Shown here piece after piece: positions 1-50,264 of a stretch of DNA of 50,264 nucleotides. The position numbers and the translations under genes were made by a program. The stretch spans positions 1 to 50,264 of the forward strand of contig JAPLFX010000024.1 of assembly GCA_026390445.1 (NCBI GenBank), in the 5' to 3' direction. The DNA is from Pseudomonadota bacterium. Its GTDB lineage: Bacteria; Bdellovibrionota_B; Oligoflexia; Oligoflexales; CAIYRB01. Numbering within the stretch: position 1 is the stretch's first letter; the number at the start of each line of letters is the position of its first letter. A model generated the notes under the pieces. It searched no databases. It saw only the letters and a list, made by a program, of their open reading frames with translations, and was not told where the DNA came from.

Positions 1-1
1 T

Positions 2-118
2 GCTAGCGGGGATGATTTCCAGGTGATTATGGCTATCTCCGTCGATGGGGTCATTTGGAGCGATGAGCGTAGTCTATCGTTCAGCTTTCAAAACGGTCAC
101 CTGTTCCCTGTCAAGTAG
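2..118 (+). CDS. 3' end of an unidentified protein (partial)
   Basis: Frame 2 is open from the window edge to a TAG at 116-118, and the other two forward frames hit stops within the first 30 bases. The 38 visible residues alternate polar and hydrophobic positions and end in HLFPVK, which suggests a beta-strand-rich C-terminus. I recognise no family. The gene begins outside the window. Confidence 0.5.
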   Translation, partial: ASGDDFQVIMAISVDGVIWSDERSLSFSFQNGHLFPVK

Positions 119-164
119 TCCGACGCATGGAGCAAGGCCCAGTAATTAAAGGGGAAAGCTGTGA

Positions 165-193
165 TTGACAGGATGCACTTGGTAGGACACACT
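165..193 (+). promoter_or_regulatory. candidate promoter of tRNA-His
   Basis: A perfect TTGACA (165-170) is followed after 17 bases by CACACT (188-193), a weak -10. A GC-rich stretch separates it from the tRNA 5' end at 215. The -35 and spacing are good; the -10 is poor, so this is tentative. Confidence 0.35.
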
Positions 194-214
194 GGGGCCC
201 TCTCGCGATAGTAT

Positions 215-291
215 GGTGGCTGTGGCGAAGTGGTTAACGCACCGGATTGTGATTCCGGCATACGCGGGTTCAATCCCCGTCAGCCACCCCA
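215..291 (+). tRNA. tRNA-His (anticodon GTG)
   Basis: The acceptor stem GTGGCTG (216-222) pairs perfectly with CAGCCAC (281-287). The anticodon arm CCGGA/TCCGG encloses the loop TTGTGAT, giving anticodon GTG at 249-251. G215 faces C288, which is the extra G-1:C73 pair specific to tRNA-His. CCA is encoded at 289-291. A short open frame spans this region but is explained by the tRNA. Confidence 0.97.
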
Positions 292-482
292 TCTTTCCTG
301 TCCCTTCTGTAGTCTTCGTGCCCGCCTTTGACGGTCAAACAGCATCATTGGATGGTTGTTTTGAGTTGCGACACCCAGGATGGATGAACTCGTTTAATAT
401 TGAGAAGTCCTGCTATCCCTGCCTGTGAGGCAGAGATAAGTTTATCCATGCTGCGTGATTGCACTGCGGAGGCTTACAATCT

Positions 483-875
483 ATGAGCATTGGCCACGAT
501 TTATCGGTAGGGAGCGTTTCTAGCGACGCCCCATATCAATGTGTTGATACAGTCGAGCACCGCGAACTGAAATCGCTACGCACCGGTGAGCTTTACTCCC
601 ATGCTGCGGTCATATCCGAACTCATTGGTATGAAGAATTTATTCGTGCACCACGAAATCATCCCGCCAGGACGCCGTGCATCTGCGCCGCACATCCATTC
701 TGAACAGGAAGAGATGATTTTTGTCTTGGAAGGAACTCCGATAGCTCGTCTTGGGGACCAGGCGATCCAGCTAAAAGCAGGGGCATTCATGGGATTTAAG
801 CCTGGCGGTCCAGATGCCCATTTCGTCGAAAAACAAGAGCGCGGAAGATGTACGGTTGTTGGTTATTTCTCCTAA
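483..875 (+). CDS. small single-domain cupin protein
   Basis: This 130-residue protein carries a cupin beta-barrel core. The first motif is seen as PHIHSEQEEMIFVLEG (His-x-His and a downstream Glu, the usual metal ligands), followed by the second strand pair with LKAGAFMGFKPG and a later DAHF histidine. I place the start at ATG 483 because GGAGG at 468-472 lies 10 bases upstream; an in-frame ATG at 459 has no such site. The substrate cannot be inferred; many stand-alone cupins bind sugars or act as isomerases or dioxygenases. It sits alone between tRNA-His and tmRNA, with no partner gene. Confidence 0.8.
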   Translation: MSIGHDLSVGSVSSDAPYQCVDTVEHRELKSLRTGELYSHAAVISELIGMKNLFVHHEIIPPGRRASAPHIHSEQEEMIFVLEGTPIARLGDQAIQLKAGAFMGFKPGGPDAHFVEKQERGRCTVVGYFS

Positions 876-1085
876 GAGAAATGCCGATCGGGTGATATTT
901 CCCGGCGTTTAACGGTGGGACGAGAGCTATTTATTCTGTAGTACCCGCTTCACATGCCTGATTATTGGAACGTGTGAGATGGCTGGATGCGAAAATATGG
1001 CGAGGCAAAGGCAAGTCAATTGACTTTTAGCTGCAGCGCTAGGTCGACGATTAACTTGTGCTTACTCGAGGGCAAAGAAAGGGGT

Positions 1086-1438
1086 TGGTGGAGGCGGAGG
1101 GAATCGAACCCTCGTCCGAATACGAGATGAAAAGAGCGACTACATGCTTATTCCGTAAATTTTCCTCTTACCGATCGAGCCAGCGGACAGGCTTGACTGG
1201 TCGCAGTCTGATTGTCGTCATGCCAAGGCCTACAGATGGAAAGCCCGGACACCAAGTCGATGTTATGGCGCCTCCCTAAAGGTATCGACACCCTTTAGTT
1301 CGACGGCAGCTTAATTAAGCTGCGAGTGCGTAATCGTTGCCGACTAAGCGTTGTAACGCATTGTTAACGAGGTCACGTTACCACCCTCGGCATGCTCTCA
1401 AATTCAGCTAGCGTACCCGTCGAAACCAGGACGCCCCC
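1086..1438 (-). ncRNA. ssrA: tmRNA (ssrA)
   Basis: Read on the minus strand, the 5' end GGGGGCG (1438-1432) pairs with CGCCTCC (1096-1090), followed by ACCA at the 3' end, to form the tRNA-like acceptor. The T-arm GAGGGTTCGATTCCCTC and the 5' TTCGACGGG segment are the canonical tmRNA signatures. The tag reading frame begins after TAGTC with GGC at 1341 and runs to TAA at 1315, encoding GNDYALAA, so the full tag is A-GNDYALAA. tmRNA with SmpB rescues stalled ribosomes and marks nascent chains for proteolysis. The length of about 353 nt is normal. An open frame on the plus strand here (1058-1279) is an artefact. Confidence 0.96.
1315..1341 (-). other. tmRNA proteolysis-tag reading frame (GNDYALAA)
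   Basis: The codons GGC AAC GAT TAC GCA CTC GCA GCT TAA follow the conserved TAGTC that sets the resume codon. The tag ends in ALAA, the usual ClpXP-type degron. It is two residues shorter than the E. coli tag, and the resume codon is Gly rather than the common Ala. The stop lies inside a perfect 18-base palindrome at 1306-1323. Confidence 0.9.
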
Positions 1439-1667
1439 CAAACTCTATGACAGCCTGGACAGTAGCCTAACTGGGCCCAGGGTGTCCAACTTTCCAGTGA
1501 TTGTTGTGCGCTGGACCTACTGGCTTAACGCCTAGCAATCGAAGGCCCTGGCCAGTCGGCCCGGCCCAAGCTATACTAGGAACAGGAATACCAATGAATA
1601 GCTATCCTCTAGTTTGACCCGCAAGACTACCGTAACTATCTGATATCTTTGTCTCAAGGCACCCCAG

Positions 1668-2663
1668 ATGAGCGAAGCACTGGCGTCGTCGGAAACCACT
1701 CAGGTGGCTTCGGAAGCGCCGCCTAATCCTTTTACATCGCCGATGGTTATGCCTGGTACCGAGGAGATCATTACCTCCGTGCCTGTCGATCATGTCGGGA
1801 CGCTTTTATATGTCAAAGTCTTGCGGCACCTGGTGTCAACACGCCCACCCATGATCCTAGTACATGACATCAGTGAGCATGCGGACTTCTATCTGGCCGC
1901 GGCTCATGGGCTGCTGGATGCTGGCTATTCGGTCTACCTGTTTGACCTGCGCGGCCACGGCAGGTCGGGTCGGCAGCTCGGGCATGCGCCAAACTTTGCG
2001 GCCCTTGTGAAGGACCTACTGCAGGTTGCGGCCTGGGTTCGATTTGAGGAAGGAGGCAAGGCGCCGGTCGTCGTCGGGCATGGGGTCGGAGCACTCATTG
2101 CGATGGACTTCAGCAAAGCTTATCCATCCTTCTGCAAGGCAGCGGTGCTAAGCGCACCGTGCTTTGAGCTAGCGACTCCGGTGAGCTGGGTTCGGCGCAT
2201 GATGATCAAGTTCTTAGCCGACGTCTTTCCCATGGCGCGCATTCCGCTCTTGTTAAAGCCCAAATTGGTGCGAGAAAAACGCGGGTTAAATTTGGGCCAG
2301 CTTCCTGACCCCTTTGGTCTGCCGCGCTTTCCTGGACTGACCGCCATTTTTACGCAGGAGCTATTGACCGCCATCAAGGGCGCCGAGGAGCGCTTTGTCG
2401 ATTATCGCGGTACCGCCTTGGTTCTATGCCCGGAGCAAGACAGCGTCTGTACTTTTCAGCATCTTAGAAGGCTAGCTGCGGTTCATCAGGAAGTGAATCT
2501 CGAAGTCGTGTCGCTTAGTGACACCACGCACCGGGTGTTTACCGGTGAGGAGGCCGCCTGCACCCAGGCTGTCGAGAAGATTGTTAGCTGGTTGGCTCTC
2601 AAAGAGGGGCAGGTCGGCCCCCGACCACAGGCAACTGGTGCAGATCAAAACGCACCAACCTGA
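1668..2663 (+). CDS. alpha/beta hydrolase fold protein, nucleophile serine missing
   Basis: At 331 residues this matches the monoacylglycerol-lipase/lysophospholipase-like branch of alpha/beta hydrolases. Visible features are MILVHDISEH (oxyanion region, residues 62-71, with HD instead of HG), FDLRGHGRSG (92-101), the nucleophile elbow GHGVG (137-141), Asp258 in PEQDS and His288 in DTTHR. The elbow should read GHSxG, but codon 139 is GGG, so the Ser nucleophile is replaced by Gly. The Asp and His remain. The protein is therefore probably not a normal serine hydrolase; it may be a binding or scaffold protein. No signal peptide is seen, so it is probably cytoplasmic. The following DUF4175-like gene starts 25 bases downstream, suggesting co-transcription. 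Only a weak AAGG precedes the ATG. Confidence 0.85.
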   Translation: MSEALASSETTQVASEAPPNPFTSPMVMPGTEEIITSVPVDHVGTLLYVKVLRHLVSTRPPMILVHDISEHADFYLAAAHGLLDAGYSVYLFDLRGHGRSGRQLGHAPNFAALVKDLLQVAAWVRFEEGGKAPVVVGHGVGALIAMDFSKAYPSFCKAAVLSAPCFELATPVSWVRRMMIKFLADVFPMARIPLLLKPKLVREKRGLNLGQLPDPFGLPRFPGLTAIFTQELLTAIKGAEERFVDYRGTALVLCPEQDSVCTFQHLRRLAAVHQEVNLEVVSLSDTTHRVFTGEEAACTQAVEKIVSWLALKEGQVGPRPQATGADQNAPT

Positions 2664-2688
2664 CGTCACCTGTGGTAAAACGAAGTTT

Positions 2689-5133
2689 ATGACCACTTCT
2701 CTGCAATCCACCGTCGATCGTCTTAATCGCATCATAAGCGCGGCGGCCAACACCACCTCGTGCCTGCACGGACTGCGCGTAGTGATTTTGGGGCTGTTGG
2801 CGACTGCAACCTGGTCCTTGGTTCAGCCCGAGGATCTGGCTTGGCAGCTTGGCCTCGGTGCCACAACGATTCTGCTTGGGGCCTTACTAGGACGGCGCAA
2901 GCGGTCCCCACATCACATCAATCCAAGTGATCTGGCCCTCGCTCTGGAGATGGAGCATGGCGGGGACGTGACCGAGTCCCTGACGTCCGCTGATCCGCAG
3001 GCCGATTTGAGCCAGGGTTGGAGTGCGGTAGCCCAGGGCCATATCCAGGCGCAAAAAGACTTTGAGCGCGGCCGTGTGCTTGGTTTTGCCAGCACACTGG
3101 TGCTGCCTAGTTTGCTGTGTGCCGCTGCATTTCCAAGCGCAGCGCCTTCCTTGAAGCACGCCTTTAACGAGGTGTCCAAGGCGGTCGCCCAACTCAGCCG
3201 CGGCGCCACGCTTGAGGTCATTCAAGGGGGCAGCGACGGGGCCCAAGCTAAGCCCATGGGGCTGAATGGAAAAAGGCCACTGGAAGTGGAACTTCTCGCC
3301 CAGAACTTGATCGCTGTCAGAGTTAACGGCGCCGCAACAAGCGGTGGCGTCCCAGTTGTCGAGCTGCGTCGCAGGAAGAATCCAGGCGACCAAGCGGCTT
3401 CGATCTTTCAAAGCTTTCAGATGTCGCCCGTGACAGCGGACGGGCCACAGGGGGATGAAGAGTCGGTCCGACTGTATGAGATTTCGTTTGCCGTTACGGA
3501 AGACGTGGATTTGTACATCCCCCAGCTGGGTAGCGAGATGCTCGCGCGCTTAAAAGTGCATCAGCTGCCCCTCCCCAAAGTCAGCCTGTCGACCACAGCA
3601 CCGCCTGGTGGGGTCTGGCCAGATGACCAGCCGCTGCCGCTGCATATTGAGGTACATGCTGAAAACTCGTTGCAAACGGTGCGCCTGATCATCAAATCAG
3701 ACCAGAAAGTCTCCAAGGAACTGGTGGCCAACGTCATGGCCGAAAACAAGTCGGAGCTGGTGACAGACTACCGACTGACGCTCGAAGCATACGTCGAGAA
3801 CGACCTTGCTGACGTGGAGATCACTGCCGAGGCCGTCGATCGCGCAGTGCCGACGCCGCTTACTGGTGTCAGCGCTCCTTTGCACCTCACCACGGCCAGT
3901 GCCTATGGTCGCTATCGGCAGTCGCTGCAGACACTGCGCGAGGTGAAGCCCTTCCTTGATACGGCCATCGCCGACAATGTGCCGCGCTTGCCTCAAGCTG
4001 CCAGCGACCTTGCGGTTAAAGCCGCCGAGCAGTCAGAAACCTCGCCGTTCTTCGATGGTTTGGACCGAATGCAGATACGGAACTTTGCCAGTCAGGCCGC
4101 TGACCTGACGGCTGGTGTGCGCGACGAGGCCTTACACGAGCTTAGTCAGGCACTCAATGACTTTCTGTTTGAACATGAAGTGCTCGATGACAGGGAACGC
4201 GACCGTGACTTCTTTGTCGCGGCACGTGCCCTTTCGCGGCTGTTGGAGCAAGACCAAAGCAGGCGCCCGGCCCCACTGAGTATCGTTACCCAGCGCATGA
4301 TAAACTTCCTCAATGTCCGGCATGAACGCTGGACCAAGCGAGTCGCACGACTCAAGGCTGACGCGCGTCCTGCGGGCTGGACGCAGGTGCAGCGCCGACC
4401 GTTCCATGAACAAATCGAGAGAATCGCGGCACTAGGGGTGGAAAAGGGCAAAGCAGCAGCCAGCCAAGAGGCGCAGTTGACGACCCTGGCGAAGGCCGTG
4501 GTCCATTATCGTGCCTGGATCTCCGAACTCGAAGCGGCCGAGGACAAGGCCCGCGAAGAGGAGGATCAGCAGCGCCAGCAAGGCTTGGCTTCAGCTCGTG
4601 ACACGCTGAAGGAACTACAAAAGCGCCAGGGGGAGATCTCTGCCGAGCTGGACAGGTCGGATCAGCGACCGAAGGACCAACTGGCAGGGCAGTGGCCCAC
4701 GACCAAGTTGAAGCAAAACTCCAATATCAAGGACACCCGCCACCTCGAAGGCCAGATGCGCAGTTTGTCGCAAAATGCTGCGGCGCGGATCCAAGCCGCG
4801 GCCAAAGCCATGGAAGCAACGGTCGAGTCGGGTAACAGCGAGGACTATGTCACAGCTGAGTCTGCCGCCGACCTCGCCGGGCGCCTGCTCCGGCAAGCCG
4901 ACAGCGCCGCGCAACAGTCCCAGCAAAAACGCCGCAGCCGGGGTCGTCGGCGTCGCGTTACGGGTGACAATTACTATGGCCAGTCGGTAGTAGGCGGTGA
5001 TGTTGAGATCAAGCGCGAATACCAGGTCGACCGACGCTACCGCGAGGACATCCTCGATGAGGTGCAATCCTCCAGTTATGATGAGGAAAATCGTACTCTA
5101 CTGGAGACCTACCTGCGCCGCGTGATACGCTAG
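2689..5133 (+). CDS. DUF4175-like membrane-anchored coiled-coil protein
   Basis: I chose ATG 2689 because it is the first ATG after the upstream gene; the longer open frame overlaps that gene. The 814-residue product has two N-terminal membrane helices (about residues 20-37 and 44-62) and a third hydrophobic stretch near 130-150. A predicted beta-rich, Ig-like middle region (about 210-400) follows, then a long helical, Gln/Ala/Arg-rich coiled-coil region (about 430-740). The C-terminus has a basic RRSRGRRRRV patch, and ends in a conserved-looking YREDIL...YLRRVIR segment. This order fits DUF4175/TIGR02302-type proteins known from alphaproteobacteria, Bacteroidetes and Bdellovibrio relatives, whose function is unknown. 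The family call is by architecture only. Confidence 0.65.
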   Translation: MTTSLQSTVDRLNRIISAAANTTSCLHGLRVVILGLLATATWSLVQPEDLAWQLGLGATTILLGALLGRRKRSPHHINPSDLALALEMEHGGDVTESLTSADPQADLSQGWSAVAQGHIQAQKDFERGRVLGFASTLVLPSLLCAAAFPSAAPSLKHAFNEVSKAVAQLSRGATLEVIQGGSDGAQAKPMGLNGKRPLEVELLAQNLIAVRVNGAATSGGVPVVELRRRKNPGDQAASIFQSFQMSPVTADGPQGDEESVRLYEISFAVTEDVDLYIPQLGSEMLARLKVHQLPLPKVSLSTTAPPGGVWPDDQPLPLHIEVHAENSLQTVRLIIKSDQKVSKELVANVMAENKSELVTDYRLTLEAYVENDLADVEITAEAVDRAVPTPLTGVSAPLHLTTASAYGRYRQSLQTLREVKPFLDTAIADNVPRLPQAASDLAVKAAEQSETSPFFDGLDRMQIRNFASQAADLTAGVRDEALHELSQALNDFLFEHEVLDDRERDRDFFVAARALSRLLEQDQSRRPAPLSIVTQRMINFLNVRHERWTKRVARLKADARPAGWTQVQRRPFHEQIERIAALGVEKGKAAASQEAQLTTLAKAVVHYRAWISELEAAEDKAREEEDQQRQQGLASARDTLKELQKRQGEISAELDRSDQRPKDQLAGQWPTTKLKQNSNIKDTRHLEGQMRSLSQNAAARIQAAAKAMEATVESGNSEDYVTAESAADLAGRLLRQADSAAQQSQQKRRSRGRRRRVTGDNYYGQSVVGGDVEIKREYQVDRRYREDILDEVQSSSYDEENRTLLETYLRRVIR

Positions 5134-5156
5134 ACGATCTTTATTGTGGGTCTGAC

Positions 5157-5498
5157 ATGCAGCGCGACATCGCCAGTGAGCACTTACCACGCCTGATCGC
5201 CCGCTGCGGCGCCGACGCTCTTAATCGGCGCCAGATCGCTAAGAGGCTGCAGGCGCTGCTGCCGACACGTTATCTTGAAATCAAACTCGATCACCGACGG
5301 CGTGGGTTGGCTCCGGCGGCGGCCGATCGTCAGGCCTTGATCGACCAGCGCTATACCGACTTCGTCCAGGAGCTCAGCGACATGACCTTTGCTGCCCACC
5401 AAGCTCGCATTGAGTACGAAACCCATGCAATGCTATACAAGGCCCGGCAAAGCTTGCGCTATCTGCATCAATTGCACCGTCCTCGCCATCCCGGGTGA
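5157..5498 (+). CDS. small basic helical protein, unknown function
   Basis: This 113-residue frame starts 23 bases after the DUF4175-like gene and is probably translated from the same transcript. The product is rich in Arg, His, Ala and Leu, looks wholly helical and has no signal peptide or membrane segment. I recognise no domain. Overlapping minus-strand frames are shorter and run into the 3' end of the convergent regulator, so the plus frame is preferred. Its existence rests on operon position and codon use resembling the upstream gene. Confidence 0.55.
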   Translation: MQRDIASEHLPRLIARCGADALNRRQIAKRLQALLPTRYLEIKLDHRRRGLAPAAADRQALIDQRYTDFVQELSDMTFAAHQARIEYETHAMLYKARQSLRYLHQLHRPRHPG

Positions 5499-5522
5499 CA
5501 GCAACGCTTTTAGCAACCGGCC

Positions 5523-6479
5523 TCAGTGACCAAGCGCCAGATCGAAGTCCTCCAGCGTTGCCAAGCGCTTGACGGTTCGCCCCTGCTGCGACGACTGAAA
5601 CAAAGGGGCAACCGTGCTTCCTAGCCACAGTGCACAGCTAGGCGGCAAAAGGTGATCGAGCTCATTGATGTACTCGAGCTCGCCGGGTTGCAAATCCCCT
5701 TCGGCGAATGCTGTACAACCGATCAGCACCTGGTCGGCTTTAAAGCCGATGGATGCTTCGGCTAAGGCTGCAGCGGGAATATTCGGTCCTAAGTAGTAGA
5801 CCGTTGCGCCATGAGTTGCGGCTACGACGCCAGCGATCATGATGCCGATCTCGTGATGGTTACCCACCATGGTCGCCATGACAAACGCCATGCCACGCGG
5901 ATGATCGCCTTGAGCGGCGGGCACCATACTTAGGGTGATCGATGCCAAATGCGCTTTGACGATCGACGTAAGGCCATGTATCTGGCCAATGCTGACCAGG
6001 CCGTTGGCGCTGTGGGCGCGGACTTGCTGCATCAACGGCGCAACTAATTCGATGGCGAAACTTCGCGCGCCTAGAAGGTTACGTGCCGCCTGCAACTCGG
6101 CATGAATTGATGCTAAATCGTGTCGGCTCAAGGCGCTTTGGATTTGGCGGCTAAACTCTGCAATTCTTGGCCCTCCAGTGCCTAGCGCTGGGGGTAAGGT
6201 GACTTTACTAGGCGGTTGATCAAAAGAAAGATTATCGGCAAGGAGCTCAGCAAGCTCGACATCACCGAGAGTCGCAATGCGACCAATCGAGAAGCCCCGT
6301 TCTACGAGAGTCGTCATCGTTCTCAAGCGTTCAACATCATGACGTGAATAGACCCGGCGTCCGTTGTCGCCGCGCTTGGGCCGCACCGCTCCATAGCGTC
6401 GTTCCCACGCCCTGAGCGTGTGCTCATTGAGGCCTGTAAGTTGGGTCATCGTCTTAACGCTAAGGTTGTCACAACTCAT
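5523..6479 (-). CDS. MerR-family regulator with B12-binding-fold domain
   Basis: The protein has 318 residues. The N-terminus is a MerR winged helix (residues 5-70) with LNEHTLRAWERRYG and RRVYSRHDVERL. A helical cobalamin-binding cap (about 105-190) and a Rossmann-like B12-binding domain (about 195-300) follow, the CarH/LitR arrangement. Known CarH proteins use a Wx9EH cap motif and a (D/E)xHxxG lower-ligand loop. Here the equivalents read S157 x9 I167-H168 and N207-H-H209-E-I-G212, so the cap Trp and Glu and the acidic residue are lost, though the candidate cobalt-ligand His209 is kept. Light or B12 sensing is therefore uncertain. It is divergent from the FeS oxidoreductase gene, whose expression it may control. 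Confidence 0.85.
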   Translation of the reverse strand: MSCDNLSVKTMTQLTGLNEHTLRAWERRYGAVRPKRGDNGRRVYSRHDVERLRTMTTLVERGFSIGRIATLGDVELAELLADNLSFDQPPSKVTLPPALGTGGPRIAEFSRQIQSALSRHDLASIHAELQAARNLLGARSFAIELVAPLMQQVRAHSANGLVSIGQIHGLTSIVKAHLASITLSMVPAAQGDHPRGMAFVMATMVGNHHEIGIMIAGVVAATHGATVYYLGPNIPAAALAEASIGFKADQVLIGCTAFAEGDLQPGELEYINELDHLLPPSCALWLGSTVAPLFQSSQQGRTVKRLATLEDFDLALGH

Positions 6480-6529
6480 AGCTCCAACGTGCTATGCTCT
6501 CGCTCTTTTGTCAAAGGAAGTCTGTATCC

Positions 6530-6539
6530 ATTGGCCAAT
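6530..6539. promoter_or_regulatory. candidate operator palindrome ATTGGCCAAT
   Basis: A perfect 10-base palindrome lies 51 bases upstream of the MerR-type gene start, in the region shared with the divergent oxidoreductase gene. A minus-strand TTGACA (6514-6509) lies between it and the regulator. MerR-family proteins bind dyads in such intergenic regions, so this is a candidate autoregulatory site, unproven. Confidence 0.3.
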
Positions 6540-6737
6540 ACTACCTAATTGAATAGACCATTATCTTAGGGCCTTATGCGTTCTGGCTGAGTGCAGGGTC
6601 GATGCCGTTGGTTCGTCGCTCACCCCCTGCCGACACCCATATCGTCGAGATTAACCCATGCAACTCACTTAGCTATCGTGCTAACGTGCGGTTTGACCAC
6701 GCTTTTAGCTCAGGATGCCCGCTACTAGGAGTTGCCC

Positions 6738-8747
6738 GTGACGATCATTGCAAGCATCGTGTTTGCCGTCCTTGCGTTAGGAACCTTTGGCTTTACCGCC
6801 TTTAACCTGTCAAAGATCTGGCGGACCATCCAAATCGGTGTCGGTGCTGACGATGTCCGTACCGATCGCCCAGTGGAACGGCTTTTGGGTATGCTCAAAG
6901 GCGGAATCCTTCAGCCCAAAATGCTTAAGGATCTTTGGCCGGCGATCATGCATTACATGATTTTCTATGGCTTTCTCGCCGTCACAGTCGGTACTGGGGA
7001 GACGCTGATCCACGGGATCTTCGACGCCTTTTCGTACCAGGTGGTGCTTGGCACCGGCAGTTTCTATCATGCTTTTTTGCTTATGCAGGACCTCGGTAAT
7101 TTTGTCGTCGTGATAGCCATTATCTGGGCCTTCACCCGGCGCTTGCTGTTCAGACCGTGGCGTCTGTCGCAGTTGGAGAAAACCTCCAGGATTGATGCCT
7201 ACTGGGTGCTCGGCTTTATCCTGGCCCTGGTGGTCACGGCTCATCTGTATATGGGGGCCAAGACCTTCATTGAAGGTGACACCGGCTTGCCAGCGGCGCC
7301 GCTGGTGTTCTCCCGTGCCATTGCTGGCGGCGTTGGTCTGCTCTTCGGCATTGACACCAGCGTTGGCTGGTCGATCTTTAGCAAGACGCTGTGGTGGGCT
7401 CATTGCTTGGTTCTTTTCTCTTTCACGACCTTTATCCCTTACTCAAAGCACCAGCATTTTATCTGGGTCTGGCCCAATATGTTTCTGCGTAGCCTCAAGG
7501 CGCGCGGCCGCTTAAAAGCGATGGAGTTCGATGAAAATGCTGAATCATTCGGCATCGGCAAGGTCCAGGACTTTGCCACCAAGCAGCTGCTTGACGGTAT
7601 AACCTGCGTTGAGTGTGGCCGCTGCACGGAACAGTGTCCTGCAACCGCCACTGGTAAACCGCTCGACCCACGTATGATCATGAAGCACCTGAAAGCTGCT
7701 GTGCATGATGCATCCCTGCCCGAAGACCAGCGCCGGACGCTGATTGGGGCGGAAAACGCCATTGTCACACCCGATGAACTCTGGTCGTGCACGACCTGCG
7801 GCGCTTGTATGGAGGCATGTCCTCTGTACATCGAACATATTCCCTCGATTGTTGGCATGCGCCGCTACCTGACACTGACGGAGGGGGCTTTTCCAGAAGA
7901 ACTAGGCAACACCTTTAAGAGTCTAGAGACCAATGGTTCGCCGTGGGCCATGGATCCCTCGACCCGCGCCGACTGGGCCAAAGGCCTTAACGTCACCACG
8001 ATGGCGGAAAAGCCGGATGTCGATTATTTGTTCTGGGTGGGCTGTGCCGGCTCGTTTGACGAGCGCTACAAGAAGGTGTCGCGCTCCATGGTCAAGATTA
8101 TGCAGACGGCTGGCGTTAACTTCTCCATCCTCGGCACCGAAGAATCCTGCAACGGCGACACCGCCCGCCGCCTTGGCAATGAGTACTTAGCCAGAGCTCA
8201 GATCGAAGGCAACGTCGAGACCTTCAAGCGCTACAATGTTAAAAAAGTCGTTACTGGCTGCCCGCACTGTTTTAATACCCTGAAAAACGAGTACCCGGAT
8301 TTCGGCCTCGACCTTGAAGTGGTGCATCATAGCGAAATGATTGCAGAACTCACCAGGAATGGGAAGATCAAGCCAGAGGTCGTTCCAGCAGAGGTATCCG
8401 AGGTGACTTACCACGACTCCTGCTACTTGGGCCGTCACAACGAGGTCTATGAAGAACCGCGGGCAACCCTGGCCGCTCTACCTAAGGTCAAGCTGACGGA
8501 AATGCCTCGGAGTCGGGAAACTGGCTTTTGCTGCGGCGCCGGCGGCGGACGTATGTGGCTCGAGGAAAAGATCGGCAGCCGAATCAATGAGAATCGAGCA
8601 AAAGAAGCGATCGCTACGGGGGCTAAAACCGTCGCAACGGCATGCCCATTCTGCATGACGATGCTGACTGATGGCGTCAAGGCGCAGGGTGCTGCAGGGG
8701 TCCAAGTAAAAGACATAGCGGAGTTGGTCGCGGATTCATTAGACTAA
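6738..8747 (+). CDS. membrane FeS oxidoreductase, EtfD/EMO-like (ETF:quinone oxidoreductase)
   Basis: This 669-residue protein has about six N-terminal membrane helices resembling the nitrate-reductase gamma/cytochrome b fold, with several membrane histidines. Two 4Fe-4S motifs follow: [12 protein letters not shown] from residue 290 and [12 protein letters not shown] from 351. Two CCG-type domains end the chain ([38 protein letters not shown]). This matches the HdrD/GlpC-like family that includes mycobacterial EtfD and Syntrophomonas EMO, which pass electrons from ETF and acyl-CoA dehydrogenases to (mena)quinone. The first CCG domain lacks the double cysteine, as in that subfamily as I recall it. 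I chose GTG 6738, six bases after AGGAG (6727-6731); a TTG at 6732 abuts that site. No etf genes are adjacent. Confidence 0.85.
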
Positions 8748-8783
8748 GAGCCTATACCTCCTTTGCATGTTACGGAGACGCCC

Positions 8784-10229
8784 ATGCTGCGCCGATGGAT
8801 CTGTCCGTTGCTCTTGTGGATTAGCGTCCCGGCTAGCGCCGTGGAGCAGCCTAAGCCCTATTTTACCGAGACACTCGACAATGGCCTAACAGTCATTGCG
8901 ATGGAGTCGCATAAGGTCCCACTGGTGACGATCGTCCTAGCGGCCAAGGCCGGCGCTATGACAGAAACGCCAGACAGCAATGGTCTGACTCACCTTTGGG
9001 AGCACATGTTCTTTAAGGGCAATGCACGGCTGCCCGATCAAGAGGCATTCAACCGCCGCATTCGACAGCTTGGCATTAGTTACAATGGAGATACGGCTGC
9101 AGAGAAGGTGCGCTATTTCTTCACCCTGCCATCAGCATTTCTACAAGATGGCCTACAGTTCATGGCTGACGCGATTTCAACGCCGCTGTTGGAGCAAAAG
9201 GAGCTTGAACGCGAGCGCCGCGTGGTCCTCAACGAATACGAGCGTAACGCAGCGCAGCCTTCGTTTGACTATGCAAACCTCCAACGGAGCATCATCTACG
9301 GTGATCAGCAGCATCAGCGCGATCCTCTTGGCCTTCGTCCAATCATTGAAAAGGCGACTCGGGATCAGCTCCTAACGATTCGAGATCAGGTCTTTGTCCC
9401 ATCCAATTGCGCCCTCCTGGTGGCCGGCGACTTCACCCCGGACCAGCTGAAGCGGATCGTCAAACAATACTTCACAGCCTGGAAAAACCCACCCGCATGG
9501 TCGGCGGTAAAACCCAAGCCCTTCCCGGCCTTTCCGGCAACAACCAACTTCATCATGACGCGGCCTAACGTGCAAAACGCGCATGTGGAAAGTGTCTTTT
9601 TTGGCCCAAAAGCCCGCAGTCAGCCCAAAGACACCTACGCTTTGGATGTCCTAGTCCACCTTTTGCAGCACCGATCAGGGACGTTTTATAAGAAGTTTAT
9701 CGATTCTGGTCTAACCTATGAAGCTTCGCTCGGCTATTACACCCAATCTCAGGCCGGTGAAATCGAGGTTTCTGCGACGACTGAACCAAAACAGGCCCTG
9801 CGGGTGCAAAAGCTGTTACTTGACGAGATCCCAAAGTGGGCCAGGCCTGGCTATTTCACGTCGACCCAGCTCGAGGATGTCCAACGAAAAATGTTGATTG
9901 CCCAAAAGCATGAGTTAAACCAGCCAACAGAGTTTATCAAGGAGATGGCTTTCTGGTGGGCTGTCACGGGTCTTGACTACAGGGAGGGCTACCTTCCGAT
10001 GATCGCTAAGGTGACCCTTAGAGATGTTCAGGCTGCTGTTGCGAAATGGCTGGTCGGAAAGCCGCACCTCGATGGCATCCTGCTGTCGCCAGAAGATGCC
10101 ACCAAGGTGGGGCTTCACGACACCTCTGCGGCGCTCGTTAGCAAATTCCTGAAAGACTATCAAAGCAAAGACCAAAGCAGTGGCCAACCGGAGTCCCCTG
10201 CGCCGGTCAGCATTCCTAATCCAGGTTAA
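8784..10229 (+). CDS. exported M16 zinc protease, catalytic subunit
   Basis: This 481-residue protein has a signal peptide (MLRRWICPLLLWISVPASA, cleavage about residue 19). The inverzincin motif HLWEH lies at residues 70-74, and the third ligand Glu151 is in VVLNEYERN, with M16 spacing. The chain covers the two M16 domains; the C-terminal half contains GTFYKKFIDSGLTYEAS. Such proteases degrade peptides, here in the periplasm. Start ATG 8784 follows GGAGA; an upstream in-frame TTG is less likely. The next gene, 22 bases away, is an M16 homolog without the zinc site, so the two probably form a heterodimer. Confidence 0.92.
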   Translation: MLRRWICPLLLWISVPASAVEQPKPYFTETLDNGLTVIAMESHKVPLVTIVLAAKAGAMTETPDSNGLTHLWEHMFFKGNARLPDQEAFNRRIRQLGISYNGDTAAEKVRYFFTLPSAFLQDGLQFMADAISTPLLEQKELERERRVVLNEYERNAAQPSFDYANLQRSIIYGDQQHQRDPLGLRPIIEKATRDQLLTIRDQVFVPSNCALLVAGDFTPDQLKRIVKQYFTAWKNPPAWSAVKPKPFPAFPATTNFIMTRPNVQNAHVESVFFGPKARSQPKDTYALDVLVHLLQHRSGTFYKKFIDSGLTYEASLGYYTQSQAGEIEVSATTEPKQALRVQKLLLDEIPKWARPGYFTSTQLEDVQRKMLIAQKHELNQPTEFIKEMAFWWAVTGLDYREGYLPMIAKVTLRDVQAAVAKWLVGKPHLDGILLSPEDATKVGLHDTSAALVSKFLKDYQSKDQSSGQPESPAPVSIPNPG

Positions 10230-10251
10230 ACCCACAGCCTAAGGAGCCTTG

Positions 10252-11712
10252 ATGATGGTGTTACGTCATTCGGTCAAGCTAGCGATCCTGGTGGGCTTAG
10301 CCCTGCCAGCTGTCGCCTTTGGTCAACAAGCACCTAGCCCTAAAGTTGAGTTGGTTAGCGACGCGAAGATACAACTCCAACGGCAGCTGACTTCCGTTCA
10401 TCGGTTGAAAAATGGCATTCCGGTCATCGTTCGAGAGATCCCCAATTCAGATATCCTGCAGGTAAATATTACCTTTGGCACCGGTCTAAAGGATCTGCCG
10501 CCAGGACGCAAAGTTCTCAATGAATGGCTGTGGTCGGTGATGCCGATGGCCGCCGCCGGCTACCCCAAAGCCGCGGTGAACACCACGAGCGAAAAGTATG
10601 GTCTAGAAATCGGCTGTTCCGGCGGAATCGAATACTCTATATGTGCCCTCGGCACGCTTAACGACTACTGGAATAAGGCTCTACCGCTATTCGCTGCGAT
10701 CGTCACCAAACCCGCGATCACTACGGAAGACACCCGTCTAACTAAAGACCGATTGGTGGCGACGCTTATTGATATCCCGAGCGATCCTGGCACTTACGTA
10801 AACGAAATCATCAACCAAATATTTTATCCCGTGGGGCATCCTTATCGTCTCAATCACGATGAGGCCATCAAGGAGCTGCAGCATCTGGATCGCAACGATC
10901 TGCTCGCATACCATAAGGCCGCTGTCAATGCAGATGGCATGAACATCGTGGTGGTGACCTCGATACCTGCGGCCAAGGTTGTCGCCGATTTAAATAAGGC
11001 CTTTGGTGGTATCAAGGCAGCTAAACGGACTAACGTGACTCCTGTGTCGCCAACTTTTGACGATACGCGCGCCTTTAAGTTCGATAGTCGTAATTTACCT
11101 ACGGCCTACATACGCATCAAGCTCAATGCACCGTCTGTCCACGATAAAGATAGCATTGCCATGCGTTTAGTTTACGAGATGCTCAGCGAGGAGCTGGGCG
11201 AGGAGATTCGCACGAAGCGGTCGCTATCCTACGCCGTACACTCTTACGTCATTGAATATTCCCTGGGCATTGGTGTCATCAGCGCGTCGACGTCCAAGCC
11301 GCAAGAGACCTTGGCCGCAATCAATGACGTGCTGCAGAATTTTCGCGCCAAAAACTATAGCGACGAGGAGCTCGAGGAGTACAAACACGGGTTCGCCACA
11401 AACTACTACCTCAGTCAGGAGACGCACTCGTCGTTGGCGACGGCTCTATCCAATGCGTGGTTCTTCTACGGCGACCCGAATCAATACTATGAGTTGCCCA
11501 GGAAGTTGGATAGGGTAACGCCGGCCGACGTCAAGCGTCTGGCAAATACTTGGCTTAACGATCTGCGCGTTGGCGTCATTTACGGGCGCAATCAATTCAA
11601 GGACGAATGGGCCCTTGAACTCATCAAGAAGAACCTCAAGGGTGCTCCGCCTGAACCACCTGTGGAAGCAAAACCAATGCCAAGCTCGGATGATACAGAG
11701 AAATCGCATTGA
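10252..11712 (+). CDS. exported M16-family protein, non-catalytic partner
   Basis: The 486-residue protein has a signal peptide ending near AVAFGQQ. It aligns in architecture with the preceding M16 protease, but the HxxEH segment is replaced around LNEWLWSVMPM, so it should not bind zinc. The C-terminal half keeps an Arg...Tyr pair in IRTKRSLSYAVHSY, the substrate-binding feature retained by inactive subunits of heterodimeric M16B proteases. AAGGAG at 10241-10246 precedes ATG 10252 and ATG 10255; either could be used. The pair likely works as one periplasmic peptidase. The last 30 residues are Pro/Lys/Glu-rich and probably disordered. Confidence 0.9.
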   Translation: MMVLRHSVKLAILVGLALPAVAFGQQAPSPKVELVSDAKIQLQRQLTSVHRLKNGIPVIVREIPNSDILQVNITFGTGLKDLPPGRKVLNEWLWSVMPMAAAGYPKAAVNTTSEKYGLEIGCSGGIEYSICALGTLNDYWNKALPLFAAIVTKPAITTEDTRLTKDRLVATLIDIPSDPGTYVNEIINQIFYPVGHPYRLNHDEAIKELQHLDRNDLLAYHKAAVNADGMNIVVVTSIPAAKVVADLNKAFGGIKAAKRTNVTPVSPTFDDTRAFKFDSRNLPTAYIRIKLNAPSVHDKDSIAMRLVYEMLSEELGEEIRTKRSLSYAVHSYVIEYSLGIGVISASTSKPQETLAAINDVLQNFRAKNYSDEELEEYKHGFATNYYLSQETHSSLATALSNAWFFYGDPNQYYELPRKLDRVTPADVKRLANTWLNDLRVGVIYGRNQFKDEWALELIKKNLKGAPPEPPVEAKPMPSSDDTEKSH

Positions 11713-11726
11713 GGTTTTGGACCGGT

Positions 11727-11760
11727 CCTTAACGGGTCAAGCGACTACCGATCGTTAAGG
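11727..11760. terminator. inverted repeat between convergent genes
   Basis: CCTTAACG (11727-11734) pairs perfectly with CGTTAAGG (11753-11760), extended by GGT (11735-11737)/ACC (11747-11749). It lies between the M16 gene and the convergent STAS-like gene and overlaps the latter's stop. A T-tract is lacking, so it is at most a weak bidirectional terminator. Confidence 0.35.
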
Positions 11761-12224
11761 TAGCTAAGGAAGAAGAAGTAGTCGAAGTCGTCAAGCTCCT
11801 GCTCGCCCTTACAGGTCGGACAGGCTGGTGGCTTCATTTCTTGGTCGCCTTTGGGGAATTGGCGCGCTTCCATAATAAGCGAGTTGACCTTGTTGCAGGC
11901 CTCGCAAAAATAAGGGACGTAGATCGACGTGACCTTTGCCTTTTGCACAAAGCTAGGCAGCATATTCATTTGACTGACGATCACGGGAGGACATTCTTCA
12001 AGCTGCACCTCGTGGTCGTTAACGAAATCGCGCAAAAACATCGTCCAGACCTGCAAACCTTGGCTGTTGATGCTGATCACGTCCCGAAAGTTAAACGTGC
12101 ATTTAGGGCTGATTCCGTCATACAGCTTGATGAACTCCAAGCCAGCATCGCCGGTGATTGCGCCTTCAAGCCGAAGGATCTCGCGATCACCCTTTTTTTC
12201 TCTTTTCAATGAAAACAAACTCAT
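11745..12224 (-). CDS. STAS-like domain protein with zinc ribbon
   Basis: The 159-residue product starts at ATG 12224, seven bases after GGGGAGG on the minus strand; a longer frame has no such site. Residues 1-95 resemble a STAS/anti-anti-sigma fold (strands EILRLEGAITG, CTFNFRDVISINSQG, helix LQVWTMFLRDFV). The segment IVSQMNMLPSF follows, then two Cys pairs, FCEACN and CPTCKG, likely a zinc ribbon, and an acidic-aromatic tail DDFDYFFFLSYL. The usual phosphorylatable STAS Ser/Thr is represented by Ser in INSQG. The combination is not one I can match to a named family. It could be a partner-switch regulator. The gene faces the M16 operon and lies downstream of fabD. Confidence 0.7.
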   Translation of the reverse strand: MSLFSLKREKKGDREILRLEGAITGDAGLEFIKLYDGISPKCTFNFRDVISINSQGLQVWTMFLRDFVNDHEVQLEECPPVIVSQMNMLPSFVQKAKVTSIYVPYFCEACNKVNSLIMEARQFPKGDQEMKPPACPTCKGEQELDDFDYFFFLSYLNDR

Positions 12225-12418
12225 TCGCAATCCTCCCCGGTCCTGAGCCTTCAAGCATGGCAATTCCAACCTTAAAACATGGTTCGGCTATTGCGCGCAG
12301 AAGTCTGAGCACTTTCGTGATTACCCTTAGAGTACGCAGGCTTGTGCTGTCAGAATAAGCGGATACCTGACAAAATGAGGCGATTCTGACGAGAATTCAC
12401 TGGATAAGCTGGTCTCGC

Positions 12419-13360
12419 CTACATGAGGTCTTGGATACCTTTGATACCCAGCTTAAGGTCGTCGGTTCCGAGGATTTTTGCCTCTTTCGCCAAGCACCTG
12501 CGCGCCAATCCAGCCAAAACTTTGCCAGGGCCCACTTCAAGATAGAGATCGCAACCATGCTCACTTGCAGTCGCCATCGTCTGGGTCCAACGTACTGGGC
12601 TGTTGATCTGCTCGATCAAAAACTGGGGACCATACTCATCGACTACATTGGCGGTCAGGTTGGGGATGATCTTTGCTTTGGTCTTCGTGAACCAAGAATC
12701 TTCCAGCAATGGCGCCATGACGTCTCGCGCCGGTCCCATGAGCGAGGAGTGGAACGGTGCGCTCACTGGCAGCGATACAAAGCGAATCCTCTCTGCCTCG
12801 AGGGCCTTGCATAGGCGACCGACCGCGGTCTGATGGCCAGCGACGACCAACTGCTGCGGCGAGTTGTAGTTTGCAACCTCGACCACAGAGTCCTTACGGG
12901 AAAGGTCACGGCAGCGAGCCTCTAGGTCTTCGGCCGTCATGTTCAAGACTGCGGCCATGGCACCTAAACCCGCCGGTACAGCCTCCTGCATCGCCTCGCC
13001 GCGTCGCCGCACCAAGGCTACCGCTTGGCTAAACGGCAACACGCCGGCCGCAACCACCGCTGAGTACTCACCAAGACTGTGACCTGCGAACAGAGTGGGG
13101 ACGAGGCCTGTTTCATTGACGAGGACTCGCCACATTGCCACGCTAACTGTAAGGATACACGGCTGGGTGTTTGCGGTGAGCTTAAGCTCGTCTTCAGGGC
13201 CATCGAGGCTAAGCTTGCGGATATTTAACTTGGCCGCATCTTCTGCTTCTTCGAAGAGGGAGCGCGAAGACGGAAATTCGGACAGCAAAGACCGGGCCAT
13301 GCCGACATATTGCGAGCCTTGCCCGGGAAACATTGCTAGGAGCTTAAACGCTGAGGCCAT
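12419..13360 (-). CDS. fabD: malonyl-CoA:ACP transacylase
   Basis: FabD moves malonyl groups from CoA to acyl carrier protein for fatty-acid elongation. The 313-residue length is standard. The N-terminal FPGQGSQYVGM supplies the active-site Gln, GHSLGEYSA carries the nucleophile Ser, VSAPFHSSLM carries the catalytic His, and a C-terminal LEVGPGKVL is present. It starts five bases after rpmF, so the two are co-transcribed. The usual fatty-acid neighbours plsX, fabH, fabG and acpP are absent from the window. Confidence 0.97.
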   Translation of the reverse strand: MASAFKLLAMFPGQGSQYVGMARSLLSEFPSSRSLFEEAEDAAKLNIRKLSLDGPEDELKLTANTQPCILTVSVAMWRVLVNETGLVPTLFAGHSLGEYSAVVAAGVLPFSQAVALVRRRGEAMQEAVPAGLGAMAAVLNMTAEDLEARCRDLSRKDSVVEVANYNSPQQLVVAGHQTAVGRLCKALEAERIRFVSLPVSAPFHSSLMGPARDVMAPLLEDSWFTKTKAKIIPNLTANVVDEYGPQFLIEQINSPVRWTQTMATASEHGCDLYLEVGPGKVLAGLARRCLAKEAKILGTDDLKLGIKGIQDLM

Positions 13361-13365
13361 AACTC

Positions 13366-13584
13366 TTAGCCCTCGACGTTAAAGTCCTCACCGCCGAAAT
13401 CACCCTTGGACTTAGGCTGCGTTACAACCTTGCCATTGTAGCTACCGCAGTTCTTGCAAACTGTATGCGATAGCTTGGCCTCGCCACAAGAGGAGCAGTA
13501 AGCCATGCTACGCGCTACAAGCGCGTGGTGCGAACGGCGCATGTCGCGCTTAGATGCCGAGATGCGAAACTTTGGAACAGCCAT
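13366..13584 (-). CDS. rpmF: 50S ribosomal protein L32
   Basis: The 72-residue protein begins MAVPKFRISASKRDMRRSHH, the typical L32 start. It carries a zinc ribbon CSSC...CKNC (around residues 32-47). The C-terminal tail (KSKGDFGGEDFNVEG) is longer and more acidic than in E. coli L32. It precedes fabD with five bases between. In many bacteria yceD immediately precedes rpmF; here yceD is on the opposite strand about 1.6 kb away. Confidence 0.96.
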   Translation of the reverse strand: MAVPKFRISASKRDMRRSHHALVARSMAYCSSCGEAKLSHTVCKNCGSYNGKVVTQPKSKGDFGGEDFNVEG

Positions 13585-13685
13585 CGCCCTAACTCCAAAT
13601 AGTCGGAAACGAAAAATCGAGTCCCGTTCATAGCGGCTCTGTTCGAGAAAGGCAAGTCCCGAGAGTCAGCTTTCCATGTCGTCGA

Positions 13686-14903
13686 TTAGTTGCCCCTGGG
13701 CAAAGCATCGGATTTAGGCTTTGCATCTCGCCACCGCGTATGCGCGCGCGATTTTGCTGCGGGTCGCTGCCGCACGTGGGGTTTGTTCTTATGCGTTTTC
13801 GCCCTGGACTTGGCTCCGGCCGCGGGGGCGCCTGGTTGAGGCGTCACGGCCGTGGGCCCATCTGCCGCAATAAACGCTGCCTGTACTGCCGCTTGCGTCT
13901 CAGCTGCCGACCTCGGGGAGACGGCGGTCGGATTGCTTGGTAGTGGCGCAGTCATGCCCTTGTTGGCCTCCGGCAGCGGCAGTGAAGCGGCCTTGGCTGG
14001 GGGCTTACGGTGTGTATTTTGGCCACCAATCTTGCCGGCTGGAGTGGCGGTCGTCGAGCGATGGGTCAGCCTATCGGCAAGAGCTGACAGCTTGCCAGTT
14101 TTGTGCTCAATCAGCAGCAGGCCGGTGGCGAGGAACAGCATGAAAGCAGCGATCAGCACTACCGCAGCCATCGGCTGCAAGCCAAAGGGGCTGGTGCTGA
14201 AAATCATCCGCTGCCGATTCGGTGCGAGGAGTGCCAGGATCCCAGTGACTGGATGTGCGCCTTGCGTCTGGGCCTTAGAGCTGCGATTGCCAGATAATAC
14301 CGATATGAACCGGCTCAGTTTGATCTTCGCCTCCGAGCCAGGCCGCATGACAACGACATCGTTGGCAAGCACTCCGCGAAAATACAGTGATTGGACCTCG
14401 GTCGCGCTCATGGGGCCGAGCACTCTGCCAACGCTATTCATCAAGAGAAAGTGCTTTGGATTGCGCTGCCTCCTTACCGGCCTTGGGCGGGTGGAGCTTG
14501 CGAGGGATGGTACGGTGGCTCCTTGATCGGCCAAGGCCAAGTGGCCTTGGCCGAGCATCGGCGATGTGGGGCGAGGCTCTTGCGTTTTGATCTGGTCGTC
14601 TGCCTTTGGAATCACGCCGATCTTCGACGGCTGAAAACCGGAAATCGGGGCCTTGCTCTTTGACAAATCCTGAGTGACGGCCTGCATCTCGGCAGTCGAT
14701 GACGCCGCATCATTACCGTAGACCACTTGGCTAGTGAAGAATAGCTCGTCGACTTCAACCAGTTCACGACGGAGGTTTGAACCCTCGCGTGCGACGAGAT
14801 CAAAGGGATCGAATTCGCCTTCGCGCAGACCACGGCGTATGTCGCTCGCTGTCAGCGGTCCGATTTGGCGACCGTCCTTATAGATGTTCCAAAGCTCGCT
14901 CAA
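13686..14903 (-). CDS. tandem GYF_2-domain membrane protein
   Basis: This 405-residue protein has two GYF_2-like domains: residues 4-55 (LWNIYKDGRQIGPLTASDI) and about 150-200 (FLLMNSVGRVLGPMSATEV). One membrane helix follows near residues 245-267 (VVLIAAFMLFLATGLLLIE). A long low-complexity Ala/Pro/Thr/Lys tail (about 270-405) ends with a very basic stretch. The GYF domains should face the cytoplasm and the tail the periplasm (inference). GYF domains bind proline-rich peptides; myxobacterial AgmX/GltJ has a comparable GYF-plus-membrane layout. The start appears to be TTG at 14903, because the first GYF strand begins at once and no ATG lies upstream. It is 101 bases ahead of rpmF, possibly in the same transcript. 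Confidence 0.75.
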   Translation of the reverse strand: MSELWNIYKDGRQIGPLTASDIRRGLREGEFDPFDLVAREGSNLRRELVEVDELFFTSQVVYGNDAASSTAEMQAVTQDLSKSKAPISGFQPSKIGVIPKADDQIKTQEPRPTSPMLGQGHLALADQGATVPSLASSTRPRPVRRQRNPKHFLLMNSVGRVLGPMSATEVQSLYFRGVLANDVVVMRPGSEAKIKLSRFISVLSGNRSSKAQTQGAHPVTGILALLAPNRQRMIFSTSPFGLQPMAAVVLIAAFMLFLATGLLLIEHKTGKLSALADRLTHRSTTATPAGKIGGQNTHRKPPAKAASLPLPEANKGMTAPLPSNPTAVSPRSAAETQAAVQAAFIAADGPTAVTPQPGAPAAGAKSRAKTHKNKPHVRQRPAAKSRAHTRWRDAKPKSDALPRGN

Positions 14904-15220
14904 GTCTCGACTCTTTTTATTCCTTACGGCTGCCTGTTGCTGGTTGTCTCATGCGTCCCAGCGCTACTCGGTGTATCGGTCAAATAATGAGGAATATTAG
15001 AATCTTGCCTGAAATTTTTTGCCCGCTTGGGCGAAGCCAGCAAAAACACTCGTTAGTTGCCGAAGAACCCAAACGCGGGCAAGTCGACGTGCCAGCAAAC
15101 CTTGCTGTACGTACGAGGATCGGCAAAATCTCCTTGCATATGCGGCCTTAAGAGTTTAATAAGGGGCGCAGCAAGCGCCCGCTTGGATCATCATAAGGCG
15201 CTAATTTAAAGGCGTATTTT
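14904..15220. other. divergent intergenic region, GYF gene / yceD
   Basis: This 317-base gap separates genes facing outwards. It must hold promoters for both. The only structure I see is the hairpin GGGCGC-AGCAA-GCGCCC at 15164-15180, about 40 bases before the yceD ATG; no T-run follows, so it is more likely a leader stem than a terminator. Short frames here lack coding character. Confidence 0.6.
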
Positions 15221-15775
15221 ATGCGCGTTCAGTTAAAAGATATGACACCACGCCTGCATGTGCAGATTGACGGCCATGAGCCTTGGTTGGCCAGTCTTTA
15301 TTCTGATTTCCCAGAGCATCTATTCGATGCCTACGGCAAGGCCTCGGAACGGCCGCAGCTGAAGGCCGAGTTCGACCTCTTGCTGGAAGAGGCCGGAAGT
15401 GTGCAGGTCACAGGGACTGTGCGTTATGCGCCGGTCGTTCACTGCAGCCGTTGCGATCGACCGATTGCATGGCCGCTTTCCATTCCGCTAAGCGTGCGCT
15501 TTTTTCCTGCTGCCTTCAATAGTGCGGCTAAGGAGACCAACCTGAGTCTTGCCGATCTCGACGCCTACTACCTGGACGGCGATGAACTCGACTTGGAAAC
15601 GCTGATCAACGATGCCGTGCAGACGGCGATGCCTAGCCGCCTGGTCCCTGAAGACACCGGTACCAACGCCTGTACAGCATGCTTAGAGCCAACAGCTAGC
15701 GGCCAGGTCTACGGCCAGGGTAGCGTTGATGCCTCGCCATTTGCAGCGCTTAAAGGGTTGAAGTTGCCGAACTAG
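15221..15775 (+). CDS. yceD: YceD/DUF177 family protein
   Basis: The 184-residue protein fits the DUF177 (YceD) family, implicated in 23S rRNA accumulation and usually encoded beside rpmF. Visible are a beta-rich N-terminus, VTGTVRYAPVVHCSRCDRPI with a CxxC pair (residues 75-78), then an acidic LDLETLINDAVQTAMPSRLVPED segment typical of the family, and a second CTAC pair near 145-148. Together the two pairs look like a zinc site. AAAGGCG lies upstream of ATG 15221. It precedes rpsB by 130 bases in the same direction. The 'ceD-rpmF' linkage is broken here by strand. Confidence 0.85.
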   Translation: MRVQLKDMTPRLHVQIDGHEPWLASLYSDFPEHLFDAYGKASERPQLKAEFDLLLEEAGSVQVTGTVRYAPVVHCSRCDRPIAWPLSIPLSVRFFPAAFNSAAKETNLSLADLDAYYLDGDELDLETLINDAVQTAMPSRLVPEDTGTNACTACLEPTASGQVYGQGSVDASPFAALKGLKLPN

Positions 15776-15821
15776 ACGAGTAGGTTACTGAGGCTTCCGC
15801 GGACCCATCTGCGGTGAGCTT

Positions 15822-15827
15822 TAAAAT
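15822..15827 (+). promoter_or_regulatory. candidate -10 element of rpsB promoter
   Basis: TAAAAT (15822-15827) lies about six bases before the first pairing base of the leader pseudoknot, which would place the transcript start right at the structure. No good -35 is visible at 16-18 bases, so the call is tentative. Confidence 0.35.
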
Positions 15828-15832
15828 ACGCG

Positions 15833-15896
15833 GGTCAGCCGAAATCGAGGGTGTGCCACAACACTTTGGCTGACCGAGGATCAACCCTCGAAGGAG
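15833..15896 (+). promoter_or_regulatory. rpsB leader: H-type pseudoknot next to the Shine-Dalgarno
   Basis: Stem 1 is GGTCAGCC (15833-15840) with GGCTGACC (15868-15875), eight perfect pairs. Stem 2 is TCGAGGGT (15845-15852) with ACCCTCGA (15884-15891), eight perfect pairs. The 5' strand of stem 2 lies inside the loop of stem 1 and its partner lies outside, so the fold is an H-type pseudoknot with loops of 4, 15 and 8 bases. The last base of stem 2 is the first base of AAGGAG (15891-15896), the ribosome-binding site of rpsB (ATG 15906). Ribosomal protein S2 is known to repress its own operon through the rpsB 5' UTR in E. coli; this structure is well placed for that role. Confidence 0.8.
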
Positions 15897-15905
15897 CAAG
15901 AAGCT

Positions 15906-16730
15906 ATGTCCGTGACGATCAACATGAAAGACCTGCTGGAAGCAGGCGCCCACTACGGTCACCAGGCCCGTCGCTGGAATCCAAAGATGAAGCCTTACAT
16001 CTTTGGCGAGCGCAATGGCGTTCACATCATCGACCTACAGAAGACCGTGCGGTTGTTCAAAAGCGCCTGTGATTTCCTTGAGAAGACCACGCAAAAGGGC
16101 GGCCATGTTCTGTTTGTTGGCACCAAGCGCATGGCTCGGGACCTCGTCGCTGAAGAAGCCGCTCGTTCTGGGCAATTCTACATCAATCACCGTTGGCTCG
16201 GTGGCACGTTGACCAACTTGACGACACTGCGTCAATCGATTCACCACCTGAAGCGCATCGAGAAGATGGAAGCAGATGGTACCTTTGAAAAGCTAGTCAA
16301 GAAGGAAATCCTTGGTCTGCATCGCGAGCGCGAGAAGCTGCTGCGTAACCTGGGCGGCATTAAAGACATGCCTGGCCTACCAAGGGCTTTGTTCGTGGTC
16401 GATGCGCACAAAGAAGTCATCGCACTGACAGAGGCTAAGCGGCTTGGCATTCCAGTCGTGGCCATTGCCGATACCAACGCAAATCCAGATGGCATCGATT
16501 TCCTGATTCCTGGCAACGACGACAGCCTGAAGTCGATTCAATTGTTCATTCGCACCGCAGCCGAAGCCTGCATCGCAGGCAAGCAGCGTTCGCGCGACAA
16601 GTCAGAGCCTGACGAGAAGTTCGGCTCAGTCGAAGCCGGTAAATTCCATGACGACCAAGGACACACAGTCGCTGTTGAGAAGGCCCGCAAATTTGACCGT
16701 GATGAGTCGGGCGACGGATCCGTTCACTAA
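15906..16730 (+). CDS. rpsB: 30S ribosomal protein S2
   Basis: S2 is a late-binding small-subunit protein. The 274-residue sequence shows the family core: LLEAGAHYGHQARRWNPKM at the N-terminus, IIDLQKTV, FVGTKRMARDLV, the RWLGGTLTN segment and a C-terminal IPVVAIADTNANPDGIDF. The final 45 residues (from about 230) are a charged, Lys/Asp/Glu-rich extension beyond the E. coli protein's length. tsf follows after 26 bases, the conserved rpsB-tsf pairing. The start is fixed by AAGGAG at 15891-15896. The leader pseudoknot suggests S2 autoregulation of both genes. Confidence 0.98.
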   Translation: MSVTINMKDLLEAGAHYGHQARRWNPKMKPYIFGERNGVHIIDLQKTVRLFKSACDFLEKTTQKGGHVLFVGTKRMARDLVAEEAARSGQFYINHRWLGGTLTNLTTLRQSIHHLKRIEKMEADGTFEKLVKKEILGLHREREKLLRNLGGIKDMPGLPRALFVVDAHKEVIALTEAKRLGIPVVAIADTNANPDGIDFLIPGNDDSLKSIQLFIRTAAEACIAGKQRSRDKSEPDEKFGSVEAGKFHDDQGHTVAVEKARKFDRDESGDGSVH

Positions 16731-16756
16731 GAATTTTACAGCCGGAGGGTTTGGAT

Positions 16757-17659
16757 ATGGCGATCACCGCAGGGATGGTCAAAGAGCTGAGAGAGAAAAC
16801 CGGCGTCGGTATGATGGAGTGCAAAAAAGCGCTTACCGAGACCGATGGCGATCTGGATAAGGCGATCGTCTGGCTGCGCGAGCACGGCATGGCCCGCGCG
16901 CAAAAGAAGGAAGGCCGCGTCGCGTCTGAAGGCCTTGTTGAGGTGTTTGTCAGTCCTGACCATGCCTCGGGTGTTCTCGTCGAGCTTAACTGCGAAACTG
17001 ATTTCGTTAGTAAAAACGAAGAGTTCAAAACGTTGGCCCACGACATTGCGCAATTGGCGCTGAAGCACAAGGCCAAGCACCAAGAAGAGCTACTCGACCT
17101 CAAGATCGGCGGGCACACCGTCAAGGAGCATCTGACGCAGTTGATCGCCAAGATCGGCGAGAACATGCAGGTCCGTCGAGTTCACGTGGCTCATGCGAAC
17201 AACGGCGTGGTTGTTGGCTACTCGCACATGGGTGGCAAGATCGGCACGCTGGTCGTTCTCGAAGGCGCCAAGGGTCCTGAAGTGCTCGAAGTGGGTAAAG
17301 AAGTCGCCATGCACGTTGCCGCGGCGTCGCCACGTTTCTTAGTCGAAACTGAAGTGAATGCGACAGAGCTCGAGCAGGAAAAAGAGATCGCCCGCAAAAA
17401 ACTCGAAGACGAAGGCAAGCCAGCCGACTTGGTCGAGAAGATCTTGGTCGGTCAGATGAAGAAGTTCTTCAAGGAAGTTTGCCTTGTGGAACAGCCGTTC
17501 ATCAAAGACGACAAGATCACGGTGGCCAAGCATGTTGATAACGTCAAGAAGGGGCTGAAAATCTCCGCCTTTGGCCGTTTTCAACTCGGTGAAGGCATCG
17601 AGAAAAAGAAGGAAGACTTTGCCGCCGAGGTCGCTGCGGCGGCCAATATAGGCAAATAA
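16757..17659 (+). CDS. tsf: elongation factor Ts
   Basis: EF-Ts is the nucleotide exchange factor of EF-Tu. The N-terminal TGVGMMECKKALTE motif and a UBA-like helical bundle are followed by the core with NCETDFVSKNEEF and HVAAASPRFL, and then EQPFIKDDKITV. At 300 residues it is close to the usual size. ATG 16757 is preceded by GGAGG (16744-16748), eight bases away; an upstream in-frame TTG at 16751 is rejected. It ends at a strong terminator, which separates rpsB-tsf from pyrH-frr. Confidence 0.98.
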   Translation: MAITAGMVKELREKTGVGMMECKKALTETDGDLDKAIVWLREHGMARAQKKEGRVASEGLVEVFVSPDHASGVLVELNCETDFVSKNEEFKTLAHDIAQLALKHKAKHQEELLDLKIGGHTVKEHLTQLIAKIGENMQVRRVHVAHANNGVVVGYSHMGGKIGTLVVLEGAKGPEVLEVGKEVAMHVAAASPRFLVETEVNATELEQEKEIARKKLEDEGKPADLVEKILVGQMKKFFKEVCLVEQPFIKDDKITVAKHVDNVKKGLKISAFGRFQLGEGIEKKKEDFAAEVAAAANIGK

Positions 17660-17673
17660 ATCAGTGCTAATGG

Positions 17674-17706
17674 AACCCCAATCCGACACTAGGATTGGGG
17701 TTTTTT
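17674..17706 (+). terminator. intrinsic terminator after tsf
   Basis: CCCCAATCC (17676-17684) pairs perfectly with GGATTGGGG (17692-17700) around a seven-base loop, followed by TTTTTT (17701-17706). The flanking AA/TT extends the stem. This is a textbook rho-independent terminator. Confidence 0.95.
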
Positions 17707-17734
17707 CTACCAGGCCTAAGGATGGAGCCGCCCC

Positions 17735-18451
17735 ATGACCGATTTCTCGCACCGCCACATCATGCTGAAGCTATCCGGGGAAATGCTCGGCGGCCAGCAG
17801 GGGTACGGTATCGATGGCGATGCCCTGGAGATGATTGCGGGCGAAATCGCCGACACCCGCAAGCTCGGCTGTAAGGTCTCCGTAGTGATCGGAGGTGGCA
17901 ACATCTTTCGCGGCTCAGCCGCTGCCAAGTGGGGCATCGAGCGGGCTTCGGCTGACTACATGGGAATGCTGGCAACGATCATCAATGGTCTAGCCCTACA
18001 GGCGACACTAGAGAACAAATACCAGATCCAAACCCGAGTGATGACTGCCATCACCATGCCCGAAGTGGCGGAGCCATATATTCGGCGTAAGGCCATCAAG
18101 CATCTGGACTCCGGTCGGGTCGTGATCTTTGCCGGGGGGACCGGCAATCCATTATTCACGACGGACACCGCCGCCAGCCTCAGGGCTCGCGAGGTAGGCG
18201 CCGACATTATCTTGAAGGCGACCAAGGTCGACGGGATCTACGACTCAGACCCGATGAAGAACCCCGCGGCGAAAAAGTTCACTAACCTGTCCTACCTCGA
18301 CGTCATCTCAAAAAAGTTGGACGTCATGGATGCCACGGCGATTACCATGTGTATGGAAGCCAACCTGCCGATCATGGTATTTAAATTAGGGGCGCCCGGC
18401 TCGGTGCGTACGGCCGTGCTCAATCCCCAAGTTGGAACGATGGTTACGTAA
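17735..18451 (+). CDS. pyrH: uridylate kinase (UMP kinase)
   Basis: PyrH phosphorylates UMP to UDP in pyrimidine synthesis as a homohexamer. The 238-residue protein has HIMLKLSGEML (phosphate-binding Lys), VIGGGNIFRG, ASADYMGMLATIINGLALQ and FAGGTGNPLFTTDTAA, all family signatures. GGAG precedes ATG 17735. It begins 28 bases after the tsf terminator, so its own promoter or readthrough must supply transcript; the spacing leaves little room for a promoter outside tsf's 3' end. frr follows after 36 bases. Confidence 0.98.
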   Translation: MTDFSHRHIMLKLSGEMLGGQQGYGIDGDALEMIAGEIADTRKLGCKVSVVIGGGNIFRGSAAAKWGIERASADYMGMLATIINGLALQATLENKYQIQTRVMTAITMPEVAEPYIRRKAIKHLDSGRVVIFAGGTGNPLFTTDTAASLRAREVGADIILKATKVDGIYDSDPMKNPAAKKFTNLSYLDVISKKLDVMDATAITMCMEANLPIMVFKLGAPGSVRTAVLNPQVGTMVT

Positions 18452-18487
18452 CGAACCCGGATAGCGGTGCATTTGGAGGCAACAGCG

Positions 18488-19045
18488 ATGAGCGTCAAGC
18501 CAGTAGATAGCTGCAAGCAAAACATGGAAAAGCGTATTAAGGCGTTTGAAACCGATCTCCTTAAGGTGCGCACAGGTCGTGCCTCGATCTCGCTTCTCGA
18601 CGGTATTAAAGTCGACCACTACGGCACACCGACGCCGCTGAATCAAGTGGCGACATTAACGACTCCGGATGCCCGAACCATCACCGTGGCTCCTTACGAA
18701 AAAAAGTCGATCCAGGACATCGAAAAGGCCATCATGCGGGCTGATATCGGCATCCAACCAACCAATGACGGGAATGTCGTGCGCATCCCGATTCCTGCGC
18801 TGACCGAGGAACGCCGCAAAGACATCGTCAAGAACCTAAAGAAAATGGCTGAGGAAGCCAAAGTTGCGATCCGCAATATCCGCCGCGAGGCCAACGATGC
18901 GGTCAAAAAGCAAGCTAAAGATAAGGTGATTAGCGACGACGATGCCAAGCGCTTTGAGGCTGACATCCAAAAGCAGACCGATACTTCGATCAAGGCCCTA
19001 GACGATCGCCTAGCCAAAAAAGAACAAGAAGTTCTAAAGATTTAG
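18488..19045 (+). CDS. frr: ribosome recycling factor
   Basis: RRF, with EF-G, splits post-termination ribosomes. At 185 residues it has the canonical length. Visible motifs are KVRTGRAS, PLNQVATLTTPDART, IRRADIGIQP-type (IMRADIGIQP), IPALTEERRKDIVKNLKK and a helical C-terminus. ATG 18488 lies eight bases after GGAGG (18475-18479), so the longer frame beginning 21 bases upstream is rejected. It forms an operon with pyrH, and its stop is three bases before the amidase gene. Confidence 0.98.
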   Translation: MSVKPVDSCKQNMEKRIKAFETDLLKVRTGRASISLLDGIKVDHYGTPTPLNQVATLTTPDARTITVAPYEKKSIQDIEKAIMRADIGIQPTNDGNVVRIPIPALTEERRKDIVKNLKKMAEEAKVAIRNIRREANDAVKKQAKDKVISDDDAKRFEADIQKQTDTSIKALDDRLAKKEQEVLKI

Positions 19046-19048
19046 GCT

Positions 19049-20503
19049 ATGTTAACCGCCAATCCATCAGCGCTAGAGCTAGCCGCCGCGATCAAGGCCA
19101 AGCAAGTGAGCCCGGTCGAGGTCATTAAGCGCTACCTTGCTGTCGTGGACCGCGTCAACCCGATCATCAATGCCATCATCTGGCGGCGCGACGCCGAGCT
19201 GTTAAACGAGGCTAAGGCCGCCGAGAACGCCGTGATGCGCGGAGATGTGCTGGCGCCGTTTCACGGGGTGCCTCTGCCTATCAAGGATCTTACCGAGGTC
19301 AAGGGCGAGCGTACCACGCACGGGACTGTTGCCGCTAAAGCAAAGATTGGCCGCTATGATACGACTCCAGTTCGCTTACTACGCGAAGCCGGCTTTTTGT
19401 TTATGGGGCGTACCAACACGCCCGAATTCGGTTCACTCCCGGTCACAGAAAACACCCTTTATGGTGCCACTCGCAACCCGTGGAATACCGAGTACACGCC
19501 GGGAGGTTCCAGCGGCGGCGCTAGTGCGGCAGTGGCGTCCGGAATGGCGCCTATCGCGCACGGTAGCGATGGCGGCGGCTCTCTGCGTATCCCGGCGTCG
19601 TGTTGCGGCTTGGTTGGTCTGAAGCCGAGCCGCGGTCGGATACCGAAGGGCCCTCTCGTCAGCGAAGTCATGCACGGCTTTACCACTGATGGCTGCCAGT
19701 CTATGACGGTCGCTGACACTGCAGCGTATTTGGATGCGCTGGCGAAGTATGATCCGACAGGCTGGAACAGCGTGCAGGAACCCAGCGAACCGTATTTGCG
19801 TAGTGCACTTCGCGGCGCTAGCGGCAAAGGCAAACGGTTGCGCATAGGCTTTACCTGTACGGGGCCATACAGCGTCAACGTCGCACAGAGTTGTGTTGAT
19901 GCGGTTACTAAAACTGCCACGATCCTGGCTAGCCTTGGCCACGAGGTTAATGCCGTCACGCCGACTTGGCCAGGCGCGGGAAGCGACCAGTTGGCTGAGG
20001 ACTTTGTCGCGATCTGGTGCACATCGGCTGCTTATCAAGATGTCAGCGACTGGTCTTTGGTCGAACCGCTAAGCGCCAGCCTACGACAGATGTCGCTGGA
20101 ACTAAGCAGCCATGACTACATCAAAGCCGTGCTGCGCCTGCAGGTATTCTCAAGGCAAATCGTCCGCGACTGGGGTACGGATTATGATTTGTTGCTGACG
20201 CCGACCATGGCGATGGAGCCGCCGCGCATCGGTTGGCTACACGAGACGGGTGAGACCGATGCCAAGAGCTTGCTCTGGCGCTGCACGGAAATGGTGCCAT
20301 ATTCAGGGTGGTGTAATGTGACTGGCCAGCCTGCCATTTCCATACCGATGCACGTCGCAGCGTCGGGACTTCCGATCGGTGTCCAGCTGGCTGGACCTCC
20401 GTACCGGGAAGATTTGCTGCTTGAGGTGGGAGCCGAATTGGAAGCTGCGGTCGCTTGGCGCGAGTCGTTGCCGGTACAGCCGGTTCAATCAGCACGCACC
20501 TAG
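19049..20503 (+). CDS. amidase signature family enzyme
   Basis: The 484-residue protein has the Ser-cisSer-Lys hydrolase core: catalytic Lys in LPIKDLT (about residue 77), the Gly/Ser-rich TPGGSSGGASAAVASG, and GSDGGGSLRIPASCCG carrying the nucleophile. Members hydrolyse carboxamides, and include GatA, fatty-acid amidases and aryl amidases. GatA is less likely, because gatB and gatC are absent and the C-terminal half reads like a generic amidase. Only three bases separate it from frr, so it is probably a late gene of the pyrH-frr transcript. No strong Shine-Dalgarno is seen; translational coupling is possible. It converges on the sigma-54 activator gene. Confidence 0.9.
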   Translation: MLTANPSALELAAAIKAKQVSPVEVIKRYLAVVDRVNPIINAIIWRRDAELLNEAKAAENAVMRGDVLAPFHGVPLPIKDLTEVKGERTTHGTVAAKAKIGRYDTTPVRLLREAGFLFMGRTNTPEFGSLPVTENTLYGATRNPWNTEYTPGGSSGGASAAVASGMAPIAHGSDGGGSLRIPASCCGLVGLKPSRGRIPKGPLVSEVMHGFTTDGCQSMTVADTAAYLDALAKYDPTGWNSVQEPSEPYLRSALRGASGKGKRLRIGFTCTGPYSVNVAQSCVDAVTKTATILASLGHEVNAVTPTWPGAGSDQLAEDFVAIWCTSAAYQDVSDWSLVEPLSASLRQMSLELSSHDYIKAVLRLQVFSRQIVRDWGTDYDLLLTPTMAMEPPRIGWLHETGETDAKSLLWRCTEMVPYSGWCNVTGQPAISIPMHVAASGLPIGVQLAGPPYREDLLLEVGAELEAAVAWRESLPVQPVQSART

Positions 20504-20530
20504 TTCGCCTTACTAGCTGACTGGGCTTTG

Positions 20531-21718
20531 TTAAAGTTCCTTCGACGGGGCATTGAGCGTCGTCAAATGGCGCTTCTTGATCCGCTCGACTAAGGTTGTC
20601 CGGTTGAGGCCAAGCAGTTTGGCGGCCTGGTTGCGGTTGTTACCAGTACGTTCTAAGGCCTGGCGAATCAGGTCATTCTCCAGGGCCTCGATATATTGGG
20701 TCAAATCCAATCCGTGTTCCGGTAAAGAGGTAAACTCCTGGGGTACTCGAACTCCAGCCGCATGCTGCACCATAGGCAAAGGCATCGCCGTGGTCGGCCG
20801 CATGAGCGGTTGTGACGAGGCCAGTGGTGGGCTGGCGAGGCGCAGTTCTTCAGGTCTTGCAAACATCTCGGCAGGTAAATCTTCAATCTCTATCACTCCT
20901 GCGCCCCGCATCACGACGAGTCTGGAGATTAAATTCTGTAACTGACGGATGTTGCCGGGCCAGTCATAGGCGGAAAGTCGAGCGACCAGCGCGTCGCTCA
21001 AGTAGCAACGAGGTTGGCTATTGTGAATGCGGTTGGCTTGCTCCATAAAGTGTTCCAGCAAGCTGGGGATGTCGCCCGTTCGTTCGCGCAGGGGCGGCAG
21101 GTGGATTGGCAGGACATTGAGCCGGTAGTACAAATCCTGGCGAAAGGTTTGTTCACGGATCGCCTGTCCTAGATCCATATTGGTGGCGGCAACGATCCGC
21201 ACATCTGCGTCCATAAGAATATTGCTGCCAAGGGGTGTAAATTTTTTATCCTGTAGGACACGCAACAGCTTGGCCTGAAGATTCGCAGGCATGTCGCCGA
21301 TCTCGTCAAGGAAGATCGAGCCACCCTTAGCAAACTCAAACTTTCCCATCACCCGACCATCGGCCCCTGTAAAGGCGCCTTTGACATGGCCAAAGAGTTG
21401 GCTCTCCAGGAGATTATCGGGAATGGCGCTACAGTTGAGAGGAACATATTCCCCTCCTGAACGCGGGGAAAGGCGGTGAATGGCGGCCGCGATCAGGTCC
21501 TTGCCTGTACCGCTTTCCCCTAGGATAAGCACCGCGCCATCTGAACGCGCAACTTTCGAAACTGTTTCAAGGACTTTTACCATCGGAGGGCTGCGCCCAA
21601 CAATCTCGGGGAAATTCGACCGCCAGTCTTCACTCGAGCCTTTAGGCGTCTCGTCGAGGAGCATGGACTGGGCCATGGCCCTCGTATCACCTAAGGAACG
21701 GGGATCAGTTGCACGCAT
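20531..21718 (-). CDS. sigma-54-dependent transcriptional activator without receiver domain
   Basis: The 395-residue protein is essentially an AAA+ domain plus Fis-type DNA-binding helix. Walker A is GESGTGKD, the sigma-54 loop GAFTGA is intact, Walker B is [11 protein letters not shown] and the arginine-finger region is [13 protein letters not shown]. The C-terminal HTH is [21 protein letters not shown]. Only about 40 residues precede the AAA+ core, so there is no receiver, GAF or PAS domain; it may be controlled by a partner protein or by level. I chose ATG 21718, which follows GGAGG by 11 bases; a GTG at 21760 has no ribosome site. The likely Asn-rich targets are unknown; it is divergent from the glycosyltransferase pair. 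Confidence 0.92.
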
Positions 21719-22069
21719 GAATGGGGAGTCCTCCGGTGTCGGTCCGAACGTCGATAACACAGGGATACTGGCAACGGCTGCTGCCGGTACTGATGCATAG
21801 CTGGAGACGAAGAGGAAGAGGTTGCCTTCGGTGGGGCCGTGAGACCTAAAGACGTCGCGGTAGCTAGGATAGCGCTGAAGCCTGATCTCATTATCTTACC
21901 AAAGGCTTAGATTAAGGTGCAAATCCTGCCGATAGACAAGTCGCCTCCGGCGCCGCCTCAGGGGTGTTAAGCCACCCAGCTTTCTAAGATTTGTGGTATC
22001 AATGGAAGGGACCTAAAGCGCCGTTGTGGGCGCAGCCGAACAACCTCTTTTTTGGTAGGAAATCCGCCC
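21719..22069. other. divergent intergenic region, activator / glycosyltransferase
   Basis: The gap of about 350 bases separates the activator and polysaccharide genes. I looked for a GG-N10-GC sigma-54 promoter ahead of the glycosyltransferase and saw no convincing one. A short T-run (22047-22053) precedes the glycosyltransferase ribosome site. Short open frames here have no coding support. Confidence 0.5.
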
Positions 22070-23179
22070 GTGCGCGTCGCCTTTGTTCATGATTGGCTGA
22101 CCACCTACCGCGGCGGCGAAAAGGTTCTGGAGGCCCTCTTAGAGCTTTACTCAGAGGCGCCCATCTACACCTTGTTCTATGACCGGCTTGCCATGCCAGA
22201 GTCTATTAGTCGTCGCGAGGTGCATTGCTTGCGTCGCACCAATCTGTTTAAACGTGGGCGCAAGTTGCTGCTACCGCTGCTACCGTCGGCGATCGAAGCG
22301 TTGGCCCTGCAGGACTACGACCTGATCATCAGCACGTCCTCCTGCGTGGCGAAAGGTGCCATCAAGGGCCCCAACGCCCGGCACCTTTGCTATATCCATT
22401 CCCCCATGCGCTACATCTGGGATCAGCAGGAAGAATATATCGCGGGCGTCAAGCACATACCCGGCGCCGGCGCCGCCATTCGTGCCATGACCCCGCGACT
22501 TCGGCGCTGGGACGTCAGTAGCGCGCAGCGCGTCGACCGATTCGTAGCGAATTCCCGTTTCGTTGCCTCCAGAGTCCAGCGTTTGTATGGGAGAGAGGCG
22601 AAGGTTATTCACCCTCCGATCGAACTTGATCGCTTCAAGCCCTGCTCTGCTGCGAAGGGACGCGGCGGCTACCTTCTCGCTGCAGGAGCTCTGGTTTCCT
22701 ACAAGCGCTTTGACCTGGCCATTGCCGCATGCGCACAGCTTAGGCGGCGTTTGGTGATTGCCGGTGCTGGACCGATGGAGCGGTCGCTACGGGCTCAGGC
22801 GGACCGCGTGCAGGCCGACGTTGAGTTCATCATTAACCCAGACAATCAACGCTTCGTTCAACTTTTGGCGCAGGCGGATGCCCTGTTGTTTCCTGGGGTC
22901 GAGGACTTCGGTATGATCGCCGTCGAAGCCATGGCTTGCGGCACTCCAGTGATTGCCTTGGGCGCCGGAGGTGCTCTCGATTTTATCAAGCCCGGTGAAA
23001 CAGGACTATTTTTTGAGTCCGGCACCGCCGAAGCCCTGGTCGAGACCTTGAGCGCCTTCAAACCAGCTGATTTTGCTGTAGAAAACCTGGTCGCCCACGC
23101 TAAAGGGTATGGCCGAACCGCATTTCTTACTAACATGGAGGCGGAAATAAGCTCCCTCTTGAAGGAACCGACTCTGTGA
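22070..23179 (+). CDS. GT4-family glycosyltransferase (WbaZ-like)
   Basis: The 369-residue enzyme is a GT-B retaining glycosyltransferase. The N-terminus VRVAFVHDWLTTYRGGEKV has the family's GGxEK element, CYIHSPMRYIWDQ is typical of WbaZ-like mannosyltransferases, and the donor site reads EDFGMIAVEAMACGTPVIA. It probably adds a sugar to a lipid-linked repeat on the cytoplasmic side of the membrane. GTG 22070, preceded by TAGGAAAT, fits the usual RVAFVHDW start; an upstream TTG is less likely. Its TGA overlaps the next gene's GTG, indicating translational coupling with the priming sugar transferase. Confidence 0.88.
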   Translation: MRVAFVHDWLTTYRGGEKVLEALLELYSEAPIYTLFYDRLAMPESISRREVHCLRRTNLFKRGRKLLLPLLPSAIEALALQDYDLIISTSSCVAKGAIKGPNARHLCYIHSPMRYIWDQQEEYIAGVKHIPGAGAAIRAMTPRLRRWDVSSAQRVDRFVANSRFVASRVQRLYGREAKVIHPPIELDRFKPCSAAKGRGGYLLAAGALVSYKRFDLAIAACAQLRRRLVIAGAGPMERSLRAQADRVQADVEFIINPDNQRFVQLLAQADALLFPGVEDFGMIAVEAMACGTPVIALGAGGALDFIKPGETGLFFESGTAEALVETLSAFKPADFAVENLVAHAKGYGRTAFLTNMEAEISSLLKEPTL

Positions 23180-24594
23180 ATCGCCGCAATCAAGACGCGT
23201 TGATGGTCATCCGTGCTTCATCGGACGTGGTCATGGTGACGATCGGCTGGATCATCGCCTATGAACTGCGCTTTTCAGGCCTCTTCCCCATCACCAAAGG
23301 CATTCCCGCTCCGTTACTCTATTACAAGCTAGCACCCTTCGTCGCCGGCATCTGGTTTCTGTCCTTTGTCGCATCTGGCTTCTACCGCCGCACAGGGCGG
23401 CATCGTTCAGCCTTTGTTGAAGCTCTCGATACCCTGCAAAGTTGCGTCGTCGCGACTTTTGCCTTTATCGCCTTTACCTACCTCTACGAAGAGTACCGCT
23501 ATTCTCGTGTCGTGATGGGGCTGTTTCTGGCCATCCATCCGTGGCTGATCATCGCTGGACGCAGCGCTGTGCGCAAGGCGCTGCGCCTTTATCGCCTTCG
23601 CGCCGCGCCGCGCCGCACTTTGATCATCGGCGGCGGAGACACCTTGAAGCATGCCATTGAAATGGCTAAAGACGGTGACCTGACCAGAAGCGAGATCTAT
23701 GGCGTCATCCTTGCTGGCGGACCGGAGCAAATAGCCGCGAGCGAAGCCCTATGCCGACAAAGCGGATTGCATCGACTCGACGCACCCAGCAACTGGCCGG
23801 ATTTTTTTTCCGCCAATCCCACAGAGAGCGTGGTCTTTGCTCTGCCGCATCAAGCTTATGACTTCGTCGACCGGCATTTGGAACGCATTGCCGACCAAGT
23901 CACTGATGTTCGGTTGATTCCTGATTTGTTCCGCTTTACACGCTTCGCCGCAGGAGTCGATATCGTCGCTGGAACTCCAGTGGTCTCAATCAATGAAAGC
24001 CCATTGGCTGGCATCGGTAGCGTCATCAAACGGGTCGTCGATATTCTCGGGTCCTGCTGTGCACTGCTCCTCTTTGGTCCGCTCATGCTCTTGATTGCTG
24101 CTTTGGTGGCGGTGACCTCACGTGGGCCGGTGTTCTACAGGCAAGAACGTATGGGCCTCGACGGTAAGACCTTCGCCATCCTGAAATTTAGGTCGATGCG
24201 AAGCGACGCGGAGGCCAAAAGCGGTGCGGTTTGGGCCAAAGAGGGTGATGATCGGACGACTCCGATCGGTAAATGGCTGCGGCGAACCAGCCTCGATGAG
24301 CTTCCGCAGTTGTTCAACGTGCTTGGGGGCTCGATGAGCCTGGTCGGTCCTAGGCCCGAGAGGCCGGTATTTGTCGAGCAATTTCGAAGAGATGTGCCGG
24401 GGTACTACCTGAGGCACAAGATCAAGGCCGGGATCACCGGGTGGGCCCAGGCCAATGGCTGGCGCGGTAACACCAGCATCGAAAAGCGCATCGAGTACGA
24501 CCTTTACTACATTCAAAACTGGAGCTTATGGCTCGATGTGAGGATCATTTTGCTAACGATTCTAAGAGGTTTTATAAATAGAAACGCTTACTAA
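23176..24594 (+). CDS. polyprenyl glycosylphosphotransferase (priming sugar transferase, WcaJ-like)
   Basis: The 472-residue protein has four to five N-terminal membrane helices, a CoA-binding-like domain (about 140-270, with RRTLIIGGGD), another helix near 290-315, and a C-terminal bacterial sugar transferase domain. Motifs include YRQERMGLDGKTF, LKFRSMRSDAE, TSLDELPQLFNVLGG and KAGITGWAQANGWRG. These enzymes transfer a sugar-1-phosphate, often glucose, to undecaprenyl phosphate to start exopolysaccharide or O-antigen units. The GTG start overlaps the glycosyltransferase stop (GTGA). Polymerase, flippase and export genes are not adjacent, so the rest of the pathway lies elsewhere. Confidence 0.94.
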   Translation: MNRRNQDALMVIRASSDVVMVTIGWIIAYELRFSGLFPITKGIPAPLLYYKLAPFVAGIWFLSFVASGFYRRTGRHRSAFVEALDTLQSCVVATFAFIAFTYLYEEYRYSRVVMGLFLAIHPWLIIAGRSAVRKALRLYRLRAAPRRTLIIGGGDTLKHAIEMAKDGDLTRSEIYGVILAGGPEQIAASEALCRQSGLHRLDAPSNWPDFFSANPTESVVFALPHQAYDFVDRHLERIADQVTDVRLIPDLFRFTRFAAGVDIVAGTPVVSINESPLAGIGSVIKRVVDILGSCCALLLFGPLMLLIAALVAVTSRGPVFYRQERMGLDGKTFAILKFRSMRSDAEAKSGAVWAKEGDDRTTPIGKWLRRTSLDELPQLFNVLGGSMSLVGPRPERPVFVEQFRRDVPGYYLRHKIKAGITGWAQANGWRGNTSIEKRIEYDLYYIQNWSLWLDVRIILLTILRGFINRNAY

Positions 24595-24623
24595 TAGTAT
24601 TTATATTTTTTTATAAAATTATA

Positions 24624-24652
24624 TTGACTCAGGTTATGTCAAGTGATAGATT
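24624..24652 (+). promoter_or_regulatory. sigma-70 type promoter for the lipoprotein gene
   Basis: TTGACT (24624-24629) and TAGATT (24647-24652) are separated by 17 bases, close to consensus. They lie in a short, strongly AT-rich stretch (about 24575-24630) unlike the surrounding DNA and about 95 bases before the metzincin-like lipoprotein start. Confidence 0.6.
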
Positions 24653-24746
24653 CCTATCTGTCACCAGCCCACACCGGCTGGCGGCATGCTCCCCCTCCCT
24701 GCTGCTCTCTTTCCTGCCCACTCCCCGCTGCTTAAGGTGACCCGTC

Positions 24747-25352
24747 ATGCTCGACCTCGTTCAGTCAAAGCTCTGCCGTCTGTTTTGCCTCTTCATCTTA
24801 TCCGCCCTTGGTGCTACCGGTTGCGGCAACTCTTATAAGGTCAGCAAATTAAAACAGTACCGCTTAGCGATCGCGGCCGGATCAACGCCCGAGTTTGTCA
24901 CTAGCTTTCAAACTCTGATCAAGGACTACAATGGCTTGGCTGGCTCGACTGTGCTCACCTTTGAAAGCAGTCCCGCCGACGCTAATTCCAGCATTATCAT
25001 CACGAAGGGTCTAGTGGCTTCGAATGCTGAGGGCCTCGGTACTGGAAAAGTCGGCCTCGGCCAATGGCTTTCAGAAACCGAAGTGGAAAACCCTGTGACC
25101 GTGATTCCTGGTCAAACTGCAAAAGAGACCATTCGGTACTCGATGCGCGTTGAATTCGACTACGATTATATGACCACCAAAACCCACTATGAGCTACAAA
25201 AACTGTTTTTCCATGAAGTCGGCCACGGCCTCGAACTCAACCATAATCTGACCAGTGTCCATGACGTGATGTACCCCGATGTCGGCATTGGTGAGACCAA
25301 GGACTTCGACGCCTACTTTGCCTATGTTCGCAACTATATGGCCGACCAATAA
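24747..25352 (+). CDS. metzincin-like metalloprotease lipoprotein
   Basis: The 201-residue protein has a lipoprotein signal peptide ending LGATGC (Cys about residue 26), so it should be membrane-anchored outside the cytoplasm. The zinc motif HEVGHGLELNH (residues 156-166) has the metzincin HExxHxxxxxH pattern, but the usual Gly at position 8 is Glu. VMYPD (Met175) is in place as the Met-turn. The fold therefore looks like a small matrixin-type metzincin. No propeptide is evident. It has its own promoter and is followed by a hairpin; it is not obviously linked to the hut genes downstream. Confidence 0.82.
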   Translation: MLDLVQSKLCRLFCLFILSALGATGCGNSYKVSKLKQYRLAIAAGSTPEFVTSFQTLIKDYNGLAGSTVLTFESSPADANSSIIITKGLVASNAEGLGTGKVGLGQWLSETEVENPVTVIPGQTAKETIRYSMRVEFDYDYMTTKTHYELQKLFFHEVGHGLELNHNLTSVHDVMYPDVGIGETKDFDAYFAYVRNYMADQ

Positions 25353-25370
25353 TCAAGCGTAGTGAAACCT

Positions 25371-25390
25371 AGCCGCCGTTTGGCGGCTTT
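25371..25390 (+). terminator. hairpin after metzincin lipoprotein gene
   Basis: AGCCGCC (25371-25377) pairs with GGCGGCT (25382-25388) around GTTT, followed by only three T residues including the last base of the stem. A modest intrinsic terminator just ahead of hutG. Confidence 0.5.
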
Positions 25391-25405
25391 GCTATATTTG
25401 GGAGT

Positions 25406-26224
25406 ATGACGTCTCCCTTGCACATTTTGCGGCCGCAGATCAAGCGGCTTCCGATCATCATCAGCTGTCCGCATAGCGGCGTTGACATACCGCCGGACAT
25501 TGCCAAGGACATGCGTCCGGAAGTGGTTGAAGGCCTAGCTGACACAGACTGGTTTGTACACGAGCTCTACAAGTTCGCACCAAAGATGGGCATCACCCTG
25601 GTTCACGCCCACTACAGCCGCTACGTCATCGACCTAAACCGAGATCCCGCAGGTCGCGCACTTTATCATGACCAGAGGCAGGAAACTGCCTTGGTTCCCC
25701 TACAGACGTTTGCCGGCACTCCAATTTACACGGCGGGACCTCCTGATAAAGAAGAGACCAAGCGTCGCTTGGATGTCTACTACGCGCCTTATCACGGGCA
25801 GATCGGCAAATTGATCGGCGAAATGCGCAAAACATCGCCTCACGTTCTGTTTTTCGATGCTCACTCGATCAAGCGATCGGTACCAAGCATCCGCGCTCAA
25901 CCCTTTGCCGACATGATCCTCGGCAACCAAAAGGGTAAGACCGCTGCGCCTGAGCTGAGCTTGGCGGCTCTTACCGCTTTACGCGCCGCCGGTACCTATG
26001 ATGTCGCCGATAACGAGCCTTTTATGGGAGGCTATCTCACCCGCCGTTTTGGCCAGCCTGCGGCGGGCGTCCATGCTCTGCAACTGGAGATGGCGCAAGA
26101 CGTGTACATGGATGAAGCCAGTGTGAGTAGGGCGCCGGATAAAGAGGAAGCAGTGCGATCAGCCTTGACGGCGATGTTTGACAGCCTGATTGGCGCGTTA
26201 AAACGTCTGACGGCAATTTCATGA
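25406..26224 (+). CDS. hutG: N-formylglutamate amidohydrolase
   Basis: The 272-residue protein matches the FGase family (PF05013): IIISCPHSGVDIPPD at the start, DTDWFVHELY, SRYVIDLNRDP, FFDAHSIKR and VHALQLEMAQDVYMDE. It cleaves N-formylglutamate to glutamate and formate, the last step of the five-step histidine route. Its TGA overlaps the ATG of hutF by four bases (ATGA), so the two are translationally coupled. The hutH, hutU, hutI and hutC genes are absent from the window. Confidence 0.93.
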   Translation: MTSPLHILRPQIKRLPIIISCPHSGVDIPPDIAKDMRPEVVEGLADTDWFVHELYKFAPKMGITLVHAHYSRYVIDLNRDPAGRALYHDQRQETALVPLQTFAGTPIYTAGPPDKEETKRRLDVYYAPYHGQIGKLIGEMRKTSPHVLFFDAHSIKRSVPSIRAQPFADMILGNQKGKTAAPELSLAALTALRAAGTYDVADNEPFMGGYLTRRFGQPAAGVHALQLEMAQDVYMDEASVSRAPDKEEAVRSALTAMFDSLIGALKRLTAIS

Positions 26225-27630
26225 GTGCAGAGGTGAGGCAGGTTCGCCATCTGCGCTGTGACGCCCTTCTCCAGCGCAGCGGTTGGATGAGTCCGGCCTA
26301 TGTCGCACTCGACGGGCAAGGGTTGATCATCGACGTCAGTGATGCCGCAGCTCCTGGCATCAGCTCGTGGGAGGATGTGCCAGGATATGTTATCCCAGGT
26401 TTTCAAAATGCCCATTCCCACGCATTTCAATATCTTATGGCCGGACTTGCCGAACACCGCCCGAACAACGCCTCAGGAGATGATTTCTGGGCATGGCGCG
26501 ATGCCATGTACCACTGCGCCCAGCGACTTAGACCTGAGCAGATGCAGGCAGTAGCGACCATGGCATACGCTGAGATGGTCCGGCATGGCTATACGGCAGT
26601 TGCGGAATTCCACTATCTTCACCACGACGAACATGGTGTGCCCTATAGTGACCCAGCGGAGATGAGCCGCCGCTTGATGGCAGCAGCCGAGGCCGCAGGA
26701 ATTCACCTCACTTTGCTGCCGGTGCTGTATCAGAAGGGCGGGTTTACAACGCCACCGTCTCAAAACCAGCGACGCTTTATCCATAACAGTGTCGATGACT
26801 ATTTGAATTTACTCGCGCTGGCTGAGCGTGCTGCGGGTCATGCGCACGATGTTCAGGTCGGACGTGGCATACACTCGCTGCGGGCTGTCGCCGCAGCAGA
26901 AATACTTCAGGTTCTTGGTCAGCCGTTTAACGGGCCAGCCCATATCCATGTCGCGGAGCAGACCCTCGAGGTCGAACAGTGCCTAAAGGTCACGGGGATG
27001 CGGCCGGTTGACTGGTTATTGACACATCTACCGTTAGACCAGCGTTTCAGTTTGATTCATGCCACTCATATGGACTACATGGAGATCAAACGCCTCGTTG
27101 CCAGCAATGCCACTGTAGTCGTCGCTCCGTCCACGGAGGCCAACCTAGGTGATGGCTTGTTCTCGCTGAAGGATTATTGGCAGCTAGGTGGACGAATCGC
27201 CATTGGCAGCGATAGCCAAGTGACCTTAAGTCCGATCGAGGAGTTGCGCTGGCTCGATTACGGTCAAAGGCTGCGGTCCATGAAGCGCCAGGTTTTGACG
27301 GTTCAGCCTGGTGACGAGTATGGCACCGAGTTGTTTACGTCGGCATGGACCAGAGGTCGTCTGGCCATGGGGCAAAGTGCCGATGATTTTTTCAGCGTCG
27401 GTACGACCTTTGATGCCGTGGTCATCGACCCTGAGCACCCCGTGATCTACGGGAAATCAGCCAACAGTCGATTGTCGGCGTTGATCTACTCAGGTAACAG
27501 CGATTGCCTGCTTGGCACGATAAGGCGCGGCCATTGGCTGGCAAGACATGGGCTCCATTTGGGGCAATCCGCCATACGCCGCGAATACCAGCTAGCCGTT
27601 GATGCCATTAGGTCGCAAGGCCAATCCTAG
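26221..27630 (+). CDS. hutF: formimidoylglutamate deiminase
   Basis: HutF converts N-formimidoyl-glutamate to N-formyl-glutamate and ammonia. The 469-residue protein is an amidohydrolase with IPGFQNAHSHAFQ (metal-binding HxH), HIHVAEQ (His ligand and Glu), LIHATHMD and GSDSQVTLSPIEELRWLDYGQRL (catalytic Asp and substrate-binding region), all HutF features. It forms a coupled pair with hutG. The pair implies the formylglutamate branch of histidine breakdown; the upstream pathway genes must be elsewhere. Confidence 0.95.
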   Translation: MSAEVRQVRHLRCDALLQRSGWMSPAYVALDGQGLIIDVSDAAAPGISSWEDVPGYVIPGFQNAHSHAFQYLMAGLAEHRPNNASGDDFWAWRDAMYHCAQRLRPEQMQAVATMAYAEMVRHGYTAVAEFHYLHHDEHGVPYSDPAEMSRRLMAAAEAAGIHLTLLPVLYQKGGFTTPPSQNQRRFIHNSVDDYLNLLALAERAAGHAHDVQVGRGIHSLRAVAAAEILQVLGQPFNGPAHIHVAEQTLEVEQCLKVTGMRPVDWLLTHLPLDQRFSLIHATHMDYMEIKRLVASNATVVVAPSTEANLGDGLFSLKDYWQLGGRIAIGSDSQVTLSPIEELRWLDYGQRLRSMKRQVLTVQPGDEYGTELFTSAWTRGRLAMGQSADDFFSVGTTFDAVVIDPEHPVIYGKSANSRLSALIYSGNSDCLLGTIRRGHWLARHGLHLGQSAIRREYQLAVDAIRSQGQS

Positions 27631-27658
27631 TTGGCTCCTCAAACGATGAACGACCACC

Positions 27659-27967
27659 TTAGTGAATCAACGCCTTTACCGCGGATTTAGAATCGCGAAG
27701 CTCGCTGCGAAACTTTGACCGCAGCTTTACCATTTGCGACATCGATTGAGAATTGCGCCCTTGCAAAAAGAAGCCAGAGGGGGCCTGCATCTTGCCGTCG
27801 ATGTTGGCGGCGGAAAAATCGATATTGGTTGAATCTTTGCCGACAAAGGTCGTGGTGTTCGACACATCTTTTGCAGGCGCCGGATGCGCGGGATCGGCTA
27901 GGGCCGGGGCGCTGGAAAAACCGGTGAACCCTAAGGCTAATAGGCAAAAAAGGCGCGCAATAGTCAT
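27659..27967 (-). CDS. small exported protein of the barrel/TPR operon
   Basis: The 102-residue product has a signal peptide (MTIARLFCLLALGFTGFSSAPALA, cleavage about residue 24). The mature part is polar, with DFSAANIDGKMQAPSGFFLQGR and a basic, helical C-terminus LRSKFRSELRDSKSAVKALIH. I recognise no domain. GGGAGGG lies six bases before the ATG. It is the last gene of the five-gene operon, 32 bases after the TPR lipoprotein, so probably works in the same envelope assembly. Segment content resembles small proteins seen after gliding-type TPR genes, but I cannot name it. Confidence 0.65.
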   Translation of the reverse strand: MTIARLFCLLALGFTGFSSAPALADPAHPAPAKDVSNTTTFVGKDSTNIDFSAANIDGKMQAPSGFFLQGRNSQSMSQMVKLRSKFRSELRDSKSAVKALIH

Positions 27968-27999
27968 TGGAATCCCTCCCTAAACTGAGGCATCGCGGT

Positions 28000-29199
28000 T
28001 TATTTTAAGGCCTTTTCGAGGTCGCCAATTTCGTCGGATGAGGCCGGCTCTGCAGCATTGTCAGGAATCACTAGCTCCTTCTCAGCTGGCCGTTCTTGAG
28101 TAGCAGCAGCGACCGGCTTGGACTTGGCCTTTGGTGCTGCCTTTGCAGCCTGGACCGGCCCTGCATTCTTCTTCTTCACAGCGCCTTGAGGCTCAGTAGC
28201 AGTTGCAACCTTTTTTGGAGCTTCGTCGCCGTCGCTACTCTCGGCTGCAACCATACTTTGCAGGTCTTCATCTGAAACCTTTTCCCCCTTAGCGGCCTGT
28301 TGACGTTGGATCGACCCGATCAGAGCAAACACTTGATCATTGTCGCTTGCCTTGCTGTGGGTATTCTTGACATAGAGCTTTAAATGATCCAGCGCATCGT
28401 CCAACTTGCCAATATTACGTTCGACGACGGCCAGGTTATAAAGCACCAAAGGATTGCCTTCATCAGCCTTTAGCGTCTCGTTGAGCATGCTCAAGGCTTC
28501 TTCATTCTGACCCCGGCTCGATTTTATAATCGCTAGATGAACCTTGGCATCCGAGTGATTCGGTACACTTTTTAACACTCTTTCAAATTCAACGGAGGCC
28601 TGATCGAGCTGGCGGAACTTGAGCAAGAGAACCCCAAGGTTCATGCGTACGGCTAGGTCATCCGAATTAACCTTGAGTGCCTGTTTGAACAGGGCCATCG
28701 CCGCTGAATTGTTATTGCTATGCAGCTCGATCATAGCGCGCATGTTGAGGATGCTGCTATCCTTGTTCGCTGCAGCTCCGATTGAGTTAATGAAGATGGA
28801 TGCCATATCATAGTTGCCTCGACGCATGGCGATTTCGGCTAGGATCTTACGAGCCTCTTTGTTGCTCTGGTCCTTGCGTAAGATGGTGTGGCAATTCTTT
28901 TCTGCTGCGTCAAGTTGCTTAAGCGACACCTCGACCTCGGCTAAAGAGATCAGCGATGGGATATCATCGCGCTTGTCGTGCAGCTCTTGCTTCAGAGTGG
29001 ACTCGATTTTTGTGGCTTGTTCCTGCTTTTGTGCGCCGCTTAAAGTCGTCCGCTGATCACCTGAAGAGTAGAGAGAGAGTTGGCCCCGGTTTTGGTCGAC
29101 ATTGACCACGCTAGGTGACGTGGTTTTGCAGCCGACTAAACTACTGACGAACGCCAATAAGCCCAGTTGAACCAAGTGATGTTTTATTTCTCTAGACAT
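28000..29199 (-). CDS. TPR lipoprotein, Glt/Agl-like
   Basis: The 399-residue protein has a lipoprotein signal ending LVGC (Cys about residue 24). Roughly seven TPR units follow (about 55-285), for example PSLISLAEVEVSLKQLDAAEK and NPLVLYNLAVVERNIGKLDDALDHL. The C-terminal 100 residues are Lys/Ala/Glu-rich and low in complexity. TPR lipoproteins serve as scaffolds in outer-membrane assemblies; myxobacterial gliding proteins such as AglT/GltE are a plausible comparison (inference). AAGGAG is eight bases before the ATG. It follows the large TPR gene by 28 bases in the same operon. Confidence 0.85.
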   Translation of the reverse strand: MSREIKHHLVQLGLLAFVSSLVGCKTTSPSVVNVDQNRGQLSLYSSGDQRTTLSGAQKQEQATKIESTLKQELHDKRDDIPSLISLAEVEVSLKQLDAAEKNCHTILRKDQSNKEARKILAEIAMRRGNYDMASIFINSIGAAANKDSSILNMRAMIELHSNNNSAAMALFKQALKVNSDDLAVRMNLGVLLLKFRQLDQASVEFERVLKSVPNHSDAKVHLAIIKSSRGQNEEALSMLNETLKADEGNPLVLYNLAVVERNIGKLDDALDHLKLYVKNTHSKASDNDQVFALIGSIQRQQAAKGEKVSDEDLQSMVAAESSDGDEAPKKVATATEPQGAVKKKNAGPVQAAKAAPKAKSKPVAAATQERPAEKELVIPDNAAEPASSDEIGDLEKALK

Positions 29200-29227
29200 A
29201 TTCTCACTCCTTGCAAATTGATGACGT

Positions 29228-32200
29228 TCAGGGCGTAACCAAGGCCGCTACGGGCTTGCTGAGTTTGACTTCATGAGCCATATAGCTCGGCTCGGCAGAT
29301 AGCTCGTCGACGTCTGGATGCTTGTCTGGAGCTAGTTCAACCATCTTTTGATAGGTGCGCCGAGTCCATACGGTAAATGTTTCTACTTCACGTGAACGCT
29401 TGTAAGCGGTTTCGAAGAATTTGTACGCCTCCTCTTTGAGTGGAAAGGCGACCTTTTCCAATTCGGTCTTAATCTTGTCGATGTCCACCTGAGAGGCCCC
29501 AGGAGGTGCAGGAGCCTTAAACAATGCGGATGCAAAGTTTTCATGAGCCTCACCAAGGCGGTACAGAGACGCGACGCTAAATTCGGCGCTACCAAGGTCG
29601 ATAATCTGCTCGTAGTTTGCTGCAAGCTTTACCAACTTTGCCTGCTTGTCTCCAACCTGCTTCTCAATCTTGCTGCCATCATTAAGCGGAGCAGCAGCAA
29701 ACTCAGAGTAGAGGGGCTCATTCAACTTAAAGACGGTTCCAGCGACGGTTGCCCGCGCGTCAAAGGCGGCTGGCGATCCCTTAGCAATCAGTGCCTTTTT
29801 GACCCTGTCCAAATCTTTGAGACCAGTCGTACGGTCAGTGTTGGTGATTTCAATGCTGGCAGCCTTCGCTGCAGCATACAAGGCTCGTTCTTGATCGCTA
29901 GAATAACGTGAAGCGAACAGTTTGTAGTGCAGGACGGCCTCGGTAAAGTGACCTGATTTCTCTAGCAAACTTGCCAGCTCAAGGGTGGCGTCCGGAGCTG
30001 CTGGTTGATCCGCGTAGCGCTGGGAAAACAGCGTTAACATAGAGATCGACTGATCGATGTTCTTCACACCCTTGTAGAGGACGGCGGCATTGTAAAGAGC
30101 ATTGGGAGCACGCTTATCCTGGGGAAATCCAGTTGCCAAGCGCTGGTAAAATCCAGCCGCTTCAGCGAATTTACCCAGGGTTTCATGAGTGCTGCCGATA
30201 CTCGCGAGCACGTCAGGAACGAGAGGAGATTTCGGATATTTCTCGAGCAAAAGTTTACCTGATGTGATCGCTGTTTCAATGCGGCCGACCTTGTAGTAGT
30301 TGTTCATTGCATTAAATACTGCGCGGTCAGCATTGGGATCGGCCGGGAATTGCTTTTGGAACTCGAGGAATCCTGACGCTGCGAAGTCGAACTTACCCGC
30401 CTTCTCTGCAGCCAATGCGCGCTTGAACATGCCGCTGCGCAGCAAATCGGTCACATACTTGCGCAGATCAGCATCCATCAGCTTGTCCTGCTTTGAAAAA
30501 GCCTGGCCCCAGCTGATGACTTTGTTCCAGTCCTCTTTATCTGCATAGTAGCCAAGTATGACTTTTGCCGATGCTTTGGCTTGCTTACTCTCGGGGATCA
30601 CCTTGGTGATCTTGTCGAAGCGAGCGATTGCGTCGGGATAGTGACCATATTCAAAAAGTGTCTGCGCTGCGGTAAAGCGCATTGGATCACCGTCTTTCTC
30701 CTTGGGTAATAAGGTAACGTATTGATCCATTGTTTCTACTAGCTTAACTTTGACCCGAGGAATTTCTAGTGGGTGGGCCACCTGCCCAGGGGGCGGTAGC
30801 TGTGGCCATTTGGAGTCTTGGACCAGCTGGTTGATGGCTGCCACAGCATTTAGCGCCGCCGGCTTCATGTATTTGCCGTTTGGCTGTGATTTCGCAACGA
30901 TAAAGTAGTGCCCAGAGGCCGTCTCATATTGTTTGAAGTCGAACAGGATCTCAGCAAGGTAGTAACGGATATCGTACGCATTGACGCTGCTTGGAAAAGA
31001 GGCGAGGTAGAGCGTGTAAATCTCGGTAGCCTGCTTTAGGTATACTTCGCTCTTCGCCTTTTGACCGCGCTGATGATAAATCGCCCCGTAGCGGTGCGTC
31101 GACAATTCGCAGAGGTGAATGGCCTCAGCGCTAGCATCTTTGTCCTGCACATTGGCTGTCGCCCATGCTGTCTTCCCGAGATAAAGTGCGTGCATCCGCT
31201 TCAATTCTGCAACAACGGCAACTGGGTTGTTGGTCAAGTCATAGAGATCTAAAAGCTTGGCATGAATCACTGGATTGTTTGGACGTGACGGGGAATCTTT
31301 TAGAAGGCGCTGAAACACAGCGATGGCCTGTGGATTCTTGCCTTGATCGACGTAGATATTGCCGAGTCGCTCCAGCATTTTGTAAAACGACGACTCTTCA
31401 CCGATGGTCTTAAAGTACTTCCAAGCGGAGGCCACGTCTTCAGCATCAGCCCAGACCATGACGAGGTCATTAATGGCTTCTTCACGTAGGTTCATGTTGT
31501 TCTTGGTCGAACCGTCGTCCGCTGATTTTTCAGAAAGCTTAACCACTAACTTGAAGGCTGCTGTCGCCTTTTTGTACGAGTCCAGGGTTTCCTTTTCATT
31601 GTGGGCTGGCGCATTGTAGTAGGCCCAACCCAGCTTATACACTGCATATGGATAGGCTTTGTTGTCTTTGAATTCCATCACCTTTTTGTAGTAGGTGATG
31701 GCGTTAGGAATATCATGCTTATCAAAATAGTATTCGCCTAGTGACAGGTAGGCATCGGGGATGAGTGGCGACTTTGGAAATGAATTAATCATCTGCTTAT
31801 AATAATCGACGGAAGTATCCTTGCCCATACGAGCAAGTACCCGAGCAAGCGAATACAAGGCTGCATCGGTGCGAGGATGGCGAGGGAATTCGTTTACTAA
31901 CTTGCGAAATGAATTCGCTGCCAGGACCATTTCTGCTTCAGACGCTGCATTGTTTAGCTTTGGCTCAGCACCCTTCTTGTCCTTGCGCCATCCGTCCCAT
32001 GCCTTTTCGTAACTGATCATTTCTCCGTCGCGAAGAAAATCATGGCGTTCGACGTGAAGCTCGCCGACACGAAGCAGTAGCTCAAACCGCCGCACACTTT
32101 TTTTCTTTGTGGTTAGAAGCTCTTCAATAGAGGCGATGGTCTTCAGCCGTAAGGCGTCGGCCTTTTTTAAGTCAGCAGGGGGGATGTCGTGGCGATTTTC

Positions 32201-32377
32201 TGCGAAGTAGTTTGCATTGTCCTCGAGATTAGGCGCGAGGTCTTTTGATGATTGTTTACCACTGGAGTGTTGCGTGGTGCGCGCTTGTGCCGTTCGTGAG
32301 CCTAGGCCAAGCACGATCGTCGTGGCTAATCCAATCACGACAAAGACTCTAACCTGATACTTGATTCCTCTAAGCAT
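29228..32377 (-). CDS. large exported TPR protein (1049 aa)
   Basis: A signal peptide (MLRGIKYQVRVFVVIGLATTIVLGLGSRTAQA) precedes a chain of about 1,000 residues built almost entirely of TPR/Sel1-like helix pairs, such as TDAALYSLARVLARMGKD, PDAYLSLGEYYFDKHDIPNAITYYKK and PNALYNAAVLYKGVKNIDQSISM. It should be a long periplasmic superhelical scaffold. I prefer M at 32377, with GGGAG six bases upstream; an ATG at 32392 overlaps the previous stop (ATGA). This is reminiscent of the very large TPR proteins of the myxobacterial gliding complex (AgmK-like), but repeats alone cannot prove it. It is the third gene of the operon. Confidence 0.85.
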   Translation of the reverse strand: MLRGIKYQVRVFVVIGLATTIVLGLGSRTAQARTTQHSSGKQSSKDLAPNLEDNANYFAENRHDIPPADLKKADALRLKTIASIEELLTTKKKSVRRFELLLRVGELHVERHDFLRDGEMISYEKAWDGWRKDKKGAEPKLNNAASEAEMVLAANSFRKLVNEFPRHPRTDAALYSLARVLARMGKDTSVDYYKQMINSFPKSPLIPDAYLSLGEYYFDKHDIPNAITYYKKVMEFKDNKAYPYAVYKLGWAYYNAPAHNEKETLDSYKKATAAFKLVVKLSEKSADDGSTKNNMNLREEAINDLVMVWADAEDVASAWKYFKTIGEESSFYKMLERLGNIYVDQGKNPQAIAVFQRLLKDSPSRPNNPVIHAKLLDLYDLTNNPVAVVAELKRMHALYLGKTAWATANVQDKDASAEAIHLCELSTHRYGAIYHQRGQKAKSEVYLKQATEIYTLYLASFPSSVNAYDIRYYLAEILFDFKQYETASGHYFIVAKSQPNGKYMKPAALNAVAAINQLVQDSKWPQLPPPGQVAHPLEIPRVKVKLVETMDQYVTLLPKEKDGDPMRFTAAQTLFEYGHYPDAIARFDKITKVIPESKQAKASAKVILGYYADKEDWNKVISWGQAFSKQDKLMDADLRKYVTDLLRSGMFKRALAAEKAGKFDFAASGFLEFQKQFPADPNADRAVFNAMNNYYKVGRIETAITSGKLLLEKYPKSPLVPDVLASIGSTHETLGKFAEAAGFYQRLATGFPQDKRAPNALYNAAVLYKGVKNIDQSISMLTLFSQRYADQPAAPDATLELASLLEKSGHFTEAVLHYKLFASRYSSDQERALYAAAKAASIEITNTDRTTGLKDLDRVKKALIAKGSPAAFDARATVAGTVFKLNEPLYSEFAAAPLNDGSKIEKQVGDKQAKLVKLAANYEQIIDLGSAEFSVASLYRLGEAHENFASALFKAPAPPGASQVDIDKIKTELEKVAFPLKEEAYKFFETAYKRSREVETFTVWTRRTYQKMVELAPDKHPDVDELSAEPSYMAHEVKLSKPVAALVTP

Positions 32378-32388
32378 ATGATACTCCC

Positions 32389-34029
32389 TCATTTAGTCGC
32401 TTTGCTTTGGACCGCGCACATGGATTCAACGGGTTCGATGTAATAGCCCAGTTCATCCCACCAGTACTCACCGTTACGAGCGTCTTTCCAAGACTGCGTT
32501 TGTTTATCCCAACTGTTCACCTGCATCCTCTTACTGACGTGGGTGATCTTTGACGATGCATGCAATTCTTTGCCAAGTAGCTGATCTTTTTCACTCATCA
32601 GTAACTCAACGTAGAGAAATTCGGCCTGAGCAAATAGGCGATCATAATCCCTTTTCATTTCCTGCAACTCGCCCAGGAAATGCTTGCCGACGTCTTTGCG
32701 CAAAGCTTGAGCCCAGCGGTCCATATAGTCCATAGACTGGTTTGACCGAGTCTTATTGCCAAATATTCCCTTGGCTTCAAGGCGGCTTTTTTCTTCGAGA
32801 ATCGACGCATACTGATCCCGAATCAGCAGCATGCTGTCCTTTTCAGCGGCTGTTTTTAGGATCGACCGAGAGATACCTAAAGACTGTTCGGAGACCCCAC
32901 TCACCAAATTTTCGAACAAGCTGTAAGCAGTTTCAGGATCCAAATGCTTTCTATCGAGATATTCGGTGAGCTTCTCAACGTCAGGTTGATAGCGCTCCAT
33001 AAAATCAGCAAGGGCATTGCGACTGGCATCATATCGACACAGCCAGTAGTGGACCATGGCGCGCAGGAGGGGGGCTTCGGGATTAAACACCTCTTTATAA
33101 AACGGACTTTCTACCGCGTAGAGGCCGCCAAGGGCATGCATGGGGTAGCCGGCCATGAAAAAGGACCAGCTTTGCTCGTAGAGAGCATCGTAAAAATTCT
33201 GTCCGTCTCGACTTACCATACGGTACATCTTGGTCGATTCGCCGAAGCGCTGCCTCTCATAGTAGAGGCGACCAAGTGCCAAATAAGCATAGTCCGCCAT
33301 GTCGCGACGCTGTTTTTCATTGAGTGGCGACATTTTCTGTGCTCCGGGGAACAGGATGGCCTTTAATGCATCCTCCGCCGCCGCCGGCTTTTCTGACTCG
33401 ATGTACAGCATCGCCTGCTGATACTTCGCCGGAAAGAAGTACCTGCCTTCGATATTTAGTTGCCCGTATAACTGCAACGCCTTTTCTGTTTGCCCGTTAT
33501 GTGCCGCAGCATTGCCGGCAAAGTAGTTCCAATCACTGCCAAATATCGGGATCTTTCGTCCCTGAAGATCGATGCTGCCTGCAACGATCTCCAAGACATT
33601 TTGAATCGGACGCTTTTCCGAGACCCGGTGCAGGATCGACCAAGCTGGTTCGAGTTCTGAGGTCAGCGGGTCTGGTGCCAGTTTGATAGCCTGCGAGGCA
33701 TAGATCGAAGCTAGAATGGGATAGCCTGCCTCGGTCAGTAGAGAAGCCTGGGATGACAATAGGGAGACGCGATCATTCATCGCCATTTTTGCACTGTACT
33801 CGTGGAGATCGGTCAGCTTCGTCCAAGTTGTGGAGCGATTGGTTTCCCCGCCCAGGTACGCCCGTTTAACCGCCATCAATTGTTTGTGTAGTGCAGCGGG
33901 ACTGGAGGGGTCGACAACTTGAGGCTTGGCTTTGGATTTGGCGGCCTTTTTCGCAAAGGCCATTGAACTCATCCCAACACTTGCCAGGGTAGCGGTGAGT
34001 AGCAGCGATGTGGTTAACCTAAGCCGCAT
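32389..34029 (-). CDS. exported helical-repeat protein, Glt-like
   Basis: The 546-residue protein starts with a signal peptide (RLRLTTSLLLTATLASVGMSSMAFA). The middle holds degenerate TPR-like helix pairs (for instance YLALGRLYYERQRFGESTKMY and KALQLYGQLNIEG). The C-terminal third is long, helical and probably coiled-coil, ending ARNGEYWWDELGYYI with a Trp/Tyr-rich patch. ATG 34029 follows CGGAG; an upstream TTG overlaps the barrel gene's stop. It sits between the barrel and the 1049-residue TPR gene, with overlapping ends, which argues for stoichiometric co-production. Confidence 0.8.
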   Translation of the reverse strand: MRLRLTTSLLLTATLASVGMSSMAFAKKAAKSKAKPQVVDPSSPAALHKQLMAVKRAYLGGETNRSTTWTKLTDLHEYSAKMAMNDRVSLLSSQASLLTEAGYPILASIYASQAIKLAPDPLTSELEPAWSILHRVSEKRPIQNVLEIVAGSIDLQGRKIPIFGSDWNYFAGNAAAHNGQTEKALQLYGQLNIEGRYFFPAKYQQAMLYIESEKPAAAEDALKAILFPGAQKMSPLNEKQRRDMADYAYLALGRLYYERQRFGESTKMYRMVSRDGQNFYDALYEQSWSFFMAGYPMHALGGLYAVESPFYKEVFNPEAPLLRAMVHYWLCRYDASRNALADFMERYQPDVEKLTEYLDRKHLDPETAYSLFENLVSGVSEQSLGISRSILKTAAEKDSMLLIRDQYASILEEKSRLEAKGIFGNKTRSNQSMDYMDRWAQALRKDVGKHFLGELQEMKRDYDRLFAQAEFLYVELLMSEKDQLLGKELHASSKITHVSKRMQVNSWDKQTQSWKDARNGEYWWDELGYYIEPVESMCAVQSKATK

Positions 34030-34040
34030 AAAACTCCGTT

Positions 34041-34736
34041 TCAATTGAAGAAGTATCCAACTCCAAAGTCGATACTCTTCGCATTGCGCCGCGACGTCGC
34101 GCCGGCCCTAGTCTCATTGAAGATGCGATCCTTGAAATCAACTCTTACCGACCAAGCCTTGCCGATGTAAAAGCGTTCACCAGCGCCAAGCGAGACAGCG
34201 GTTTTGGCGCCTTGGTCGGTGTCAAGCATGGCAATCCCGCCGGTCGCGTAGATGTCCGTGTAGATGATCGCAAGGTTGAGGACGTTAAGTTTACCGTAAA
34301 ATGGGGCGACGATGGCATTGACATCGATCACCTGGTGAATGGCATTGACCTCTGGATCTGGCGTGACGATAACCGTGTTATCGATCGGTCCGTTTGGGTT
34401 GTACGGACGGAAGCGAAGTTTGTTTAGAGCCTTGCGATCTGTTGAGCTGGTGACAGTAGTCCGCTGGGACTGTACTTCCGCACCAAGCCACTCATTGAAA
34501 AATAGCCCCAACCTAAGTCCCGTGATGCGGGTGCTAATATAGGCTTCGTCGAGCATGGTGCCTGCGATCAAGCCAAGTTCGGGCCGCCAGGACTTGAGAA
34601 AGTAGCGGTTCTGCAGCACGTCGACCGGCTCTTTGCTCGATTTTCCGCGAATTTCTCCCGGATCGAGATCGAGACTATAAGCGGCGCTTGCCCAGAGTAG
34701 GGCTGCAGATCCGGCTAATAGACGAAGAAGGTGCAT
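34041..34736 (-). CDS. outer-membrane beta-barrel protein, OMP_myx_plus-like
   Basis: The 231-residue protein has a signal peptide (MHLLRLLAGSAALLWASAAYS) and then alternating strands ending in Phe-Asn. The segments VLQNRYFLKSWRPELG, FYGKLNVLNLAIIYTDIYATGG and GAGERFYIGKAWSVRVDFKD match the pattern I associate with TIGR04565 (OMP_myx_plus), a barrel family of myxobacteria and relatives that occurs with TPR partners. It should be an eight-stranded or similar outer-membrane barrel. I chose ATG 34736 after AGAGGA; an ATG 24 bases upstream would extend the signal. It is first in the operon. Confidence 0.85.
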   Translation of the reverse strand: MHLLRLLAGSAALLWASAAYSLDLDPGEIRGKSSKEPVDVLQNRYFLKSWRPELGLIAGTMLDEAYISTRITGLRLGLFFNEWLGAEVQSQRTTVTSSTDRKALNKLRFRPYNPNGPIDNTVIVTPDPEVNAIHQVIDVNAIVAPFYGKLNVLNLAIIYTDIYATGGIAMLDTDQGAKTAVSLGAGERFYIGKAWSVRVDFKDRIFNETRAGATSRRNAKSIDFGVGYFFN

Positions 34737-35086
34737 AGCGTTTGGTCCTCTATAGATCATGCCACCGGTGTGGCGAGACGCCCGGCCGATAATTTGCCGA
34801 CATATATATCTTCGGCCGCGACCGAAAAAAGTTTAGCTAGCGCAAAAAAATCCCCACGTCAGTTTTGATATTCCGAAATAATAACATAAAGTCGGCCAGT
34901 TAAGGGGCGCCATTAAAAATGACCAGATGAGCTTACGGCCATCCTTAGGCGCGGAGTTCCGTAGCATCGCGGCGAGCTTGCGACTTCGCATCAGCTACGT
35001 TGTTGGCCTGAGCATGGACTAAGGCTTCAATGTATCGACCATTTCCGCTATGATTGATGGCAAACCAAAGTGGGTGAGGTTCTAAG
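34737..35086. other. divergent intergenic region, barrel operon / rodA
   Basis: About 350 bases with two AT-rich patches. TATATAT at 34802-34808 could be the -10 of the minus-strand operon. An A/T-rich patch near 34866-34892 precedes rodA. A short minus-strand frame (34945-35202) overlaps the rodA start and has no ribosome site; it is not called. Confidence 0.5.
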
Positions 35087-36289
35087 GTGTCAAATGAAAG
35101 CCGCGCCACGTTAGACGCTGTGAAACCAGTGACGCGTTTAGATGAAGTCGGCACGTCCGGAATGGATGATGAGATTTTCACCAGGCGTCCAGTGTACGCC
35201 ATAGCACTGCTTGCCCTGATGGGGTTTCTGTTGCTTGCAGGCGCAACGAATTTGTATAGCGCGTCTGGTGGTGATTCGATGTTTTACTCGCATATGAAAC
35301 AGATGAGCGTTGGCCTTGCTCTGTTTTCCGTGTTGGCCTTTTTGGTGCAGCCAAAGCATCTAAATGCATCGGCCTACTGGCTCTATGCGGCTATTTGCGC
35401 GGGACTTGTCGCTGTTTTGGTGATGGGCCATATTGGCTGGGGTGCGCGCCGCTGGATCACGATCGGTCCGATCAACGGCCAGCCGTCGGAAGTGGCTAAG
35501 ATCATCGTCGCAATCGTCGCAGCAAGATTTTTTACGGAAGTTCAACAAACGACCGCTTTCCGCCTTCGTGATCTTTGGTTACTTGCTGTGCTCGTGGGTA
35601 TTCTATTTGTGTTGATCTTTCCCCAACCGGATTTGGGCACAGCTAGCTTTCTTGTCCTTATCGTTTGCACCCAGATTTGTTTCATTCAAATCAACTGGCG
35701 TAGTATTGCCATGCTTGGCACGGCTGCTGCGGTGACATTGCCGCTCGGGTGGCGCTTTCTGCTTCTTGACTACCAAAAGACAAGAATTCTTAGCTTTCTC
35801 GATCCTAATTACGATACGCAGGGCAAGGGCTACAATGTTCTGCAGTCATTGATCGCCGTTGGTAGCGGTGGGGTTTACGGCAAAGGCTTCATGAACGGAA
35901 CACAAACGCACCTCAAGTTCTTACCGATGAGCCATTCGGACTTTATTTTTTCGGTTTTCGCTGAAGAGCACGGATTCATAGGTAGCAGCCTTCTGCTGCT
36001 CAGTTTCGCCTCGCTTGGCTGCCTGGCCTTGTTGATAGGGCGCCAATCGAAGAATACCTTTAGCGCTCTACTCGCTGTTGGTCTTGGTGCCTTTCTGTTC
36101 ATCGAGTTTGCGATCAATGTCGCCATGGTTCTGCGGATGTTTCCTGTCAAGGGGCTGCCGCTTCCATTCTTTTCTGCAGGTGGGTCCAATCTAATCGTGT
36201 CGTGCGCGGCCATCGGTATTCTGATTTCGATCGACCGAGATAACCGCGGCAAGTTCCGCAATCGGCATATGCACGTCTACAGGAACTGA
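35087..36289 (+). CDS. rodA: RodA-type peptidoglycan glycosyltransferase (SEDS)
   Basis: RodA polymerises lipid II for cell elongation, working with a class B PBP and MreBCD. The 400-residue protein has a cytoplasmic N-terminal tail of about 35 residues and about ten membrane helices. Family motifs are GARRWITIGPINGQPSEVAK, FPQPDLGT (with the catalytic Asp region), MSHSDFIFSVFAEEHGFIG and FSAGGSNL. The GTG at 35087 follows GAGG by eight bases, so I use it; an ATG further in at 35162 is possible. No mre or pbp2 gene is adjacent, unlike the common mreBCD-mrdAB cluster. Confidence 0.92.
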   Translation: MSNESRATLDAVKPVTRLDEVGTSGMDDEIFTRRPVYAIALLALMGFLLLAGATNLYSASGGDSMFYSHMKQMSVGLALFSVLAFLVQPKHLNASAYWLYAAICAGLVAVLVMGHIGWGARRWITIGPINGQPSEVAKIIVAIVAARFFTEVQQTTAFRLRDLWLLAVLVGILFVLIFPQPDLGTASFLVLIVCTQICFIQINWRSIAMLGTAAAVTLPLGWRFLLLDYQKTRILSFLDPNYDTQGKGYNVLQSLIAVGSGGVYGKGFMNGTQTHLKFLPMSHSDFIFSVFAEEHGFIGSSLLLLSFASLGCLALLIGRQSKNTFSALLAVGLGAFLFIEFAINVAMVLRMFPVKGLPLPFFSAGGSNLIVSCAAIGILISIDRDNRGKFRNRHMHVYRN

Positions 36290-36403
36290 AGCAAGGGCAC
36301 CCAAAGTCCGTCTGGGGCGCGCCCTGGCCAATTTGGTAGGTGTAGTGTAAGCTGACAGTTTGGCTAAATATGCGGCGAATGCCGCCATAACCGTGGTGAA
36401 TTT

Positions 36404-36910
36404 ATGGACCTTGCCGATACTCAGGACGGTGCAGTTGCGGTTCGCTCCCAGATGCGCCCCGCTAAGCCGAATGACTACGCGGCAATGGTAGACCTATGTG
36501 CAAGTTCAAAGGTGTTCAATCACGCCGAGCTAGATTCGTTGTTGCTGGATTTTGCCGCGTGCGACCCTCTGTCCGGAGACCGCCTGATTGTTCATCAGCA
36601 GGGGAGGACGGCTGTTTCGGGCTTTATCCAATATAGCCCGGCGCCAATCACCGATGGCAGCTGGTATATCTATTGGATTGCAGTCGCCAAAATGGCTCAA
36701 GGAGCCGGGATCGGCGCCGCTCTGATCGCATACGCCGAGGCTGATCTTCGGGCGAGTAAGGCGCGTCAGATCCTGATAGAGACTTCGGCCAAACCAGCCT
36801 TTGCCACGGCTCGAAATTTCTACCTCGGTCGGGGCTATCAGCTTGTCGCCTGCATCCCCGACTACTATGCGATGGGCGACGATAAATGCGTATTTTGTAA
36901 AAAGCTATAG
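36404..36910 (+). CDS. GNAT-family N-acetyltransferase
   Basis: The 168-residue protein has the GNAT fold: MRPAKPNDYAAMVDL (strand 1/helix 1), WYIYWIAVAKMAQGAGIGAALI with the acetyl-CoA pyrophosphate-binding Q-x-x-G-x-G/A loop, and a C-terminal ARNFYLGRGYQLVACIPDYY with a tyrosine. Members acetylate small amines or protein N-termini; the substrate is not inferable. The N-terminal 15 residues are polar and the start lacks a strong ribosome site, so MRPAKP at residue 17 could be the true start. It stands alone 114 bases after rodA. Confidence 0.85.
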   Translation: MDLADTQDGAVAVRSQMRPAKPNDYAAMVDLCASSKVFNHAELDSLLLDFAACDPLSGDRLIVHQQGRTAVSGFIQYSPAPITDGSWYIYWIAVAKMAQGAGIGAALIAYAEADLRASKARQILIETSAKPAFATARNFYLGRGYQLVACIPDYYAMGDDKCVFCKKL

Positions 36911-37086
36911 GTCCTCAGTAGCACCTGTTGGGCCTCGTTAGCTCCAATGGAGTATCTAGTGGCCTCGGCATATGATCGAAGCGGCGCACCTTGCGGCAAG
37001 TTGGTGCCGGGTGCGGATGCAGGCGGCGCGATTAACGCGTGGATATTATGGTGGGTTTTCCTTAGCTGAGGCGGTGGCTGCGGCAC

Positions 37087-37114
37087 TAGACAGGCGCTGA
37101 ATACAACTTATGAT
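37087..37114 (+). promoter_or_regulatory. sigma-70 type promoter for the BI-1 gene
   Basis: TAGACA (37087-37092) and TATGAT (37109-37114) are 16 bases apart, each one mismatch from consensus. They lie about 95 bases before the Bax-inhibitor-1 gene. The rest of 36911-37209 shows no gene; an open minus frame there is unsupported. Confidence 0.65.
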
Positions 37115-37209
37115 ATAACGGTGTACGGCAAGCCTATTTGCTGGGAGCCAGTTGTTGGCCCGAGGCGAGCGCCTAACTCCAGTTTCCCACATCATGTAAA
37201 GGATTGATC

Positions 37210-37956
37210 ATGCAGAACGCGTCTAGCCTTCGAGTCAGCGTCCGCGACGACGTCGATGTCCGCGCCAGCAAATATATCAGCGGCGTATATACGCAGATGA
37301 TGCTTGGCGTGCTGGTGACAGCCCTCACCGCATACACACTTGTCACGACCGGGATCATGCTAGACGTGGCCATGGCGGGTGGGTCCATGGTCATGTGGGG
37401 GATCTTTATCCTGCAGATGGGTACGGTCATGATGTTTCGCCCTATGGCGCAGACGGCAAGCCCAGCCAAGTTGCAGGGCTTGTTTTACTTTTATACGGTG
37501 GTCACTGGTGTGACCGTTGGCTACGTCGGGTTGATCTACACTGCCGCAAGTATCATGAACGTGTTCGTTGCCGCATCTTTAGCATTTGGCGGACTGGCGG
37601 CGTTTGGTCATGTCACTAAAAGGAATCTGGGTGTCGTCGGCACGTTTTGTTTGCAAGCGCTATGGATGACGGTTGGATTGTCACTCCTCTACGCAGTCTC
37701 CGGTATGATTCCCTTCCTGCGGCCGTTCACCCAAACCTTAAACCTAACCACAGGCCTCCTTGGCGTGCTGGTCTTTTCTGGGTTGACTGCCTACGAATCG
37801 CAGCGTCTTAAAGAGAATGCGTACAGCCTAGCGCGGGGTAGCATCGATGAGCGCAGCCTCTCGGTGTACACCACCTCAGGTGCGTTGATGATGTACCTAA
37901 ACTTCGTCAATTTGTTCTTCAGCCTGCTGCGCCTGTTCGGCGGCCGCCGCCGTTAG
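37210..37956 (+). CDS. Bax inhibitor-1/YccA family membrane protein
   Basis: The 248-residue protein has seven membrane helices and the family's C-terminal pattern, ending FVNLFFSLLRLFGGRR. Motifs include SKYISGVYTQMMLGVL near the start and GLTAYESQRLKENAY in the last cytoplasmic loop (the family's D/E cluster region). BI-1/YccA proteins are pH-sensitive calcium leak channels or FtsH modulators in bacteria; the exact role is not known here. ATG 37210 follows AAGGA by seven bases, so a TTG six bases upstream is rejected. Confidence 0.92.
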   Translation: MQNASSLRVSVRDDVDVRASKYISGVYTQMMLGVLVTALTAYTLVTTGIMLDVAMAGGSMVMWGIFILQMGTVMMFRPMAQTASPAKLQGLFYFYTVVTGVTVGYVGLIYTAASIMNVFVAASLAFGGLAAFGHVTKRNLGVVGTFCLQALWMTVGLSLLYAVSGMIPFLRPFTQTLNLTTGLLGVLVFSGLTAYESQRLKENAYSLARGSIDERSLSVYTTSGALMMYLNFVNLFFSLLRLFGGRRR

Positions 37957-37984
37957 CAGCGGAGCGACCACCATGGCGACGGGT

Positions 37985-39319
37985 TTAGCCGTTGGTTAAG
38001 AGCCCGGGTATGTAAGGGGTGGTACCAAGGTCGATCCCTGCTGCCTTGGCGACCGTGGCCATGATATGCGCTTGATTGGGAGCGGGCCTGGTGCCGTCCG
38101 AAAGGGTCGCAGGCATCGGGTTGCTGCCAAAGGCCGCAGAGTCATTTCGTGAGTCAGCGTTAACGAAGGTCGTTTTGACTAGGCTACTTGGACCAAAAAT
38201 GAACGCCTCAAAGTTCTGGCTATCGCCGCCTTCTGGGCTGCGGCCGCCGTCCGAGGTGATCGAGACTAGAGCATTTGGATAGCGCGCAAAGATCTTCGCC
38301 ACGGCTTGGGCCACACAGGATTTCACTTCATTGGGGCTGCGCGCACCATAGGCGACGTTACTGCCACCACGCCCAGCGTGGTCTCCTCCAGCATTGGGAT
38401 CGCTATTGGAAATCGATAGCGTCGCCGCATGAATGAGTCCGAGATCAATCAGTGCGCCGACTGCAGAAATCTGCGGCAGCAGTGGGTTATTCGTTGCGAG
38501 TACAGTTCCGTCAAGCTGTGTTGCGGCAGTTAATTGCATCGGTGTTGCCTTAGCGTCGCCGAGAGCCTTATTGAGTGGATCCGTTGCAGCATGCAAGCGC
38601 CCGGCTAAATCCTCTAGCCCTTTGCGAAACCTCTCGTCCTTTGTCACGCGATCATTCAGTAGCGAGAGCAGGTGCTGACTCTCAGTTGGCAGGTTCTGCA
38701 GCGGGCCGAGCGCATTGAGTAAACTGCTTACGGCACTGTCGATCGTTGGGTAGGAGATTAAAGGGACGCCGCCCTTTTCAAAGCACGCCGTCGCTCCATC
38801 CGCGGTTCCAACACTTGAGAAGTGGAGTGACATCAGGCTGGCTTTGGCCGTACTTACGTAAGCCGGCAAACACCCGGTAGTGCTCAAGGTCGCGCGGAGG
38901 CCATCGTAGACGTGGTTGCCGCTGGTGGTGCTAATAGGGATAATAGCCATCCCGACGTTACCGTTTAATGGTGCTAAATAATCACCAAACATCTTGGTGA
39001 GGCCAAAGCCGGCATAGGCCGTGGAGACGTCGGCGAGGGGGTTGCCAATGATGCCGTTGGCCTTTGGGTTTGGCCGATTTAGCCAGCCTGCGCTTTCCCA
39101 TTTCGCTTGGACAGTCAATATAAAGATGGGGTTTTTAGCGACGGTAAAAGCATCATCAGCAAATGCTCGGCCATCACCATCGAAGATGGCTCGCTGTAAA
39201 CGACCCATCCCCAGTGTGTGGGCTAAGGGCGCGCAAAATAGCCGTGCTCCCGCCTCGACGGCAACGGCTGCAGCAGCAGTCCCGAATAGAGCTCTACGCG
39301 AAAAATTGTGTTGCGACAT
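37985..39319 (-). CDS. Tat-exported DUF1501-like protein
   Basis: The 444-residue protein carries a twin-arginine signal (SRRALFGTAAAAVAVEAGARLF). The mature part resembles DUF1501-type proteins (alkaline-phosphatase-like), with HVYDGLRATLSTTGCLPAY, DPNAGGDHAGRGGSNVA and SDGGRSPEGGDSQNF. The His/Asp/Gly clusters could be metal sites. ATG 39319 follows GGAGG; a longer frame starts in the upstream gap. It is the last gene of a four-gene operon with a c-type cytochrome, comparable to the DUF1592/1588 plus Tat-protein pairs common in Planctomycetes and Bdellovibrio relatives (inference from context). Confidence 0.7.
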   Translation of the reverse strand: MSQHNFSRRALFGTAAAAVAVEAGARLFCAPLAHTLGMGRLQRAIFDGDGRAFADDAFTVAKNPIFILTVQAKWESAGWLNRPNPKANGIIGNPLADVSTAYAGFGLTKMFGDYLAPLNGNVGMAIIPISTTSGNHVYDGLRATLSTTGCLPAYVSTAKASLMSLHFSSVGTADGATACFEKGGVPLISYPTIDSAVSSLLNALGPLQNLPTESQHLLSLLNDRVTKDERFRKGLEDLAGRLHAATDPLNKALGDAKATPMQLTAATQLDGTVLATNNPLLPQISAVGALIDLGLIHAATLSISNSDPNAGGDHAGRGGSNVAYGARSPNEVKSCVAQAVAKIFARYPNALVSITSDGGRSPEGGDSQNFEAFIFGPSSLVKTTFVNADSRNDSAAFGSNPMPATLSDGTRPAPNQAHIMATVAKAAGIDLGTTPYIPGLLTNG

Positions 39320-39351
39320 AAATCCTCCAAAATTGGCCGAAGCCAGGATCA

Positions 39352-39945
39352 TTAGAGCGTGCTTTTCAATGCTGTCGAATAGCTTTGCACCACTGCTGAA
39401 ACAGCAGCTGCAGGACTAGCAGTACAGGCCGTCACGAACGCTGCAGCGATAGATCCAGCATCTGAGGCGGTCATGGTCGGGGCAATGGCGACCAGGATCG
39501 CTGCAGCGCCATCTTGCTGGCGGCAGTCACTGATCCGCGCATGTTGCGTGAGCGCGGCATTGTAATTGTCGCCAACCACTTGGGCGAGTCCAGCCAGTGC
39601 CATGAAGTAGCCGATACTAAAAGAAGATGCATAGCGGTTGCTTGGGTCGCTGCTAACTGAGCCAACAAAGTTGGACTGATTTAGTAATAAGTAGTCGACC
39701 TGATTCTTGCCCTGCGTAGTCTGGGTCATGCCTGGGCCAAAGGCAGCATAGATTTTGCTGGCGAGCGCTCCAGGTGACAATACCTCTAAGTTGCTTACGT
39801 CCGTAGCGCCACTTTGGTTTGCACTCGAGGCCGTTGCATTTTGAGACTGGCCCTGACCCTTTTTGTGCTCGAAGCGGCCGCATGCCTGATTAGAAAGGAA
39901 CAGTAGTATGAGTGCTGCTCCGCGGTAACCGGTGATGATTTGCAT
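39352..39945 (-). CDS. small lipoprotein, unknown function
   Basis: The 197-residue protein has a lipoprotein signal ending LSNQAC (Cys about residue 22). The mature part begins with a Gln/Asn/Ser/Ala-rich linker and continues with Ala-rich helices (IGYFMALAGLAQVVGDNYNAAL, AGSIAAAFVTACTASPAAAV). Four cysteines are visible, including CRQQ. No named domain is recognised. ATG 39945 follows GGAGGG. It lies between the cytochrome and the Tat protein; its size and helices suggest a periplasmic accessory. Confidence 0.65.
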   Translation of the reverse strand: MQIITGYRGAALILLFLSNQACGRFEHKKGQGQSQNATASSANQSGATDVSNLEVLSPGALASKIYAAFGPGMTQTTQGKNQVDYLLLNQSNFVGSVSSDPSNRYASSFSIGYFMALAGLAQVVGDNYNAALTQHARISDCRQQDGAAAILVAIAPTMTASDAGSIAAAFVTACTASPAAAVSAVVQSYSTALKSTL

Positions 39946-39947
39946 AA

Positions 39948-41240
39948 TTACCCTCCGTTTTTGTGGGCACACTGATAAGGAGCGGAAAGAAAGAAACCAC
40001 GTAGTGCTGCCTGCAGTGATTCGCCATTTGCGCTATAACTAGCCATAATCGCATCCGAGGTGGCGCTGTCTGGTGCCTTGTTTACTAGATTCTGTTGGAT
40101 CTGTACCGCCAAGGCATTAGCCAGCTTGTCTGATCCACCTATGAGTCGGCCTAAGCCTGGAAGACCGGTGTACTCTTGTGCCGGCTGAGCTTGGCCCTCT
40201 GGCGACCAGCAGGACTTGTTGCCGTATTGCATGATATCCCGCAGCGTGTTTCGATCTACTCCCTGAATCATCGCATTCGGAAACTTGTCGACATCGGCTA
40301 GCTGCAACAGCTCCCCTTTCATGCCAAAGCGCAGATAGGCGGGCTCTAGTGGGGCAAGGTAAGGCGTGTGGCAGCTGGCGCACACAGGTCCAATTTTCGG
40401 TACCGCAGCTGTACCAAAGATTGCACCCCCTTTGGCCACACGAGTGTCGATTTCCGGCACGCAGCTCGCTAGGGGGGCTGGGCGTCCGTCACCAACCGGG
40501 CCATCGGTTTTTGCCGCCAGCTGCAATCCTTGGCCTAAATAAAGCGCCAGTGCAACTCGGTGGCGATTGTTGTTGGTCGTGTAATAGGCGCTCGGAAAGG
40601 CTCGTAGCACGCTGACAAGGCTGAGAATCCCCCCTCGTTCCGCCGGCATCTTGCAACCGACAAACCCAGAGATATTCGGATCGACTGGAAAGCTGTATAG
40701 CGGCGCAGTACGAGCGCTGCAGTAGAAGTCCTGCGTGGTGAATAGTGCTGGCCAGGACTTATTGCGGTTGCGCTGGACTAAAAGGACTGGCTCCTGTTTG
40801 AGGTCTGCAAGCAAAGCGGCATCGGCCGTATCGCGACTGGCTGGATCGACGGCGAGATTTTGTTCAAGGCGTAGGAGATTCGAGACAAAAAAGGCGATCC
40901 CTGTATCATAGTCAGGCTGGGTGAAAGCCCAGTCGACCAGGCTTTCTGGAGAATATCCTGGATCGCTCGTACGTTTTAACTCGTCACTGGTTGGGCCGCG
41001 GCGGAATAGATCCTGAGTTAGTGTTGTGACGAACTCAGATGGGGTCTTTTCCGTAGCACAGTCGAAGGCCTTCGCGTCGCCAGAGGTTGTTTGGGCCTGA
41101 CTTGACGCGCCAACATCGGCCTTTGCGGAGGAGCTTTTTTTCTGCCAAGGCATACGCGCCGGGCTATGCGATCCACAGGCGGCAAGCACTAGGATGCAAG
41201 CCATAGGTAGACAAGCGGAGATTGGTCCGGGCTTAATCAT
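39948..41240 (-). CDS. c-type cytochrome lipoprotein
   Basis: The 430-residue protein has a signal ending LVLAAC (Cys about residue 22). It contains one CASCH haem c motif (around residue 290) and a later MKGELL segment with a possible axial Met. The N-terminal half (TLTQDLFRRGPTSDELKR, SPESLVDWAFTQPDYD) and the C-terminal ALRGFFLSAPYQC recall the DUF1592/1588/1585 planctomycete-type cytochromes, but shorter. It is the second gene of the operon. It probably accepts or donates electrons outside the inner membrane. The partner redox enzyme is not obvious. Confidence 0.78.
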   Translation of the reverse strand: MIKPGPISACLPMACILVLAACGSHSPARMPWQKKSSSAKADVGASSQAQTTSGDAKAFDCATEKTPSEFVTTLTQDLFRRGPTSDELKRTSDPGYSPESLVDWAFTQPDYDTGIAFFVSNLLRLEQNLAVDPASRDTADAALLADLKQEPVLLVQRNRNKSWPALFTTQDFYCSARTAPLYSFPVDPNISGFVGCKMPAERGGILSLVSVLRAFPSAYYTTNNNRHRVALALYLGQGLQLAAKTDGPVGDGRPAPLASCVPEIDTRVAKGGAIFGTAAVPKIGPVCASCHTPYLAPLEPAYLRFGMKGELLQLADVDKFPNAMIQGVDRNTLRDIMQYGNKSCWSPEGQAQPAQEYTGLPGLGRLIGGSDKLANALAVQIQQNLVNKAPDSATSDAIMASYSANGESLQAALRGFFLSAPYQCAHKNGG

Positions 41241-41251
41241 GACTTTCTCCT

Positions 41252-42409
41252 CTAAGGTTTTTTAGGCATCGCTGTGGGAACCGCTGGATCGCCTGGATCG
41301 GTGCTTATGACTGGAGCCGAGCTAGCATCGGCATTGGCCTGAATGGTAAACGATTGTCCATTTGGTATGAGCGTCGACACCTGAATTTGGCGCGTGCCGG
41401 CCACGTAGCTGAAGTCCTTTACTGGCGATCCGTCTGCCATAAAGATCTTGATCGATGAAGCCTGAACTGGAGATGGAAGGTCCACCGGGAAGTATTGACT
41501 GCCCGTCCCCTTCTGGACAAAGTCATCCATAAACAAGCTATAGGTCTCAGCACAGACAGAACCAAAGATACCGTTGGTCATCTCTTGCAATTTCACTTCG
41601 AGGTTGCGCTGCGGCAAATTTTTATCATTAGCTTGTTGTGGCTTATTTGTGCCGGCAAAGGAGCAGCCCGACTTGTCGATGGTTAGGGCCGATATTTGAT
41701 ACCCGGCGGTGTGATCCTTTAGAGCTGAGGCGATGTCTGTTTGATCTAATGGATCATCTGGGTTTAGTTCGGTGCCGATGTAAAGGATGGACCAAAAAGC
41801 ATCGGGGCGCATCAGGCTACCCACTTCACCGCCATTGGGCGTTCTTGACTCATCATAGGCCGCTTTGAGTACCGAAGCTGGCCTTGCATTGCCGCCACGG
41901 GTTCCGGCGATATCCACTCGCGCCAGCATTGAAGCCGAAAAATCAACCGCCGAACTACTTTCCGCCCACAGCACCTGGGCGGATTTATTTGGATCGATGA
42001 TTGGCTTGGCGGTTTTAATCTGTGGCTTGGTTGGATCTTGGTTGTCTGGGCCGAAGTAGTGGTCGAGGACCGCCACATGCAAAGTGTTTACAGTCGTCGC
42101 CAGGTTCCAAAGGCGCGCCGAGAGGACTGGCAAGGCCGAATTGATGCGACTGTCCATGGGCTGGCCGTGGCTGGAACCGTCGCGTATCACCAAGACGTCC
42201 ACGGGGCGGGTTTTATAGCTGGCCGTCAGCTTGAGGCTTAGCCCTGGACCAGCAGTCTGGGCCGCATCACCACCAGGGGTTTCGGATTTGGTAGTGCTTG
42301 CAGAGTCGCCTCCACCCTTTTTATGTTTCAGCGAGTTCACCGCACCACAGCCGATAAGGCTGGTAAGCGCAGCACCACTGACGGCCCACTTCAATCGAGT
42401 TAATTTCAT
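41252..42409 (-). CDS. vWA-like lipoprotein with degenerate metal site
   Basis: The 385-residue protein has a lipoprotein signal ending LIGC (Cys about residue 21). The domain starts RPVDVLVIRDGSSHGQP (about residues 66-82), the position of a vWA MIDAS DxSxS. Here the motif is DGSSH, so the last Ser is His. Later strands fit an alpha/beta vWA fold (LHVAVLDHYFG, FWSILYIGTEL, YQISALTIDKSGC). The end is Ser/Thr/Pro-rich. It is the first gene of the operon, so may be the surface or anchoring partner. Myxobacterial and Bdellovibrio lipoproteins often carry vWA domains, usually with an intact MIDAS. Confidence 0.7.
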   Translation of the reverse strand: MKLTRLKWAVSGAALTSLIGCGAVNSLKHKKGGGDSASTTKSETPGGDAAQTAGPGLSLKLTASYKTRPVDVLVIRDGSSHGQPMDSRINSALPVLSARLWNLATTVNTLHVAVLDHYFGPDNQDPTKPQIKTAKPIIDPNKSAQVLWAESSSAVDFSASMLARVDIAGTRGGNARPASVLKAAYDESRTPNGGEVGSLMRPDAFWSILYIGTELNPDDPLDQTDIASALKDHTAGYQISALTIDKSGCSFAGTNKPQQANDKNLPQRNLEVKLQEMTNGIFGSVCAETYSLFMDDFVQKGTGSQYFPVDLPSPVQASSIKIFMADGSPVKDFSYVAGTRQIQVSTLIPNGQSFTIQANADASSAPVISTDPGDPAVPTAMPKKP

Positions 42410-42716
42410 ATGGTACCTCTAGGGAGCATTTAGTCTTGGCTGGGGCACAGCCGTTCATTCACACAATGGGTCTTTCGGCGCCACCTAGGAAAGCTTGAGC
42501 ACTTTATTTTTTTGTATAAATTATGGACTGTTATCGTTGAGTTTCGGTGGCTTAAAGGGGTGACTAACCGCAGGTTCCGGCAAAAGCCCGTTAGATCGGG
42601 GACTTTGACCTTTATCTCGACGACAGGCCGCAACTAACTAGAGTCACTGACAGTAGTCCAATGATAGGATTCGGTAGATGTCGCTATATTTGTCACGGCG
42701 CAACTTAGAGGAACAT
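42410..42716. other. divergent intergenic region, vWA operon / GST
   Basis: The 307-base gap holds an AT-rich patch (42504-42526, with TATAAATTATGG) that could contain promoters for either side. A minus-strand frame of 67 codons (42430-42633) lacks a ribosome site and codon support. Nothing else is seen. Confidence 0.5.
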
Positions 42717-43301
42717 ATGGCCTACCAGCTACTCGGCTCCTTGACGTCACCGTATGTCAGACGGTTACGCATTTACATGACGGATATTCCCTTCGAATTG
42801 AACCAGGTTAACTACTTGGACCCAAAACAGGACGCAACCTTATCCGCCGTCAATCCGCTGAAGCGGATTCCGGTGCTGTTGATCGATGGTCAACCTTTAT
42901 GGGAATCAAGAGTCATCTTTAATTTCTTGCAGCGGACCCATCAACGGCGCGCACTTTCGTTGCCCGAAGAAAATGCCGTCAGTGCCATCGACACCTTACA
43001 AGATCAGTTGATCCAGCATTTTCTTCACATCCGCTTTGGCCATCCCGTAGATGCGGCAAACCCCTACTATATGCGTGGCGCTGAACGGCAGAGGCTCATC
43101 TTGGCTTATCTTGGTAAGCAAGCGGGCGAAGGAGTTTTTACCACCTGGGACTATCCGGCGATTGCCCTTTACACCATGCTCGATTGGAGCCTTTTCCGCG
43201 GCTCTCTAACAACAGAAGATCTGAGTCCCGAGCTGCTGGACTTTCACAATAACCATCGCGTCGTTCCGGAAGTTGTGGCAACTGATCCTCGTTTGGCTTA
43301 A
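42717..43301 (+). CDS. glutathione S-transferase-like protein
   Basis: The 194-residue protein has the thioredoxin-like N-domain (YQLLGSLTSPYVRRLRIYM; NPLKRIPVLLIDGQPLWES with the cis-Pro and the Glu-Ser glutathione gamma-Glu site) and a helical C-domain. The catalytic Ser/Cys region TSPYVRR retains Ser. ATG 42717 follows GAGG; a longer frame from 42678 is less likely. The substrate is unknown. It stands alone ahead of a Tat-exported phosphoesterase. Confidence 0.87.
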   Translation: MAYQLLGSLTSPYVRRLRIYMTDIPFELNQVNYLDPKQDATLSAVNPLKRIPVLLIDGQPLWESRVIFNFLQRTHQRRALSLPEENAVSAIDTLQDQLIQHFLHIRFGHPVDAANPYYMRGAERQRLILAYLGKQAGEGVFTTWDYPAIALYTMLDWSLFRGSLTTEDLSPELLDFHNNHRVVPEVVATDPRLA

Positions 43302-43458
43302 GCGGCATTGAAAGCGCACGATCTTTTTCGTGCCTTTATTCCATATTTTTGTTTTGTCCGTCATAATGGGAACAGTTCTCGCTTGCACTGCAAGGGGAGC
43401 TGACTCTCAGTCGGCCACCTCCTGCACGGTGCAGCGACCATGCCACGGGGTCATTTTT

Positions 43459-44847
43459 ATGACGGATCCGAAAAAAGAGATGGACCTAACTCAGGTAGAT
43501 CGCAGACAAGCCATCACCCTAGGGTCAGGCCTTGCGCTCGCTGCTGCGGGCTTTGCCTCGCCCAGGGGGTTTGGCGCAACGGCTCTGAATGCGTTTCAAG
43601 GGATCGACACAGTCGTGGTTTTAATGATGGAGAACCGCTCCTTTGACCACGTCTTTGGCGACATTCGCAACGATCCTACCTATCCCAGCGCCGCGCAAAT
43701 CGACGCTCTGCGCGGCGGTGAAGCCAATGTCTCACTCTTAGGCCAGAACGTTCCCTCGTATCATTTAGGCCGCTTGATCCAATCCGATCCGCCACATGGC
43801 TGGGAGGAATGTCGCGCCCAGTGGAACGGCGGAAAAAACGACGGCTTTGTTCGGGCGCATAGCGGACTATGGGAACGCGAAGCCATGGGCTTCTATCGTC
43901 GTGAAGACATGCCTGTCACCTATTGGCTTGCTGATCACTATACGGTCTGCGACCGTTGGTTCTCTTCAGTGCTTGGCCCGACTTGGCCCAATCGCGCCGT
44001 ACTCCATGCCACCAATGCCGCTGGCTTAAAGTACAATAGACCCTATCTGAAGCCGCCGACGACCATTTGGGAAACCTTGGCCCCGCTTGGTAAAACTGCA
44101 AAAAATTACTTCGGAGGAGCCGCTCCGTTTTACGCCGGAGCTTTCCTTGCTAAGCTTTTGGCCGGCATCAATCCGCTGGCCTCACTTAGCCAATTTTTTG
44201 ACGATGCAAAAAATGGCTGCCTACCTAACTTCGCCGTGGTCGACCCGGACTTTAGCTTTAACGACGACCACCCCAGCCACAACGTCCACCTTGGTCAGGC
44301 CCTTATCAGCAGCGTCTACCAGGCCATGGCGGCGAGTCCACAGTGGGAACGGTCGCTCCTCATTATCACCTATGACGAACATGGCGGATTCTATGATCAC
44401 GTTCCACCGCCCACGTGTAGCGATGATGATCCAGAGTATCGTCAGCTTGGCTTTCGGGTTCCAACTCTAGTGATTGGCCCGACGGTGCGACGCGGTGCCG
44501 TGTGTTCGGAGCAATTTGAGCACTCTTCTGTCGCAGCCACCTTGGCCGCAGTCCACGGTCTGCCGAACCTGACCAAACGCATGGCCCGCTCCGCGAATTT
44601 ATCTGCATGCATCGATCCTGCTGCCGTCGGAGCACCTCGGCAGCCAGCTCCTGGTGCTCCGGTGGTGACATTGGACCCCCTGGACATGCTTCTTGCCTCC
44701 CCACCTTCTAGTAGCCAGCCTGAGCTGGAAGCCATGTTGGCTAGCGGCGAGATCCCGGCCAACCTCATAGACGGCCGCAGCCGAGAGACACGCACTGCTG
44801 ATTGGCTCGAAACGGCGGCCTCGCTGGGCACCGTAAGCTTCAGGTAA
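43459..44847 (+). CDS. Tat-exported phosphoesterase (phospholipase C/acid phosphatase family)
   Basis: The 462-residue protein has a twin-arginine signal (DRRQAITLGSGLALAAAGFA) and matches PF04185. MMENRSFDHVFGD is the N-terminal catalytic motif. Further family segments are SDPPHGWEECRAQWNGGKNDGF, VTYWLADHYTVCDRWFSSVLGPTWPNR and LLIITYDEHGGFYDHVPPP, which supply the active-site Asp, His and Glu. It should act in the periplasm or outside, on phospholipids or phosphomonoesters. I chose ATG 43459 because the Tat signal begins soon after; the open frame extends 43 codons upstream without a good ribosome site. Confidence 0.9.
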   Translation: MTDPKKEMDLTQVDRRQAITLGSGLALAAAGFASPRGFGATALNAFQGIDTVVVLMMENRSFDHVFGDIRNDPTYPSAAQIDALRGGEANVSLLGQNVPSYHLGRLIQSDPPHGWEECRAQWNGGKNDGFVRAHSGLWEREAMGFYRREDMPVTYWLADHYTVCDRWFSSVLGPTWPNRAVLHATNAAGLKYNRPYLKPPTTIWETLAPLGKTAKNYFGGAAPFYAGAFLAKLLAGINPLASLSQFFDDAKNGCLPNFAVVDPDFSFNDDHPSHNVHLGQALISSVYQAMAASPQWERSLLIITYDEHGGFYDHVPPPTCSDDDPEYRQLGFRVPTLVIGPTVRRGAVCSEQFEHSSVAATLAAVHGLPNLTKRMARSANLSACIDPAAVGAPRQPAPGAPVVTLDPLDMLLASPPSSSQPELEAMLASGEIPANLIDGRSRETRTADWLETAASLGTVSFR

Positions 44848-44925
44848 AGCGGGCCTTTACGTCATTTATGCAGGATAAGCGAGCGCTGCCGGCAGGACCC
44901 GGCCCTGGGTAAATATGCCTGTCCG

Positions 44926-44956
44926 AGGCGGCTTTAGTTGCCGCCTAGCCTATTTT
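44926..44956 (+). terminator. hairpin after phosphoesterase gene
   Basis: AGGCGGC (44926-44932) pairs perfectly with GCCGCCT (44940-44946) around seven bases. AGCCTATTTT follows, so the T-run is displaced by six bases. A probable terminator. Confidence 0.55.
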
Positions 44957-45034
44957 CCTCCATTCTTATCTTGCCCCTTAGTGGGGTTGATAGGGATGCC
45001 ACGACTCGGCGCGGAGGCCGTGAGGACCTAGGCT

Positions 45035-47050
45035 TTGACCACTTCTGCCCCACAACCTACTGGTGGTTCCGATCACTCCAAAGACGTCAGCTACCTGATC
45101 GACGGCGGCTCTTCAGACTCCAAGCTGTCGTTGCTAGCATTTCACCAGCTAGCTGGACACATGGCTGGCTGTCCCTTCGTCAAGGTGGTCGTCGAGCGTA
45201 GCAACAACCGCTTGCACTTTATCAACGCGCGCGAATACCAGTTTCACGCTGACTATATTGGTGAGCGGATCATGGGCTTACCGGCAGGTGAGATCCGGGG
45301 TCAGATCGACGACTTCAATAAGCAGGTTTATTTGCGCGACGATCGCGCTTACGTGCTTGGCATCGTCGCCTTGCAGAAACGTGATGGAGAGCAGTTCTTT
45401 ACCCTTGAGACCGTCGAAATTGACACCATGGGTAAGGCCATTCTAGTTGCCTTCTACGAGCTGCTAAAACAAAGCCTGGACCCGACCCTGCCGTTGTTCT
45501 TTAAACCGGCAAATCATCACCAGGAAAGCATTGTCCGGGGTCTGGACAGTCAGACTCTGCCGCGCCTTTACAATCATGAACTGTATGCGACCCAGGATTT
45601 TGTCCTACTCAATGCCGGCGAGGCACAGGGGCGACTTAGACTTTTCACGGCGGAGACTTATCGCCGCGATGGTCACACCTTGAAGTGGTACGACATTATT
45701 TGTATGGACCGCGTTCCAGATGACATTCCCCGCGTCTCGGGCCTTATCAATTCAGCACACACCACACCGTTGTCGCACACCAACGTGTTGGCATGTGGCT
45801 GGGGGATCCCTAACGCCGTTCAAGTCAACGCCCGTGCCATGATTATCGATCAAGGCTTGGACGGTCAATGGGTGCGTTACGCAGTCGAAAGCAAAGCTTC
45901 GAGTATCCTCCTTGAAAAGGCAACAGCTCCAGCATCGCCCCCCGAACGTCCGGCGTGGAGTGTGCACCGGGTCCGTCTCGAACTGCCAGAGACAGAAAAT
46001 ACGTCCATCATGCCCCTTAGTCGCTTGCGCATGACCGACCGCTATCGTTTTGGCACAAAGGCTGCGAATCTCGGCGAATTGGTCCATGTCCTCGACCAGG
46101 GGTCGGCGCGTCTGACTGGCTTCTACCGGGTGCCACGCACCGCTCGTGCCGACCTACTGTCGTACCTAAGCGCCGAAGTCGAAGATAAAAGCGGTCACAA
46201 TCTAGGCGAGAAGGCGTGGCAATACTTGGTCTCGTACCTCCAGGTACCTCGGGGCATTGCCCTGCCGTTTTCCTTGCAGGTTGAATTTCTGCAGTCGTCC
46301 TGGCGAATCCAACAGGCCATTGGCCGATTGAAGATGGCATTGGAGCTGGGTGCCAAAGAGATCGACTCTTTATGTCTCGAATTGCAGCGCCTGATTCGTA
46401 CGACCCGCATGAGCGACAAATTGCGCGAATGCATCGACGAGCAAATTGCAACCTATTTGGCCGGGGTGCGCAGCTTTGTTGTCCGCAGCTCATCAAATGC
46501 CGAAGACTTAAAGGACTTCTCAGCCGCCGGCATCTACGAATCATTCAACCACGTCACGACTGCCGACAAAATCTTTGAGAGCATCAAAGAAGTTTGGGGC
46601 TCATTGGTGTCCCCCCGCAGTGTTCGCTTGCGCCAAGAAGTTGGTATTTCTCTCGATGACTGCTACATGGGTGTCATCATCCAAGAAGAAGTGCAGGGCA
46701 ACATGGGCGGCGTGATGGTTACCACCAACCCTGCCGATCCAATCACTGACTTTCGCAACGTCTATATCAATGTCTCAGCAAAGTCGGCAACCGAGGTGGT
46801 TGCAGGGAAGAGCATGCCAAGCCAGTACTTATACAACACTGTCGAAGGTGGCGGGCGAACCCTTGCCAAGAGCGAAGGGAATGAACTTAGTGAGATGCAA
46901 GAGCAGCTGCTACAACGCTTAGCGTTCTGTGGTCGTCTGCTGCAGTCGCATTTCTCGCAAGACTATGCATTTTCCACGCCAGTCGATATTGAGTGGTCAG
47001 CCCAAGGCAACCAACTCTACCTGCTGCAGCTACGCCCGTATAAGGTATAG
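45035..47050 (+). CDS. dikinase-like protein: swivel-His domain then PEP/pyruvate-type ATP-binding domain
   Basis: The 671-residue protein has an N-terminal domain of about 200 residues (FINAREYQFHADYIGERIMG), a phosphohistidine swivel domain with LSHTNVLACGWGIPN (His248), and a C-terminal PPDK_N ATP-binding domain (RSFVVRSSSNAEDL with Arg484; GVIIQEEV; IEWSAQGNQLYLLQLRPYKV). The order swivel before ATP-binding is that of glucan water dikinases, and opposite to PEP synthase and PPDK. No PEP/pyruvate barrel is present. The N-terminal domain presumably binds the acceptor. GAGGA lies eight bases before TTG 45035, the only plausible start. MFS gene is five bases downstream, so coupled. Confidence 0.8.
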   Translation: MTTSAPQPTGGSDHSKDVSYLIDGGSSDSKLSLLAFHQLAGHMAGCPFVKVVVERSNNRLHFINAREYQFHADYIGERIMGLPAGEIRGQIDDFNKQVYLRDDRAYVLGIVALQKRDGEQFFTLETVEIDTMGKAILVAFYELLKQSLDPTLPLFFKPANHHQESIVRGLDSQTLPRLYNHELYATQDFVLLNAGEAQGRLRLFTAETYRRDGHTLKWYDIICMDRVPDDIPRVSGLINSAHTTPLSHTNVLACGWGIPNAVQVNARAMIIDQGLDGQWVRYAVESKASSILLEKATAPASPPERPAWSVHRVRLELPETENTSIMPLSRLRMTDRYRFGTKAANLGELVHVLDQGSARLTGFYRVPRTARADLLSYLSAEVEDKSGHNLGEKAWQYLVSYLQVPRGIALPFSLQVEFLQSSWRIQQAIGRLKMALELGAKEIDSLCLELQRLIRTTRMSDKLRECIDEQIATYLAGVRSFVVRSSSNAEDLKDFSAAGIYESFNHVTTADKIFESIKEVWGSLVSPRSVRLRQEVGISLDDCYMGVIIQEEVQGNMGGVMVTTNPADPITDFRNVYINVSAKSATEVVAGKSMPSQYLYNTVEGGGRTLAKSEGNELSEMQEQLLQRLAFCGRLLQSHFSQDYAFSTPVDIEWSAQGNQLYLLQLRPYKV

Positions 47051-47054
47051 GCTG

Positions 47055-48203
47055 ATGGCACGTGTTGTTCGGCTCTATATCGCCTTTCAATTTTTCTTCA
47101 ACCTGCTGCTGTGGGTGCCGATATTTTACACGTTTCAACGGCAAATGGGCCTCAGCGATCCGCAGATCTTCGGTATCCAAAGTATCTACTACGTGGCCTT
47201 TTGCCTATTTGAAATCCCCACCGGATACATAGCCGATCGATTTGGCTACCGGTGTAGCATGCTGCTTGGAGCGGCCATGCTTACGGCGGCGAACGTCCTA
47301 CCGATCATCCATGCCGGCTATACCAGTTTTCTCTACCACTTCCTTGCGATTGCCTTGGCTAGATCACTCATTTCAGGCGCGTCCAGCGCCTATCTTTACG
47401 AATTTCTAAAGGCCGAGAACGCCAGCGACATTTACAAAAAGGTCGAAGCTGACGCGCGGTTTTATTCTTTAATTGGTCGGATCGCCGCCTGGGCTGCGGT
47501 CGGCTGGCTGATGGCCTGGCAGGTGACATCCCCGTACTGGATTTCCGCCATCAACGCCGGCTTGTCCTTAGTCATCGCAATATTCATGCCTAGCGTAAGC
47601 ATTCCTGTGATGACCAGCAAAAGATCGTTGCGAGCGTGGGCCTCGTGTCTTAATAGTCAACTCGCCCTACTGATGCTGCAGGGCGTCGGCATTTTTGTCA
47701 TGGTTCGGGTCTTGCAGGTCAATCTGTATCAGCCGATCCTGACGGCCAAGTCATTTGACGTGACAGCGTTTGGTTGGAGCATGTCGTTGATGACGGTTTT
47801 TGAAGCGGTGGGCGCGAAGGTCGCGCCCTATCTGCGGCGTCGCTTCACTGATCTGACCGTGGTGACTTTGGCGACGATAACATTAAGCGTGGCTCTCACG
47901 ATCGTTGCAGCTTCGGGTCAAACTGGCACCCTTGCCGCGTTCTGTCTGTTTTCGCTGGCGGCTGGCGTGGCCTTCCCGGTGCAAAAGCAGTTGCTCAACG
48001 ACGCCATCACCGACTCACACCAGCGAGCGACACTGCTCTCACTCGAGTCGATACTCGATAGGGCCCTTTGTGCCCTGGCTGTCCTGCCCTTGGGAGGGCT
48101 CGTCGCTCAAGGTCATCTTAGCTTGGTGCTTTGCGTCACTGGCGCGGCCGCTGCGGTTGCGGTGCTGATGATCCAGGTTGGCTATCGTTCTCTGCGCCAA
48201 TAA
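47055..48203 (+). CDS. MFS transporter
   Basis: The 382-residue protein has twelve predicted membrane helices. The N-half loop GYIADRFGYRCSMLLG is the MFS motif A, and the two halves have similar helix patterns. ATG 47055 is four bases after the dikinase stop (TAG 47048-47050), so I use it; the open frame runs further upstream inside that gene. The substrate cannot be read from sequence. Its tight coupling to the dikinase hints that both deal with the same molecule. Confidence 0.9.
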   Translation: MARVVRLYIAFQFFFNLLLWVPIFYTFQRQMGLSDPQIFGIQSIYYVAFCLFEIPTGYIADRFGYRCSMLLGAAMLTAANVLPIIHAGYTSFLYHFLAIALARSLISGASSAYLYEFLKAENASDIYKKVEADARFYSLIGRIAAWAAVGWLMAWQVTSPYWISAINAGLSLVIAIFMPSVSIPVMTSKRSLRAWASCLNSQLALLMLQGVGIFVMVRVLQVNLYQPILTAKSFDVTAFGWSMSLMTVFEAVGAKVAPYLRRRFTDLTVVTLATITLSVALTIVAASGQTGTLAAFCLFSLAAGVAFPVQKQLLNDAITDSHQRATLLSLESILDRALCALAVLPLGGLVAQGHLSLVLCVTGAAAAVAVLMIQVGYRSLRQ

Positions 48204-48352
48204 TATCTAGTATGGTGGGTAGTTATCGTCCCCGGCGAAGGTCTGATGGTTGCGGCAAGGGTCGCCTCGTGCTATCTGCTTGGTCGCCGCCTACGCCGAA
48301 CAAGGCGTCGGCCCTACCAGACCCCAGGACTCTCACCTAAAGGACCCGGCTC

Positions 48353-48568
48353 ATGTCAGAGATCGTGCATATCGGCGAGCGTGGCATCACCCTAGCTCAA
48401 GCCTTGAAGGTGGCAGGACTAGCCGATACCGGTGGAGAGGCCAAGCTGTTGATCGGTGCCGCCAAGGTTTTGGTCAATGGCGACGTCGAATTGCGCAAAA
48501 GAAAGCAGCTGTCGATTGGCGACCGCATTGAGATCATCGATGGCGGTAGCGCGCTTATCCAGGCATGA
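48353..48568 (+). CDS. S4-domain RNA-binding protein (YaaA/YbcJ-like)
   Basis: The 71-residue protein is a single S4 RNA-binding domain: ITLAQALKVAGLADTGGEAK, KVLVNGDVELRKRKQLSIGDRIEI. Stand-alone proteins of this kind occur in many bacteria as ribosome-associated factors (YbcJ, S4-like YaaA). AAAGGA is about eight bases before the ATG. It lies 149 bases after the MFS gene and 77 before adhC. Confidence 0.88.
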   Translation: MSEIVHIGERGITLAQALKVAGLADTGGEAKLLIGAAKVLVNGDVELRKRKQLSIGDRIEIIDGGSALIQA

Positions 48569-48636
48569 TCCGTGGTTGGAAAGTTGAGAACGCTACGGAT
48601 GCCACTTATCCCCATCCTTCCATCCATGCGTGCTAG

Positions 48637-49755
<1,119 letters not shown>

Positions 49756-49781
49756 TTGCGAACTTTCACAGGAGTATTGCG

Positions 49782-50063
49782 ATGTCTTCAGTCACTAAGT
49801 TTCTTCAAATGACGCTGTCATGGGGCCTCCTCGGCGCCGTTCTCATGACCTTAGTCGCCCCGACGGTGAGCCGATTGTTGATCAGTGCACCGATTAGCTT
49901 TGGCACGAACTGCGAGCCAGCCGCCAACTGGTCGATGCAGGCCTTGATCAAATCCCAGACGATCGGTCTTATCCTGGGTGTCCTTGTCGGCGGCGGACTG
50001 ACCGTCTATCTGAAGGCCAAAAATGCCAAAGGTCCAACGCGAGCCGTGCCGAAGGGCGCCTAG
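49782..50063 (+). CDS. small two-helix membrane protein
   Basis: The 93-residue protein has two membrane helices (about 10-32 and 57-76) joined by a loop with one Cys (FGTNCEPAANW), and a basic cytoplasmic tail (KAKNAKGPTRAVPKGA). No family is recognised. AGGAG precedes the ATG and it starts 26 bases after the dehydrogenase gene, so is likely co-transcribed. It ends ahead of a strong terminator. Confidence 0.7.
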   Translation: MSSVTKFLQMTLSWGLLGAVLMTLVAPTVSRLLISAPISFGTNCEPAANWSMQALIKSQTIGLILGVLVGGGLTVYLKAKNAKGPTRAVPKGA

Positions 50064-50124
50064 AATTCTCCAAACGACCAGGGGGCGACCAATCGCCCGT
50101 CCCAAATCCCACTCAGGTTGAAAT

Positions 50125-50175
50125 CAGAAGGCGACTGGCGAGGTATACCTCTGAGCCAATCGCCTTCTGTTTTCT
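50125..50175 (+). terminator. strong hairpin terminator at end of operon
   Basis: CAGAAGGCGA (50125-50134) pairs perfectly with TCGCCTTCTG (50160-50169), with an inner TGGC/GCCA stem and a GAGGTATACCTC palindrome. TTTTCT follows. It can also serve the tRNA on the minus strand because the stem is preceded on that strand by A/T-rich DNA. Confidence 0.85.
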
Positions 50176-50210
50176 ATCGCACGCTCTAACAGCAGACTTT
50201 TCAGGAAGAA

Positions 50211-50264
50211 TGGTGGAGGTAAACGGTCTCGAACCGATGACCTTCGCAATGCCATTGCGACGCT
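50211..50264 (-). tRNA. tRNA-Ala (anticodon GGC), 5' part cut by window edge
   Basis: On the minus strand the window ends inside the anticodon arm: TCGCA-ATGGCAT-TGCGA gives anticodon GGC. The T-arm GGTTCGAGACC and the encoded ACCA 3' end (CCA at 50213-50211) are intact. The D-arm and acceptor 5' strand are outside the window. Confidence 0.92.

Follow-up and report, generated by a model that had tools for sequence, protein, structure and literature searches.

A covarying pseudoknot in the rpsB leader of an Oligoflexales bacterium, a probable compact form of the rpsB motif

The rpsB leader in the window (the whole stretch of DNA that was analysed, 50,264 nt of contig JAPLFX010000024.1) carries an RNA pseudoknot that is conserved and covaries among relatives. 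Judged by its topology and core letters, the element is best classed as a member of the rpsB motif, in a compact form lacking the second helix. The explanation that accounts best for the data, and which we regard as quite likely, is that this compact member is an autoregulatory leader of the S2 gene, whose S2-bound fold would lower the translation of rpsB and tsf. The motif is already known, and the gain lies in the compact form and in the extension of the lineage: a known autoregulatory RNA is carried, with covariation support, into an order where it goes undetected by the t44 model of Rfam. A literature search of titles and abstract openings found no paper treating the rpsB leader of this lineage.

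The first-pass annotation of this DNA had described two perfect, interlocking 8-bp stems, the second of them running into the Shine-Dalgarno sequence, and both stems lie exactly where it had placed them. Read off the sequence, GGUCAGCC (15833–15840) is complementary to GGCUGACC (15868–15875), and UCGAGGGU (15845–15852) to ACCCUCGA (15884–15891), in each case over a perfect 8 bp and with the two stems interlocked in H-type order. The overlap is also correct, A15891 being the first A of AAGGAG (15891–15896). The first stem, P1, is longer than the 8 bp claimed, with three extra inward pairs (G15841-U15867, A15842-U15866 and A15843-U15865), and in full comprises 11 bp (15833–15843/15865–15875), one of them G-U. 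The loops measure 1 nt (15844), 12 nt (15853–15864) and 8 nt (15876–15883), and 14 nt separate the second stem from the rpsB ATG at 15906. The parts of the leader and the neighbouring genes are given in Table 1.

Table 1. Parts of the rpsB leader element and adjacent genes, with positions in the window.
Feature	Position	Strand	Remarks
5' flank AAUACGCG, likely 5' edge of the element	15825..15832	+	A at -8, C at -4 and -2 relative to P1
P1, 5' strand	15833..15843	+	11 bp with 15865-15875, one G-U
Pseudoknot stem, 5' strand UCGAGGGU	15845..15852	+	Sequence and covariation in relatives
P3 position, weak 3-bp GUG/CAC hairpin only	15853..15864	+	Sequence
P1, 3' strand	15865..15875	+	Sequence
Linker L3 GAGGAUCA, 8 nt	15876..15883	+	Letters kept in the order
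Pseudoknot stem, 3' strand ACCCUCGA	15884..15891	+	-22 to -15 relative to the start codon
Shine-Dalgarno AAGGAG	15891..15896	+	First A common to the pseudoknot stem
rpsB, ribosomal protein S2	15906..16730	+	TIGR01011, E 3.2e-98; PF00318
tsf, elongation factor Ts, next gene of likely operon	16757..17659	+	TIGR00116, E 2.2e-96

The gene order downstream of the element is rpsB, tsf, pyrH, frr (TIGR01011, TIGR00116, TIGR02075 and TIGR00496), and the element occupies the 5' leader of rpsB, the position that the rpsB motif requires. The genome also encodes an S1-like protein, an open frame of 535 aa that scores 343 bits, below the rpsA cut-off of 577 bits. A YceD-family gene (PF02620, 15221–15775) directly precedes rpsB, and between the two, ahead of the element, is a hairpin, GCUUCCGCGGACCCAUCUGCGGUGAGC (15793–15819), which may be a terminator or part of the leader. 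Hairpins with other letters are seemingly present, by eye, at the corresponding place in four genomes of the same genus (G001, G003, G004 and G005).

The strength of pairing in the single sequence was scored as the summed stacking energy of the best H-type stem pair ending 3–30 nt before the start. The window leader scores -40.5, a value that none of 2000 dinucleotide shuffles of the leader equalled. Of the 6686 overlapping segments of 120 nt into which both strands of the window were divided, 16 reached it; these represent 9 places, the leader and 8 others. The single-sequence pairing is unusual, not unique, and since such strength is met elsewhere in the window it is the comparison with relatives that decides. 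Of the 54 leaders studied, 36 had p≤0.05 relative to 200 shuffles of their own sequence.

These 54 leaders were cut from the 55 of 56 genomes, own included, in which S2 was detected; one genome without an S2 match (G032) and one with an S2 fragment only (G042) were left out. The element was located by two sequence anchors, a GGU with G or C as the next letter and an AAC[CU] upstream of the start, and the counts given below rest on anchored searches because a free stem search chose other stems in some leaders (e.g. G036, G038 and G046). Both anchors are carried by 50 of the 54 leaders of the same order and class and the element is kept in 49, an anchored leader at a contig end and without complementary strands (G012) having been dropped. 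Anchors were not found in the leaders of G016, G017, G018 and G055, either through loss of the element or through a wrong start. A single GGU candidate was present in 33 of the 49 leaders, and in the other 16, which had more than one, the best-pairing candidate was taken, a choice that favours pairing. Apparent wrong picks are G007, G030 and G052 in the pseudoknot-stem count, and G025 and G052 in the re-picked P1 count.

Beyond a near-invariant GGU/ACC core, the next three pairs of the pseudoknot stem are standard in 49, 47 and 46 of the 49 leaders, and the fourth and fifth in 40 and 29. The strands give 37 unique combinations, in which 157 of 185 cells are paired (10,000 permutations: mean 98.6, maximum 123); for the order alone the value is 124 of 150 (permutation mean 102.5, maximum 116), and at least 6 contiguous base pairs are formed in 34 of its 37 leaders. 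Compensatory changes, the lack of which had been put forward beforehand as evidence against the fold, were found when related rpsB leaders were compared as had been proposed. The window itself provides a case, as its GAGGGU/ACCCUC is a compensated change relative to the GAAGGU/ACCUUC common in the order, and examples of the strands of class relatives are GCUUGGU/ACCAAGC and GCCGGU/ACCGGC. For P1, the 3' strand was fixed by the linker, the letters of which anchored 46 of the 49 leaders. A perfect 7-nt upstream partner was present in 36 of 49 (500 shuffles: mean 4.5, maximum 11), and 3 to 6 pair types occur per position among 28 unique strand pairs. The linker letters are themselves well kept: among the 29 linkers of 8 nt in the order, G1 is found in 27, A2 in 27, G4 in 28 and A8 in all 29.

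A MAFFT alignment of 15 sequences of the order has 72.1% of its cells paired, against 48.5% at most when slid. In this alignment the covariation score, the cells paired and the cells changed on both sides were above 500 of 500 shuffles and the value for pairs changed on both sides was reached by 11 of 500, while one of the five measures, further pair types, showed no excess (value reached by 270 of 500). By helix, the cells paired amount to 77.5% in the pseudoknot, 89.8% in P3 and 58.9% in P1, the last figure including some 5' strands that were misplaced by MAFFT. P3 covaries in the 15 leaders of the order, though it is weak in the window. There is no P2 in the window, and possible P2 hairpins were seen by eye in a few relatives.

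The rpsB motif, as published in PMC2704228, consists of P1, variable P2 and P3, and a P2–P3 junction that pairs with a 3' extension after P1; it sits directly before rpsB, and P2 and P3 are possibly absent. The window shares with this description P1, a junction strand that pairs with the 3' extension, and the position in the rpsB leader. It differs in its pseudoknot stem, of 8 bp as against the five, or three in Firmicutes, given in PMC2704228, and in a P3 of just 3 bp. The rpsB leader of E. coli carries CACGUAUC/GAUACGUG, GGGGUG, GAGGCAUA and ACCCC, and the order of these elements is that of the window. Common to the E. coli leader (t44, RF00127) and the window are an A-N5-C flank, P1, GGUG, P1', an 8-nt linker (GAGGCAUA in E. 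coli, GAGGAUCA in the window) and an ACC that pairs with the GGU, and in both P1 is followed by GANG...AACC. Above P1 the E. coli leader carries a second helix and an internal loop (GGCA/G), both of them lacking in the window, and the 3' pseudoknot strand of E. coli starts 29 nt upstream of the start codon, against 22 nt in the window; the window leader also falls short of the curated cut-off of t44 (RF00127).

For a wider comparison, 81 named leaders were available, the best 80 of 587 confirmed places plus E. coli. Among the matches listed, a second helix above P1, beyond the internal loop, is present in 26 of 30 named members, and a GGCA/G internal loop in several gammaproteobacteria; neither structure was found above P1 in the window leader. 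Of the 21 order leaders scored, 10 reached -3 or better for a second helix; most of these values lie between -3 and -5 and one is -9.6, and in several of the ten the pseudoknot strand is used. A descriptor composed of the flank, a 7-bp P1, GGUG and GANG...AACC, written after both groups had been seen, has one site in the window, the rpsB leader, compared to a mean of 0.05 in shuffled windows (40 shuffles, maximum 1). Dropping the flank rule leaves this as the single window site, against 0.7 per shuffled window (maximum 3). The descriptor fits 30 of the 81 named leaders (best 80 of 587 plus E. coli), E. coli included, and 16 of the 54 order and class leaders, a number that rises to 21 without the flank rule, one of them (G020) far from the start.

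Rfam gave no match in the window leader, and t44 (RF00127) none at E≤10 in the leader or the genome; there was likewise no Rfam match in 15 loci (own genome and relatives, of 55), while the E. coli control scored 83.5 bits with t44 (cut-off 44). A model of 15 leaders of the order, window leader included (R1), finds the window leader at E 5.3e-11 and, at E<0.01, the rpsB leader in 11 of the 39 loci outside its training set (of 54 loci), one of the 11 (G002) having the window's own leader letters. Under stricter filters, R1 matched at E≤0.01 in 21 of 43 genomes of the order; in 19 the match lay at rpsB, and 4 of these 19 were outside the training set. In the own genome the only significant site is the rpsB leader (E 4.4e-9; next site E 0.142). 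R1 matches away from rpsB were seen in G022 and G013, where they are the sole matches, and in G002, where there is an extra one. These three weak sites and the own-genome site at E 0.142 were considered as second copies of the element and treated as chance; the G022 and G002 sites and that of the own genome (G000) overlap reading frames, and in G022 the pseudoknot strands are not kept in the alignment.

A second model (R2) was made from 24 of 29 prepared named leaders (among the matches listed) of gammaproteobacterial, other proteobacterial, Firmicute and Geobacter origin. It misses the window leader and 53 of the 54 loci of the order and class, and the one rpsB leader that it does find, in G023 of the same order (E 0.0021), links the leaders of the order to those of other phyla. 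R1, run on 16 of the 81 named loci (among the matches listed), gave no convincing leader match, the best hit (E 0.29) lying elsewhere and the one overlap with a leader being at E 3.1 (L057). From the cross-misses of R1, R2 and Rfam it follows that the order has a divergent form.

The sequence just before P1 also appears to belong to the element. In 44 of the 81 named leaders (best 80 of 587 plus E. coli), G[AU]GG is immediately preceded by a P1-like stem. In the 39 named leaders with GGUG or GGUU inside (among the matches listed), A-8 is found in 36, C-4 in 36, C-2 in 37 and A-1 in 37, and CACA stands at the edge of P1 in 32, compared to 5.5% of background 10-mers. Both A-8 and C-2 are present in 24 of 31 order leaders (background 5.1%); the window flank, AAUACGCG, has G and not A at -1. 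In Firmicutes and Gammaproteobacteria (L057–L136, among the matches listed), an A-N3-C-A-C-A flank directly before P1 is nearly invariant, and such a single-stranded, A/C-rich stretch could be a candidate S1 site. An AT-rich patch at -9 to -5 before P1 was considered as the -10 box of a promoter at P1, but a conserved RNA is the preferred reading, since these letters are found again ahead of P1 in both E. coli and Firmicutes.

In E. coli, free S2, helped by S1, binds the leader and represses rpsB-tsf translation (PMC10931766), and it is probable from the present comparisons that S2 similarly feeds back on its own production via the leader studied here. Within the loop of the 11-bp P1, the GGU-containing strand pairs with the nucleotides immediately upstream of the Shine-Dalgarno sequence to give the H-type pseudoknot. 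S2 in excess over 30S subunits would bind this fold, probably together with S1 as in E. coli, and stabilise the pseudoknot; the latter would then keep the 30S subunit from loading on, or from leaving, the adjacent start site, presumably by steric means, and translation of rpsB, and through coupling that of tsf, would be lowered. As the 3' pseudoknot strand at -22 to -15 touches the Shine-Dalgarno sequence, an S2-stabilised pseudoknot could directly bar the 30S subunit or hold it in place. Repression by S2 had already been proposed in the first-pass annotation and is a prediction here as well; the part of that annotation which is upheld is the conserved, covarying pseudoknot beside the Shine-Dalgarno sequence, whose closest known relative is S2-responsive in E. 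coli. Its placement of the element at the probable transcript start was not sustained, as there are 0 sigma-70-type promoter matches in 15600–16000 and the 8 nt before P1 seem conserved; the conserved flank suggests that the transcript starts upstream of 15825.

PMC10931766 describes the way in which S2 exerts control in E. coli as unclear, given that the operator does not include the ribosome site. The compact form, whose pseudoknot is in contact with the Shine-Dalgarno sequence, offers a small system in which to examine this point. The same source indicates that a small deletion of the conserved bulge may abolish control in E. coli, and this essential bulge may be the loop that is missing in the window. 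A minimal S2 operator is conceivable for the order, though we put it forward tentatively and think it doubtful: S2, with S1 on the A/C-rich flank, would recognise only the flank, P1 and the long pseudoknot abutting the Shine-Dalgarno sequence, and would block the ribosome site directly. If true, this would set the order apart from E. coli, whose ribosome site, according to PMC10931766, is no part of the operator.

A role for the pseudoknot that involves no protein, either in setting basal initiation or in protecting the mRNA, with no S2 feedback in the lineage, would suit the compact form, from which the second helix and internal loop present in most named members (among the matches listed) are absent, as well as the failure of every model from other phyla to find the window leader and the predicted status of S2 binding here. 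We consider it improbable all the same, given that the conserved core is common to the E. coli leader, which is S2-responsive (PMC10931766), and that R1 picks out the rpsB leader as the sole significant site of the genome. Chance pairing without function might be argued from the eight other places in the window that equal the summed stem energy, but it is refuted by the covariation across the order and class and retains practically no probability.

A two-state switch has also been weighed, in which an open form, with the linker base-paired to the 3' strand of the pseudoknot (CGAGG/CCUCG in the window), is shifted to the pseudoknot by S2 or the ribosome. The local hairpin concerned appears, along with P1 and instead of the pseudoknot, in the nested minimum-free-energy fold of 15815–15925, a kind of fold that is unable to represent pseudoknots, and at least 4 bp of it are possible in 26 of the 37 leaders of the order. 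Since the other 11 are unable to form the alternative pairing, however, and the count of 22 among 33 unique cases stands against a strand-permutation mean of 19.1 (reached in 161 of 5000) and the summed length was reached in 1743 of 5000 permutations, the chance of such a switch seems slim. By eye, the E. coli linker GAGGCAUA cannot form the pairing to the same extent either. S2 feedback through a compact rpsB-motif leader is the reading that we retain.

Among class relatives, one family (f12; L039–L049 and L052) has linkers of 14–19 nt, mostly 17–19, compared to mostly 8 nt in the order of the window. These longer linkers carry GGGGUU...AACC-like letters, and mark a second subtype of the element.
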